DNA of 55,216 bases from NCBI RefSeq assembly GCF_016751895.1, contig NZ_JACVVM010000001.1, positions 1 through 55,216 of the forward strand. The letters are read 5' to 3'. A program made the translations under genes and the position numbers. Shown here piece by piece: positions 1 to 55,216 of the stretch. Source of the DNA: Candidatus Sarmatiella mevalonica (GTDB lineage: Bacteria > Pseudomonadota > Alphaproteobacteria > Rickettsiales > Rickettsiaceae). How positions within the stretch are numbered: the first letter of the stretch is position 1; each line of letters begins with the position of its first letter. The notes under the pieces are model-generated. The model was not told the DNA's origin. It saw only the letters and a program-made list of their open reading frames with translations, and ran no database searches.

Positions 1-386
1 CTTGTTCCAATAGGTAAAGGATCACCAGCTTTATGAATTTTAAAATCATGATCCCTGCCTTTATATGATTTCGAAACATTGCGAATTTGTCCAAATGAAT
101 TTACCCTTATTTCTGTTTTAAACGTATACTTCCTTTTCTTGCCTGAAAAATATTCCCTCTGTTTTTTGATAGGCTTTTCTATTATTTGCTCAGTAACATC
201 AATTAGCTGGGCCGCCTCTTCGTAACTTAATTCTCGATTCTTCTCAATTGCAACTAGACCAGCCATAAGCGGCTCTAGCTTCTTTATTATTATTTCAAAC
301 TTTTCTAGCTCCATGCCTTCTAGCCCCATGTCAAATAATCTTAAAAAAACTCTTGGATGTTTAGCAATTTTACTGTATCTTATCAT
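1..386 (-). CDS. IS5-family transposase, 3' truncated by window, internally shortened
   Basis: This is a DDE transposase of the IS5 (DDE_Tnp_4) type. Starting at the ATG at 386, the frame is open to the window edge (about 128 codons). The N-terminus (MIRYSKIAKHP..., then FLRLF) matches the usual start of this family. It passes directly from a segment ending KKLEP to the segment LMAGLVAIEKN, which normally lies after the helix-turn-helix block. About 60-70 residues, including the usual RTY...FGID-VCRII region seen at 7313-7390, are therefore missing in frame. The first catalytic Asp lies in IDVTEQ. The second Asp and the Glu would lie beyond the window. Confidence 0.75.
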   Translation of the reverse strand, partial: MIRYSKIAKHPRVFLRLFDMGLEGMELEKFEIIIKKLEPLMAGLVAIEKNRELSYEEAAQLIDVTEQIIEKPIKKQREYFSGKKRKYTFKTEIRVNSFGQIRNVSKSYKGRDHDFKIHKAGDPLPIGT

Positions 387-497
387 TGTGTGTAGTCTCT
401 TGTTGGTTAAAAATCAAGTTCTATACACGCTTTATAAAAAATATCAACCCCTCCCTGTAAGTAATTTCCAATTCTATATACTTACGCAAGAGGTCTA
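1..497 (-). mobile_element. IS5-family element, cut by the window start
   Basis: The transposase-side end of this insertion sequence is at 497, where the reverse strand begins TAGACCTCTTGCGTAAGT. This is the same terminal signature seen at 6596, 800 and 54425. The element is cut off at base 1. Bases 1-277 match 54940-55216 with only four differences that I count, in the same orientation. The 109 bases between the end and the transposase start are unlike those of the 6596 copy, so at least two IS5 subtypes are present. Confidence 0.85.
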
Positions 498-498
498 C

Positions 499-629
499 TG
501 AAAGGAAAAATGACAAAAAGTTATAGCAATGATTTAAGAGAAGAAGTAGTAGAATATTTAGAAGCTGGGAATAGTTATGACCAAGCATCTGAATTATTTA
601 AAATACCTAATTCAACCTAAATTACTATA
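499..629 (+). mobile_element. IS630-family internal-deletion derivative (MITE-like)
   Basis: A 36-codon frame (510-620) encodes the N-terminal helix-turn-helix start of an IS630 transposase (MTKSYSNDLREEVVEYLEAG...) and then jumps straight to the last residues of the protein (KIPNST). The right terminal repeat ends at 629. Compared with the copy at 6866-7310, everything between the two occurrences of TTTAAAATA has been removed, one occurrence being kept. The left end is missing: the IS5 end at 497 abuts the short leader directly. It cannot encode a working transposase. Confidence 0.8.
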
Positions 630-800
630 ATGCCAAATAATCTTAAAAAAATTCTTGGATGTTTCCTGATTTTTGTGTATGATATTGCCATATATGAGGT
701 AGTTTTGTGTTGAAATAAACTCCGTATATACCCTTGTCTTGAAAAATCAAGACTTCTTTCTATCATTAGGCGATATATTCTCACTTACGCAACAGGTCTA
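630..800 (-). mobile_element. IS5-family 5' fragment
   Basis: On the minus strand this starts with TAGACCTGTTGCGTAAGT at 800. It matches 6596-6770 closely and covers the terminal repeat, the leader and the first codons of the transposase (MAISYTKIRKHP..., FLRLFGI). It stops exactly where the IS630 terminal repeat begins at 629. The same IS5/IS630 junction occurs at 24581/24582, so this is one half of an IS5 copy once disrupted by an IS630 insertion. Confidence 0.8.
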
Positions 801-1117
801 CTATAAATCTTGCGTCAATTTCTACTAAATTCTTATCTGGATTTGCTATCACATACCCTTTTAAGGTAGCTATGTCTATCTTGCCCTTACTGCCCAATTT
901 AGGCTTTGTTGCAACTTGTTTATCTTCTTTATAACGGATCCACCACCTATTTACAGCGCTCTTACTTACTCAAAATAATAACGCAGCTGAAGCTTGACTC
1001 TTTCCTGATGCAATATGTCTGATCACCCTAATTCTTATGTCCGTATTAAAGCCTTTGTATTCATTTTTTCATTTGAGCATACCACATATTATCCCTAATT
1101 CAAGTTAATTGACTATA
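801..1117 (-). pseudogene. IS630-family transposase N-terminal remnant (second subtype)
   Basis: The reverse strand carries an outer end TATAGTCAATTAACTTGAAT near 1117. A frame follows that reads NTDIRIRVIRHIASGKSQASAALLF, a stop, then VSKSAVNRWWIRYKEDK and KIDIATLKGYVIANPDKNL. This is the HTH_Tnp_IS630 arrangement: a helix-turn-helix, then the (D/N)PD..L linker. There is no start codon in frame, one internal TGA stop (in place of the residue before VSKS), and the catalytic half is absent. It differs from the IS630 copies at 499 and 6866. Confidence 0.7.
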
Positions 1118-1125
1118 TATGCATC

Positions 1126-1266
1126 ATGCCTCTTTCGAAACGCCACTCCTTCACATCAACGACGTTTGTCGATTCGAACCCCTTACGTTAACTCCATGTA
1201 TACTCAACACCAAACTTCATTTCTCCTTACATTAGCTCCTCATGAGTGCATTTAGCAAGAGGTTCT
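1126..1266. repeat. Degenerate palindromic element
   Basis: The ends read GCCTCTTTCGAAAC and TAGCAAGAGGTTC, imperfect versions of the TAGACCTCTTTCG / CAAGAGGTCTA ends of the dispersed palindromic family. The interior resembles the copy at 29696-29828 (GTCGATTCGAACC against GTTGATTCGAAAC). It is an old, decayed copy. Confidence 0.5.
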
Positions 1267-1284
1267 TCACTCATTTTTCGTAAA

Positions 1285-1587
1285 TTAGCGCTTGTCACGA
1301 CCTACAAGACTGAAGCCATTAGCCTTCATACAGCAAGTAAACAAATCCTCATTTGTTTTTGTGTCACTCACGCTGGGCACAATCCATCTCCCTATTTTAT
1401 AGGATTGCTGCGCTTTTTGTAGGCAACAATAGATCGCCTCATCCCTCTGCTGGACCGTCACCCCCTCTTTACTCCAGTTGCGCTGCCAGATTTTCTTAGC
1501 GCAACCAAAAAGAATAAGAGACAAAAAGAAAATTAAAAAAACTTTATGTAAAAAAACTTTATATATATTGTGAATATTATTGGACAC
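1285..1587 (-). CDS. Small putative lipoprotein with paired cysteines
   Basis: This 100-residue protein has a hydrophobic signal (about residues 11-28) ending in LFGC, a credible lipobox with Cys29 as the lipidated residue. The mature part holds two CC pairs (Cys54-Cys55 and Cys85-Cys86) in a W-K-x-G...RDEAIYCC...EDLFTCCMKANGF layout. Small proteobacterial lipoproteins often end in a similar C...GY/F pattern. I do not recognise the family, and the function is unknown. It stands alone between IS debris and pssA. The paired cysteines suggest disulfides in the periplasm, which is inference. Confidence 0.65.
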   Translation of the reverse strand: MSNNIHNIYKVFLHKVFLIFFLSLILFGCAKKIWQRNWSKEGVTVQQRDEAIYCCLQKAQQSYKIGRWIVPSVSDTKTNEDLFTCCMKANGFSLVGRDKR

Positions 1588-1641
1588 GTTACGCTATATT
1601 ATAAAATAAAACCTGTGTATATATGCAAATCCTCACCCCAC

Positions 1642-1664
1642 ACTCGTTCTTGATCTGAACGAGT
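1642..1664. other. Perfect 8-bp hairpin downstream of pssA
   Basis: ACTCGTTC, a 7-base loop, then GAACGAGT. It lies between the 3' end of pssA and the 5' end of the lipoprotein gene, both on the minus strand. No T-run follows on either side, so a role as an intrinsic terminator is doubtful. Confidence 0.45.
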
Positions 1665-1679
1665 TGCGCAAATGATTTG

Positions 1680-1737
1680 TTATTTACTTACCGACTACTT
1701 ATCGATGACTTATCGATTATTTACTTACCGACTACTT
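1680..1737. repeat. Short direct repeat, 37-bp period
   Basis: The 21-base unit TTATTTACTTACCGACTACTT occurs at 1680-1700 and again at 1717-1737. The spacer holds two copies of a CTTATCGA-type motif. It is immediately 3' of pssA. Confidence 0.7.
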
Positions 1738-1742
1738 TTTTG

Positions 1743-2510
1743 TTAATTGACGTTAGACATTTTATTAAAATAATAAACGCAACACGGAATAGATAGAAAA
1801 TACAATATGATGCAAGCGGCAAGAGTATGCCAAGGATAGGTGATTATGCCTATGATAAACGCAAAGAAGAGAACTATGCAGTAGATAAGATATTTCGGTT
1901 GTATTCTACAATGCTTGATAATGAGAGTGGGCACGCGACTAATTACCAGCGCAGAAACAAACGAAGAATAACAGAAGATAAAAATAGAAGTTGTAGGCAC
2001 AGCATTCATTTTTACATCACAAGCAAAATCAAAAATCATTGGAGCAAGCAAAAGAAGGGCGCCACACGGCGCAGGTACGCCTCTGGAGAAATATTTATCC
2101 TTTGATGTGAATTTATCAAGAAAAATTGCAGAATTGAACCGCGCGAGACGCAGTGCCATACACGAAACAAAAAGAAGCATAGCAGACCATAGCAAAAGAT
2201 CGCTAGTTGTAGTTCCGTGCCACAGATATAAAACCAAAACCGGAGCTACACCAAAATTCACTAAATCACACAAAGAATCCAACTCAGCGCCGAATATACT
2301 AGTGCGATTCAACAACCTAGCTATTCTCCCATCTAATCCATCAATCATACCGCCTACTAAGATGCAGGTTACAGACTCATGCCATCTACACTCTATAGCA
2401 AGTCGTATAGAAGTCACGCCTATTAACAATCCCAAGATAGTAATCATATTAGGTAAAAGATAACTGAAAGGAATAGGCTTACTAAACGCAATCTTGTTAA
2501 TTTTAAACAT
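1743..2510 (-). CDS. pssA: CDP-diacylglycerol-serine O-phosphatidyltransferase
   Basis: An integral membrane enzyme that makes phosphatidylserine from CDP-diacylglycerol and serine, the entry to phosphatidylethanolamine. The CDP-alcohol phosphotransferase signature is complete: D-x2-DG-x2-AR-x8-G-x3-D-x3-D at about residues 57-82 (DGLDGRIAR ... GAELDSLCD). Several hydrophobic segments follow. The frame is open to 2564, but the Met at 2510 gives 255 residues, the usual length for PssA in this order, and the N-terminus then reads ...IPFSYLLPNMITILGLLIG as in the family. Its usual partner psd is not in the window. Confidence 0.9.
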   Translation of the reverse strand: MFKINKIAFSKPIPFSYLLPNMITILGLLIGVTSIRLAIECRWHESVTCILVGGMIDGLDGRIARLLNRTSIFGAELDSLCDLVNFGVAPVLVLYLWHGTTTSDLLLWSAMLLFVSCMALRLARFNSAIFLDKFTSKDKYFSRGVPAPCGALLLLAPMIFDFACDVKMNAVPTTSIFIFCYSSFVSALVISRVPTLIIKHCRIQPKYLIYCIVLFFAFIIGIITYPWHTLAACIILYFLSIPCCVYYFNKMSNVN

Positions 2511-2647
2511 AAGGTTTTTATATGCAATACAGGAGATTAAAAAATAGAAAATCACAGTAAACACAGCACCTTTCAGTTACCAATGCTTATACTGACAGAG
2601 TTTATATCATAAGTAAAGAGGTAATCACAAAAACTCATAAAATATTA

Positions 2648-3433
2648 TTACAACCCACCTCTCATTATCGCAGCAGTAAGAAAGTAATTTACGCCTAAAT
2701 CATTAATCAAACGCCATTCTTGCTGCAAAAAACTATAAGATAGTCCAGTTAAATCTAATAATCGCATGTTGTATTTAGTAAACATTTCTACGATTTCAGA
2801 TGGACGCAATAACTTAGCATAGCTATGAGTATTCTTAGGAATGATGCGTAAAATATATTCCGCCATCAGCACTGCGGTAAAATAAGACTTCGGAGTTCTA
2901 TTAATCGTAGACAGCACAACAATACCGGCAGAATCTACTAATTGCGAAATCAGACCTACGAGATTCTGTGCACTTTGCACATGCTCTATCATCTCTAAGC
3001 ACAATACCACATCAAAACACATTTTTAACTCTGCTAACCGAGAAAAGGTAATATAATTCACTTTAGAATTAGGATATTGTTTTTGAACAATCTTAACATG
3101 CCCTTCAGAAGCGTCAGCCCCAACCACATCATATCCCAAATTACTCAACGCCTCAGAAGCTAAGCCTCCACCACAACCTAAGTCTAATATTTTAATAGAC
3201 CTCTTTCGAGAACGATTCTCGGCGGAACTTAATTCCTCAACCTGCACACGCAAGCAATAAGTAGCAATCATACGCTCTATATATTGAATGCGGATGGGGT
3301 TAATGCGATGTAAGGTTTTAAAACTACCGTTTACATCAAACCAATCATGCCCAGTGGCATCAAACTTCTTCACTTCATCTGAATTCAGGATATCAGCGAA
3401 ATTTAAAAATGGCGCTTCATCTACGCTAGACAT
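2648..3433 (-). CDS. ubiG: Ubiquinone biosynthesis O-methyltransferase
   Basis: An S-adenosylmethionine-dependent methyltransferase for the two O-methylation steps of ubiquinone synthesis. The 261-residue protein shows the class I SAM motif ILDLGCGGGLASEAL at about residue 83, with the acidic post-motif VVGADAS, and the UbiG N-terminal block (FDVNGSFKTLHRINPIRIQYI). It lies between pssA and a glutaredoxin gene on the same strand, with an 83-bp gap to pssA. ubiB is at 22918. Confidence 0.92.
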   Translation of the reverse strand: MSSVDEAPFLNFADILNSDEVKKFDATGHDWFDVNGSFKTLHRINPIRIQYIERMIATYCLRVQVEELSSAENRSRKRSIKILDLGCGGGLASEALSNLGYDVVGADASEGHVKIVQKQYPNSKVNYITFSRLAELKMCFDVVLCLEMIEHVQSAQNLVGLISQLVDSAGIVVLSTINRTPKSYFTAVLMAEYILRIIPKNTHSYAKLLRPSEIVEMFTKYNMRLLDLTGLSYSFLQQEWRLINDLGVNYFLTAAIMRGGL

Positions 3434-3521
3434 TAATTTTTATAACCATAGTTTTAGCAGTTTTAGCATGTATCAGTTGGCATGTACTAGTTAGTTTATG
3501 TAAATGCTGTTTAGTAAATAT

Positions 3522-3920
3522 TTAAGCAATATTAAACATTTTATTTAATTCACCACTCTCATACATTTCAACAAAAATATCGCAACCACCAATAAACTGC
3601 GCATCGATAAAAATTTGTGGAATTGTTGGCCAATCTGTAAATTTTTTAATTGCAGATCTGATGTTCGGTTTTGAAATCACATCAATATAGGTATATTCAA
3701 TACCTAAAGTCTTAGCAATATTAGTAATTTTAACTGTAAAACCACACGCGGGGCTTTCAGGAGTACCTTTAATAAAAAAAACCATTTTATTATTTTGAAT
3801 GATAGAACGAATTTCATCTAATGCTAATGATTCGTCACTCATGTCCTTACTCGTCTCATCCTGCGTATTGAGAGGGGATTGAGCAATGAATTGATCGGAG
3901 TCAGCGGAGGTGTTGTGCAT
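3522..3920 (-). CDS. grxD: Monothiol glutaredoxin (Grx4/GrxD type), CGFT active site
   Basis: A monothiol glutaredoxin that binds and transfers Fe-S clusters with glutathione. The family features are visible: the FFIKGTPESPACGFT loop, WPTIPQIFIDAQFIGGCD (cis-Pro and GG-D glutathione-binding segments). The active-site motif is CGFT (Cys59) instead of the nearly universal CGFS. The first 26 residues are polar and extra. The Met at 3842 would give 106 residues, the normal length, but no convincing ribosome-binding site decides between the two starts. Confidence 0.88.
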   Translation of the reverse strand: MHNTSADSDQFIAQSPLNTQDETSKDMSDESLALDEIRSIIQNNKMVFFIKGTPESPACGFTVKITNIAKTLGIEYTYIDVISKPNIRSAIKKFTDWPTIPQIFIDAQFIGGCDIFVEMYESGELNKMFNIA

Positions 3921-4149
3921 ATCTATATATGTTTATATTGTGTTTATATTAATTAATAAAGGTAAGCAAATGGATGAAAAATAACTATATAACAATCAAT
4001 GCTAAAGTCAGTTCACTATCTAGTTTATCGCATATTTACGTAATACGTTCTACAGCAGAACGCACTAAATGAAGAAGTGTATAGAAACTACCAAGAGAAA
4101 TAAAATGAACTTCAGCCCAGAAACCAAGCTAACAGATGGGAAGATGAAT

Positions 4150-4223
4150 GGCTCCCCGAGCTGGATTCGAACCAGCGACCGAACGGTTAACAGCCGTTAG
4201 CTCTACCGCTGAGCTATCGAGGA
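4150..4223 (-). tRNA. tRNA-Asn (GTT)
   Basis: It folds as a full cloverleaf on the minus strand: acceptor TCCTCGA/TCGGGGA with one G-T pair, D-arm GCTC-GAGC, anticodon stem AACGG/CCGTT with loop CTGTTAA (anticodon GTT), and T-arm GCTGG-TTCGAAT-CCAGC. The discriminator is G and the CCA end is encoded (4150-4152). Confidence 0.96.
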
Positions 4224-4242
4224 ATAAACGCCATCGAGACTG

Positions 4243-4271
4243 AATGTATCATGTTTTTTTTTGAGCGTCAA
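4243..4271 (-). promoter_or_regulatory. Sigma-70 promoter for tRNA-Asn
   Basis: On the minus strand TTGACG (4271-4266) is followed after exactly 17 bp by TACATT (4248-4243). The predicted start of transcription lies about 12 bases before the tRNA 5' end. Confidence 0.7.
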
Positions 4272-4319
4272 GCAACTTAAGGGAAAAATATGTTATTTTT
4301 ATTTTTTTCTCTGCAAGCC

Positions 4320-4348
4320 TTGAAAGCTGTGACTCTGAGTATTATAAT
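4320..4348 (+). promoter_or_regulatory. Candidate sigma-70 promoter upstream of rpoH
   Basis: TTGAAA (4320-4325), a 17-bp spacer, and TATAAT (4343-4348) point toward rpoH. The mRNA would have a leader of about 250 nt. The remaining part of this 380-bp gap is A/T-rich without another gene. A second TATAAT at 4425-4430 has no good -35 box. Confidence 0.5.
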
Positions 4349-4603
4349 ATATATGTAGTTAGATTTGTGCTGCGCCCCTTTTTGCAAAAGTCTTCAATGA
4401 GATAGGCGTAAGCGTTAATTGCGCTATAATTAAAAATTATTTTATTATTTTTTTATTATTTAGTTGATCTTTGATTGATCTTTTAAAAAAGGCCTCTGTT
4501 ATTTGCGTTTTTTCCTGAGTTGCCTTATCTATTTTTAAATATTTTAAATCTAAGAACCTATTAATTAAGCAATTTTTTAAGAATTTTTTAAGAGGTATAG
4601 TTT

Positions 4604-5539
4604 ATGAATATGTTAGCATCCATAGATAATAATTGCTCTTCTAGCTTAGGTCTAACACATCTAGAAGGCTTAGGAAACTTAAATATTACTGAATATATTA
4701 GAAAAATTAATGCCATTCCATCTCTTTCTAAAGAAGAAGAATTAGATCTGTCCAATAAATATATTCAATTCGCTGATTTAAAAGCCGCCGCAGCGCTCGT
4801 TACGAGTCACTTAAAATTGGTAGTAAAGGTAGCTTTTGCTTATCAAAGCTCGGGGTTGCTCTTGTCTGACTTAATCTCTGAGGGGACCTTAGGCCTGATG
4901 CATGCAGTAAAAAAATATAAGCCAGATTTAGGTTTTAGACTTTCTACATACGCTACCTGGTGGATTAAGGCTTATGTGAAAGAATTTATTTTGCGCTCCT
5001 GGTCCTTGGTGAAGGTGGCTAGTACAGTGAGCCAGAGAAAGCTCTTCTTCAGTCTAAATAAAATTAAAAATAAATTGCGCCAAATACATTGCAGAGACAT
5101 CGGGTATGATGATTTCCAAGAAATCGCAAAAAGTACTAATGCTTCTATAAGTGATATAGTAGAAATGGATGCTAGATTAAGTAAACGTGACGTTTCATTG
5201 GATGGAATAGTTTCTCATTCATCAGACGGCACTCCATGCAAATTAGTAGACTTGTTGCCATCTAACGCACCAAGCCAAGAAGCCGTAGTGATTGCGGAAG
5301 AAGAAACTGCGCTGCGCAAGGCGTTGTTACAGCAAGCCATCAACTCTCTGCATCCCCGAGAGGCTGAAATTTTTGTGGGGCGCATATTATCAAACCCCGC
5401 CTTGCCATTAAGGGAGCTGAGCGAAGCGCATGGTATTTCTAAAGAAAGAGTGAGGCAGATAGCAGAGAAAGCGCTAGAAAAGGTGAAGGCGTTCGTGCTA
5501 TCCAACGCTTCGCATCTCCTGCATTCTACCGATAAATAG
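4604..5539 (+). CDS. rpoH: RNA polymerase sigma-32 factor
   Basis: The heat-shock sigma factor. The 311-residue protein has sigma region 2 at about residues 83-133 (LLLSDLISEGTLGLMHAVKKY..., STYATWWIKAYVKEFILRSWSLVK), the RpoH-type continuation into SQRKLFFSL, and the region 4 helix-turn-helix near residues 262-292 (LPLRELSEAHGISKERVRQI). AAGAGGT precedes the ATG by 9 bases. The upstream leader contains a directly repeated AATTTTTTAAG. The gene is monocistronic and ends in a palindromic repeat 11 bp downstream that could fold as a hairpin in the message. Confidence 0.95.
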   Translation: MNMLASIDNNCSSSLGLTHLEGLGNLNITEYIRKINAIPSLSKEEELDLSNKYIQFADLKAAAALVTSHLKLVVKVAFAYQSSGLLLSDLISEGTLGLMHAVKKYKPDLGFRLSTYATWWIKAYVKEFILRSWSLVKVASTVSQRKLFFSLNKIKNKLRQIHCRDIGYDDFQEIAKSTNASISDIVEMDARLSKRDVSLDGIVSHSSDGTPCKLVDLLPSNAPSQEAVVIAEEETALRKALLQQAINSLHPREAEIFVGRILSNPALPLRELSEAHGISKERVRQIAEKALEKVKAFVLSNASHLLHSTDK

Positions 5540-5550
5540 GCATTTGCAAA

Positions 5551-5696
5551 TAGACCTCTTTCGAAACTCGCTCCTGAAAAACGCCGACTGTGTTTCGCTT
5601 TGAAACCATCACTTATGCTTTGTGCGCGCTCGAAGTTCCCCACCTTCACTCGTTTTTGCGTTTGTTTATGATTGAGCAGGTTTCGAAAGAGGTCCA
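5551..5696. repeat. Palindromic element, diverged subfamily
   Basis: 146 bp with inverted ends TAGACCTCTTTCGAAACTCG / GGTTTCGAAAGAGGTCCA. Its interior differs from the main 147-bp subfamily. It sits 11 bp after the rpoH stop. Confidence 0.8.
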
Positions 5697-5802
5697 ATCA
5701 AGCTCATTGCAGATTGATTCGGCTGGTTGATTCGACCATTTATATCAGTAATACATCTAAAGGTTTTGTTTATGACTAGTGGTTTTTGTGTTTATATGTA
5801 AT

Positions 5803-6327
5803 ATGCGCAGCGCCCTGCCCTTATTCTCGCTCTTGCTTGTAGCGACATTGTTGTGTAGCTGCAAACCTATCGCAGATTTAACAGAAGTAGTATATAACGA
5901 TTCATGGAGTAAGTCGGAATCTGACTCTAGCAACATACCGCTCACTCAGGAAAAAGGCGAAAATATCATGCATTTCGCCATCCAGAAATATGGGGAAAGC
6001 AATAAATATTCTTTAAAACTATATTGGCGCACCAATATGAACGAGAGGTTGTTTAGCGTTAAAAATAACCATCTGTCATTTCTTATAGACAAATCTGAAA
6101 TTTATAATCTTGAGCCCATCACAGCACCAACCATCTTATCTTATAATCATGATAGAGGGCATGTTGAAGTCGCTGTCTTTGAGCTCACATTCGAACAAAT
6201 CTATCGTCTCAGTTCAGCGAAAGATGTGCAAGTGCAAATCAAAAGCGCTACCCATTGTTCAAGCGCCGTTTTTAGTAGAAGAACTTTTATTGAATTCCGC
6301 GACTTCTTATCTTCTGCACATTTCTAA
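5803..6327 (+). CDS. Putative lipoprotein, unknown function
   Basis: 174 residues from the ATG at 5803; the GTG 24 bases earlier would add eight residues before the signal and is less likely. The signal peptide MRSALPLFSLLLVATLLCSC ends in a lipobox-like LCSC (Cys20). The mature part is soluble, of mixed alpha/beta composition, with no motif I recognise. It lies between two palindromic elements, transcribed like rpoH. The function is unknown. Confidence 0.65.
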   Translation: MRSALPLFSLLLVATLLCSCKPIADLTEVVYNDSWSKSESDSSNIPLTQEKGENIMHFAIQKYGESNKYSLKLYWRTNMNERLFSVKNNHLSFLIDKSEIYNLEPITAPTILSYNHDRGHVEVAVFELTFEQIYRLSSAKDVQVQIKSATHCSSAVFSRRTFIEFRDFLSSAHF

Positions 6328-6379
6328 TAGCACTTCAAACTTAATAGTGAATCAGAACTTAAAAAGTTAAACTAAATAG

Positions 6380-6526
6380 TAGACCTCTTTCCTAACTCTA
6401 CTCCTGATGGCAACTTTGGCGACGCTGTCGATGCGCAAGTCCTCACGTACTTCAGTACGCTGCGGCTCTGTGCTTCGTATACTCCTCGCATTTGCTCATC
6501 AATGAGCGAGTTTCGAAAGAGGTCTA
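6380..6526. repeat. Palindromic element, main 147-bp subfamily
   Basis: Ends TAGACCTCTTTCCTAACTC / GCGAGTTTCGAAAGAGGTCTA. The same orientation and length as 54496-54642 with few differences. A TA dinucleotide stands at each end, as expected for a TA target duplication. Confidence 0.9.
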
Positions 6527-6865
6527 GTTAATAATTAGATAATCATCACAATTTGACTATTAAACATGAAACCTCTTTCCAAACCAGTTCATGATTAGAC
6601 CTGTTGCGTAAGTGAGAATATATCGCCTAATGATAGGAAGAGGCCTTGATTTTTTAAGACAGAAGGTATATATGGAGTTTATTTCAACACAAAACTACTC
6701 CATATATGGCAATATCATACACAAAAATCAGGAAACATCCAGGATTTTTTTTAAGATTATTTGGCATTAGTTGCGAAGAATTTGATATTTTAGTGAAGAA
6801 ACTTGAAGTATCATGAGCAAAGAAAGTCGTTGGCAAATACAAGAGGCCTGGTAGGTTTTATACTA

Positions 6866-7310
6866 TAGTAATTTAGATTGAATTAGATATAATTTTTCGT
6901 TATAATGAAGGAAAAATGACAAAAAGCTATAGCAATGATTCAAGAGAAAAGGTAGTGTAGAATATTTAGAAGCTGGGAATGGTTATGACCAAGCATCTAA
7001 ATTATTTAAAATAAGTGTATCAGCAATAGGAAGGTGGTACCGAAAATATAAAAAAGAAGGCAATTATCTTCTGGCCAAGTTGTAATTATGGACAATGCTT
7101 TTTTTCATAAATCTAAAAAGACAAAAGAATTGATTGAATCAGTAAATTGCAGAATCATTTTTTTGCCTCCATATTCACCAGATCTGAATCCAATAGAGAA
7201 ATTTTGGGCTAATATGAAATGTTGGATTAAAAATCAAATTACTGAATTTGATCAATTATATGAGGCTATTTCTTATTTCTTTAAAATACCTAATTCAACC
7301 TAAATTACTA
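6866..7310 (+). mobile_element. IS630-family element with internal deletion
   Basis: It is bounded by TAGTAATTTAGATTGAATTA (6866) and its inverse ending at 7310, with a TA on each side, the target duplication typical of IS630/Tc1-type elements. At 445 bp it is less than half of the usual length, because the middle of the transposase gene is missing. Confidence 0.85.
6916..7303 (+). pseudogene. IS630-family transposase, frameshifted and lacking its middle
   Basis: The N-terminal helix-turn-helix part (MTKSYSNDSREKVV, then in another frame EYLEAGNGYDQASKLFKISVSAIGRWYRKYKKEG) is broken by a 2-base insertion after codon 13 that creates a stop. The sequence then jumps to the C-terminal DDE part: MDNAFFHKSKKTKEL (second Asp) and FLPPYSPDLNPIEKFWANMK (Glu in NPIE). 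The first catalytic Asp region is absent. Confidence 0.85.
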
Positions 7311-8086
7311 TATCGTACTTACAGCACTCAAATGCAGATAGATTTTATGTTTGGGATCGATGTTTCGAGGGTATGCAGAATAATTAAAACTTTGAAACGA
7401 TTGGTCGCGAAGTTGGTTGCGATAGAAAAAGATCGCGTCCTAAGCTATGAAGAGACTGAACAGTTAATAGATGTAACGGAGCAAATAATTGAAAGGCCTA
7501 GCAAGAAGCAAAAAGATTCTGGTAAGAAACGTAGGCACACGCTCAAGACTAAAACCCTACCACGGCAAGGTTCATGATTTTAAAATTCATAAACAAAAAG
7601 ATCGTCTTCCGATAGATACCAATATTTATGCCGATTCCGGATATCAGGGGTTAAAGAAACTTTGCAAGAACGCCAAGACACCGATAAAAACACGAAAGAA
7701 AAAGCCCTTGAGTTACTGGCAAAAATATATATTGCTAAAAGACGTATAAAAGTTGAAAATATTATCGCTCAACTTAAAAACTTTCGCATTTTATCGAATC
7801 GTTACCGTAATAAATGCAAGGCTATTAATTTCAAGAATGGATTTTATAATAAAGCATTAGCGGCATAAAACACATCAGCTCTATACCTAACATACTCTGT
7901 ATTTTTTAAGTTCATAACTACTTTCTTACTTACACAGCAGCTCTATTGACAAATGCGAGGAGCATACGAAGCGCAGAGCAGCAGCGTACATAAAAAGTAT
8001 GTGAGGATATTCACACATCGACAGCGACGAAGCAGTTGCCATCAGGAGTAGAGCTAAGAAAGGGGTCCATTAAAAAAAGCAAAAGA

Positions 8087-9361
8087 TTAATAATTCAATT
8101 CACCGCACGGTTCGATAATTTTCGTACCTAAATACGGCACCAAAACCGGCGGTACGGTGATAGATCCATCAAAATTTTGATAATTTTCCATAATAGCGAT
8201 CATAGTCCTGCCAACTGCTAATCCAGAACCATTTAACGTATGCACTAGGCTATTAGTACCATCGCGAGATTTCAAACGAATCTTCCCCCTCCTGGCCTGA
8301 AAATCGGTACAATTAGAGCAGCTTGATATTTCACGATACTTACCCTGCGAAGGCATCCATACTTCTATATCATATGTTTTTGCCGCCGCAAAGCCAGTGT
8401 CTTTGCTACATAATAACATTATTCTATAAGGTAACTCTAAGCGTTTTAATATTTCTTCGGCGGAATTTAGGATATATTCCAGCTCCTGATGAGAGTCTCT
8501 AGGATTAGTAATAGATACTAACTCCACCTTAGTAAATTGATGCATTCTAATCATGCCCACAGTATCCTTGCCACTCGCGCCAGCCTCCGATCTAAAACAA
8601 TGAGTAGCTGCTGTGCATCTTATAGGCAATTGCTCTTGCGGCGTAATGCTGTCCATAAACATACTCACTAATGGCACCTCGGAAGTAGGAATTAATCTGC
8701 GTCCATCGGTAGTGCTAAAAGATTCTTCCTCAAATTTAGGCAATTGACCAGAACAAAACATGGCGTGATCTCGCACAAGTAATGGTGGGGCAAATTCTTT
8801 GAAGCCAAATTCATTCACGTGCACATCTATCATATAAGATACTAACGCCCTTTCCATTTTTGCTAGCCACGAAGAAAGAATCACGAAGCGCGAACCTGAT
8901 ATTTTAGCAGCATGAGCAAAATTCATCATACCCAATTTCTGCCCTATAATGTTATGGGCGAGCGGATCTTCGATTTCTGGAATCTTACCAAAATCACGAA
9001 TTAAAACGTTCATCTCCTCGCTTTCACCATATGGCACGCTCTCATCCAAAATATTAGGAATAACTTCTAGTAATGCTTGCAACGCATTATCATCTTCTTC
9101 TATTTGCGATTCCAGCTCACTAATTTGACTCGTGATATCAGCAATTTGATTTTTTAACTCCGCTAATGTTTCATGATTAGCCTGCGAAAACTGTTTACTG
9201 TATGTGTTTTTTGCATTTTGCAAATTTTGCATAGAAGTAATTTTTTCTCTTCTGCTTTTATCTAATGCAATAATCTGTGATGCAGCGGATGCTAAACCTC
9301 TTTTATTTAAAGCTTCATCAAAATCTTGTGGATGATCACAAATCCATTTTACATCTATCAT
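8087..9361 (-). CDS. serS: Seryl-tRNA synthetase
   Basis: A class II aminoacyl-tRNA synthetase charging tRNA-Ser in the cytoplasm; 424 residues, the usual length. The N-terminal tRNA-binding coiled-coil arm spans about residues 28-105. Motif 2 is CFRSEAGASGKDTVGMIRMHQFTKVE and motif 3 is GSGLAVGRTMIAIMENYQ. It is last in a minus-strand run after ftsI (79-bp gap). Its 3' end is 18 bp from the edge of the split palindromic element. Confidence 0.97.
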   Translation of the reverse strand: MIDVKWICDHPQDFDEALNKRGLASAASQIIALDKSRREKITSMQNLQNAKNTYSKQFSQANHETLAELKNQIADITSQISELESQIEEDDNALQALLEVIPNILDESVPYGESEEMNVLIRDFGKIPEIEDPLAHNIIGQKLGMMNFAHAAKISGSRFVILSSWLAKMERALVSYMIDVHVNEFGFKEFAPPLLVRDHAMFCSGQLPKFEEESFSTTDGRRLIPTSEVPLVSMFMDSITPQEQLPIRCTAATHCFRSEAGASGKDTVGMIRMHQFTKVELVSITNPRDSHQELEYILNSAEEILKRLELPYRIMLLCSKDTGFAAAKTYDIEVWMPSQGKYREISSCSNCTDFQARRGKIRLKSRDGTNSLVHTLNGSGLAVGRTMIAIMENYQNFDGSITVPPVLVPYLGTKIIEPCGELNY

Positions 9362-9440
9362 ACGCTCTCACTCTCATTATTTAATTAAAATTTTATTCTT
9401 AATTTAACTTATTAGCTACTCTCTTACAAGAGACCAACTG

Positions 9441-11108
9441 TCAAATCTCCCTTTTTTTCTTTTCCTGGACGTGCTTAAGATGATTATAATTATCTCTATC
9501 AGGTTCTATACCATATAAAACAATCATCCTCTGAATAATTTTACTCGCTGTAGGCGCAACATTCCAACCGGCAGTTGTAAAACCAAAAGTATTAGGTGTA
9601 GCTTGGGGGTTATCTAATAACACATACACCACATATTTAGGATTATTCATGGGAAAGGCTCCAATAAAAGAAGCTACGCGAGCATTGCCAGAATATTTAC
9701 CGCCACTTACTTTATTTGCGGTACCAGTTTTACCACCTATCAAATACATATCAACATTAGCTTTTTTTGCAGTACCATCGGCCACAACTGCTCTTAATAG
9801 CCGACGCATAGTATCGGACGTTTCAGGCCTTAACACTCGCTTTGGTTCAATGCCGTCATTTTTATTTTTAATTATAGTAATTGGAAACATCAACCCACCA
9901 TTCACTATTGGCAGAAAAGCTTTTAACAAATGCAATGGAGTAACCGACAAACTATAACCAAAAGAAACAGTAGCCAAAGTAATATCGGACCAATGATTTG
10001 GCGTAATTGGTATACCACGTTCAGCTAACTCTATTTCAATTTGCTTCAAAAAACCAAATTTCTCTAAATATTCTTTAAATGTATCCTTACCAACATCTAG
10101 GGCAACTTGGCTAACACCAATATTAGAAGATTGACAAAATACTTCATATAAACTGTGCATTCCCTTCTTAGGGCGGTGATCTTTAATAGAAAACCCGCCA
10201 ATCTTCAAAGAATCTAAATTATATAATTTGTCTAAATTAGTTGTGTTTGTATCAAGTCCTATGGCTACAGTAAAAATTTTAAATACAGAACCTAACTCAT
10301 ACACTCCTAAAGAATTTACATGAAATAAATTTTCCGCTGCAAAAGATGCTGGATGATGGGGGTTAAAATCAGGTTTACTAACCATTGCTAATATTTCGCC
10401 ATTGTTAGGGTTTGCAATAATTACAGCTCCTCCAATAGCTTTAAACTCTTCAATCGCTTTAGTTAATTCTTCATTTGCGATATTTTGCAATCTTATATCA
10501 ATAGATAACTGTAGCGTTGGCTTTTCTGTGGCAGCAAACACATCTTGCTCAGGTTGTAGCATCGAATCGCAAAATTTCTCTAAACCGCTCAAACCTTTCT
10601 GATCTCTGCCAACATATCCTATTACATGAGAGAGTAAGTGGGAAAATAAATAAAATCTTTTATATTCTTTTTGAATCTCGAATCCTGGCAATGGAGTTTT
10701 TTCTATTTTAAATTGCAGTTCTGGCGTTAAATCACGCTGTACCCACACAAAGGTCTTATTTTGTCGCAATATCTTCTTAACTTTAGAGCGATCTAAATCT
10801 GGTAATAATTGCGATAACTTTTCTACTGCATGATCCACATCAGGTATTTTTTTAGGATTAGCGAAGAGCGAAGCAGAAGGGAGATTAACAGCAAGAAAAG
10901 TATTGTTCCTGTCCACAATCTCACGTCTTTGTTGAATTAATGTGCTTAATGATTCATTATATTTGCTACTATAATCACTATTCACTTGTCTCGTCATCAC
11001 TTGCACTAAACGTATAGACAGAATGATAAAGACTAGACTAAAAACAACAATCAAAGTAAAGATTCGTTTTTTAGTAGTATGGGCGGAGTAATGGAAACGC
11101 CAGAACAT
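9441..11108 (-). CDS. ftsI: Septal peptidoglycan transpeptidase (PBP3)
   Basis: A penicillin-binding protein that cross-links septal peptidoglycan. 555 residues: one N-terminal membrane anchor (about 15-37), a PBP dimerisation domain, then a transpeptidase domain with all three catalytic motifs: SVFK (Ser274), SSN (327-329) and KTGT (460-463). It lies after rsmH and ftsL in the classical dcw order. Its presence, with mrcA at 41315, supports a peptidoglycan-making cell. Confidence 0.96.
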   Translation of the reverse strand: MFWRFHYSAHTTKKRIFTLIVVFSLVFIILSIRLVQVMTRQVNSDYSSKYNESLSTLIQQRREIVDRNNTFLAVNLPSASLFANPKKIPDVDHAVEKLSQLLPDLDRSKVKKILRQNKTFVWVQRDLTPELQFKIEKTPLPGFEIQKEYKRFYLFSHLLSHVIGYVGRDQKGLSGLEKFCDSMLQPEQDVFAATEKPTLQLSIDIRLQNIANEELTKAIEEFKAIGGAVIIANPNNGEILAMVSKPDFNPHHPASFAAENLFHVNSLGVYELGSVFKIFTVAIGLDTNTTNLDKLYNLDSLKIGGFSIKDHRPKKGMHSLYEVFCQSSNIGVSQVALDVGKDTFKEYLEKFGFLKQIEIELAERGIPITPNHWSDITLATVSFGYSLSVTPLHLLKAFLPIVNGGLMFPITIIKNKNDGIEPKRVLRPETSDTMRRLLRAVVADGTAKKANVDMYLIGGKTGTANKVSGGKYSGNARVASFIGAFPMNNPKYVVYVLLDNPQATPNTFGFTTAGWNVAPTASKIIQRMIVLYGIEPDRDNYNHLKHVQEKKKREI

Positions 11109-11149
11109 TGAGTAAATGATATGAAAAATGAACGATAGTTACGGAAAAT

Positions 11150-11491
11150 TCAAAAACCCACGCCAAAACTAGCTCTATACACACCGTTAGGATTATCGCT
11201 AAACTGATCGCTGAATTCCGAAAGAGGATTGGGCACAATCTGCGTTACTTTAATCGATCGCAAATCTTCGCGTAACGCAGCGATATTTGCAAGACTATCC
11301 GGCGATACTAAAAATGTTAACTCTGCTTTTAATATACGCAAGTTCACGCTTTCCTTCTCTATCTGCATTTTAAGTAAATCTAGCTGACGAGATACTTGTT
11401 CCACCCTGTCTTTTATGCAAAATAAACTACATACTATAGCAAGGTATACAGACAATACAATGAATAAAACTGGTTTAATCTTTATTAACAT
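11150..11491 (-). CDS. ftsL: Cell division protein FtsL
   Basis: 113 residues with a short cytoplasmic start, one membrane span (about 7-25) and a leucine-rich coiled coil (about 28-65), the FtsL architecture. Sequence conservation in this family is poor, so the call rests on position: 6 bp after rsmH and 41 bp before ftsI, exactly where ftsL sits in dcw clusters. FtsL joins FtsB and FtsQ to activate FtsI/FtsW. Confidence 0.8.
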   Translation of the reverse strand: MLIKIKPVLFIVLSVYLAIVCSLFCIKDRVEQVSRQLDLLKMQIEKESVNLRILKAELTFLVSPDSLANIAALREDLRSIKVTQIVPNPLSEFSDQFSDNPNGVYRASFGVGF

Positions 11492-11497
11492 CTAATT

Positions 11498-12541
11498 TTA
11501 TACATATGTTCTTGGTTCATACACAGCTACCCGCATCTTTGCAGAGCGCGCTTTATAATTTCTAACTATCTCTTGCCCTGATGGAGTAAGGGGTTTGGGA
11601 TATACCAAATTAAGATATTCATCTCTCCGCGCTTCCTGTTCTATATCAACCTCTTCTGGTGCTATCATAGGTTTGGCACCCCCCCCACTATCTAGTATAA
11701 CGTCATTGTTAGACCATTTACTCTTTTTTACCTTAGAAATTTTATGTAATTTGAAAAAATTTTTTACTATCCTATCTTCTAGTGAGTGAAAGTTAACTAT
11801 TATTATTCTCGCTCCTATATTTAAAATCTTATGCATATTATAGCAAAAATATTCTAGCTCTTGCAGCTCTTGGTTCACGTGTATCCTTAATGCCTGAAAG
11901 GTCTTGGTTGCGTTGTCTATCTTACCTCTCTTAGGTAGTGATTTGCGCACTATATGGGCTAAATCGCGAGTATTTTTAATATTATCTTTATGCAAAAACA
12001 CGGCTTTTGCTACTCGCCTTGCGCCAGTCTCTTCGCCATAATGATAAATCACGTCAGCTATTTGTTGTTGCGTTGCGGAATGTATAAAATCTAAAACATC
12101 ATAATCATTCAATCCCATAGCCATACTTAGCTTTCCCGACGAATTGAATGAAAACCCGCGATTTTCATCGTCTAGCTGCATTTGCGATAAGCCAAGATCC
12201 ATCACAATACCATCAAAGCGAATCTGCTGATCGCTACGTGTAAAAAGATTAATTGCGGAAGAATAGCGGGAATGTATAAAACGAAAACGACTGCCGTATT
12301 GCAATTCCATAGCTTTCGCAGTTTGCTTCGTCACTTCATCTCTATCAATCGCTATTACATTACAATTTGAGTAATTTAAGATAGCTGAGCTATACCCACC
12401 TCCACCAAAAGTACAATCTAAGTAAATCTCGTCATCTCTTGGCTCAAGACATTGCAGCATCTGTTCCAACATCACTGGCACATGAACACTTGCGTTACTA
12501 GCGCAAAGACTATCTGGTTGTATTGAGGATGAATTAGGCAT
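11498..12541 (-). CDS. rsmH: 16S rRNA m4C1402 methyltransferase
   Basis: This N4-methylates C1402 in the decoding centre of 16S rRNA. Family blocks visible: HVPVMLEQMLQCLEP (about 20), the SAM-binding LDCTFGGGGYSSAIL (about 42), DGIVMDLGLSQMQLDDENRGFSF, ALRIHVNQELQELE and NFHSLEDRIVK. At 347 residues it is slightly long: a 19-residue leader precedes HVPVM, and there is extra sequence near GGGAKP. It is the first gene of the rsmH-ftsL-ftsI group, 28 bp after fliE. Confidence 0.95.
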   Translation of the reverse strand: MPNSSSIQPDSLCASNASVHVPVMLEQMLQCLEPRDDEIYLDCTFGGGGYSSAILNYSNCNVIAIDRDEVTKQTAKAMELQYGSRFRFIHSRYSSAINLFTRSDQQIRFDGIVMDLGLSQMQLDDENRGFSFNSSGKLSMAMGLNDYDVLDFIHSATQQQIADVIYHYGEETGARRVAKAVFLHKDNIKNTRDLAHIVRKSLPKRGKIDNATKTFQALRIHVNQELQELEYFCYNMHKILNIGARIIIVNFHSLEDRIVKNFFKLHKISKVKKSKWSNNDVILDSGGGAKPMIAPEEVDIEQEARRDEYLNLVYPKPLTPSGQEIVRNYKARSAKMRVAVYEPRTYV

Positions 12542-12569
12542 AAAGTAGCAAATATAATCTAACTGTTAC

Positions 12570-13118
12570 TTATATTTGCATATTTGTTAATTGTTCCCAT
12601 GCCTTAGTAAAGGCATCGCGTAGCTTTGCGAGCGTAGCAAGTGTTTGTTGAGCGCTGCTCAAGGCTTTGTTTAATTCTATTACATTGTTGCTAAGCATAG
12701 CACTCCTTGCAGCCTCTACCTGTTTGCTCCACGAACTAACGCATGTTTTAACTATATTATCAGACGCAGCAATTTCATCGATAACGATAGGTTTGCTAGG
12801 CATAGAATTCCTTGCGTTGGGTGCAATACCCACACTGTCAATAATGTTCACTCCCTGCAATACGTTATGAGAAAGTTCTACTTGATCTTTTGGCATGAAG
12901 GTAGAATCTACGCTTCCTACAGACTGTTTATAGGAGTTGACGCGATCAATTATTTCCTCTGGCGTAAGTTTATGCAATCTATTAAAACTTACTTGCATTT
13001 GTTTATGAAACTCCACCGCATCTTGCACAATATTTTTCGACTCCTTGGCGTGCTCCTGATGATTTATCTTAGAAGCGTTGTATGCGTTTTGAGCTAGTAA
13101 AAAATCAAGAGAATTCAT
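12570..13118 (-). CDS. fliE: Flagellar hook-basal body protein FliE, extended
   Basis: FliE links the MS ring to the rod. The last 40 residues (ELNKALSSAQQTLATLAKLRDAFTKAWEQLTNMQI) follow the FliE C-terminal helix pattern ending in the M-R/N-M-Q-I/V motif. The gene follows flgB and flgC as in many flagellar operons. At 182 residues it is nearly twice the usual length. The extra N-terminal half is helical and polar, with no signal peptide. Confidence 0.8.
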   Translation of the reverse strand: MNSLDFLLAQNAYNASKINHQEHAKESKNIVQDAVEFHKQMQVSFNRLHKLTPEEIIDRVNSYKQSVGSVDSTFMPKDQVELSHNVLQGVNIIDSVGIAPNARNSMPSKPIVIDEIAASDNIVKTCVSSWSKQVEAARSAMLSNNVIELNKALSSAQQTLATLAKLRDAFTKAWEQLTNMQI

Positions 13119-13194
13119 GGTCTTTATGCAATATTTTGTAATTTTGTATTTTATATAAGCTTTATTCTGGTAATACTGGTAATAGTAATGTAGC

Positions 13195-13701
13195 TTATTT
13201 AATAGAATCTATGGTTTTTTGTATCATATTTTTTGCAACGTCAGTTATAGCAAGATTCAACTCATAACTCCGCTGCGCTTCGGTTGCATCCGTCACTTCT
13301 ATTTCGCGTTCTATATTTGGATAAACTACATATCCATCATCATTCGCATTAGGATGATTGGGATCATATCTATATCTAAATCTATCGCTCTTAGATTTAT
13401 TAATTTTTTTTACCGAAATTAAATGGGCGCCAAGACGCTTGTTGTATTTATTTTGAACCACTACTACCCTTCTCACGTAAGCATCGCTGCCGTTAGTTAC
13501 AGGCGTATCTATATTAGCAATATTTTCTGAAGCAACTTTCAATCTTTCTGACTGCAAATTCATTCCATTTATACCAACATTCATTGCCGCAGTTAAACCA
13601 TCAACACGCTCGCCACTCTCCTGTTCGCGACTACTCTTGGCTATAACATTATAAGCGATACAGAAAGATATAGCTAATAACAATATTCTCATCATTTTCA
13701 A
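13195..13701 (-). CDS. flgC: Flagellar proximal rod protein FlgC with a signal peptide
   Basis: A rod component of the flagellar basal body. The conserved N-terminal helix and motif (LTAAMNVGINGMNLQSERLKVASENIANIDTP) and the C-terminal helix (YELNLAITDVAKNMIQKTIDSIK) are present. In front lies a hydrophobic stretch, RILLLAISFCIAYNVIAKS, that looks like a cleavable Sec signal; rod proteins normally have none. The frame opens with TTG at 13701. The ATG at 13695 is an equally good start and keeps the signal. It lies 9 bp after flgB. Confidence 0.88.
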   Translation of the reverse strand: MKMMRILLLAISFCIAYNVIAKSSREQESGERVDGLTAAMNVGINGMNLQSERLKVASENIANIDTPVTNGSDAYVRRVVVVQNKYNKRLGAHLISVKKINKSKSDRFRYRYDPNHPNANDDGYVVYPNIEREIEVTDATEAQRSYELNLAITDVAKNMIQKTIDSIK

Positions 13702-13710
13702 CGCAAAAAT

Positions 13711-14238
13711 CTACCTCGCTCCAATCACCGTATCTATGTATCCACGCATAGCATTACGCACGGCCAAGGCAGTATCATACTCACTTTTTGTTTTAGCAAT
13801 CTTTTCGGCTTGTTCTATACTAGAAACATTATTGCCATTAATTTTTGTGTACTTGTCCTGAGTACCATCTACACTATTTTTCGCAATGTTTTTTAACTGA
13901 GGCGCAAGAATTCTACCATCATAACCATCCGGAACCCTTTTTAAACCAGAAGCAAAATGATGACTGTGTGGTTGAGCTAATTCTAAATCTGGCAAATCTT
14001 CATCTTTTAATGCTATATACAAATCGCGAGCTTTATAACCAGGGGTATTAACGTTAGCTGCATTCTCTGATAGAATTTTTAACCTCTCGGCGGCAGCGAG
14101 CATTTTTTTATCAGCTAGATCCATTGCATCGCGAGATACCGCAGACCACACGCTGCCTTCGGCGTAATCATCAGAATATGCGTAACACTGAGCGACACAC
14201 ACGCAGCACGAAAACAGAAATATTTTTAACAATTGCAT
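13711..14238 (-). CDS. flgB: Flagellar proximal rod protein FlgB with a signal peptide
   Basis: A rod component of the flagellar basal body. The signature block MLAAAERLKILSENAANVNTPGYKARDL is at about residues 46-73, and a C-terminal rod helix (EYDTALAVRNAMRGYIDTVIGAR) is present. Residues 1-22 (MQLLKIFLFSCCVCVAQCYAYS) look like a Sec signal peptide with an A-x-A-like cut site. The first conserved helix starts near residue 28, before the next Met, so only an unusual internal GTG start would avoid the signal. It is the first of flgB-flgC-fliE. Confidence 0.88.
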   Translation of the reverse strand: MQLLKIFLFSCCVCVAQCYAYSDDYAEGSVWSAVSRDAMDLADKKMLAAAERLKILSENAANVNTPGYKARDLYIALKDEDLPDLELAQPHSHHFASGLKRVPDGYDGRILAPQLKNIAKNSVDGTQDKYTKINGNNVSSIEQAEKIAKTKSEYDTALAVRNAMRGYIDTVIGAR

Positions 14239-14353
14239 CGCAAAATAAATAACAAATATAAGAGCGTATCAACAATTTTGGTAGTTTTTTGTAGACAATT
14301 TTACTACATAACTCATCCCATAGCAAGAGAATAGAATAACAAGATCGTATTTA

Positions 14354-14635
14354 CTACTCTTCATCTTCGCTAACATCGGTAGTATTTTCGTCAATATTTT
14401 TAGCACCGTGAATATCACTCTCCTGCTTGTCATTATTGTCCGATTGAATCACGCGCACTTTTTTTGCTGGCTGTTGTTCTTCTACTGGTATTCCCTGCCC
14501 CTGCCATTGCGCTTCTTGTTGAGAGTCTATGCCGCCGCGTGCCAGGCAGTGATTAGCATAACACAACATATAAAAACTAAATAAAGAAAGGAATATCCAT
14601 GCATGCTTTAGAAAAGATTTAGATATAGAGAACAT
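14354..14635 (-). CDS. Small exported acidic protein, unknown
   Basis: 93 residues with a signal peptide (about residues 8-32, ending in CLARG). The remainder is very hydrophilic, Q/E-rich in the middle and ending in a run of Asp/Glu. No family is recognised. It lies 115 bp upstream of flgB on the same strand and may share its transcript. The low-complexity tail gives no functional hint. Confidence 0.55.
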   Translation of the reverse strand: MFSISKSFLKHAWIFLSLFSFYMLCYANHCLARGGIDSQQEAQWQGQGIPVEEQQPAKKVRVIQSDNNDKQESDIHGAKNIDENTTDVSEDEE

Positions 14636-14814
14636 AGAGTTATTGATTATAAATAATTATCCCTTACAATATATTGATGTAATTTACCGAATTAATAAAG
14701 TCAAGTTTTTGTTTACCTTTTTATAGATTGTAAAAAAAATATTTTAGATGTATATATATCTGTACTAAAAATATATAAAATAATCATATAAAATTTAATA
14801 AAAAAAATAGCAAA

Positions 14815-15051
14815 ATGAGTGAAGTAATAGCAAAAAATGAACTACTTGCAATAGTGAATAAAATTGAAAAACTTGAAACTGATAAACAGGATATTAATCA
14901 AGAAATAAAAGATGTATATGCTGATGCAAAAAACCAAGGTTTTGACGTTAAAGCTTTAAAGCAAATTATAAAGTTAAAAAAAATGAAAAGGGATGAATTA
15001 ATTCAACAAGATGAGATGCTAGAGTTATATCGAGAAGTTTTGAATATTTAA
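14815..15051 (+). CDS. GapR-like DNA-binding protein (DUF2312)
   Basis: 78 residues, almost entirely helical: EKLETDKQDINQEIKDVYADAKNQGFDVKALKQIIKLKKM, the DUF2312/GapR hallmark. In Caulobacter GapR binds overtwisted AT-rich DNA ahead of replication forks. Its role here is inferred from the family. The stop codon overlaps the stop of the convergent symporter gene by two bases. A 179-bp A/T-rich gap separates it from the divergent exported-protein gene. Confidence 0.88.
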   Translation: MSEVIAKNELLAIVNKIEKLETDKQDINQEIKDVYADAKNQGFDVKALKQIIKLKKMKRDELIQQDEMLELYREVLNI

Positions 15052-16421
15052 CTTGTCGATTTTGCGCATTTGCCATTTAGGTAATGCGTAATGCTTAGAG
15101 CTATGCAACTCACTAAAGCGCCAATAAATACGCCTTTGATGTTACAGATGGTCATGTGAGCGTGCCAACTAGCAAACGCTACCCCGCCCAAAAACGAACA
15201 GATGCCCATCTGCCATTTACTCACCACTACTTTATATAGCGCGAATACTAAAGGCACGCAAACAATAGGCACCCAAAAACCAGTAATAAACACTACTAGA
15301 TCCACAACATGCTCAAATTTCAATGCTAGTAAGATCGCGACAAGGGCTATTACTATATTAGCGATTTTAGCAAACATCAATAACTTTGTATTATTTTTAA
15401 TATTAAAAATAGGGCTGATGATATCTTTGGTTAAACTGATTGAAATAACATTTAAATCTGAATCTGCGGTAGACATAGTGGCAGAAAGCAAACCGATAAT
15501 CACTAAACCCTTCAACCCCACCGGAATAGTATCGTCTATCATATTACAAAATGCTAAGGCTGGGTCTTGCCCTGGAAATAGATAAGAAACAATCACGCCA
15601 TTAGCCATGATTATTGCAATAAAAAAGAAGTATATTATAGACTTTATATAAATAGCCTTAGTAGTATTGCGCGCTTCTTTATCTAATAATATTCTTTGTA
15701 TAAATGTAGGATAGATAGTGATAACACTAAAACTAATAGAGAGTGCCAAAACTTCTTGCGCTAGATTGTTGGTGATAAATTTACTATCCGTCATAAAATA
15801 TTCTACTACGCTACTCCATCCCACAGTCTTTATTCCAATAATTGCAATTATAGGAACGGCGATGATCATAGTAAAAAACTGCAATAAATTAGTGAATACG
15901 ATAGATTTTAATCCACCAAAAGTTGTATAAGCAATAACTATCGCATAACTAAAAAAAATGGCATATATTTTATTAATCTCTAATATATATTGAAAGATAG
16001 TGCCAGACACCAAAATCTGCGCAGCCAAATATCCCATAGAGCTAATAATAGTTCCTATGCCGGCGATAATTCTACCTAAAGTACCATAATACTGCGCCAT
16101 AATATCTCCAGGCGTTTGTTTCTGATAATGCAGCGCTAATCTAGGCACGATATACTTAGCAATTAAAACATCGAACACCACATTAAACATAAAAGCGATG
16201 GGATATGCAATTGCCCCAATATAAGCTTTTTGCGTTAATCCAAAGACAGTACCACCACCAACAGCAGAAGCAAAAATAGTGGCTATCATTAATATACCGT
16301 ATCCTCTAGAAATGTTCGCAATTGAAGAATAAGTTTTTAAATCCTTATTCTTCGCTCTATTCAGCAAACCAGTGAATAAAATGGATATTAAATAAACAAA
16401 GACAACTAAATTATCTATCAT
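15048..16421 (-). CDS. Sodium:solute symporter family transporter
   Basis: A multi-span membrane protein of the SSF type (457 residues from the ATG at 16421). Family features include a GYGILMIATIFASAVGGGTVFGLTQKAY segment near the N-terminus and the GLLSATMSTADSDLNVISISLTKDI segment in the core, typical of SSF proteins. The substrate cannot be read from the sequence; proline- and pantothenate-type carriers are relatives. The frame is open for 29 more codons, but these overlap the preceding gene. The ATG lies inside the last codons of that gene (11-bp overlap), suggesting translational coupling. Confidence 0.88.
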   Translation of the reverse strand: MIDNLVVFVYLISILFTGLLNRAKNKDLKTYSSIANISRGYGILMIATIFASAVGGGTVFGLTQKAYIGAIAYPIAFMFNVVFDVLIAKYIVPRLALHYQKQTPGDIMAQYYGTLGRIIAGIGTIISSMGYLAAQILVSGTIFQYILEINKIYAIFFSYAIVIAYTTFGGLKSIVFTNLLQFFTMIIAVPIIAIIGIKTVGWSSVVEYFMTDSKFITNNLAQEVLALSISFSVITIYPTFIQRILLDKEARNTTKAIYIKSIIYFFFIAIIMANGVIVSYLFPGQDPALAFCNMIDDTIPVGLKGLVIIGLLSATMSTADSDLNVISISLTKDIISPIFNIKNNTKLLMFAKIANIVIALVAILLALKFEHVVDLVVFITGFWVPIVCVPLVFALYKVVVSKWQMGICSFLGGVAFASWHAHMTICNIKGVFIGALVSCIALSITHYLNGKCAKSTS

Positions 16422-17727
16422 GTATATAAGAGCGGTAAATTTTATTAATGATAATCCAAGAGGGTACAAAAGTAAAAGTAGCCGCCAAAAAGAACAAGCG
16501 CCAACCACACAGTTCTACTAGATAACCAGAAATACTTGGCAAAATCGCGCGCGCTAAACCAAGAAAAGAAGTGAAGAGTGAATATTGCGTCGCTTTAAAT
16601 TTACCGGTACACAAGGAATTAATGAAAGCCAGATATGCGCTCATCGTCATGCCGCAAGTAATGCTTTCTAAAATTGTAGTAATGATAAATAACCAGTAAC
16701 ATTTCTGAAGATCTTGATAGATATATAGTACATGGGCAAGGGAATGCACTGCACAAAACCAAATCAAGCAAAAACGAATCGTTTTTTTACTTAATATAGC
16801 CCCACCCACAACCCCTCCTAATATTGCTCCTATAGAACCTAATAACTTGCCAGATATAGCGATATCCTGAGCATTATAACCTACATGCAGTAAGAATGGA
16901 GTAAGTATTAAATTTAAACAATTATCTGGCAATCTGTATACTATTAAGAATAGTACTATCAAAGCAAATTTAATGCCAGAGTTGTAATGCGCATTATTGC
17001 TATCAAATTCCGGCCATAAAGCAGATAAGTATCTTTTAATTATAGACTTAGCGCTATTTTTGCGCGTTGACACAATAGCATCATATACAGTTACAATCTC
17101 TCTTTCATTTAAAGATTCTTGATTTTCTTGAAACCAACCACGAAAAAACAAAAACAATAATCCTGCATTAAACAAAAGCACTATGAGACTTAAACAACGA
17201 TATATCTCTTGCCAAGAATAAAAGGCCGAGTAATAGATAGCTCCACTACTACAACATAACATTCCAGCTCTATAACCACACACATAAAAACCACAGGAAA
17301 ATGGCTGATTTTGCTTCGCAACAATCCTCCCTCTCATACCCCCAAGCAACCCATCTTGTATAGAACTTAGTGATGCAATACAGAACGAAATAGAGCCGAT
17401 TGCAACTATCTCCTGATGTGTATTAACATTATTGGATAATAGATAAATCAGCAGAGCTAAGCTATATTGCACAAAGCAAATACAAAGCAAGTTATTCGCC
17501 AACACCCTATGACCAGATAGTGAACTAAAGTATTCAATTATGGGTAACCAGAAAAAACTAATAGAGTATGGTAGAGAAACTAAAGAAAATAAACCTACGG
17601 TAGATAATGACACCCCATTTGCAGCTAAGAGGTAATTCAAATTGCTGCTAGTAATAACTAAACTAAAACCACTAATAATCCCAAAATAAAAAACTATTGC
17701 ATGATCTTTGGAAAAGATTTTTGGCAT
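16411..17727 (-). CDS. MFS transporter, AmpG-like
   Basis: 438 residues with about twelve hydrophobic spans. The N-terminal block (FYFGIISGFSLVITSSNLNYLLAANGVSLSTVGLFSLVSLPYSI...) resembles the AmpG start in which substrate helices carry G...YLL...G(V/I)...S..VG..SL..LPY. AmpG imports anhydromuropeptides for cell-wall recycling. Many Rickettsiales carry several AmpG paralogues whose substrates are not established. It overlaps the downstream symporter gene by 11 bp. Confidence 0.8.
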   Translation of the reverse strand: MPKIFSKDHAIVFYFGIISGFSLVITSSNLNYLLAANGVSLSTVGLFSLVSLPYSISFFWLPIIEYFSSLSGHRVLANNLLCICFVQYSLALLIYLLSNNVNTHQEIVAIGSISFCIASLSSIQDGLLGGMRGRIVAKQNQPFSCGFYVCGYRAGMLCCSSGAIYYSAFYSWQEIYRCLSLIVLLFNAGLLFLFFRGWFQENQESLNEREIVTVYDAIVSTRKNSAKSIIKRYLSALWPEFDSNNAHYNSGIKFALIVLFLIVYRLPDNCLNLILTPFLLHVGYNAQDIAISGKLLGSIGAILGGVVGGAILSKKTIRFCLIWFCAVHSLAHVLYIYQDLQKCYWLFIITTILESITCGMTMSAYLAFINSLCTGKFKATQYSLFTSFLGLARAILPSISGYLVELCGWRLFFLAATFTFVPSWIIINKIYRSYIHDR

Positions 17728-17795
17728 AGAGCCTCACTTGTATTAACTGGTATTCTTTGATTGAATCTCATTCTCCATGTATTTGTAGGTTAATT

Positions 17796-18161
17796 ATGAA
17801 ATTTATACTGTTGATAGATGATCATAAAGAACATCATATTTCCTTCGCTTTTGCTCTATCCTGTTATCACGATAAAATTCACCTCTATCATGCATATTCT
17901 TACGATCAAGCCATGCGCCTTATGCATCAACATCATATCGATCTAATACTTTTGGATATTATGATAGAAGACAAATTCATAGAGCTCTACTGTTTCATCA
18001 TGAAATTACAATCAACTCATCTTATATTACAAACTGGGCTAAACGAAGGATACGTCCGAACAACTTTTCCCAAAGAAAGCAATAAACATATTGTATTATA
18101 CAAACCATACCACTTAACTCAATTATATGAAACCTTAGACTTTTATCTTAAAAAACATTAA
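17796..18161 (+). CDS. Stand-alone response regulator receiver domain
   Basis: 121 residues from the ATG at 17796; the frame extends 13 codons further upstream without family support. A single REC domain with the acidic pair in FILLIDDH, the phospho-acceptor Asp in LILLDIM, the switch Thr in LILQTG and the conserved Lys in LYKPY. No output domain follows, so it would act as a CheY/Spo0F-like phospho-carrier or by protein contact. It faces away from the AmpG-like gene. No histidine kinase is in the window. Confidence 0.82.
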   Translation: MKFILLIDDHKEHHISFAFALSCYHDKIHLYHAYSYDQAMRLMHQHHIDLILLDIMIEDKFIELYCFIMKLQSTHLILQTGLNEGYVRTTFPKESNKHIVLYKPYHLTQLYETLDFYLKKH

Positions 18162-18218
18162 CATGTTTTTCATCATCAAAATTATCGATAACACCACACT
18201 AACATTTTTTCATACTTT

Positions 18219-18845
18219 ATGCCAACAAAAACACAGATCATTCTAGCATCCTCCTCAAAAACAAGAATAAAATTGTTGCACAGTATATGCATTGAGCCCA
18301 ATATGATCATCGCGCCGGAATTAAATGAAACCCCTATGAAACACGAACAAGCGCACCATTTAGCTACTCGTCTTGCTTATGCTAAAAGCAATAAAGTATT
18401 TGTACAAATTAGCACAGATAGCATAAATTGTCCAGAACAAGCGGTGATCATCGCTGCTGATACCGTGGCATGCGTGGGTCGCAAAATTCTGCCAAAGGCA
18501 ATGAACAATTCAGATGTACAGAATTGTTTACAACTTTTGTCTGGCAAGAGACATCAAGTATATACCTCTCTATCTGTATTAAAGTTTGTCAAATGTCAAG
18601 ACAAAGTATTAATATTACAAAAATCTCATAAAACTGTCAAAACTATTGTGAAATTCAAAACACTAAGTAAACAAGAAATCGAACGTTATTTGCTACTAGA
18701 GCAAGGCATTGGTAAGGCTGGTGGGTATGGTATAGATGGTTTTGCACAAAGTTTTGTAGAATTTATCTCCGGCTCCTTTTCTAATGTTTTGGGATTACCT
18801 CTATGTTCACTTACTAATATATTGCTGTCATATGGTGCATATTAA
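18219..18845 (+). CDS. maf: Maf family nucleoside-triphosphate pyrophosphatase
   Basis: 208 residues. A house-cleaning enzyme that hydrolyses non-canonical or excess NTPs to NMP and pyrophosphate. Signatures: ILASSSKTRIKLL at residues 9-21, the catalytic AADTVACVGRKILPKA, and the GIDGFAQSFVEFISGSFSNVLGLPL C-terminal block. There are short poorly conserved inserts after residue 70. Subclass (dTTP/UTP or m7GTP) is not decided here. Confidence 0.93.
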   Translation: MPTKTQIILASSSKTRIKLLHSICIEPNMIIAPELNETPMKHEQAHHLATRLAYAKSNKVFVQISTDSINCPEQAVIIAADTVACVGRKILPKAMNNSDVQNCLQLLSGKRHQVYTSLSVLKFVKCQDKVLILQKSHKTVKTIVKFKTLSKQEIERYLLLEQGIGKAGGYGIDGFAQSFVEFISGSFSNVLGLPLCSLTNILLSYGAY

Positions 18846-18879
18846 AAAAATCTTGCACAAAAAAGCTCACTCTTAACAA

Positions 18880-19185
18880 GAGACCTTTTGCATAGCTCGC
18901 GCGGTCAAGGGCGAATGAAAGTGCGAGACTTCAAGTGTGCATATAAGTCAAACGAGAGTTTTGAATTAGACCTCTTTCGAAACTCGCTCATGATGAGCAA
19001 ATGCGAGAAGTATACGAAGCACAGAGCCGCAGCGTACATGAAGTACGCGAGGACTCGAGTATCGACAGCGTCGCCACAGTTGCTATCAGGAGTAGAGTTA
19101 GGAAAGAGGTCCATTGAAGCAACGCGGCAATTGGTGTGAAGGAGCAGCAATTGGCGTGAAGGAGTAGAATCTGAAAGGAGGTCTA
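18880..19185. repeat. Palindromic element split by another
   Basis: The left end AGACCTTTTGCATAGCTCGCG begins at 18881. The right end ..CTGAAAGGAGGTCTA finishes at 19185. Between them, at 18967-19113, sits a full main-subfamily element. The right part contains a near-duplicated GCAATTGGTGTGAAGGAG / GCAATTGGCGTGAAGGAG. Confidence 0.55.
18967..19113. repeat. Palindromic element, main 147-bp subfamily
   Basis: Ends TAGACCTCTTTCGAAACTCG / GTTAGGAAAGAGGTCCA. Opposite orientation to the copies at 6380, 47525 and 54496. The open frame that runs through it (18888-19139) is not treated as a gene. Confidence 0.9.
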
Positions 19186-19257
19186 ATAAATAACTTGCGC
19201 TAAATTGGTTGCAATGCGTTTCGCCACGTGTTATCATTGCAAGTGAGTCATGTGGTG

Positions 19258-19338
19258 ATGATAGTCTCTAAATTTTTAGTACCGCTGGTACTAGTTGCTA
19301 TTTCTATCAGCAATATGATGCACCCCCTCCGTTTTTAA
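19258..19338 (+). CDS. Possible 26-residue hydrophobic peptide
   Basis: ATG at 19258, stop at 19336: MIVSKFLVPLVLVAISISNM then MHPLRF. It is a single membrane-like span with a charged end. No homology or convincing ribosome-binding site can be shown; it contains the hairpin at 19277-19293. It could be chance or the remnant of a signal peptide. Confidence 0.2.
   Translation: MIVSKFLVPLVLVAISISNMMHPLRF
19277..19293. promoter_or_regulatory. Compact palindrome TAGTACC-GCT-GGTACTA
   Basis: Perfect 7-bp arms around a 3-base loop, 71 bp before the acidic protein gene. There is no T-run after it, so an operator or mRNA hairpin fits better than a terminator. Confidence 0.4.
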
Positions 19339-19363
19339 TAATATATAAAGGTATAGTATTTCA

Positions 19364-19672
19364 ATGAGCGACGATCAAGATTTAGAAGAACACGATATGC
19401 AAAACACCGACGAAATGAAAGATGACGCAGAGCAAGAAACCTTAACGGACGAAGAATTTCAAAAGATTATTGAGAATTTTGATACAGCCATAAAATACAT
19501 AAAGGATGGTATGTATAGCGAAGATGCAACCAAGTTCTTGGATAATTTTTTTACTAATCTTAGCACTTTAGTAGATAGGGTTTCATTAGAACAATCTTAT
19601 ATCTTGCAAGAAAAAAATAAGGAATTATTAGATCTAGTGAGTGATTTTCAATCTACGGGTGATGCAAATTAA
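19364..19672 (+). CDS. Small acidic protein, unknown
   Basis: 102 residues with a strongly acidic first third (MSDDQDLEEHDMQNTDEMKDD) followed by predicted helices (EEFQKIIENFDTAIKYIKDGMYSEDATKFLDNFFTNLSTLVDRV). No signal peptide or membrane span. AAAGGTATAG precedes the ATG. It lies ahead of the fliO-like/fliP pair on the same strand, 158 bp away; a link to the flagellum is only suggested by position. The function is unknown. Confidence 0.65.
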   Translation: MSDDQDLEEHDMQNTDEMKDDAEQETLTDEEFQKIIENFDTAIKYIKDGMYSEDATKFLDNFFTNLSTLVDRVSLEQSYILQEKNKELLDLVSDFQSTGDAN

Positions 19673-19830
19673 TAACAATATTGCTAAATACACCTTAACG
19701 CACAAAACTTTAATTCTTAATGGCAGTGGCTTTGTATGTTTCTAATTATCCACTGCTCTGAGAATTCTTATATAGGCTATATTTTTAGAATATACTCTCC
19801 CCCCTCTCGACTAAAGAACAGTTGTCTCTT

Positions 19831-20079
19831 ATGATGTATACAGTGTTACTCGCTCTTGCAGCAGTGCTTATAGCTGTTTATTTATTTGCTAGAGTGCTGC
19901 GCATAGTATACGCCAGGTATCATTTGCGCACTAACCACCTAAGCATGAATAACGTTGAACTCATCACTCATATCGACTCAGTTACAAAAGTAGTAAAATT
20001 ACGTTATCTCGGTAAATCCTATCTAGTGCTAATGAACCCGAGTTCTGTGTTATTACTGGATAAATATGAAGAAAATTAA
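19831..20079 (+). CDS. fliO: FliO-like flagellar export protein
   Basis: 82 residues from the ATG at 19831 (a TTG nine bases earlier is also in frame). One N-terminal membrane span (MYTVLLALAAVLIAVYLFARVLRIVYA), then a small soluble domain with VKLRYLGKSYLVLMNPSSVLLLDK, a pattern seen in FliO (a strand pair ending in ...LL.). FliO aids assembly of the FliPQR export gate. Sequence similarity alone is weak. The overlap of 14 bp with fliP is the main support. Confidence 0.65.
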   Translation: MMYTVLLALAAVLIAVYLFARVLRIVYARYHLRTNHLSMNNVELITHIDSVTKVVKLRYLGKSYLVLMNPSSVLLLDKYEEN

Positions 20080-20839
20080 ACAAGTAAATGGTGCGTCATG
20101 CACTACTTTCATCATCTTAACATCACTACTGATTTTTTTGCCATACACCACGGCAGTGGCGGACACAACTGTAGCCAAAAATATAGAGCATCTCATTAGT
20201 TCTGGCCCATTTAGCGCAAGAGTCATGGAGTTGCTGGTGCTGTTTGGGGTGCTATCAATCGCTCCATCTTTAGTGGTAATGACTACCTCTTACATCCGCA
20301 TTAGTATAGTACTATCAGTTCTAAGAACTGCCTTAGGCCTGCAGCAATCCCCTCCAAACCAAGTACTAACGTCTTTAGCTCTATTTCTAACATTCTTCAT
20401 CATGTCTCCTAACATTGAAACAGCCTATAATAATGGCATTAGGCCAATGCTTAATGATGAAATGGATATCGGAGATGCAATGCCTCATATTACTCAGCCA
20501 TTTAAACAATTTATGCTAGACAACGCTCAACAAAAAGATATAGATCTTTTCTCTGGTATCGCAAAAATTTCCATTCAAAACCCAGAAGATCTGCCGTTTA
20601 GGGTGGTAATTCCAGCCTTTATCATTAGTGAGCTAAAAAGAGGGTTTGAAATAGCATTTTTAATCTTCCTGCCTTTCTTAATTATAGATATTGTAGTGTC
20701 TTCTGTGTTAATGGCTATGGGTATGATGATGATGCCTCCAGCCACAATCGCTTTACCCTTTAAGATAATATTTTTTGTTATAATAGATGGTTGGTATTTG
20801 CTCGCGGGTAGTCTTGTAAAAAGCTTCGGATTAGGATAA
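20066..20839 (+). CDS. fliP: Flagellar export gate protein FliP
   Basis: 257 residues. The core of the flagellar type III export gate. An N-terminal signal-like segment (IILTSLLIFLPYTTAVAD) is normal for FliP. Diagnostic blocks are SIAPSLVVMTTSYIRISIVLSVLRTALGLQQSPPNQVLTSLALFLTFFIM, VVIPAFIISELKRGFEIAFLIFLPFLIIDIVVSSVLMAMGMMMMPP and LPFKIIFFVIIDGWYLLAGSLVKSF. It overlaps the fliO-like gene. fliQ and fliR are not in the window. Confidence 0.96.
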   Translation: MKKIKQVNGASCTTFIILTSLLIFLPYTTAVADTTVAKNIEHLISSGPFSARVMELLVLFGVLSIAPSLVVMTTSYIRISIVLSVLRTALGLQQSPPNQVLTSLALFLTFFIMSPNIETAYNNGIRPMLNDEMDIGDAMPHITQPFKQFMLDNAQQKDIDLFSGIAKISIQNPEDLPFRVVIPAFIISELKRGFEIAFLIFLPFLIIDIVVSSVLMAMGMMMMPPATIALPFKIIFFVIIDGWYLLAGSLVKSFGLG

Positions 20840-20930
20840 TCTTGAGAATCACAGCGCCTACTCATTCTTTAGTTCAAACATGTGTAATTAAAGATATACG
20901 TCGCTTTTTACATTTTATATTTCTTTTTAT

Positions 20931-22841
20931 ATGATCAATCTCACTTTCCCAGACGGTAGCATCAAATCTTTCGACCAAAACATCACTGGCCAACAACTAG
21001 CGACAAGCATCTCAACCTCGCTTGCAAAAAAAGCGTTTTTGCTGGAAATCGATTCACAGATTGTTGACCTAAACCGCCTTATCACGCGCGATGCGAAAGT
21101 GAGAATCATTACCGAGCAGGATCAAGAAAGCGTAGAAATTATAAGGCATGATTGCGCACATCTACTTGCCCAGGCCGTTCAAAAACTCTTCCCTCAAGCT
21201 AAACCAACTATAGGCCCGGTTGTTGAGCATGGTTTTTATTATGATTTCGCAGATATATCATTCGCTCTAGAAGATCTGCAAAGAATTGAAGATGAAATGC
21301 ATGTCCTGTCTAAAGCTAATCTCGAAATCAAGCGTTTAGTATATTCGCGACAAGAAGCTATTAATTTATTTAAAAACTTAAAACAGGAATATAAGGTAGA
21401 GCTCATAGAAAGCATCCCAGCAGGAGAAGAGGTGAGTTTATATCAGCAGGGCGATTTTATAGATTTATGCAGAGGACCACATGGCCCATCCACTGCTAGA
21501 TTAAAACATTTTAAACTCACCAAACTCGCCGGAGCATACTGGCGCGGAGATAGTAGCAAGCCGATGCTGCAAAGAATTTATGGGGTCGCTTTTGCATCCA
21601 AGGAAGATCTAGATAATTATTTCGTTATGCTAGAAGAGGCGGCAGCGAGAGATCATAGAAAAATCGGTAAAGATATGCAACTTTTTCATCTTCAAGAAGA
21701 AGCACCTGGCATGGTATTTTGGCATCCAAAAGGTAGAGAACTTTATTTGATAATAGAACAATATATACGTCAAAAGCTTAAAAATGCTGGCTATGTAGAG
21801 GTTAAAACTCCCGTGTTGCTTAGCAAAAGCCTATGGGAAAAATCAGGCCATTGGGATAAATTTCGCGAAAATATGTTTGTGGTGGAAGATGATGGTTTTA
21901 CTTCATCTCTAAAACCCATGAGTTGCCCGTGTCATATTCAAATTTTTAAACAAAATATCAAAAGTTATCGCGATCTACCAATGCGTATGGCGGAATTTGG
22001 GTTTTGTCATAGAAATGAACCATCTGGCTCATTGCATGGGTTGATGCGCGTACGAGGTTTTGTGCAAGATGACGCCCATATCTTCTGTACGCCTGAGCAG
22101 GTAATAGACGAAACCATCGCTTTTTGTGACCTACTTAAAGAAATGTATACAGACTTCGGCTTCCATGACGTGCAAGTGAAATTTTCCGATAGGCCAGAGG
22201 CGCGCGCTGGTAGTGATGAGGTGTGGGATAAGGCGGAAAAAGCATTAAAAGACGCTGTACAGGCGGTGGGGTTAGAATATTCCGATAATAAAGGAGAAGG
22301 TGCGTTCTATGGCCCTAAGTTAGAGTTTGTTCTAAAAGATGCCATAGGCAGAGACTGGCAGTGTGGTACATTGCAGGTAGACTTTGTGCTACCAGAAAGG
22401 CTCGATGCATCCTATACTGCAAGTAATGGCAAAAAGGAGCGTCCAGTAATGTTACATAGAGCTATTATAGGTACCTTTGAAAGGTTCATTGGTATATTAA
22501 TAGAGCAATATAAAGGGCGTTTGCCGCTGTGGTTGGCGCCTGTGCAAATAGTGGTGGCCACTATTACTCAAGCATACGAAGAATATGCGCGGCAAATTTT
22601 TGAACTGTTGCGTGCCGCGGGTATAAGATGCGAGTTGGATATTGAAAATGAAAAAATAGGGTACAAAATACGCAAACACGCGTGTGCCAAGGTGCCATTT
22701 ATCGCTATTATAGGTAAAAAAGAAACGCAAGAGTGCGGAGTAACCATCTCTAGTACTTCTACGGCACAAACGGAGGATGAATGGGTTATGAAAGATGATT
22801 TAGTAAGCTGGATACAAAATATCGTAAAACAAAATAACTAA
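20931..22841 (+). CDS. thrS: Threonyl-tRNA synthetase
   Basis: 636 residues, the full family length. TGS domain (1-60), editing domain with [16 protein letters not shown] (zinc/editing HxxxH), class II catalytic core with [10 protein letters not shown] (zinc Cys), [16 protein letters not shown] and [21 protein letters not shown], and the C-terminal anticodon-binding domain ([12 protein letters not shown] ...). It charges tRNA-Thr and clears Ser-tRNA-Thr. The preceding 91 bp hold no clear promoter. Confidence 0.97.
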
Positions 22842-22917
22842 ACTCTTATTAATTAATTCTTTTTAACTAAATCCTCTTGGCGAACTCCTATAACTAACCC
22901 TTATATTGTATAGAGTG

Positions 22918-24360
22918 ATGTTTTTATTCAAAATACTGTTCTGGTGCAGCCATTATCAAATCTTCATTAAAAATAATGGCATACTGAAACTTTCACTCCA
23001 AACCAAAATTCTCGCTTTCATCATCAATCTTCTTTTTGCACCCTATAGCTTCTTCTTGCCACGCACTTCGTTTGAAGATCGGTTGGTGCTATGCATACAA
23101 AAAATTGGATGCATCTATATTAAATTTGCGCAAATACTATCTACCAGGAGTGACCTGCTTGGTCATGATCTAGCAGTCGCTCTATCTCTCTGTCAAAATA
23201 GCCCAATGTTACGCGAACACATCAACATTACACAAACTATTCAAAATAACTTGCACACCCCCCCCTTCTCCTTTATCTGCCCAACGCCGATAGCATCAGC
23301 ATCTATCGCTCAGGTTTACTCTGCTCAAATGCGCGATGGTAGCAAGGTTGTTATCAAGATATTAAAACCTAAAATTCGCGCAAACTACCATCAATGTATC
23401 AAACATATGGCGAGTTTGTTAAGGATGTGGAGTTGGTTAAACAATAATACTAATCACGAATCATATGATGATAAACCATATGATGATAAGGAAGGCAATC
23501 ATAGTCTTCTCATGAGAGGTGCGGGAATAATATCGCAATTAAAACAAATCATGTTACAAGAACTTGATTTGCGATTAGAAGCTGCAAACATAGAGCAGAT
23601 GCGTCAAACAAACAAGACATGTATTATACCGTGCGTATATTGGCAAGCCACTTGCTCTAACCTCATTACTATGGAAATGATGGAGGGCGTGAGCGTGAGT
23701 GAATATATCAAGAGTTGCACGAGTCAAACAAGAAAATCTAAGGTTGCAAAAAATATGATTTTAACCTTCTTGCAGCAAGTGTTTGATGATGGACTATTTC
23801 ACGCAGATTTACATCATAGCAATATACTTATTAGCCCACATGATGAGATAATTTTATTAGATTTTGGTATAGTTAGTTACATAGAAAAAAAAGAAAGAAT
23901 TGCGATAGCACAAATTCTATTCAGTTTAATAAAGAAAGATTATTTGCGCGTTGCTCGCATTCATAGAGACATAGGTTTTATTCCAAGCTCGACGAATCTA
24001 CATCTCTTTGCGCAAAGTTGTAGGGCCGTGGTAGAACCAATCTTAAACTTGCCAGCGAACCAAATCTCCGTTGCAACTCTTATGGCTGATTTATTGCGTT
24101 TGAGTCGAAACTTTAATATGCCAACACAGCCACAACTTTTTTTATTACATAAATCATTATTTATGTTAGAAGGAATGGTGAGGGAATTGAACTCAGAAAT
24201 TAATTTATGGAATATAGCAGCGCCCTGGATTGCATCGTGGGTGCAGCGCAATTTTGTGCATATCAATAAAACTGATAGGGATGGAGGGATAGATAATGGT
24301 TTAATATCAGAAATCCTTAATAAGCTAAGTAGTGTCGACATTTATTTCAGCCATAGATAG
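22918..24360 (+). CDS. ubiB: UbiB-type atypical kinase/ATPase
   Basis: 480 residues from the ATG at 22918 (an upstream TTG adds four). An ABC1/ADCK family protein needed for ubiquinone synthesis. Family features are the N-terminal extension YIKFAQILSTRSDLL, the Ala-rich loop ASASIAQVYSAQMRDGSKVVIKILKP (catalytic Lys), DGLFHADLHHSNILI and IILLDFGIVSYI. Two signatures deviate: KxGQ reads KFAQ and the usual HADxHPGN reads HADLHHSN. The sequence also has an in-frame 15-bp tandem duplication giving YDDKPYDDK. C-terminal membrane spans are not obvious. Confidence 0.87.
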   Translation: MFLFKILFWCSHYQIFIKNNGILKLSLQTKILAFIINLLFAPYSFFLPRTSFEDRLVLCIQKIGCIYIKFAQILSTRSDLLGHDLAVALSLCQNSPMLREHINITQTIQNNLHTPPFSFICPTPIASASIAQVYSAQMRDGSKVVIKILKPKIRANYHQCIKHMASLLRMWSWLNNNTNHESYDDKPYDDKEGNHSLLMRGAGIISQLKQIMLQELDLRLEAANIEQMRQTNKTCIIPCVYWQATCSNLITMEMMEGVSVSEYIKSCTSQTRKSKVAKNMILTFLQQVFDDGLFHADLHHSNILISPHDEIILLDFGIVSYIEKKERIAIAQILFSLIKKDYLRVARIHRDIGFIPSSTNLHLFAQSCRAVVEPILNLPANQISVATLMADLLRLSRNFNMPTQPQLFLLHKSLFMLEGMVRELNSEINLWNIAAPWIASWVQRNFVHINKTDRDGGIDNGLISEILNKLSSVDIYFSHR

Positions 24361-24462
24361 TGTACCAATTCAAACTTCATCTGACGGATAGTATTTTTTT
24401 ACAAGTGATAGTCAGATAAGTTAAGACTGTCAGATGTGTTATTATTATACATAGACTCATTA

Positions 24463-24581
24463 GATTTTTCAAGACAGAAGGTATATATGAAGTTTATTTC
24501 AACACAAAACTACTCCATGTATGGCAATATCATACACAAAAATCATGAAACATCCAGAAATTTTTTAAGATTATTTGGCAT
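24463..24581 (+). mobile_element. IS5-family 5' fragment
   Basis: It matches 6646-6770 of the IS5 copy (leader and first transposase codons, ATGGCAATATCATAC...). The outer terminal repeat has been lost; it begins at GATTTTTCAAGACAG. It ends at GGCAT where an IS630 end begins, the same junction as at 629/630. The 100 bases before it (24361-24462) hold no gene. Confidence 0.75.
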
Positions 24582-24877
24582 TATAGTAATTTAGGTTGAA
24601 TTAGGTATTTTAAAGAAATAAGAAATAGCCTCATATAATTGATCAAATGCAGTAATTTGATTTTTAATCCAACATTTCATATTAGCTCAAAATTTCTCTA
24701 TTGGACTCAGATCTGGTGAATAGACCTCTTGCATAACCTAAAAATGAGGAAGGCAGCATACTCTAGTATGTGAGGAGCGCAAAGGAGTTTTGACAACAAA
24801 ATTACCATTTAGAATAGGTTATGCAAGAGGTCTATTTTATCGCATTATATACTCAAATTTCAACTTAATTTACTATA
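24582..24877 (-). mobile_element. IS630-family remnant carrying a palindromic element
   Basis: 24582-24720 is the reverse strand of the C-terminal part of the IS630 transposase (SPD-(L)SPIEKF-ANMKCWIKNQITAFDQLYEAISYFFKIPNST, with a stop for Trp) plus its terminal repeat. 24835-24877 holds the other end (TATAGTAAATTAAGTTGAAA on the minus strand). The palindromic element at 24721-24834 lies between. The rest of the transposase is gone. Confidence 0.65.
24721..24834. repeat. Palindromic element, short GCATAACC subfamily
   Basis: 114 bp with ends TAGACCTCTTGCATAACCTA / ATAGGTTATGCAAGAGGTCTA, close to perfect over 19 bases. It shares its interior (CATACTCTAGTATGTGAGGAG ...) with 27804-27947 but lacks about 30 bp present there. 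The following stretch to 25036 holds no gene, only an imperfect TCACCT/AGGTGA inverted repeat. Confidence 0.9.
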
Positions 24878-25036
24878 TCACCTCAAATTTCATATTTATA
24901 GGTGAGATTGTAAACTTGAAAAATGACTTCTTGAATCAACGGATAGTTTTTTAGATAAAAAACATATATAGATCTATACATCTAGACCTCCTAAGATAAA
25001 CATTACACTCCGTTGACTTATGCGGTAGATCCGCTG

Positions 25037-27421
25037 TTAGAACACAGTATTACCGGTATCTTTGCTATGTCCAGTAATCATACCTAAAATAGATTGCGCA
25101 TAAGCATTCAGAGCACTCACAGTCATACAGTATAGAAAAAAAGAGAATACTCGCTGCGTATATGACAACAGATATAAAAACACATCCTCGTTTTGCGCCG
25201 TCATTACTACGCTAAAAAATGATATACACGTAAATGTTTTACACTCCATTGTAAACGGAAGAAATAAAGCAGCCATAGAATTAGCGATAATGCCTGAGAA
25301 AAATACTAAAAATACTAACATCAATATTGGACGTAACGCCTGAAAAAATAAAATAGATAACCATTGCTTTGTAATATCTTTCGTAGTTTCAAACATAAAA
25401 CAGATTATTACTAAAGGACCAACGCATATCATTACCATAATACCTAAATAACTAGTTATAAATGAAAGCAGGACGCTCAAGAATACAATAGAAAAGCAGC
25501 ATATACCTATTATAATTAACATCGCATAAAAAGTAGACCAGGAACTGAACAGCTCCGACAACAAAGACATAATCGTGTGATTCTGTTGAAAGATGCTGAG
25601 TATTGTAGTGACGATATCACTCAATACATACAGCGCGCCCTGATCTCCAGTATCTTGTATATAATATAAAATGTTATCAACAAAAGAAGTAAAAAAATCT
25701 AAGAAATAATAATTAAAAATATACCAACTCTCAGGTTTGATCAAAAGCACAACCAATATAACTTTCATGATACGTGATATCAACTCGTCAAATTTAATGC
25801 TTGCATACCCCGTCAGCACTAATAAAGAATACAAAGAGATGTAAAGAGCGGCAGCTATCATTGCTAAGTTCTGAAAGTTACCGTCTCTTACGAGATTCGA
25901 ATAAAAGTCCATACTTGCTTGCTTAATCATGGCTTTAGTTGTGTCTAATATATTATCTCGTATCCATAACAATACATTAGAACCAGATATCTTATTCTTA
26001 ATGTTTACAACTACAGAGCCGCTTAAATTCTTATCGCTCGCGCTAGCTCTCAGCCATAAAGACCCAGCCTCTTGCGCAATAAATATCTTGGCATCTTTGT
26101 CTATTGGAGTTCCGGCCATACTACTAGGAGGTGCGGAGTAACCCGAGCCAGGACTAAAGTTATTATGCACTAAGTATTCTGTGCGCACGCTAGCCTCCTT
26201 CACGGGCGCTCCCCCTATCTCTACTAAAAAAGCATATCTACCAAAATGTACTCGCTTTATTTTGCCATTAGCTGTGGTAGCGCGTAACTCATTTAGGGAA
26301 CGATAATCCCATTGATTCATTATGGAATTAAATCCACTGATCGCTCCTTCCGTTTCAAACGCACTCTCAAAGCTCAAAAACCCATCTTGCGTGACGATAA
26401 AATCACAAAAATTATCTCCACTGCACAAACTAATATTTTGTTGCCCTGAATTAAGCTCATTTTTTTGGACATCCTTGTGTATAAAACTAATAGATCCATC
26501 TTTTATAACCTGCTTGGGTTTAAGAGAGTTATCTAATATCACAACCTTCACTCCTACTCCTTTGTCTAAGTAACACACTCCACCAGGATTATCACCGCAA
26601 GCCAAAATAGATTGAAATGGTATATTGGCATCTACAACATTCCCGGTAACCCATCCAGATGGATCATTGGAAATTTTATAACTCATATCGCCCATCTCAT
26701 CCTTCTCGCAATAATTCGCTTGGATATTTTTTGGTAGCGCATTACACCAATCGCGCATATTATCGCAATAAATAATACGATTATCAAAACTACCACTACC
26801 AGTATATGTGATACTAGGTACGTTTTTCTGGTTACCGATAGCAGTTAATTCTGGCCCGAATACATTAAAAAAATCGGTGACGGGAACAATCTCTATATGT
26901 ACTACATCACCAGTTTGCACTTTCATTAGCGTTGGCGCTCTTTGATTGAAATATTCAGAATAGTCACGAAACATCGCTGGGTAGTTATCACTACTCTCAT
27001 AATTAGCTTGATATTGAGAAATATCGCCATTCCGTCCCTTGTACTCTAAAAAATCTTTATCCACAAAAACCTGCGCCCTTTTAAACCTAGAATCTACTCT
27101 ATATAGCACCAAATATTTCTTCGGTTTCTTATGCACAGCAACAGTGTCCCAATTTATTTCGAAAACAGAAGAAGTGAAATCTTTGATACCAGTATTATAC
27201 CACATTGGATCATTAAGAGTTAATTCTTCGGTTTTTAGTACCGTCTTACCATCAGGAGCTTCTATATACTTTCCACTATATTTTGCAATAAATGATTGAA
27301 AAAACTCTGCGCCATATACATTATTTGTGATCAAAAAACACAACAGAAATGCCGCATGTATCAGAGGATATCTTAACAATTTTATATAAAAATGCATGAT
27401 CAACTGGTATAACAACATTGC
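25037..27421 (-). CDS. virB6: Large VirB6/TrbL-type T4SS membrane protein
   Basis: About 794 residues from the ATG at 27421, which has AGG nine bases upstream; the frame is open to 27475. It has a signal-like N-terminus ending VYGAEF, then about 480 residues of predicted extracytoplasmic sequence with many cysteines (YCDNMRDWCN, CGDNPGGVCY, CSGDNFCDF), then a VirB6/TrbL domain of six or more membrane spans (from LAMIAAALYISLYSLL to the C-terminus). VirB6 forms the inner-membrane channel of the type IV secretion system. Rickettsiales usually carry several large virB6 paralogues in tandem next to virB3/B4; here one gene stands alone. Confidence 0.85.
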   Translation of the reverse strand, partial: AMLLYQLIMHFYIKLLRYPLIHAAFLLCFLITNNVYGAEFFQSFIAKYSGKYIEAPDGKTVLKTEELTLNDPMWYNTGIKDFTSSVFEINWDTVAVHKKPKKYLVLYRVDSRFKRAQVFVDKDFLEYKGRNGDISQYQANYESSDNYPAMFRDYSEYFNQRAPTLMKVQTGDVVHIEIVPVTDFFNVFGPELTAIGNQKNVPSITYTGSGSFDNRIIYCDNMRDWCNALPKNIQANYCEKDEMGDMSYKISNDPSGWVTGNVVDANIPFQSILACGDNPGGVCYLDKGVGVKVVILDNSLKPKQVIKDGSISFIHKDVQKNELNSGQQNISLCSGDNFCDFIVTQDGFLSFESAFETEGAISGFNSIMNQWDYRSLNELRATTANGKIKRVHFGRYAFLVEIGGAPVKEASVRTEYLVHNNFSPGSGYSAPPSSMAGTPIDKDAKIFIAQEAGSLWLRASASDKNLSGSVVVNIKNKISGSNVLLWIRDNILDTTKAMIKQASMDFYSNLVRDGNFQNLAMIAAALYISLYSLLVLTGYASIKFDELISRIMKVILVVLLIKPESWYIFNYYFLDFFTSFVDNILYYIQDTGDQGALYVLSDIVTTILSIFQQNHTIMSLLSELFSSWSTFYAMLIIIGICCFSIVFLSVLLSFITSYLGIMVMICVGPLVIICFMFETTKDITKQWLSILFFQALRPILMLVFLVFFSGIIANSMAALFLPFTMECKTFTCISFFSVVMTAQNEDVFLYLLSYTQRVFSFFLYCMTVSALNAYAQSILGMITGHSKDTGNTVF

Positions 27422-27539
27422 TTTAAACCTGAGGAAATGTAATCGGGCTTTACTAATATAAAAATTATATAACAAATTTTTATATTAATATGCATAAAAT
27501 TGATTTTTAGTTGCAAACAAAGTTTTGAATAACTATAAG

Positions 27540-27803
27540 TTAATTGTATTTTGTTTGCATTTTGATATAAGTATGCCAATGAAATTCCTTAGCAAGTGTA
27601 TGAAGTATATGTTCGCACACTCTTGGACCATAAAAAGATAATGCATCAGGATGTATGCAAACAGAGAGGATGAGAGCGGGTTGCGACAGATGCATTTGTT
27701 GCAAAAATTTTCTAGCTTCTAATAGCGATAACACTTGGTACAAACAAGCATCAACATCAAACATTTGTTTCAAACGAGAAAAGGTATTGGAGAGCGTAAA
27801 CAA
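27540..27803 (-). pseudogene. C-terminal gene remnant, unidentified
   Basis: An open frame of about 88 codons (FSRLKQMFDVDACLYQVLSLLEARK..., ALILSVCIHPDALSFYGPRVCEHILHTLAKEFHWHTYI) that is cut on its 5' side by a palindromic element at 27804. Beyond that element lies only another decayed repeat, so the N-terminus is gone. The layout V/L-x-H-P-x(n)-L-A-F-x-W/I faintly recalls the end of RNase E/G proteins, but this is not enough to name it. Confidence 0.45.
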
Positions 27804-27947
27804 TAGACCTCTTGCATAACCTAAAAATGAAAGAGGAATTTTTAGGAAAAATGATGTTGAGCGCCGCAGCATACTCTAGTATATGAGGAGCGCAAAGGAG
27901 TTTTGACAACAAAATTACCTCACGGAATAGGTTATGCAAGAGGTCTA
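27804..27947. repeat. Palindromic element, GCATAACC subfamily, long form
   Basis: 144 bp with ends TAGACCTCTTGCATAACCTA / ATAGGTTATGCAAGAGGTCTA. It forms the broken edge of the gene remnant at 27540-27803. Confidence 0.9.
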
Positions 27948-28051
27948 ATAAATAAAAGCGAGTAACTCCCATCATACACAGAGTAGCGAGGATTTGAGCG
28001 TGGGAGCAACAGCGCAGTTGCCATCAAGAGTAGAGTTATGTAATGGATTTA
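27948..28051. repeat. Decayed main-subfamily palindromic element
   Basis: The right half resembles the main subfamily (GCAGTTGCCATCAAGAGTAGAGTTATGTAATGG against GCAGTTGCCATCAGGAGTAGAGTTAGGAAAGAGG). The left half and the outer end are lost. It lies directly against the preceding element and ends about 30 bp before lpxC. Confidence 0.5.
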
Positions 28052-28080
28052 ATAAAACAGCAAAAACTCGCATATATTCT

Positions 28081-28929
28081 TTAGAAGATATACTCGCTTT
28101 TTTGCATAACTTTCTGTAAAAATTGATAATTAAGAGCATGGCTCGGTTTGTAAGACGTAACATTTGCAACTAAGTTACCGACACAATAAAAATCACCTAT
28201 GCTATCCAACATTTTGTGCCTCACAAATTCATCATGATAACGCAGCCCCTCTTGATTCAACACATTAGTCTCGTCTAACGCTATAGCATTTTCTAGTTTC
28301 GCGCCTAAGGCAACACCCCTACTTTTTAAAACATCTAATTCCTTCACGAAACCAAAAGTACGTGCTTTAGATATCTCGGACTCAAAAGATTTATCGCTAG
28401 AAAAAGTAAGAGCTTGGTGACCTATGAGTGGATGATCAAAATTAATACTAAGAGTGATGTTCAGGGCCTTAGAATCGCAAGGAACGCCAACAATATAGCT
28501 GCCCCCACACTCTACCCTCACTTCTTTGGTAAGTTTAAGATATCTCTTATAAAACGCCTGCTCAACAACACCTGCGCAATGCATCAGAAAAAGAAATGGC
28601 TGGCTACTACCATCCATAATAGGAATTTCGCGACCATCTACCTCCACCACAGCATTGTCTATACCAAGAGCCCACATAGCAGAAAGTAGATGCTCAACGG
28701 TCATAATTTGTACATATCCATTAGTAATGGAAGTGCATAGCTGAGATTCTATAATATTAGACAGATTGAGCGGGATAACATTATTTTTGCTACAATCGGT
28801 GCGGATAAACACTATCCCTGTGTCTGCTGGCGCTGGTTTGATGGTTAAATTAATCAAATCGCCGGAATGTATACCTATACCACAGCAATTCACTAGATTA
28901 CATATTGTGCGCTGCGTTTCTTTTCTCAT
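28081..28929 (-). CDS. lpxC: UDP-3-O-acyl-N-acetylglucosamine deacetylase
   Basis: A zinc enzyme for the committed step of lipid A synthesis; 282 residues. Visible motifs: GIGIHSG near the N-terminus, MTVEHLLSAMWALGIDNAVVEVDGREIPIMDGSSQPF (zinc His and the DGSxxPF motif), FGFVKELDVLKSRGVALGAKLENAIAL and RHKMLDSIGDF (the HKxxD catalytic/zinc motif). This suggests that the cell makes lipopolysaccharide. The 3' end is close to a decayed repeat but the reading frame is intact. Confidence 0.95.
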   Translation of the reverse strand: MRKETQRTICNLVNCCGIGIHSGDLINLTIKPAPADTGIVFIRTDCSKNNVIPLNLSNIIESQLCTSITNGYVQIMTVEHLLSAMWALGIDNAVVEVDGREIPIMDGSSQPFLFLMHCAGVVEQAFYKRYLKLTKEVRVECGGSYIVGVPCDSKALNITLSINFDHPLIGHQALTFSSDKSFESEISKARTFGFVKELDVLKSRGVALGAKLENAIALDETNVLNQEGLRYHDEFVRHKMLDSIGDFYCVGNLVANVTSYKPSHALNYQFLQKVMQKSEYIF

Positions 28930-29093
28930 ATTTTTTTATAACAATAAATATCTTCACAACTAATCACGAACTTCTATCTTCTAAACGCATACCGTCAATA
29001 TGAATAATAGAAAGAGTGCGAAGTGCGAGTGTTTTACCGCAGCACATCATCTGAATTATCATGCAAAAAGTCTCGCTTTGTAAGAAGCTTGTC

Positions 29094-29546
29094 TTACTCA
29101 AGATCATACTCCATATATCCCGTAGAACCAAACCCACCTTCTCCCCTAATAGATTCCGATAAATCATCTACCACAAGCCATTCTATCTTCTGATAAGGCG
29201 CCACAACCATTTGAGCAACTTTCATACCATCAGTCACTACGAATTGCTCTTTAGTATGATTCATTAATATCACTTTTATCTCCCCACGATAATCGCAATC
29301 AATAGTTCCCGGAGAATTAAGAACAGATATTCCTTTACTAGCTAAGCCAGACCTACTACGTATTTGCGCTTCAAACCCACGAGGAAGTTCTATGCCAAAT
29401 CCGCACGGCACTATTACTATTCCTTGTGGAAAAAGCACCACTTCTTCTCCCCCTAAAGTCGCCACAAGATCCATACCAGCACTATCAGGTGTAGCATATT
29501 TTGGTATTGATGCAAATTCCAATATTTTTTTAATTTTTATTAACAT
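29094..29546 (-). CDS. dut: Deoxyuridine 5'-triphosphate nucleotidohydrolase
   Basis: Converts dUTP to dUMP. 150 residues from the ATG at 29546 (the upstream frame adds 13 residues not seen in the family). All five motifs: DSAGMDLVA, RSRSGLASKGI, LNSPGTIDCDYRGEIKVILMNHT, DGMKVAQMVVAPY and the C-terminal GEGGFGSTG. The region between dut and lpxC (28930-29093) holds no recognisable gene. Upstream of dut at 29585-29602 lies a small TAGGTG/CACCTA inverted repeat. Confidence 0.96.
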   Translation of the reverse strand: MLIKIKKILEFASIPKYATPDSAGMDLVATLGGEEVVLFPQGIVIVPCGFGIELPRGFEAQIRSRSGLASKGISVLNSPGTIDCDYRGEIKVILMNHTKEQFVVTDGMKVAQMVVAPYQKIEWLVVDDLSESIRGEGGFGSTGYMEYDLE

Positions 29547-29695
29547 ACTTACACTATTTATAAAAGAATCAAATGAGCTTCTCATAGGTGCGTTAACACC
29601 TAATAACTATAGAATCCTGCCTAAAACTTTTAGTATTGTAATGAATCATATGATATAATTCAACTCTATAATAAAAATTTTATTACTCGCATGAT

Positions 29696-29828
29696 TATAC
29701 CTCTTACAAAACTCTATTCCCAACGATAACTGCGCCGTTGATTCGAAACCTACGCTTAATTTCACGTACATTCGAAGCTCCACGCTTGCATTTGCTCTTT
29801 ACCTTAAGTGAGTTTTGCAAGAGGTCTA
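29696..29828. repeat. Palindromic element, diverged
   Basis: Ends TATACCTCTTACAAAAC / GTTTTGCAAGAGGTCTA. Interior GTTGATTCGAAACC, as in the decayed copy at 1126. It lies 25 bp downstream of the mlaC stop. Confidence 0.75.
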
Positions 29829-29853
29829 TTATTATATTTTATCAATCCTTTAT

Positions 29854-30519
29854 CTACTCTTCTTTGCTCGCTTGTATCTTCTGAGTAAGATTTTTTAGCA
29901 ACTGCTCTGCACCTTGAGAATTAATCACAGAATCAAATTCTGCCATTTGAGTATTAATTAAGCTAATACCTTCCGTAATAATATCAATGACTTTATACGT
30001 ACCATCTCCTTCAGCGCGTACAAGATAGGCGACATTCACTGGTTGGCCACTACCTTTGATTTGCGTTTGAATCAAAAAATCATTTCCATTCATATGCCGC
30101 ACATTCATGATTTGAATTTCTTGGTTTTTATACGAAGACACTAAGTTAGTATAAGTTTGTATTATGTATTCTTTATACAACTTTGCCATATTTTCTAATT
30201 GCTCTGGCTGCATGCTTTTTTTATGAAATCCTAGAGCCGAATTCATCATTGCTTCAGTATTGAGGTTAACGACAATCAATTCCCGAATATTTTTCTTTTT
30301 CGACGCTTTATCAAGAGTTATATCATTCAATATACTCTTACCCTGCTCTATGAGTTTATGTACATAATTTTTCACCTTTTCACCCGCACCAGAGTCATCT
30401 TGTGGGCTAGCCGCGCTAATATTAGCTAGACTTAAAGTAAATGTTAAACAAAACATACATAACATTTTGAGGAGAGAGGAGAGTGTGTTATTAGTAGTAT
30501 TATTAGTAAAATATTGCAT
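29854..30519 (-). CDS. mlaC: Periplasmic phospholipid-binding protein MlaC
   Basis: 221 residues with a signal peptide (MLCMFCLTFTLSLANISAASPQ). The MlaC/Ttg2D fold is supported by KKKNIRELIVVNLNTEAMMNSALGFHKKSMQPEQLENMAKLYKEYIIQTYTNLVSSYKNQ and by the ...YKVIDIITEGISLINTQMAEF... end. MlaC ferries phospholipids between MlaA in the outer membrane and the inner-membrane MlaFEDB complex, whose genes are not in this window. mlaA precedes it on the same strand, with a palindromic element in between. Confidence 0.92.
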   Translation of the reverse strand: MQYFTNNTTNNTLSSLLKMLCMFCLTFTLSLANISAASPQDDSGAGEKVKNYVHKLIEQGKSILNDITLDKASKKKNIRELIVVNLNTEAMMNSALGFHKKSMQPEQLENMAKLYKEYIIQTYTNLVSSYKNQEIQIMNVRHMNGNDFLIQTQIKGSGQPVNVAYLVRAEGDGTYKVIDIITEGISLINTQMAEFDSVINSQGAEQLLKNLTQKIQASKEE

Positions 30520-30576
30520 ATAAATACCTATGATTTTGTTAATTTTTAGTCTTGATAGGAGATATCAGTTGCCCAT

Positions 30577-30726
30577 TAGGTCTCTTTCCAAACTCACGCA
30601 AGATCAGGCACAAATGCAAGAATCATACGAAGCGCAGAACGCTAAAACATACATGCAACACAAAAGATTCAAGAATCGTCAGCAACGATGCAGTTACCAT
30701 CGGTGATAGAGTTTGCAAGAGGTCTA
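30577..30726. repeat. Palindromic element between mlaA and mlaC
   Basis: 150 bp with ends TAGGTCTCTTTCCAAACTC / AGAGTTTGCAAGAGGTCTA; a diverged main-subfamily copy (CATACGAAGCGCAGAAC, GATGCAGTTACCATCGG). It fills nearly all of the mlaA-mlaC gap, so if the two genes form one transcript it is part of that message. Confidence 0.8.
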
Positions 30727-30747
30727 CTATAAGGTATTTATCGCCTA

Positions 30748-31554
30748 TTACTTCGGGCATATAAAACCATCTGGATAACGTACCATAAATTCTGCGCGCT
30801 GAATAATTGCCGAACGCATTGCAATATACTTATCCGTAGAGCTTCTGTCAATGATAGTAGTAAATGGCAATACAATACTTCTATCATTTATTATTTTAAC
30901 AGTATTTGCGGTAAAATTAAAGATTCTATTTGGTACGAGATTTACTGGATGAAAAAGATTATTATATATCACAGTATCAAAAAAACCACGAGCCGTAGTA
31001 TATCCTATAAACGGCACCACTAAAAACGGACCAGGGCCAACTGCATAATGAGCAAGCGTAGAGCTTAAATTTTGCCTTGTAGGATTGAGTTGAAAGGGGG
31101 TTGCTACATCCACCAGTCCTGCAAAACCAATACTAGAATTAATTGCAAAGCGCCAGAAACTCTCAATCATACCCCTGCCATTACCCTGCAAAAGATAACT
31201 TATAAAGGTGAATGGCATATTAATGTTATCTATCGCATTAGTTATCGCAGATTTCGCTACCCCGGGGGTGACAAAAAAATATACTGCAGCTATTGGGCGC
31301 AAGATAAAATGATCTAAATTATCATTGAATTTGAAGAAAATACGATTAATTGTTTCATACGGATCATATACTGGGCAAGCTTGAACGTTATAAGGCATCA
31401 TATCGTCTTGCTGTTGTTTATAGATAAAATAATCTTCTTGCTCGTTAAAACCGCATAAACATAGTATTAACATACATTTTATACAACAACTACTCCACGC
31501 CCTCATTGCACTTTTTGTATTAAGCTTTTTAGTTAGAAAGTATAAGCATTGCAT
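30748..31554 (-). CDS. mlaA: Outer-membrane phospholipid lipoprotein MlaA/VacJ
   Basis: 268 residues. Removes phospholipids from the outer leaflet of the outer membrane. The family core is clear: YDPYETINRIFFKFNDNLDHFILRPIAAVYFFVTP, NINMPFTFISYLLQGNGRGMIESFWRFAINSSIGFAGLVDVA and VGPGPFLVVPFIGYTTARGFFDT. The signal region is odd: start Met1 or Met17, with CMLILCLCG as the only lipobox candidate and Cys instead of a small residue at -2. Confidence 0.93.
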   Translation of the reverse strand: MQCLYFLTKKLNTKSAMRAWSSCCIKCMLILCLCGFNEQEDYFIYKQQQDDMMPYNVQACPVYDPYETINRIFFKFNDNLDHFILRPIAAVYFFVTPGVAKSAITNAIDNINMPFTFISYLLQGNGRGMIESFWRFAINSSIGFAGLVDVATPFQLNPTRQNLSSTLAHYAVGPGPFLVVPFIGYTTARGFFDTVIYNNLFHPVNLVPNRIFNFTANTVKIINDRSIVLPFTTIIDRSSTDKYIAMRSAIIQRAEFMVRYPDGFICPK

Positions 31555-31675
31555 ATTTTAAAACTTCAAATTCTTATATTATGATACCTAGGTGTATTGT
31601 ATTATTAATATCAAAAATATTCACTAAATATAACATTAAACTTAAATATGCATTAAGTATTTCACAAAAGAAGTT

Positions 31676-32881
31676 ATGAATAAAAATAATCAAGAGATCA
31701 TCTCTCGCAAATTACAATTTATTAATGAATCTGGCACTCTAGCCATGGCAAAGAAAACCCAAGAATTGATAAAACAAGGCCATGAAATAATATCTCTCAC
31801 ATTAGGCGAGACAGTATTATACACTCCAGATAATGTAAAAAAAGCTGGAATTAAAGCGATTGAACAAAACTTTACTTATTATACTAATAGCGGTGGAACG
31901 GATGAACTTAAGCAAGTTATTGCGCAAAAATTTTATAGAAAAAATAATCTCAAATATAACATCGATCAAATCATCGTATCCAATGGAGCAAAACAAGTGT
32001 TATTCAATCTATTCTTTGCCTCTTTAGATGTTGGTGATGAAGTGATTATACCAACCCCATATTGGGTTTCTTATCCAGAAATAGTAAAGCTCGCCTCTGG
32101 TAAGCCGGTATTTTTAGATTGCTCAGCACAAGATGGATTTCAGATTAACGCGCAAAAACTAGAATCATTCATTTCAGATAAAACTAAATGGCTATTGCTT
32201 AACTCTCCAAATAATCCCACGGGCTGCATTTATACTAAGGAAAACTTAGAAGCTATAGCTCAAGTATTACGCAAACATAAACATGTGCATATCGTATCTG
32301 ACGATATTTATGAATCTTTAACATTCGATGATCAACTGGTCTGTAACATGGCCATGATAGCTCCAGATTTGCAAGATAGAGTGTTTGTAGTAAACGGAGC
32401 GTCTAAAAGTTACTCTATGACTGGCTGGCGCATTGGCTATGGAGCCGGAAATAAGGAGCTTATTAAAGCCATGAGTATAATACAGACACAAACCACTTCT
32501 AGCCCCTCATCCATTAGCCAGAAGGCCGCGGTGGAGGCGATTGCGAACGGTGATCATTTTATTGAAATCAACAGAGCGGATTTACGACTAAAGAGATCAA
32601 TCATGATGTCTTGTCTGCAACCGCCACTTTCTTATGTGCGGCCGCAAGGAGCATTTTATTTATTTTTGAACTATCAAGAGGCGCTGAGTGATGATATTAA
32701 AAACACCTATCAACTCCATACCTCGTATGATGTGAGTCAATTTTTATTAGAAAAACATCACGTAGCTACCGTAGCAGGAGCGTGCTTTGGATTAGATGGA
32801 TACCTGCGCCTTTCTTATTCTGGCGACGGCGATAAAATTCGGCAAGGATGTGAAAAAATAGCTATGGCTCTACGCCAATAG
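31676..32881 (+). CDS. aspC: Class I pyridoxal-phosphate aminotransferase (aspartate type)
   Basis: 401 residues. Transfers the amino group between aspartate and 2-oxoglutarate, possibly with wider substrate range. Motifs: YTNSGGTDELKQVI, SNGAKQVLFNLFFA, PYWVSYPE, LNSPNNPTGCIYT, SDDIYE and the PLP lysine block NGASKSYSMTGWRIGYGAG. The C-terminus has LRLSYSGDGDKI as in AatA of alphaproteobacteria. It stops 3 bp before the convergent traX stop. Confidence 0.93.
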   Translation: MNKNNQEIISRKLQFINESGTLAMAKKTQELIKQGHEIISLTLGETVLYTPDNVKKAGIKAIEQNFTYYTNSGGTDELKQVIAQKFYRKNNLKYNIDQIIVSNGAKQVLFNLFFASLDVGDEVIIPTPYWVSYPEIVKLASGKPVFLDCSAQDGFQINAQKLESFISDKTKWLLLNSPNNPTGCIYTKENLEAIAQVLRKHKHVHIVSDDIYESLTFDDQLVCNMAMIAPDLQDRVFVVNGASKSYSMTGWRIGYGAGNKELIKAMSIIQTQTTSSPSSISQKAAVEAIANGDHFIEINRADLRLKRSIMMSCLQPPLSYVRPQGAFYLFLNYQEALSDDIKNTYQLHTSYDVSQFLLEKHHVATVAGACFGLDGYLRLSYSGDGDKIRQGCEKIAMALRQ

Positions 32882-32884
32882 ACT

Positions 32885-33706
32885 TCAAGATGAATTAATC
32901 ATAAAAATTTTAAGATGAATAAGTATTGCTAACGCAAGATTGAATATAACAATGTTTAAGAAATATACAGCCAATAAGTGGCGCGAAAGCCATCGTAGGT
33001 TAAGGGCGATGGGCGCGTTGGGTCGTTTTGCTAATGTTATTAATGCACCAAACATCAATACATCAAATATGAAGGGTCCAATAGCCTGCATATCTTGCAT
33101 ATACATTAGGCAAAATATAAATTGTGCGCAAAAAGCAAGAAAAACACATAGTTCGTAACGTTTAGGATTATGCCTGGCCAAATAACCTAAAATCATAATA
33201 CCCCAAATTCCAACGCCATACTCCAGCGCAATACTTGTGAACGGCGAAAGAGCAACAAGCGCAAACGCCTGCATTAGAGCCCTAGCGGTGGAAACGCATT
33301 TTGTATGCATATACGTTAAATATAATTGCCCTAGAAAAATTACTATTAAAATGTTCATGGGAATTTTCCAAGACACAACCAAGATGGTAGTTAATTGCAC
33401 TGCAAGGCCAACGTACAGTATCTTTGAACGCGCAATGCGAAAATTATATCCAGCAAAAAAAACAAAAAGAGGCATCGCCATTCTTCCAATAATACGACAA
33501 CTAACGGCAAGATCGCCAAGATGTGGCCATGGTTCTAAGAAATACAATGCGGTATGATCGATAATCATGCACATCACCGACAAAACCTTTAATACGTCTT
33601 GATAATTAGATTTATTCAACTCGCTTACTTGCTGCGAATGATTTAGATGTTGTTTTTGCTCCTTATTAGCTTGCGATAAGTGAGGATGATTATGATGAGC
33701 GCACAT
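32885..33706 (-). CDS. TraX family membrane protein
   Basis: 273 residues. A His/Gln-rich soluble N-terminus (about 38 residues) is followed by multiple membrane spans with the TraX pattern DVLKVLSVMCMIIDHTALYF and CRIIGRMAMPLFVFFAGYNFRIA. In F plasmids TraX acetylates pilin; chromosomal homologues in bacteria have unknown targets, although the fold is acyltransferase-like. There is no conjugation cluster around it, but a virB6 gene occurs 5.5 kb away. Confidence 0.85.
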   Translation of the reverse strand: MCAHHNHPHLSQANKEQKQHLNHSQQVSELNKSNYQDVLKVLSVMCMIIDHTALYFLEPWPHLGDLAVSCRIIGRMAMPLFVFFAGYNFRIARSKILYVGLAVQLTTILVVSWKIPMNILIVIFLGQLYLTYMHTKCVSTARALMQAFALVALSPFTSIALEYGVGIWGIMILGYLARHNPKRYELCVFLAFCAQFIFCLMYMQDMQAIGPFIFDVLMFGALITLAKRPNAPIALNLRWLSRHLLAVYFLNIVIFNLALAILIHLKIFMINSS

Positions 33707-33754
33707 TTTTTGTTTAGATTTGATAGTTTATATATGATAGAATTTATATAAGTC

Positions 33755-33783
33755 TTGAACAATATCAGTAATTAATTTATAAT
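33755..33783 (+). promoter_or_regulatory. Sigma-70 promoter of the atp gene group
   Basis: TTGAAC (33755-33760), 17 bp, TATAAT (33778-33783), placed about 110 bp before atpE in the intergenic gap between divergent traX and atpE. Confidence 0.6.
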
Positions 33784-33901
33784 GTTACCTTACAGTGATA
33801 CTCGCTGTATTGTTAGCTAGTTATAATTATTAGTTAGTTAACCTAGTGTCACGTTTTTTTAATTTAATTTTATTAACAATAAGTTTTAGAGGATTTATTA
33901 T

Positions 33902-34126
33902 ATGGACGCAACTGCTTTAAAATATATAGGAGCCGGTCTCATGGCCTTTGGTATGCTAGGCGGCGCAATTGGCGTGGGTAATATTTTTAATGGTTTGCTC
34001 AATGGAATAGCTCGCAACCCTAGCGCAAGCGAACAGCTGCAGCGCATGGCTTTTATAGGAGCGGGCTTGGCAGAAGCGATGGGATTATTTTCTTTTGTAA
34101 TTGCAATGTTATTAATTTTTAGCTAA
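33902..34126 (+). CDS. atpE: ATP synthase F0 subunit c
   Basis: 74 residues, two membrane helices joined by the polar loop ARNPSASEQ. The proton-carrying carboxylate is the Glu in [13 protein letters not shown]. It forms the rotor ring. It begins an atpE-atpX-atpF group; atpB (subunit a), the usual first gene, is not upstream here. Confidence 0.97.
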
Positions 34127-34138
34127 AACAGAATTATT

Positions 34139-34615
34139 ATGTTGCCACAACTCGAAATCGAATACTATCCGTCACAAATTTTTTGGCTGTTGGTTGTATT
34201 TGTTTTTTTATATGCTTTGATTCGTTTCTGTATAGTACCTCGTTTACAGAAAGTGTTTAAAGCTCGTAGCAATGCAATGCAAGATTTAATAGATCAAACG
34301 CGAAGCTTAGTGGAACGAGCTCAGGAGTTGCGTTCTATCAGGTCTAGTGAATATCTAGATCTGCAGAGTGAGGTTCAAATTATCTCCGAAGAAGCCAACA
34401 AAGCTCTAGAAAAGTTAGGTGCTGCGCGTAAATTGGAGTTTAATAAATGGTTGGAAGAGCTGGAAGCTGATTATGGTCAACAAATGAATAAAACACTTAC
34501 TGTTTTTGAAAATAAAAAAACAGACTATGCTTTTGATCTAGCTCAACTTCTCTTGAAACAGATGTTGCCTAATGTTGACGCAACTAAGCTCAAGCAGTAT
34601 ATTGAGACAAAATAA
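34139..34615 (+). CDS. atpX: ATP synthase F0 subunit b'
   Basis: 158 residues with one N-terminal membrane helix (PSQIFWLLVVFVFLYALIRFCIVPRL) and a long helical stalk. Start LEIEYYPSQIFWLL is characteristic of b' of alphaproteobacteria. With AtpF it forms the heterodimeric stator stalk. It is 12 bp after atpE. Confidence 0.92.
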   Translation: MLPQLEIEYYPSQIFWLLVVFVFLYALIRFCIVPRLQKVFKARSNAMQDLIDQTRSLVERAQELRSIRSSEYLDLQSEVQIISEEANKALEKLGAARKLEFNKWLEELEADYGQQMNKTLTVFENKKTDYAFDLAQLLLKQMLPNVDATKLKQYIETK

Positions 34616-34631
34616 AAAGAAATAGAAGATC

Positions 34632-35138
34632 ATGCACCACATCATTAGTGAAAACTTTATAATAGCCCTCTGCTTTATCGCGTTTATATACGCATTATAT
34701 CGGCCTGTGCGCAAAAATTTTTTAGGGGTTTTAGATAAGAATATCGACGATATCAAGAAGAAATTTGAAGAGCTAGAACAACTTAAAAATGAAGCTCACA
34801 CTTCCCTACGTCGCGCCGAAGAGGGGATAGGTAAACTTAATGCAGAAAAGGGGTCAGTGCTTGCAAGTGCTCGCACTCAGGCGAAAGATATGCTAGAGCG
34901 CAAGACTCTCGAGCTAGAATCTTTTATTGAGCGTAAGAAGGTTGATGCTACCTTACGCTTCGAAGCCAGCGCGCGTGCATCGCATGAGCAATTTGAAACT
35001 CAACTGAAAGATATAGTATCTGCAGCTGTGGTAGAGTATTTAAAAGGCGCGGAGGTAAATGCTAGTGATTTAGAGATAGCTCAGAAGTTAGGCTTCTCAT
35101 CGGAACCAGAACGCAAGAAGAAGCGCGTCACAAATTAA
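34632..35138 (+). CDS. atpF: ATP synthase F0 subunit b
   Basis: 168 residues: an N-terminal membrane helix (ENFIIALCFIAFIYALYRPVRKNFLGVLD), then a charged coiled-coil stalk of roughly 110 residues (DDIKKKFEELEQLKNEAHTSLRRAEEGI...). It begins 16 bp after the b' gene. The genes for the F1 sector do not follow; the convergent tsaD gene ends 28 bp downstream, so the F1 genes must be elsewhere. Confidence 0.93.
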   Translation: MHHIISENFIIALCFIAFIYALYRPVRKNFLGVLDKNIDDIKKKFEELEQLKNEAHTSLRRAEEGIGKLNAEKGSVLASARTQAKDMLERKTLELESFIERKKVDATLRFEASARASHEQFETQLKDIVSAAVVEYLKGAEVNASDLEIAQKLGFSSEPERKKKRVTN

Positions 35139-35165
35139 ACGAAACCACGTCAACACACAAGCGGG

Positions 35166-36185
35166 TTATTTTTCCTCCAAACTCCACCTCGCTCTGGGTC
35201 TAAATAGTAAGTCGTTTTGTTTCTGAGCGCAAAATCGCTCCCATCCTGCTTGCGCTATCATCACTCCATTATCAGTGCATAAATTAATTGGTGGTACAAG
35301 AAAATTATATCCCATCTCTGCAGCGCTCTGAGTTAACATTTGTCTAATATATAAGTTAGCCCCTACCCCGCCTGATAAAACAAAACTGCGCTCGCCACCG
35401 CCCGTTTCAAACTGTTCATACAATTGCATAGCTTTGAGGGTTTTAACTCGCAGCATCTGAGCTACCACTTGCTGAAAACTAGCGCATACATCATTAATCT
35501 TTTGTTCGTCCATAGGAGCGAGTTTCTCGATTAATAACTTTGCTGCGGTCTTTAAGCCAGAAAGAGACAAATTGCAATGGTCCTGATTAATTAATGGCTT
35601 AGGTAAATCGTATATAGGAAAGCCCTTACTCGCCCTCCTTTCTATTTCTGGCCCACCTGGAAATCCTAAATTCAGCATCTTAGCCACCTTATCAAAAGCT
35701 TCGCCTACGGCATCGTCTAATGTAGTACCTAATATCTTGTATCTACCTAACCCCCGTACCTGAATGAACTGCGAATGTCCACCAGAAACTAGCAGCAATA
35801 AATAAGGATAGTCTAATTTATACACCAAGCGCACCATGAGCGCGTGTCCTTCCAGATGGTTTACTGCAATGAAAGGTTTTTTTAAAATGGACGCTAAAGT
35901 CTTGCCAAACACACACCCAACCATCACCCCTCCAATCAACCCTGGGCCACATGAAGCCGCCACTACGTCAATTTGATCACTTCTAATTTTAGCTTCCTCT
36001 AAGGCTCTTAGGAATGCAGTTTGGATGTTTGTTACATGCGATCTAGCCGCTATTTCTGGCACAACGCCAGCATAAGGTTTTTGCTCGATATGTTGTGAGA
36101 TAATTACATTCGCCAATATTTCGTTATTGTTGATAATTGCCACACACGTGTCATCGCAACTAGATTCTATACCTAATACAAACAC
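35166..36185 (-). CDS. tsaD: tRNA threonylcarbamoyltransferase subunit TsaD
   Basis: 339 residues. Forms t6A37 in tRNAs reading ANN codons. Shows GIESSCDDTCVAI at the N-terminus, the iron-binding HLEGHALMVRL (HxxxH), LLLVSGGHSQFI, LGTTLDDAVGEAFDKVAKML and the late CTDNGVMIAQAGWERF block. The TsaD signature is complete. It lies 34 bp downstream of rluB. Confidence 0.97.
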   Translation of the reverse strand: MFVLGIESSCDDTCVAIINNNEILANVIISQHIEQKPYAGVVPEIAARSHVTNIQTAFLRALEEAKIRSDQIDVVAASCGPGLIGGVMVGCVFGKTLASILKKPFIAVNHLEGHALMVRLVYKLDYPYLLLLVSGGHSQFIQVRGLGRYKILGTTLDDAVGEAFDKVAKMLNLGFPGGPEIERRASKGFPIYDLPKPLINQDHCNLSLSGLKTAAKLLIEKLAPMDEQKINDVCASFQQVVAQMLRVKTLKAMQLYEQFETGGGERSFVLSGGVGANLYIRQMLTQSAAEMGYNFLVPPINLCTDNGVMIAQAGWERFCAQKQNDLLFRPRARWSLEEK

Positions 36186-36219
36186 TATTTTTACCTAAAA
36201 TTTTATCTAAAACTAAACG

Positions 36220-36975
36220 CTAATATAATTGAGGGAAGTATTTTTTAATCATCTCACTAGAACAATTAGCCACCTGATCTGGCTTCAGATCTCCTAGCTT
36301 AAACGGCCCATAGCCTACGCGAATTAATCTACTAACCTGGGCATGAAAAAATGTGCAAATTTTACGAATTTCACGATTTTTACCTTCCCACAAAATTAAT
36401 TTTAACCAATGATGATTTTGGCTGCTGGAAATGAGAGAAATGCTGTCTAAAGAGTAATCTATACAATCTATACTAACAGTTTTATTGTTCTTAAAATATC
36501 GAAACATCTCCTCGATGTAATTTTTTTTACAATATACTCGCACCTTATACTCCCGCGCTATCTTGTTCTGCGGCAGCTCTAAATAGCGTGCAAATTGGCC
36601 GCTATTGGTTAGTATCAACAACCCCTCACTATTAATATCTAACCTACCAACGCTTATCATTTTTTGTTGAGCAAGATGCGCATATCTCCCTTTCACCCTT
36701 TCAAATACACAATCCCGCCCTTGAGGATCGCGCGCGCTGGTTATCACTCCAACTGGCTTATAATAAAGCCATACTGCAGGCTGAGTAATGTCGCTCACAT
36801 TAAGCAATTCGCCATCGATGCAAATTTTATGAGCCGCTACATCGCCTATTTTAAAACCAACTTCAGAAACTACAATACCATCCACATCCACCCTTGCATC
36901 TAAAATTAATCGCTCAGCATCTCTTCGAGAATAAACGCTATGAGCTGCAATAATCTTTGCTAATCTTTGGGTCAT
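36220..36975 (-). CDS. rluB: Ribosomal large-subunit pseudouridine synthase, RluB/RsuA family
   Basis: 251 residues: an S4 RNA-binding domain (1-60, RLAKIIAAHSVYSRRDAERLI) and a pseudouridine synthase domain with the catalytic Asp in SVGRLDINSEGLLILTN. Later blocks are REYKVRVY and WEGKNREIRKICTFF. RluB modifies 23S rRNA U2605; the RsuA/RluE/RluF assignment within the family is less certain. Confidence 0.9.
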   Translation of the reverse strand: MTQRLAKIIAAHSVYSRRDAERLILDARVDVDGIVVSEVGFKIGDVAAHKICIDGELLNVSDITQPAVWLYYKPVGVITSARDPQGRDCVFERVKGRYAHLAQQKMISVGRLDINSEGLLILTNSGQFARYLELPQNKIAREYKVRVYCKKNYIEEMFRYFKNNKTVSIDCIDYSLDSISLISSSQNHHWLKLILWEGKNREIRKICTFFHAQVSRLIRVGYGPFKLGDLKPDQVANCSSEMIKKYFPQLY

Positions 36976-37007
36976 AAATTTTTAAATGATATTATGTGAT
37001 GGTGGTA

Positions 37008-38426
37008 TCATAACTTAAACTCATCAATTAATGCATTGTGTAAACTTTCAACAAAATGATGTAAATCTATCGAATTCACATACGCACACATCACAAGCTC
37101 TCCTATTTCTAACATCACCACGTCTAAACAAAAACTCTCCAGCTTCTGCGTTAAAATTTGCAAAAGCTTTGCATGATTTTTTATTCCGTATCCCACTAAA
37201 GATACTGCGCCTATTTGCATATTAATATGATAACGAATATCTGCTTGATTCAGTATATTCTTCACTTCCTCCACTTCGTTTAGTGGTAAAATGCATCTTA
37301 CGCTCTTAGTCACGCCCTGTGTATGATGTATAATTTTCATAATCTCCACCTCTTTTTCGATTAATAGCGACAACCCACTCTGCCAACTATCCTCATCCAT
37401 CGTTAACAGAAAAAGAGATTTGTTTACGACTATAGATTCCACTCGCACCCCTTCTAATCCCTCTTGAACGCAGTTATTCATTTCTCGCACTTCGTTAAAC
37501 TCATATTCTTTTTTCGCGCCGCGCCCTTGTTCATCGACGTTATTAATAATTGGATCTTTTGCAGTATGGTAGATGCTCGTACCATCCTCGCTACAGTCAA
37601 AGCTAGAAAGCACCCTCACATCTATCTTATATCTATAACAAATTTCCATACATCGAGTAGCTAACACCTTCGCCCCACTCGCAGAGAGCGCTAGCATTGT
37701 TCTTGCATCAATGATTGGAAATTTTTTGAGTTGTTCTTGAGGTATGATGCGTGGATCGGCACTATACACCCCATTGACATCAGTATAAATATCACATCTT
37801 TTGGCATTAAGAGCTGCTGCCAATAATAACGCGGTAGTGTCAGAACCACCTCTTCCTAATGTTGTAACGCGCCCAGTTGTTTCGCTCACACCAGTAAAAC
37901 CTGTGATGATGGGAATAACGCCACTATCTAACATTTTATGCACCGCTCTCACGTCTATCTCTTTTACTAACGCCTTGCCATGGCTAGAGTTGGTGATGAT
38001 AGGTATTTGCCAAAATTGCAAAGAGCAAGCGGCGTATGAAAAGCTATTTAACGCAATGGCGAGCAGGGCCGATGCTAAGCATTCGCCAGTAGCAAGCGCA
38101 GCATCTTTTTCAATAAGTGTATTATAACGACAATTAAGATATTTTAGCCGTGAAGAAGATAAGGAACTATAATGTTTATTTGATGAAATTTGATTAAAAA
38201 TACTAGAAGAGTCAGCTTGCTCTACTTCTGCAATAACCTCATGACATAAGTCTAAGAGCGAATTAGTTGTGCCAGACATAGCAGACACAACTATCACAGG
38301 TTTAACACCTAACTTCAGAGTATTTGTTATAATGCGCGCAACTCGCGCTATGCGCGCCGCACTACCTACAGAGGTGCCACCAAACTTCTGCACAATAATT
38401 TTGGAGTTATGAGTGACAGTAGACAT
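37008..38426 (-). CDS. lysC: Aspartate kinase
   Basis: 472 residues, longer than the typical 400-410. First step from aspartate to diaminopimelate and lysine. Kinase signatures: VQKFGGTSVGS (11-21), LGRGGSDTTALLLAAALNAKRCDIYTDVNGVYSADPRI. Two ACT regulatory domains follow (VESIVVNKSLFLLTMDED..., IGAVSLVGYGIKNHAKLLQILTQKL...). Extra segments lie at about 78-110 and near 288-310; neither derives from the palindromic repeats. Supports diaminopimelate supply for peptidoglycan. Confidence 0.93.
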   Translation of the reverse strand: MSTVTHNSKIIVQKFGGTSVGSAARIARVARIITNTLKLGVKPVIVVSAMSGTTNSLLDLCHEVIAEVEQADSSSIFNQISSNKHYSSLSSSRLKYLNCRYNTLIEKDAALATGECLASALLAIALNSFSYAACSLQFWQIPIITNSSHGKALVKEIDVRAVHKMLDSGVIPIITGFTGVSETTGRVTTLGRGGSDTTALLLAAALNAKRCDIYTDVNGVYSADPRIIPQEQLKKFPIIDARTMLALSASGAKVLATRCMEICYRYKIDVRVLSSFDCSEDGTSIYHTAKDPIINNVDEQGRGAKKEYEFNEVREMNNCVQEGLEGVRVESIVVNKSLFLLTMDEDSWQSGLSLLIEKEVEIMKIIHHTQGVTKSVRCILPLNEVEEVKNILNQADIRYHINMQIGAVSLVGYGIKNHAKLLQILTQKLESFCLDVVMLEIGELVMCAYVNSIDLHHFVESLHNALIDEFKL

Positions 38427-38536
38427 AAACTCTTGAAACTCTCAAAACTTTTTACTTACTCGCTGATGCGCTCACTAAATTGAAATACTTGCATTCTATT
38501 CAGTTTGCATTCTGCTCGGTTTGAATTTTACGCAGC

Positions 38537-38959
38537 TTATTGCATAATTTCAATTGCGGCAAAGAAAAAAGCAATCTCTCTTTTGGCGCTCTCAATGCTA
38601 TCTGAGCCATGTACAGTATTTTTGCTAATATCTACGCCAAGATCACGTCTGATAGTACCCACTTCGCACTGAGCGGGGTCAGGATAAGCGCCCATAATTT
38701 TGCGGTTCATAGATACAGCATCATTGCCTTGCAACACCTGCACCACAACATATCCGTCGGTAATATTTTCTACCAATTCATTAAAGAAAGGTCTTTCTTT
38801 ATGTTCCGCATAAAAAGCAGATGCCTGTTGTACAGTAAGCTTTAGCATCTTCTGCGCCACTACCCTCAGCCCAGCTTTTTCAAAATAAGCATTGACCGCA
38901 CCAGTAATATTTCTCTTAGTTGCGTCAGGTTTAATAATGGATAAAGTGTGCTCCGTCAT
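38537..38959 (-). CDS. ndk: Nucleoside-diphosphate kinase
   Basis: 140 residues from the ATG at 38959 (seven further upstream codons are non-conserved). Balances nucleoside triphosphate pools. TLSIIKPDATKRN near the start, YAEHKERPFFNEL, and the phospho-histidine motif NTVHGSDSIESAKREIAFFF at about residue 115 are all intact. Confidence 0.97.
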   Translation of the reverse strand: MTEHTLSIIKPDATKRNITGAVNAYFEKAGLRVVAQKMLKLTVQQASAFYAEHKERPFFNELVENITDGYVVVQVLQGNDAVSMNRKIMGAYPDPAQCEVGTIRRDLGVDISKNTVHGSDSIESAKREIAFFFAAIEIMQ

Positions 38960-39005
38960 ATATAAAATCCTTATTTGCATAAAATTTAGCTATTCTAGAA
39001 TCAAA

Positions 39006-39035
39006 ACTATACACGTTTTCTTGCTGTTATGTCAA
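39006..39035 (-). promoter_or_regulatory. Sigma-70 promoter of ndk
   Basis: On the minus strand TTGACA (39035-39030, consensus), 18 bp, TATAGT (39011-39006), about 47 bp before the ndk start. Confidence 0.7.
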
Positions 39036-39117
39036 TATATTGTTAATCTTTAATGCTTTGATGGATATACGGAATATTTTATTAAAGCTACCATGGATAT
39101 TATGAATAGAGGTGAAT

Positions 39118-39420
39118 ATGCGAAAGTTAGTGCGCGATGAAATTCCTAAAATTATCGAGAAAACTGGGCGAGGTTGTAATGTACGTGTACTTGATGAGGA
39201 AGAATACTTTCTAGAACTTAAAAAAAAGCTAGTCGAAGAAGTTGATGAGTTTCTTGCGGAAACAAACCTGGAGGAGCTAGCCGATATCGTAGAAGTGATC
39301 TATGCATTAGCAAAAGCCATCGGCCATGATGTTAAAAAGCTTGACTCGATGAGACGTAAAAAAAAATCTGAACGAGGAGCGTTCGAACAAAAGCTATTCT
39401 TAGAGTCGACAGATAATTAA
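39118..39420 (+). CDS. MazG-like / phosphoribosyl-ATP pyrophosphohydrolase-like protein
   Basis: 100 residues from the ATG at 39118, which has AGAGGTGAAT directly before it; a GTG two codons earlier is also open. Pattern KLVRDEIPKIIEK...EEEYFLELKKKLVEEVDEFLAE...LEELADIVEVIYALAKAIG is the all-alpha NTP pyrophosphatase fold with the EExxE and ExxD metal-binding residues. It probably hydrolyses unwanted nucleotides. There are no histidine genes nearby, so HisE is unlikely. Confidence 0.82.
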   Translation: MRKLVRDEIPKIIEKTGRGCNVRVLDEEEYFLELKKKLVEEVDEFLAETNLEELADIVEVIYALAKAIGHDVKKLDSMRRKKKSERGAFEQKLFLESTDN

Positions 39421-39472
39421 TAACATGCACGCAATATACAATAGTCTTAAGTCAAACTAACGTCTTGTATTA

Positions 39473-39501
39473 TTGATCAGACAAAAGTAGTATGCTATAA
39501 T
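39473..39501 (+). promoter_or_regulatory. Sigma-70 promoter of infA
   Basis: TTGATC (39473-39478), 17 bp, TATAAT (39496-39501), about 70 bp before the infA start. Confidence 0.65.
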
Positions 39502-39571
39502 CGCAGTTAATTTTTTTTAGAGTTAAAAAAGAGTTAAAAAGCAAACTACATATACTTAAAAATATTTATTG

Positions 39572-39787
39572 ATGACAAAAGAAGAATTAATGGAGTTTTC
39601 TGGCACAGTTCTAGAACTCCTACCAAACGCACATTTTAAGGTTCAACTAGATAATGGTCATATAATTATTGCTCACACTTCTGGTAGGATGCGTAAAAAT
39701 CGCATCAGAATTTTAATGGGTGATAATGTGGTTGTAGAGATGACGCCCTATGACTTAACGAAAGGACGAGTGGTGTTACGCAAATAA
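39572..39787 (+). CDS. infA: Translation initiation factor IF-1
   Basis: 71 residues, the normal size, from the ATG at 39572; a TTG immediately before it is in frame but not needed. The S1/OB-fold signature [62 protein letters not shown] is complete. It binds the A site of the 30S subunit during initiation. Confidence 0.97.
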
Positions 39788-39877
39788 ACAAACTAGTTTA
39801 AAAAATAAATAATCCAGTTTTAGGTTCAGCATATAATCGCACATACATTTTGAGTATACTTGCACATGAAGGAAGAG

Positions 39878-41200
39878 ATGAAAAAATTATTTATTAAAAC
39901 TTACGGCTGCCAGATGAATGTTTATGATTCAGATAGAATCGAAGGCTTGCTTAGCTCATGCGGATATGTGAGCACTCAAGACAAAGACGAGGCAGACGTT
40001 ATTGTTCTAAACACCTGTCATATTCGCGAAAAAGCAGCGGAGAAGCTTTATTCTGAACTCGGTAGAGTGAATAAAATCAAACAGGCAAGGCAAAACCAAC
40101 AAAAAGACATGACAATCGTAGTGGCGGGGTGTGTTGGGCAAGCAGAAGGTAGCGAGATCTTTTCACGCGCACCATATGTAGATGTGGTGGTTGGCCCGCA
40201 ATCTTATCATAACCTGCCATCATTGCTGGAAAAAATTAAATTGGAAGGAAGGCATTTAATAGATTTAGATTTTGGTTTTGAAGAAAAATTTGATAAACTG
40301 CCAGAAAATTCCAAAGCGCAAGGAGTGGTGAGCTATCTTTCAATTCAGGAAGGTTGCGATAAGTTTTGTCATTTTTGCGTAGTGCCATATACTAGAGGAG
40401 CAGAGTTTTCTCGCCCAGTAGAGCAGGTATACAATGAAGCATTGATGCTGGCTGCGAATGGCGCGAAAGAAATTGTGTTGTTAGGTCAGAATGTGAATGC
40501 GTATCATGGTAGTTTTAATGGTTCTACTTATTCTTTAGCAGACCTCATCTCTAAAATCGCTCAAATTTCTAGCTTGCAAAGAATTAGATACACCACTTCT
40601 CACCCAAGAGACATGAGCCAAGATTTAATCGCATTGCATGGCAAAGAAGAAAAACTCATGCCATTCCTACATTTGCCCATTCAATCAGGTTCAGACAAAA
40701 TCTTAAGTGCAATGAATAGAAAACACACTGCGCAGTATTATTTAGAAGTCATAGACCAGCTCAGGGCTGCTAGGCCAGATATTGCCTTGCATACAGATAT
40801 TATAGTAGGCTTTCCCACCGAGACCGAAGAAGATTTCGAGCAAACTATGAAGTTAGTAGAGCAAGTGGGATATATGAACTGTTTTTCTTTTATGTATAGT
40901 CCAAGGCCAGGCACGCCAGCTGCTACGGCAGAGCAAATACCATCGGAAGTGAAATATGAAAGGTTGCAGAGGTTGCAACAACTAATACGCTCGATGTATC
41001 ATAATTTTAATAAAGCGTGTGTTGGTCATGTCATGCCAGTACTGTTTGACAAAATTGGTAAACATCCAAACCAAGTAGTTGGCAACTCTCCTTATATGCA
41101 TTCTGTTTATATAGACAATGCTCAAGATTTATTAAATAAGTTAGTGGATGTGAAAATTGAGAAAGGTTATGCTAATAGTGTGCGAGGAGTAGTGGTGTAA
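39878..41200 (+). CDS. miaB: tRNA-2-methylthio-N6-dimethylallyladenosine synthase
   Basis: 440 residues from the ATG at 39878, preceded by AAGGAAGAG; earlier in-frame starts at 39866 (ATG) and 39860 (TTG) are weaker. A radical-SAM methylthiotransferase acting on i6A37. N-terminal UPF0004 domain with its three cysteines (TYGCQMN, NTCHIRE, AGCVGQ), the radical-SAM cluster CDKFCHFC at about residue 160 and a C-terminal TRAM domain. The spacing to infA is 90 bp. Confidence 0.96.
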
Positions 41201-41314
41201 AAACATTATATAGTTTTAGGATATTCGTTTAAATTCATTTAAATTTAAATGTTATATATCCTTGTATTGTTTTTATATAATATGTAGACAAAAAAAATAA
41301 TAAAAGAGGTTTGT

Positions 41315-43633
41315 TTGTTCAAAGTCTTCGCGTTCTGTCTAAAATGCTTAGCCGTCGCCTCCACTCTTGGCGCAGCTCTGTTCGCCGTTTTATTTTTTTA
41401 TTACTCCAAGGACTTACCAAACTACAGCGAGTTAGAAAACTACTACCCTCCCTGCGTTACACGCATTTATTCCTATGATGGTAAGTTGTTAGAAGAATAC
41501 GCAACAGAGCATCGCATATTTGTACCATTCAAACTTATTCCAAAATCTTTAGTAGACGCATTCGTTTCAGCAGAAGATAAAAATTTTTTTCAACATCAAG
41601 GTTTAGATCTAGTTAGTACCACTAGAGCTGCAATCAATAGCATCATTAATCTCCTACAAAATAAAAGGGTAGAGGGTGGATCAAGCATCACTCAACAAGT
41701 AGTCAAAAACTTTTTATTAGGCAATGAGCGCTCCATTTCGCGCAAAATCAAAGAGGCTATTTTATCATATCGAGTATCTCAGATTTTTAGCAAAGAAAGA
41801 GTGTTAGAACTCTACTTAAATCAAATTTTTCTAGGCAAGGGCTATGGGGTAGTCGCTGCTGCCCAAGCGTATTTTAACAAATCTCTTGATGAATTAACTA
41901 TAGAAGAGTCTGCCCTACTAGCCGCCCTACCTAAAGCACCGTCTTCGGTTAATCCTGAAAAAAACTATAATCGCGCAAAGATTCGTAGAGATTATGTGAT
42001 TAATAGAATGCTAGAAGATGGCTACATCACCACTCAAGCAGCGCAGAAGGCTATAGATACTCCTATTGTGTTAACTAAAAGACCAAAAACAGAAACGGTA
42101 TCAGCGCATTATTACGCAGAACATGTGCGCAATGAGGCAATAAAAATAGTAGGAAAAGAAAATTTTTATAATGATGGTTTATTCATCGTCACCTGCCTAG
42201 ATAGCGTTATACAAGAAAACGCCAAGAATGCTCTGCGCAAAGGTATAGAAGATTACGATCGCTCGAAAGGTTTTAGAGGTAGCTCTGGCAAAGTAACGGA
42301 TCTAAAGAATGCGCAACAAGAATTAAATAATTTTACACAACAAAACCCCCTCCCTCCTGGTTACGAGTGGGCCTGCGTGATGGAAGTGCAAGACAAAAAT
42401 GCTAAAATTCTTTCAGTAAGCGCCGCAGAACACAGCCTTAACATCAAAGATGCAAATTGGGCTAAATCTAACCTCACATCCATAAAACAAATTCTCAATA
42501 TATGCGATATTATTGCTGTTACGCATCAAGATGGGCGAGTATTACTAACGCAAAAACCGAAAATCAATGGAGGTATTATAGTAATAAATCCTACGGACGG
42601 CAAAGTGTTAGCTATGCAAGGAGGATATGATTTTGAGGAAAATAAATTCAATAGAGTCACGCAAGCTATGCGCCAACCAGGCTCTACAATCAAACCTTTC
42701 GTTTATCTCGCAGCTCTAGAAGATGGTATAGAACAAACTAAAATCTTTAGCGATGGTCCAATAGATATCTACCAAGGCCCAGGCCTTCCTATCTGGCGTC
42801 CAAAAAATTATAGAAATAATTTTTTAGGACAAATTACTATGCGTACGGGTCTAGAAAGATCTCGTAATTTAGTTACCGTGCGCGTCGCAAAGGAGGTGGG
42901 ATTAGAGCATATAGTATCTCTAATTAAAAGACTGGAAATCCATCCAAATCCCACTCAAAGATATTCGGTGGTGCTTGGCGCACTAGAAACTACTTTAGAA
43001 AAAATGAGCTGCGCCTATGCAGCCCTTGCAAATGATGGCTGTAAAGTGAATTTACATTTTATAGAAATGATCAAAGATAGAAACGGCAGAGTGTTGTATA
43101 GGCGAGATACGAGAGCTGGCAAAAAATTCGCTATTACCGATAATCAAGACACCCCCCCAGACATCCCCCCAGTGCAAACGCAGCGCTTGATAGACTCAGC
43201 CACGAACTATCAGTTAGTCTCCATGCTCACTGGAGTTGTGCAAAGAGGCACTGCGCGCAAAGCGCTTTGTCTTGGTAAAACAATAGCTGGTAAAACTGGC
43301 ACAACTAATGATAGCAAAGATGTATGGTTTATGGGTTTTACTCCTTATGTAGTGGTGGGCACCTACATGGGGTTTGACCAACCTAAATCACTGGGGCAAT
43401 CAGCTACTGGCGGCAGTGTAGCACTACCTGTATTTATAGAATTTATGCAACAATCTTATGCTTCTGTTGGTTCTATTGAATTTGTAGTGCCTTCAGATAT
43501 TGCATTTAAAGAAGTGCATGGCATTCAGGAACCTATGAGAAAATTTTTAAACAATATGCATCATAATGATGATATATTCAATAAAATCGACAAAAAGAAT
43601 GATAAAGATAATTATAATGGTATTATTTATTAA
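41315..43633 (+). CDS. mrcA: Penicillin-binding protein 1A (bifunctional)
   Basis: 772 residues. A membrane anchor (about 5-30), a glycosyltransferase domain (AFVSAEDKNFFQHQGLD with the catalytic Glu; GGSSITQQVVKNFLLGNERSISRKIKEAI; LNQIFLGKGYGVVAAAQAYFNK) and a transpeptidase domain (QPGSTIKPFVYLAAL with Ser in SxxK; SRN; GKTGTTND). The start is TTG at 41315, supported by AGAGG six bases upstream and the absence of an alternative. It makes and cross-links glycan strands, unlike in wall-less Rickettsiales. Confidence 0.95.
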   Translation: MFKVFAFCLKCLAVASTLGAALFAVLFFYYSKDLPNYSELENYYPPCVTRIYSYDGKLLEEYATEHRIFVPFKLIPKSLVDAFVSAEDKNFFQHQGLDLVSTTRAAINSIINLLQNKRVEGGSSITQQVVKNFLLGNERSISRKIKEAILSYRVSQIFSKERVLELYLNQIFLGKGYGVVAAAQAYFNKSLDELTIEESALLAALPKAPSSVNPEKNYNRAKIRRDYVINRMLEDGYITTQAAQKAIDTPIVLTKRPKTETVSAHYYAEHVRNEAIKIVGKENFYNDGLFIVTCLDSVIQENAKNALRKGIEDYDRSKGFRGSSGKVTDLKNAQQELNNFTQQNPLPPGYEWACVMEVQDKNAKILSVSAAEHSLNIKDANWAKSNLTSIKQILNICDIIAVTHQDGRVLLTQKPKINGGIIVINPTDGKVLAMQGGYDFEENKFNRVTQAMRQPGSTIKPFVYLAALEDGIEQTKIFSDGPIDIYQGPGLPIWRPKNYRNNFLGQITMRTGLERSRNLVTVRVAKEVGLEHIVSLIKRLEIHPNPTQRYSVVLGALETTLEKMSCAYAALANDGCKVNLHFIEMIKDRNGRVLYRRDTRAGKKFAITDNQDTPPDIPPVQTQRLIDSATNYQLVSMLTGVVQRGTARKALCLGKTIAGKTGTTNDSKDVWFMGFTPYVVVGTYMGFDQPKSLGQSATGGSVALPVFIEFMQQSYASVGSIEFVVPSDIAFKEVHGIQEPMRKFLNNMHHNDDIFNKIDKKNDKDNYNGIIY

Positions 43634-43680
43634 TAAACCTTTAGTTACTTACTCTTCATAATCTCAGAAAAAATTATTCT

Positions 43681-44700
43681 ATGTATAGCATATTCGCTCT
43701 ATTGTTGATTGTAGTGAGTCATGAACTAGGCCATTATTTTTTAGCTATTTTGAATAATGTTAAAGTTATAGAATTTTCTATTGGCTTTGGTAAAAAAATA
43801 CTTTATACGAGTTTTGGGAACGGTACACAGTGGCAAATTCGCCTAATACCTCTTGGTGGGTTTGTTAGTTTGCATGGATATCATGGCACAGATATAAACG
43901 ACTCTTCAGCCTTTTGCAATAAATCTTTGATGGCGAGATTTGCAATTGTAGTAGCGGGGCCACTGGCGAATTTCATATTAGCATTCATTCTACTATTTTC
44001 TCATTACTTCCACGATGGGGTGCCCCAGATAGGTAATGTTGTAGATGGGGTGGTACCTAGTTCTTATGCGCAAATGGTAGGCGTGAAAAAGGGCGATACT
44101 TTGCTGAGCGTCAACAATATCCCATTGGATGAAAAAAGCGGAACAACTAAAATAATTAAAAAGGCTATATCATCAAAACTACCTATATTAATGCAGTTTC
44201 GCAGAGCGAATAACAGCTCATACACTCTACAAATAGAACCTGAGGCTTTGGAAGAGAAGCAAATTATCGGAATAGTTTTCAAATATACATCAGGCTCACC
44301 TCATCAATTTTTCAGCAGCATTTCGACTACTGTGCATCATATTGCTACGCAAACACAAGATATAATTCGACAATTATATCGAGCCTTCACAACCCATCAA
44401 TACTCTCAAATCAATGGCATTATTAGCGTGTATACTGCAGCTAGTGATTTAAGTAAAAATAATAATACATTCTGGGGCGCGTTTTTAATGCTTGCTACAA
44501 CACTATCAATCAATCTGGCAATATTCAATTTATTGCCAATTCCACCTTTTGACGGAGGAAAATTATTTTTGATGTCCCTAGAATTACTGTTGCCAAAACA
44601 ATTTATACTGGTTTTAGAAAAAATTATGGGGTGGATAGGTAGCGCTTTAGTACTGTTCTTACTTGTAATTTCTTTATTAAATGATATAAATGCTTTGTAA
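43681..44700 (+). CDS. rseP: Site-2 membrane protease RseP
   Basis: 339 residues. An intramembrane zinc protease of the sigma-E stress pathway and signal-peptide clearance. The HELGH zinc motif is near residue 14, the PDZ domain is in the middle (PQIGNVVDGVVPSSYAQMVGVKKGDTLLSVNN), and NLLPIPPFDGGKLF supplies the third zinc ligand. It directly precedes bamA (62 bp), a common alphaproteobacterial arrangement. No rseA or sigma-E gene is seen here. Confidence 0.95.
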   Translation: MYSIFALLLIVVSHELGHYFLAILNNVKVIEFSIGFGKKILYTSFGNGTQWQIRLIPLGGFVSLHGYHGTDINDSSAFCNKSLMARFAIVVAGPLANFILAFILLFSHYFHDGVPQIGNVVDGVVPSSYAQMVGVKKGDTLLSVNNIPLDEKSGTTKIIKKAISSKLPILMQFRRANNSSYTLQIEPEALEEKQIIGIVFKYTSGSPHQFFSSISTTVHHIATQTQDIIRQLYRAFTTHQYSQINGIISVYTAASDLSKNNNTFWGAFLMLATTLSINLAIFNLLPIPPFDGGKLFLMSLELLLPKQFILVLEKIMGWIGSALVLFLLVISLLNDINAL

Positions 44701-44762
44701 TACTTAATAAAATAGATTAGAATTTACGCATCGAAGCGTAAGTTTATCATTAGCAATAAAAT

Positions 44763-47054
44763 ATGAAGCGTTTATTATTTTTCTTTTTTTCTTTTGTTCT
44801 ATTATTCTCCCAAGTACAGGTACAAGCGCAAGTAATCAAATCGGTAAAAATAGATGGAAATTATAGAATAGAAACATCTACGATTTTAAATTATTTAAAT
44901 CTAGATGTTGGGCAAAATTTAACAGAAACCAAAAAAGACCAAGCTATTAAAGCATTATTTGCTAGTGGTTTTTTTGAAGATGTACAGCTAAATTGCGATA
45001 ACGGTGTTGTGTTAGTGTTGGTAAAAGAAAATCCGCTGATTCATAAAATTATTTTTTCAGGAAATAGTAAAATTAAATCAGACGCATTGGGTAACGAGGT
45101 TTACAGTAAGGCTGGCCAAGCGCTAAATAAAACCAAAATAGCCGCAGACGTGGAAAGAATGGTTGAGTTATATAAGGCATCTGGTAGATTTAACGTAAAA
45201 ATCACCCCGCATATTAAAGCAAGAACTAGTAATGTTGTGGATATTACTTTCAAAATAATAGAGGGGCCCAAAACGCTCGTACGTCATGTTTATTTTGTAG
45301 GTAACGACTGCTACTCCTCCCGTGAGCTACAGGCTGTGATAGTTACTAAAGAGAGTAGATGGTATCGATTCTTTGCAAACGATACATATAGCCCATATAA
45401 GGTGGAGTATGATAAAGAGCTACTCACTGCATTCTATAAGTCAGTTGGTTTTGCAGATGCGCAAGTGCTCTCAGCCACAGCAGAACTATCGCAGGCCAAG
45501 GACTCATTCTCTATCACTTATACTATTTCTGAAGGTATCAAATATTCTTTTGGCAAGGTAGGTCTAACCGATAATATACCAGACTTAAAGGAAGACTTCT
45601 CTAAATATCTCAAGTTTATTAAGACTGGAGATGTTTTTAACATTAATCACGTAAATGCAGTAATAGAAGCGATTAATGCCCGATTAAGCGATATAGGCTA
45701 TGCGCAAGCTAATATTACTCCGCAAATTCAAACAGATCCTAATACTAGGATAGCAAATGTGCACTTCTCTATTGATTTAGGAGCGAAATACTACGTAAAT
45801 CGCATCAATATCATTGGTAATGTTAAAACAAAAGATTCCGTAATTAGAAGTAGATTTAAATTATCAGAAGGCGATATATTTAATAGCTCTATGTTTGCAG
45901 GTGGGGTTTCGAATCTAAAAGCGCTAGATTATTTTGAACTGAATCCTACCGTTACGCAGGCAGAACAAGGGCTGGATAAATATAATATTAATCTAGAAGT
46001 TCAGGAAAAAAGCACCGCTCAAATTGGCGCTGGCGCTGGATATAACACTACTAGTGGCATCTTTGGTAATGTGTATTTCAAAGAAAGAAATTTCTGTGGT
46101 ACTGGTAAAAACCTTAATTTAATGGCTCAGATTGCTAAAAATAGCAAGCTCAGCTTTGTAGGTTCTATTACGGAACCGCGTTTTTTCGATAAAGATTTGG
46201 AGTATACTAGTGCGCTATATATTGGCGTACAGAAGGGCGGCAAAAAGGCAGTGAATGTGAGCGAATCTTATAATCAAAAAACTTTTAGTTTTGATAATAG
46301 TTTGCAATATGATATCACAGACCGCCTATCTCACTCAGTGAACTATCTCATCAAAGATGATAATTTAAAGGCGCCTAGCAGCACCTCCTCACCTTTATTG
46401 CGTGAGCAGATGGGTAATTTTGTCACCTCTGCCATAGGTCAAAAACTACGCTATTTTGCTATGGATAGTAATATTGCTGCACGACGCGGTTATAACGTTG
46501 TGTTCTCTGAGTCATTCGCTGGTCTTGGTGGTAATAATAAATATTTTAAAAATGAATTGGAGTTTAGGGTTATTCAGTATTTTAAAAATAATTCGATATT
46601 TTTAAAAGTTGGCGCATCCGTTGGTAATATTATGGCTGTAGATAATATGCTTAGAATTAATGATCGCTTAAATTTAGGTGGTATTAGTTTGCGTGGCTTT
46701 GCTTATGGCGGCGTGGGTCCTATGGATACTAAAACAAAAACTCACTTGGGTGGACAAAACTATTATGCTGGCTCTGCAGAACTGCAGTTTCCTATAGGCG
46801 CACCTAAAGAATTTAATGTAAAAGGTGTGGTGTTTTGTGATGTAGGAAATGTGTGGGGTATTTCTAAAGCTATACAAAATAAATATGGATATGAGATATC
46901 TGAGGGTAATTATTTTCGCACTTCTGTTGGAGTTGGCATCAACTGGCAAACAAGTTTGATGCCTATTCAGATATACTTTAGCTGGCCAGTACGATATTTG
47001 AAAAAAGAGGATGTAGTGGAAAGATTCTTTATTAATATGGCGACTGATTTTTAA
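44763..47054 (+). CDS. bamA: Outer-membrane assembly factor BamA
   Basis: 763 residues: a signal peptide (LLFFFFSFVLLFSQVQVQAQ), about five POTRA repeats (roughly 24-420), and an Omp85 beta-barrel ending in a terminal aromatic (…FINMATDF). RGF motif in LGGISLRGFAYGGVGP, in the barrel lid loop. It folds outer-membrane proteins. A translation-coupled companion such as lpxD does not follow; instead a degenerate stretch (47055-47249) leads to a convergent gene. Confidence 0.96.
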   Translation: MKRLLFFFFSFVLLFSQVQVQAQVIKSVKIDGNYRIETSTILNYLNLDVGQNLTETKKDQAIKALFASGFFEDVQLNCDNGVVLVLVKENPLIHKIIFSGNSKIKSDALGNEVYSKAGQALNKTKIAADVERMVELYKASGRFNVKITPHIKARTSNVVDITFKIIEGPKTLVRHVYFVGNDCYSSRELQAVIVTKESRWYRFFANDTYSPYKVEYDKELLTAFYKSVGFADAQVLSATAELSQAKDSFSITYTISEGIKYSFGKVGLTDNIPDLKEDFSKYLKFIKTGDVFNINHVNAVIEAINARLSDIGYAQANITPQIQTDPNTRIANVHFSIDLGAKYYVNRINIIGNVKTKDSVIRSRFKLSEGDIFNSSMFAGGVSNLKALDYFELNPTVTQAEQGLDKYNINLEVQEKSTAQIGAGAGYNTTSGIFGNVYFKERNFCGTGKNLNLMAQIAKNSKLSFVGSITEPRFFDKDLEYTSALYIGVQKGGKKAVNVSESYNQKTFSFDNSLQYDITDRLSHSVNYLIKDDNLKAPSSTSSPLLREQMGNFVTSAIGQKLRYFAMDSNIAARRGYNVVFSESFAGLGGNNKYFKNELEFRVIQYFKNNSIFLKVGASVGNIMAVDNMLRINDRLNLGGISLRGFAYGGVGPMDTKTKTHLGGQNYYAGSAELQFPIGAPKEFNVKGVVFCDVGNVWGISKAIQNKYGYEISEGNYFRTSVGVGINWQTSLMPIQIYFSWPVRYLKKEDVVERFFINMATDF

Positions 47055-47104
47055 ATAGCTCGCTCGCTCACTCTACTTTTTGCTTTAATTTGCTATTCCA
47101 TGCA

Positions 47105-47236
47105 TTAAACCTCTTTTTGAAACCACGCAGCAGAGGTTGGGCGAAATGCATGGAGCAGGGAGCAAACAAAGCGCATGATGCGGAAGTTAGCCGACGCAAG
47201 CATTGGAGCCCAACACGGTTAGCGTCAGGAGCTTAT
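47105..47236. repeat. Possible decayed palindromic element
   Basis: TAAACCTCTTTTTGAAACCACGC at 47105 recalls the left end of the palindromic family, but no matching right end is obvious. It fills the gap between bamA and the convergent 991-codon gene. Confidence 0.3.
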
Positions 47237-47249
47237 CGGGGCTGTGTTT

Positions 47250-50225
47250 TTATCGTTTTATCCATCCCAAGCCTCCATTTCCTTCTCTTCTGCCGTTATT
47301 ATCTTCTCTCCACGTCTTTGAACCAGTATTTGCTTGTTGGCGCTTTCTGTCGCTTTCTGTTTTGCTTTCAATTCTTGCCGCCATCTCTTTCACGTTAGGT
47401 CTAGATTGGGACTTATCACGCTCTACGCTCTCTGATATTTTACGCTCATCAGTCTTTTGCCCGCTTGTTTTTGTTTTCTTTGTTAGGTCAACAATGCTCT
47501 TGATCTGCTGCGCCTTCTGTTCATTAGACCTCTTTCCTAACTCTACTTCTGATGGCAACCGCTTCGTCGCTCCGATGCGCAAGTCCCCACGTACTTCATG
47601 TACGCTGCGGCTCTGTGCTTCGTATACTCCTCGCATTTGCTCATCATGAACGAGTTTCGAAAGAGGTCTATTATTCAAATGCTGTACTGTATGAGCGCTC
47701 TTATCCACATTCGTCCATTTCGCACCTCCATTTCCTTCTCCCACACCTGCCTCATCTACTTTCCATCGCTTTCCGCTCTTATGACGCCCTGCTATCGCGG
47801 AGCCGGCGACCTGCGACTGGAGCTGTTGCGTATCTCTTTGATTCCGAATATTCCGCGAATCCTGCTTTGTATGATCCGAGTTTTGTGCAATAGGAGTCTC
47901 GCGTCTATCTGATTGTGTTAGCTGATCTTGTACGTGAATAGAATGCGATTTTTTCGGAGATTTACTTAGCTGCACCTGTTTTTGGACGTTTTGCACCAAT
48001 GCCACGACGTCTTGATTTACTTGCGTACTCTTCAGTGTATCTTTGTTATGTCGCACACCATTCTTATCATTCTGCATCTCATTAACTTTCTTCATTATTT
48101 CATGCTGATTGTTTCTCGCGTATTCATGCATCGACCCGCCAACGAACTTTTCCGTATTTATATTCTGATCTATTTTGTGATTCAGCCCCTGCATAGTATT
48201 ATTTATAGTGTTTGAGATATTCTCATCAACTTTTTGCACAAACTGTTCAGCATTACTATTTATACTATTCACAGCATTATCTATACCTTCTTGTATATTA
48301 TCAATAGCACTTTGCGTTTTAGATTGTATTTGTTTCTCTATTTTTAGTTGTCCTTGACGAACTTGCTCTGTTGCATACTGAATCTTTCGCTCGCCAGTTT
48401 GTACTAACTGCTCCGCTTTATTCTGTATACTATCTAAACTTTTTTCCGCATTATTTTTAATAGTATGAATGGTGCTGATCGCATTACCTATTTGGTCATT
48501 TAAATGCGTTACTTCTTTAAATGCAAGAGACTTTACTTGATCAGTTTGCTTTAAAAACAATAGTTTTATTCGTTGATAAAGTAGCGCAAACATTTCTTTT
48601 ATTTTAGTTATAATACCCTGACTCACCTGTCTCTCTTCCATCGCTTTTAAAGACAAATACTGATAATCTTTGTCATATATATCAGTCTCTGTAATAAGAT
48701 CATCTATATCGTCAGGATTAGTAGTTTCCGTAATATAAGACTTTGTATCATTGTCATCATATCTACTGTTATTCGCATTATCTCTATCACTCTCTGTATA
48801 CAATGAAGAATTGTAAGGTGCAGATTCTCTATATGGCTCGTCAAATCTATCACTTGAACTGACGGGTAACACCTGAGGATTGTTGCTAGCTCCCTGCCCT
48901 GCATTGTCCACCTTTACATCATCTTGGCCAGCTGTGGAGGGTGTTTGATTATTTGTTTGCTTCGTATTGGTAGTATTAGATGAGTTATTATTAATTGCAG
49001 GGATTACAGTATCTGGCTGCACATTAGAATTATTCGGAACCGGAATAGAATTATTAGTATGGGTAATAACATACTGCGATGGATTAACAATCTCCGATAC
49101 ACGTGGTGTTTGCTGCTGCAATCCTTGGTTACTTAGAAAGTTATCATTAGGCGTAGAAGACGTTTGATTATTTGTTTGCTTCGTATTGGTAGTATTAGAT
49201 GCGGTATTAGATAAGTTATTATTAACTTCAGGAGTTGTAATTGTCTGCTGCGGTTCTTGCGGCCACGGCCTGATCGGTTGCTGGGTTTGATTACTTGGAA
49301 TGTTATTATTAATATTCGCACCTGGAGTATTTATACTCGCTCCCGGAATGTCTTTCTGAACAGTCAAAGTATCTTGCTGTGGAACGGAAATATTCTGCTG
49401 AACCCGCTCCTGCGAGCGCGCCAAATCATACTCTCGCACTCGTGCCGTCAATGCCTCATACTGTGTTTTATTTACTGGCACAGTATAGCATTTATTATTT
49501 ACCTCAAAAAACCCAATACCAGTTTTTGGATCAAATTGCAGAGGCGTTGGCGTTACCACAGAAGCTATCTTTCCATTTGAATCAAAGGTGACGCTAAAAT
49601 GCAAAGCGTTATTTCCTTCAATAGGTATCATGGATCCGCCACTTGTATCATATAAAACCAAAGACACGGTTACATCTTTAGCTGTATATTTTGTAAAATC
49701 TACAGTTCTATAGCCTTGCAACTGATATTTACTCCCGCTGGTACTGGTTATAGATATAGATGAATCATAATTATATTTCGTTTCTACAAGTGAGTTATCG
49801 ACACCATCTCCACCTAACTTTCTCTGTATAATCTTAACGCCTTGTTGTTGATTATTGAAATTATTAGTACTGTCTTCCTGCCAAGAAATTTTACCTTTGC
49901 CCTTATCGTCGCCAGCTGCTGCAAAAATAATCTTTTGTACTTTTTGAAAATCATTTAATGCGCCACGAATACTCTGCTCATTGAACGTCTTATGCATTTC
50001 CTCCATTTCTTCCACGCTAAGAAAGTGATGAGAAGATCCACTATACTTTTGTGCTTGGAGAGAGTCAACTCCATGAAAAATACTGCGAACATTGGTTAAA
50101 TGTGCTCGATATGCATTTCTTAGGTTTTCTATATCTACCTTAGCCTGTTGATCATTTACATTCATAGATTGCTCTGAACCCGATGCGAGTCGTATATTAC
50201 CTTGCACTCCAGTGAATTGTGACAT
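47250..50225 (-). CDS. 991-residue low-complexity and coiled-coil protein, unknown, with in-frame repeat insertion
   Basis: No known family is recognised. Residues 1-270 look folded, with beta-rich segments (SSISITSTSGSKYQLQGYRTV...). About 280-530 is Asn/Gln/Ser/Thr/Pro-rich, with two versions of a NTTNTKQTNNQT segment. About 555-750 is long amphipathic helix or coiled coil (repeated SINSNAEQFVQKVDENIS-like units). The C-terminal quarter is basic and polar. A motif W-x(2)-D-x(2)-G-x(2)-EGNGG-x(2)-W occurs twice (about residues 821-840 and at the extreme C-terminus). Residues about 852-900 are encoded by a palindromic element. No signal peptide. A T4SS substrate or structural protein is conceivable but unproven. 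Confidence 0.8.
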   Translation of the reverse strand: MSQFTGVQGNIRLASGSEQSMNVNDQQAKVDIENLRNAYRAHLTNVRSIFHGVDSLQAQKYSGSSHHFLSVEEMEEMHKTFNEQSIRGALNDFQKVQKIIFAAAGDDKGKGKISWQEDSTNNFNNQQQGVKIIQRKLGGDGVDNSLVETKYNYDSSISITSTSGSKYQLQGYRTVDFTKYTAKDVTVSLVLYDTSGGSMIPIEGNNALHFSVTFDSNGKIASVVTPTPLQFDPKTGIGFFEVNNKCYTVPVNKTQYEALTARVREYDLARSQERVQQNISVPQQDTLTVQKDIPGASINTPGANINNNIPSNQTQQPIRPWPQEPQQTITTPEVNNNLSNTASNTTNTKQTNNQTSSTPNDNFLSNQGLQQQTPRVSEIVNPSQYVITHTNNSIPVPNNSNVQPDTVIPAINNNSSNTTNTKQTNNQTPSTAGQDDVKVDNAGQGASNNPQVLPVSSSDRFDEPYRESAPYNSSLYTESDRDNANNSRYDDNDTKSYITETTNPDDIDDLITETDIYDKDYQYLSLKAMEERQVSQGIITKIKEMFALLYQRIKLLFLKQTDQVKSLAFKEVTHLNDQIGNAISTIHTIKNNAEKSLDSIQNKAEQLVQTGERKIQYATEQVRQGQLKIEKQIQSKTQSAIDNIQEGIDNAVNSINSNAEQFVQKVDENISNTINNTMQGLNHKIDQNINTEKFVGGSMHEYARNNQHEIMKKVNEMQNDKNGVRHNKDTLKSTQVNQDVVALVQNVQKQVQLSKSPKKSHSIHVQDQLTQSDRRETPIAQNSDHTKQDSRNIRNQRDTQQLQSQVAGSAIAGRHKSGKRWKVDEAGVGEGNGGAKWTNVDKSAHTVQHLNNRPLSKLVHDEQMRGVYEAQSRSVHEVRGDLRIGATKRLPSEVELGKRSNEQKAQQIKSIVDLTKKTKTSGQKTDERKISESVERDKSQSRPNVKEMAARIESKTESDRKRQQANTGSKTWREDNNGRREGNGGLGWIKR
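47525..47670. repeat. Palindromic element inside a coding gene
   Basis: Main-subfamily copy, 146 bp with TA at both ends, or 144 bp net of one TA duplication (48 codons). It is one base shorter than the 147-bp copies at 6380, 18967 and 54496, the difference lying at 47557-47570. In the host gene it reads RPLSKLVHDEQMRGVYEAQ ... ELGKRSN with no stop. Confidence 0.95.
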
Positions 50226-50319
50226 AAATACCTATCAATAATAAAAAACATAAGAAACTTTTCTACTATTGATTGTAACATAAAGCAACGAGATAATATA
50301 GAGGGGGTAAGTAGAAAAT

Positions 50320-50337
50320 AAAAAAAAAAGGGGGGGG
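50320..50337. repeat. Homopolymer tract A10-G8
   Basis: Ten A followed by eight G (minus strand C8 T10), 95 bp upstream of the 991-codon gene and downstream of tRNA-Gly on the same strand. Such tracts slip during replication. Confidence 0.8.
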
Positions 50338-50379
50338 TAAGGGGTATAAGAAGAGAAGAATATAAGAAGTAGATTATAC

Positions 50380-50454
50380 TGGAGCGGGTGAAGAGATTCG
50401 AACTCTCGACTTCGACCTTGGCAAGGTAGCGCTCTACCCCTGAGCTACACCCGC
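50380..50454 (-). tRNA. tRNA-Gly (GCC)
   Basis: Cloverleaf on the minus strand: acceptor GCGGGTG/CACCCGC, D-arm GCTC-GAGC, anticodon loop TTGCCAA (GCC), T-arm GAGAG-TTCGAAT-CTCTT. The anticodon stem CTACC/GGTCG has one T-C mismatch. Discriminator T and an encoded CCA (50380-50382). Confidence 0.93.
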
Positions 50455-50469
50455 AAACAGAACAAATTC

Positions 50470-50498
50470 ATTTTAATCAAGATTTATACACAAGTCAA
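50470..50498 (-). promoter_or_regulatory. Sigma-70 promoter for tRNA-Gly
   Basis: On the minus strand TTGACT (50498-50493), 17 bp, TAAAAT (50475-50470), 16 bases before the tRNA 5' end. Confidence 0.7.
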
Positions 50499-50539
50499 GA
50501 ATATATTAAAAAAATATCACGCAAATATTCGGTAATAAG

Positions 50540-51490
50540 TTAATTAAGAAACTTATTAAAATAAAATGGCAGAGGAGCGCTTAACTCAATCTCATTACCC
50601 AATAACGATGAAGGGATAGTTAATTCCTTAGCATGTAACAACATATATTTTTCTTCGCGTCCACCATACTTACGATCCCCTACTATAGGACAATCAATAC
50701 TGGCTGCATGTATGCGAATCTGATGATTACGTCCGGTTTTAGGCCGAAACGCTATCAAACTTCCCTGCCAATCTACGCCATTTTCAATACCTCTTAATTT
50801 AGTAATTAATTGATAATGAGTCACGCTATTATTTGCTTGCACCTGCATCTGGCCTTTTGAATCTTTCGAAGCAATATAACTATCTATCACACCCCGATCC
50901 TTTGGGGGATGACCAGACACCACGGCATAGTAAGTTTTCGTAATATCATGCATTTTAAAACCATGTGCAATTTTCTGTGCTGCAGTTAGGTTTTTGGCAA
51001 TCATTAACACTCCACTAGTGTCTTTATCTAACCTATGTACTAAACGCCATAAATCAAAATGCGAATAGTTATTAATGTAATTAATGTAGGCGATAGCATG
51101 GTCAATCGATATTAAAACCTTACTACCACCCTGAGTAGGAATTTTAGTAGGTTTGTTAATTGCAATTAGGTTATCATCTTCATACACACGCCACTGATCT
51201 AGCATCTTATTTGCCAAACCAACAACATTATCGCAAAATCGCACGTTTTGAACTGTGCTTGGCGCTATAATAGAAACTAAAGAGTTTAATCTGTAAATCG
51301 TAATCTCGTCGCCATTTTGTACCCTATAAGCGCTATGAGTTTTGTGAGAATTCACAAGAATATCTCCTTTTCTTATAGCCTTTTCAATATTAGACTGTTG
51401 AATGGACCCATATTCGATTCTAAGGTATTTATCTAACCTTACGGCATAGTTAATTTGTACCGTCAATACGGTGATGTGAGATGTGCGCAT
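50540..51490 (-). CDS. rluC: 23S rRNA pseudouridine synthase, RluC/RluD family
   Basis: 316 residues. An S4-like N-terminal domain (VRLDKYLRIEYGSIQQSNIEKAIRKGDILVN) and the RluA-type catalytic block LWRLVHRLDKDTSGVLMIAKN, with the catalytic Asp in RLDKDTSG. The later GRNHQIRIHAASIDCPIVGDRKYGG block is intact. RluC modifies U955/U2504/U2580. RluD is an alternative, but the lack of a full RluD-type C-terminus favours RluC. Confidence 0.88.
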   Translation of the reverse strand: MRTSHITVLTVQINYAVRLDKYLRIEYGSIQQSNIEKAIRKGDILVNSHKTHSAYRVQNGDEITIYRLNSLVSIIAPSTVQNVRFCDNVVGLANKMLDQWRVYEDDNLIAINKPTKIPTQGGSKVLISIDHAIAYINYINNYSHFDLWRLVHRLDKDTSGVLMIAKNLTAAQKIAHGFKMHDITKTYYAVVSGHPPKDRGVIDSYIASKDSKGQMQVQANNSVTHYQLITKLRGIENGVDWQGSLIAFRPKTGRNHQIRIHAASIDCPIVGDRKYGGREEKYMLLHAKELTIPSSLLGNEIELSAPLPFYFNKFLN

Positions 51491-51605
51491 AGCAGTTTAG
51501 TAAAGTTATTTAGCAGTTTTACTTTCTAGCGTTAAACCTTCTTACAAAATTAATAATTTGGTTATACATTATAAATTTGAATTCAAGTTTAAGCTATAAA
51601 TTTTT

Positions 51606-54323
51606 ATGAACAGCATAAAAAGTGATAAAAAAATCGAATTATTCGAAAATTACTTAGACGTCGCATCTGGTTATGAGCTATTAATTTCAAACGCCCCTTT
51701 GATAGAACAAATATACCAAGACTACTGCGCTAATCCATCTAGCGTATCGAGCCAATGGCGCATCTTTTTTGAAGCAATAAAAAGACAAGATACTATCCGC
51801 CCGCCATCTCATTCACTGCATATTGATGAAGAAATTCGTAATTACTATAGAAAATATGGGCATTTCTTAGCGCATCTTGACCCACTCACTACTCATAAGA
51901 AAAACAAAACATCGCAATATTCGCAATACCTAAAACAACTCAAAACTCACCCGCATGACGCTCAAAAAGCAATGATATCTCGTAATCGCTACGCTGGTTC
52001 TATCGGAGTAGAATTTGATTACATCGATGATATTCAGAAGAAAGAATGGCTATTTAGTCACTTTGAAGACTTAATGGATCAATTACTCGCAAAGAAGAGT
52101 CGAATTCCTACTCAATCCACTCATGATTATCCTAACCAGCAATCAACTTCAGCAATCTCCCATTTAGAATTAATTATGAAAGGGGAAATGTTTGAACAAT
52201 ATCTACACACCCAATTTCCTGGCGCCAAGCGCTTCTCTCTAGAAGGGTGCGAGGCGCTGCTAGTATTTTTGCAATCTATACTAGAGCAGTCAGAGCAAAG
52301 TAACGTAATATTAGGCATGGCTCACAGGGGCAGGTTAAACGTGCTTACAAATATCCTGGGTAAACCTTATAGTGCAGTAATAGCCGAGTTTATGGGTCAT
52401 GGCTTAGAGTTTGAATGCTGCGGTGACGTGAAATATCACCTAGGTTATTCTGGTAGCGTTGATGTGAATGGTAAAAAGTTAAACGTAACTTTAGCCTACA
52501 ACCCATCTCATCTAGAGTCAGTAAATGCAGTTGTATGTGGCATGGCAAGAGCTAATATAGACCGTGGTATACCTACCGGCACCATACTCATACATGGGGA
52601 CGCGGCTTTTTGTGGCCAGGGTGTAGTTGCTGAGTCTTTGGCGATGTCAGATCTAGAAGCATATAATGTGGGAGGTAGTATACATGTTATTATTAATAAC
52701 CAACTTGGATTCACCGCTAACGCTAAAGATACTAGAGGGCAAAGATATGCAAGCAATTTTGCCAAAATTATCTCTGCACCTATTTTGCACGTTAATGCCG
52801 AACAAGTAGATGAAGTTGTCATGTCCGCCGATTTTGCTGCTAGCTATATTAGACAGTTTAAGCAAGACGTTGTGATAGATTTATATTGCTATCGCAAATA
52901 TGGACATAATGAGGGTGACGAACCCATGTATACTCAAGCGCCTATATACAACATTATTAAAAACAAACCGAGTTTGCTGCAACTATTTAGTAAGCAGCTA
53001 TTGGATGCTAAAATCTTAAAGCAGGAAGTTTTTTTAGAAATGCAAAAACAGTTTAAGCAAACTCTCGAATTGAATCGCCAGAAAGCTTTGCAATACAAAC
53101 CATCTTTACCAGCAAGTGATATCAAGCCATTTAATATACAACACGCTACAGAAGAGGAATTGATAGAGCTGGGATTGGAATTATGCAAGATCCCTGCGGG
53201 CTTTCCAGCTAATCACAAAATTACTAAAATGCTTGATGCTAGAGCAAGGACATTGCAAAACCGCAGCCCATTAGATTGGGCTAGTGCAGAGCAACTAGCT
53301 TATGCTTTGTTAATTAAGCGAGGAATGAATGTGCGGTTAGTGGGGCAAGATGTTGGCCGTGGCACTTTTTCTCATAGGCATGCCGTACTACATAGCCAAA
53401 TTAATGATGACCGTTATATACCGCTAGCACAATTAGAGTCTGCACAAGTAACGCATGGACAAACCAACAAATGCGGTAAATTCGAGGTATTTGATAGCAT
53501 CTTATCAGAATATGCGGCGCTAGGGTTTGAGTATGGTTATTCGCTCGGCAATTCCGATACATTAGTGATTTGGGAGGCGCAATTCGGTGATTTTGTGAAT
53601 GGAGCACAAATAATGATCGATCAGTTCATTAGCAGCGCCGAAGCAAAATGGGGTATCAAGAGTAATTTACTGTTATTTCTCCCGCATGGCTTAGAAGGGC
53701 AAGGACCAGAACACAGCTCTGCACGATTAGAAAGATTTTTGCAACTTTGTGCACAAAATAATATGCAGGTAGCTTATCCCACTACTCCATCATCTTTCTT
53801 TCATCTCATTGTGGAGCAGGCTAGCGCTAAGCAGGTCAGGCCATGTGTAGTGATGACCCCTAAGTCTTTGTTGAGACATCCTGCAGCTGTATCCAATATA
53901 AATGATTTGGTTAGCGGGGTCTTTCGAAGCGTTTTGACTGATCAGATCAACGCAGATCTTGAGAAGGAGGTGGAAAAAGTAATTTTCTGTAGTGGTAAAA
54001 TTTACTATGATTTGCAAAACGCCTCGCTGAATGTTAATAAAAATATGTTATTAATCAGGTTAGAAAGAATATATCCTCTAGATGTGGTAGCGATAGAGAG
54101 TGTTTTAAATAAACTACAATATAAATCAAATGTCCAATTTATTTGGTGCCAAGAGGAGCCGGAGAATATGGGGGCTTGGAGCTTCCTGCGCGAACAATTG
54201 TTAAAGATTATACCAGGGCAAATGACGTATATTGGCAGAGATGCGCGCTCTTCGCCGGCGGTAGGATTAGCTGCGCGCCATACATTGGAGCAGGATCAGA
54301 TTATTCTGCAAGCTGTGCAATAA
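51606..54323 (+). CDS. sucA: 2-oxoglutarate dehydrogenase E1 component
   Basis: 905 residues. The thiamine-diphosphate subunit of the TCA-cycle 2-oxoglutarate dehydrogenase complex. N-terminal E2-binding start (ISNAPLIEQIYQDYCANPSSVSSQWRIFF), the substrate loop GMAHRGRLNVLTNILGKP, the ThDP motif HGDAAFCGQGVVAESLAMSDL...NNQLGFT, and the transketolase C-terminal half with VGQDVGRGTFSHRHAVLH. Its usual partner sucB does not follow; IS5 debris starts about 100 bp downstream. Confidence 0.97.
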   Translation: MNSIKSDKKIELFENYLDVASGYELLISNAPLIEQIYQDYCANPSSVSSQWRIFFEAIKRQDTIRPPSHSLHIDEEIRNYYRKYGHFLAHLDPLTTHKKNKTSQYSQYLKQLKTHPHDAQKAMISRNRYAGSIGVEFDYIDDIQKKEWLFSHFEDLMDQLLAKKSRIPTQSTHDYPNQQSTSAISHLELIMKGEMFEQYLHTQFPGAKRFSLEGCEALLVFLQSILEQSEQSNVILGMAHRGRLNVLTNILGKPYSAVIAEFMGHGLEFECCGDVKYHLGYSGSVDVNGKKLNVTLAYNPSHLESVNAVVCGMARANIDRGIPTGTILIHGDAAFCGQGVVAESLAMSDLEAYNVGGSIHVIINNQLGFTANAKDTRGQRYASNFAKIISAPILHVNAEQVDEVVMSADFAASYIRQFKQDVVIDLYCYRKYGHNEGDEPMYTQAPIYNIIKNKPSLLQLFSKQLLDAKILKQEVFLEMQKQFKQTLELNRQKALQYKPSLPASDIKPFNIQHATEEELIELGLELCKIPAGFPANHKITKMLDARARTLQNRSPLDWASAEQLAYALLIKRGMNVRLVGQDVGRGTFSHRHAVLHSQINDDRYIPLAQLESAQVTHGQTNKCGKFEVFDSILSEYAALGFEYGYSLGNSDTLVIWEAQFGDFVNGAQIMIDQFISSAEAKWGIKSNLLLFLPHGLEGQGPEHSSARLERFLQLCAQNNMQVAYPTTPSSFFHLIVEQASAKQVRPCVVMTPKSLLRHPAAVSNINDLVSGVFRSVLTDQINADLEKEVEKVIFCSGKIYYDLQNASLNVNKNMLLIRLERIYPLDVVAIESVLNKLQYKSNVQFIWCQEEPENMGAWSFLREQLLKIIPGQMTYIGRDARSSPAVGLAARHTLEQDQIILQAVQ

Positions 54324-54495
54324 GATTCGCGTCAAGCATGACTTTTGTGATGTTGATTTGACTAACTCGTTATCGGAATATCACTAATCATTGTAATAAT
54401 GTATCCACTGCATACATCTCTCATTAGACCTCTTGCGTAAGTATTTAATTAACAATTAGCCAATGTGAAGGGTGAAGAAGGTTGTTCGTGATTAT

Positions 54496-54642
54496 TAGAC
54501 CTCTTTCCTAACTCTACTCCTGATGGCAACTGTGGCGACGCTGTCGATGCGCAAGTCCTCACGTACTTCATGTACGCTGCGGCTCTGTGCTTCGTATACT
54601 CCTCGCATTTGCTCATCATGAGCGAGTTTCGAAAGAGGTCTA
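54496..54642. repeat. Palindromic element, main 147-bp subfamily, inside IS5
   Basis: Ends TAGACCTCTTTCCTAACTC / GCGAGTTTCGAAAGAGGTCTA with TA on both sides. It lies between the transposase stop and the outer end of the IS5 copy, so it inserted into the IS after or during its residence here. Confidence 0.9.
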
Positions 54643-54650
54643 TTTTAGCA

Positions 54651-55216
54651 TCAAGCGGCAAGTAATTTATTAACGAAATCATTTTTGAAATTAACAATTC
54701 CAGCAACAATATTAAACTTTAGATTATAACCCCTACGCTTATTGCGATATCTATGAGATAAAATACGAAAATTCTTTAGCTCTGCAATAATATTCTCAAC
54801 CTTGATCCGCCTCTTAGAGACAATATGGTTGTATTTCTTTTGCCAGTAAGTTAAAGGCTTTTTCTTTGTTTTCTTAATAGGCGTTTTAGCATTATTATGT
54901 TTTTTCTTTAAGCCCTGATAGCCAGAATCAGCATAAACCCTTGTTCCAATAGGTAAAGAATCATCAGCTTTATGAATTTTAAAATCATGATCCCTGCCTT
55001 TATACGATTTCGAAACATTGCGAATTTGTCCAAATGAATTTACCCTTATTTCTGTTTTAAACGTATACTTCCTTTTCTTGCCTGAAAAATATTCTCTCTG
55101 TTTTTTGATAGGCTTTTCTATTATTTGCTCAGTAACATCAATTAGCTGGGCCGCCTCTTCGTAACTTAATTCTCGATTCTTCTCAATTGCAACTAGACCA
55201 GCCATAAGCGGCTCTA
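54651..55216 (-). CDS. IS5-family transposase, 5' truncated by window
   Basis: An open frame of 188 codons to the window edge with the whole catalytic core: IDVTEQ (first Asp), ADDSLPIGTRVYADSGYQG (second Asp), and RRIKVENIIAELKNFRILSHRYRNKRRGYNLKFNIVAGIVNF (Glu in KVEN). No internal stop or frameshift is visible, so unlike the 6706 copy it may be functional if the missing N-terminus is intact. The unit ends 8 bp from the inserted palindromic element. Confidence 0.88.
   Translation of the reverse strand, partial: EPLMAGLVAIEKNRELSYEEAAQLIDVTEQIIEKPIKKQREYFSGKKRKYTFKTEIRVNSFGQIRNVSKSYKGRDHDFKIHKADDSLPIGTRVYADSGYQGLKKKHNNAKTPIKKTKKKPLTYWQKKYNHIVSKRRIKVENIIAELKNFRILSHRYRNKRRGYNLKFNIVAGIVNFKNDFVNKLLAA

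Follow-up and report, generated by a model that had tools for sequence, protein, structure and literature searches.

An in-frame RPE1 copy in a long gene of Candidatus Sarmatiella mevalonica, and IS5-family elements that probably mobilized its family

A gene of 991 codons in Candidatus Sarmatiella mevalonica reads without a stop through a palindromic repeat, which raises the question of what the repeat is, how such repeats move, and how one can settle in a protein gene and leave it open. The gene lies in the window, by which we mean the whole stretch of 55,216 nucleotides analyzed here (positions 1 to 55,216 of contig NZ_JACVVM010000001.1, assembly GCF_016751895.1). In-frame insertion of Rickettsia palindromic elements (RPE) has been on record since 2000, which makes the copy in the window one more case. 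Such insertions, those of RPE-1 included, are established in the literature (PMC3767692, PMC2229807, PMC10969869), and a 2024 review of MITEs gives no parent element for RPE (PMC10969869). The reading that we favor, with a probability of roughly 0.87, is that the segment is a copy of RPE1, a non-autonomous MITE mobilized by an IS5-family transposase, which added 147 bp and left its host gene open.

A diverged RPE1 copy of the minority length

The element exactly fills codons 853 to 900 of the gene (AGA CCT CTT ... TCT, translated as RPLSKLVHDEQM...ELGKRS) and contains no stop, in agreement with an earlier note on this DNA, which had placed the repeat inside the open frame of the 991-residue protein (ORF 47250-50225, minus strand). 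Its termini are AGACCTCTT...AAGAGGTCT, and the coding strand begins with AGACCTCTTTCGAAACTCG and ends with GGAAAGAGGTCT. Folded as a single strand, it is predicted to reach -30.9 kcal/mol, compared with -16.4 kcal/mol for shuffled sequences (z = -5.1). A 3-bp duplication, ATT/ATT, brackets the 144 bp and brings the total gain to 147 bp or 49 codons, of which 48 come from the element and 1 from the duplication. The earlier note had counted 144 bp and 48 codons after excluding one copy of a TA target; the TA gives way to ATT/ATT, and the net gain becomes 49 codons. The features of the window are collected in Table 1.

Table 1. Coordinates of the host gene, the palindromic copies and the insertion sequence parts in the window
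Feature	Position	Strand	Remarks
Host gene, 991 aa	47250..50225	-	without Pfam family; coding-like codon usage on both sides of insert
RPE1-type palindromic element	47526..47669	-	144 bp; in-frame 48 residues RPLSKLVHDEQMRGVYEAQSRSVHEVRGDLRIGATKRLPSEVELGKRS; codons 853-900
Target-site duplication, left copy on + strand	47523..47525	.	ATT (coding strand AAT, codon N901)
Target-site duplication, right copy on + strand	47670..47672	.	ATT (coding strand AAT, codon N852)
145-bp (frame-breaking) copy	54497..54641	-	ATT/ATT; just downstream of IS transposase stop codon
145-bp copy	18968..19112	+	ATT/ATT
145-bp copy	6381..6525	-	AGT/AGT
144-bp element-like copy	5552..5695	+	AAT/AAT; just downstream of ORF 4604-5539
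IS5-family insertion sequence, 3' part	54425..55216	-	terminus TAGACCTCTTGCGTAAGTA at 54425; transposase DDE_Tnp_4/DDE_Tnp_1
Same IS, other copy, 5' part	1..497	-	terminus at 497

The peptide predicted from the window element aligns with positions 1 to 48 of the 48 in the NCBIfam RPE1 model (TIGR01045) at 14.3 bits (E 0.031), below the cutoff of 30 bits, so its membership rests on a chain through relatives. Peptides of the same element from those relatives score 75.2 and 62.1 bits (E 2.8e-21 and 3.4e-17) over 48 of 48 positions, and the window peptide aligns with them without gaps, at 42% identity to the first sequence of the alignment. At the DNA level, the sister copy at 54496-54642 aligns along its whole length with Torix and g2 copies (the 146-bp TAGACC..GGTCTA form) at 70 to 80% identity, and an alignment of eight copies that includes the window element has a mean column identity of 85%. 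By these comparisons, the window element is a diverged copy of the known RPE1. Its 48 translated residues fall in a family that is spread across the Rickettsiaceae and aligns with all 48 positions of the curated RPE1 domain. The RPE-like character proposed in the earlier note is borne out by these relatives, but the contrast that it drew with IS-type ends was needless: RPE1 of the Torix group has the same ends, and RPE1 of the Rickettsiaceae genus g10 has a close variant of them.

In that genus, which is probably Rickettsia itself, TIGR01045 scored above its cutoff in all 21 genomes sampled, compared with 0 of 14 control genomes; the copies there are mostly 144 bp, the usual length of RPE1 in other genera, with ends such as AGACATCTT and AAGATGTCT. 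Scanning named genomes with four close RPE1 peptides as the query returned 79 loci, nearly all from genomes named "Rickettsia endosymbiont of ...", which we take to be mostly of the Torix group. At 38 of these 79 loci, the frame through the element is open for at least 150 more codons, a count that the search raises by favoring open copies. A search for RPE1 on plasmids gave no match. The window copy thus has the RPE1 features of a 48-codon open element with palindromic ends, present in frame in many unrelated genes and in one fixed reading frame, but it differs in its divergence, in its ends (the sampled Rickettsia-type genus commonly has AGACATCTT where the window copy has AGACCTCTT), and in belonging to a genome in which a 145-bp, frame-breaking form has multiplied in a large burst. 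Wolbachia palindromic elements (WPE) and RPE-4, RPE-6, and RPE-7 are likewise palindromic repeats in genes of Rickettsiales; unlike RPE1, these elements have been proposed as a separate lineage with ATGAC motifs (PMC3767692), and we set them apart by that description.

The repeat is not a product of chance: about 40 DNA copies at 91 to 100% identity occur in the 1.27-Mb genome, among the matches listed. A genome-wide search for the peptide, which the earlier note had called for, gave 120 RPE1-like matches at an E value of 1e-5 or better among the matches listed, some of them fragments and several in frame in genes; in-frame copies are found in lpxK, cydB, tolA, a trhO relative, and terL (phage terminase gene). 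In this genome the predominant form has 145 bp (22 distinct copies among the matches listed) and, together with its 3-bp duplication, adds 148 bp and breaks the frame. The window element is of the minority 144-bp form (7 copies among the matches listed), not of the main subfamily to which it had been assigned; the accompanying claim that three relatives in the window would break the frame stands, with 148 bp in place of 145. No inspected 145-bp copy lies in an ORF of 200 codons or more, and three 144-bp copies do.

The 145-bp variant (the window copies and loci L009 to L030) represents a recent expansion in this genome. Older, diverged RPE1 copies are often within ORFs, but the protein search is biased toward such copies.

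Target duplications, shared ends, and empty sites

If RPE1 moves by transposition, its copies should resemble those of some transposase-bearing element in their ends and in their target sites. Identical 3-bp flanks were present at 80 of 93 named Torix-group copies (re-pairing of flanks: 35 expected, maximum of 49 in 2000) and at 26 of 38 own-genome copies among the matches listed (14 expected, maximum of 24), and in both sets the trinucleotide duplicated outside AGACC...GGTCT is nearly always ANT. Among copies from the probable Rickettsia genus, 13 of 25 had matching flanks, with 7.7 expected (p 0.004). A 2007 review marked the target duplication of RPE with a question mark and observed that some copies have TA at their ends (PMC2229807). 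We reject TA as the target because the agreement between the two flanks extends beyond it and fits a 3-bp ANT duplication.

IS5-family insertion sequences (NCBIfam NF033581, Pfam DDE_Tnp_4) offer such a counterpart. In a related genome, G024, a 908-bp element, matched at least 51 times, carries AGACCTCTTTCGAAACT at both ends, identical to the ends of RPE1; its transposase gene consists of two overlapping frames, and ANT duplications flank six of the six copies read. Elements in G022 and G034 end in close variants (AGACCTCTTTCGAAACTGG and AGACTTCTTTCGAAACT, respectively), and G010 and G035 have similar IS with related ends. The contig studied here itself begins and ends within one multi-copy IS5-family element with perfect 19-bp ends, TAGACCTCTTGCGTAAGTA (positions 1-277 equal 54940-55216 at 99%), and an RPE1 copy is nested in one of the two parts. 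The terminus of the abundant IS of this genome, AGACCTCTTGCGTAAGTA, matches RPE1 unbroken only over its first 9 bp, and one IS end of the RPE1-matching type, AGACCTCTTTCGAAACTCATTTA, lies near a transposase fragment on another contig. The exact matches of 17 to 18 bp to the RPE1 ends come from IS copies of related genomes and from one end in this genome. The suspicion in the earlier note that the repeats look IS-derived fits well, as both the ends and the target duplication have the form found in IS5-family insertion sequences. The likeness is limited to the terminal inverted repeat of 17 to 18 bp and the ANT duplication: the IS is 908 bp long and carries a transposase gene, whereas RPE1 has none, and no further common sequence was seen between the two.

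Comparison of related genomes at the DNA level shows the same family inserted in frame at empty sites in lpxK, era, and ugd. The lpxK site is filled in G035 by a 147-bp element with an AAT duplication (+150 bp) and is empty, reading uninterrupted as GAGTAATGTTG, in G060; left and right of the site, the two genomes are about 97% identical over 2 kb and 1.2 kb, respectively. The era gene is filled in G024 (144-bp element, +147 bp) and empty in G001, with flanks 92 to 94% identical, and ugd is filled in G001 (+144 bp) and empty in G024, without a duplication.

The alternative that survives best is that RPE1 is not mobilized by IS5-family enzymes at all, the common 17- to 18-bp ends having arisen by IS capture or by convergence and the element having spread by recombination or retro-copying. 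The case for movement by an IS5 transposase is, after all, built from sequence, and some genomes that bear RPE1 have no detectable transposase of this kind: one of the RPE1-end type was looked for in G001, G003, G019, and G025 and none was seen there now, and of eight RPE1-bearing relatives searched with the PF13359 profile, G010 and G035 alone had transposases. Activity in such genomes would therefore be past or due to more distant enzymes. This alternative nevertheless strikes us as unlikely, given that the ends and the ANT duplication match jointly, that there are precise empty sites with a duplication, and that the two ends within each RPE1 copy agree at 15.9 of 17 positions compared with 13.7 for re-paired ends (maximum of 14.3), as would be predicted if each were a transposase site.

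We accordingly consider it probable that RPE1 is a MITE of IS5-family insertion sequences and that the sum of 144 bp and a 3-bp ANT duplication, a whole number of codons, helps explain why copies that keep the frame are so often found in genes. As a non-autonomous transposable element of the Rickettsiaceae, RPE1 would be recognized by an IS5-family transposase at its 17- to 18-bp terminal inverted repeats (AGACCTCTTTCGAAACT...) and inserted at an ANT trinucleotide, which would be duplicated, as the flanking signatures suggest. The usual 144-bp element being stop-free in one frame, 147 bp would amount to 49 codons, so that an element arriving in a suitable phase and orientation may leave a gene open. 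RPE1 shares with the MITEs ERIC, RUP, and Correia/NEMIS (PMC2229807, PMC10969869) a short, non-autonomous form, terminal inverted repeats, and sometimes an open frame, but differs from them in that its length and duplication together make whole codons (144 + 3) and in its frequent copies within genes.

Other repeats in the window also have IS-like features. A second palindromic family, at 24721-24834 and 27804-27947, has ends TAGACCTCTTGCATAACC...GGTTATGCAAGAGGTCTA and is probably a further MITE of the same IS5-type group. Positions 628-800, 6596-6770, 7172-7312, and 24463-24722 hold another repeat, IS-like and partly decayed, whose ends are TAGACCTGTTGCGTAAGTGAGAAT.

The host gene and the fate of the insert

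Whether the insert is part of a protein depends on the gene that carries it. The ORF could be spurious or decaying, with an RPE-like or intergenic MITE that is open by accident and without real translation, as might be expected of a protein for which a Pfam or NCBIfam family was looked for and none found, whose C-terminal half is of low complexity, and in whose genome the young copies lie mostly outside long ORFs. We regard this as very unlikely, as a single frame is open for 991 codons, the same element occurs in frame within clear housekeeping genes, and the N-terminal region has homologues in several other genomes (weak similarity over about residues 67 to 320 to proteins in several Rickettsiaceae, with multiple copies in some relatives). 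Codon usage also favors the annotated frame, with a log score of -3.91 before the insert and -3.99 in the last 91 codons after it; none of the other five frames does better than -4.27. The gene thus appears to be translated beyond the insert. No orthologue of the gene reaching the insertion point was found in 58 genomes searched or in a further contig scan, and no Pfam match was found for the 48-residue peptide. The protein has a long coiled or low-complexity tail.

Insertions of this kind persist in proteins as extra hydrophilic segments, as in lpxK, era, and ugd of relatives and in lpxK, cydB, and others here, and the insert in the 991-residue protein lies near the C terminus in a repetitive, probably flexible region. 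Most likely it is tolerated and serves no function. That it is kept for a selected function, as a domesticated segment, is the least probable of the alternatives: among the matches listed, 18 of 28 older, more diverged full-length copies of this genome lie inside long ORFs, but the search detects old copies by their conserved frame and so biases this count. The same segment occurs in unrelated proteins, close relatives keep the gene without the segment, and an enzyme described in the literature that carries an RPE insert was active with changed substrate affinity, which was read as a neutral or slightly detrimental case (PMC2229807). In lpxK, the inserts of separate lineages (L008 in this genome, L197 and L222 in the Torix group) lie about 15 residues from each other in almost the same variable loop, which suggests independent insertions.

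What is new here concerns mobility, in that insertion sequences with the ends and target sites of RPE1 in related genomes point to how RPE1 moves. Our search of the open literature found no parent IS of RPE named in print; subscription papers were mostly outside its scope, and priority is therefore uncertain. With a concrete transposase whose element has matching ends, and with precise empty sites in related genomes, both the movement of RPE1 and its habit of keeping reading frames become directly testable.
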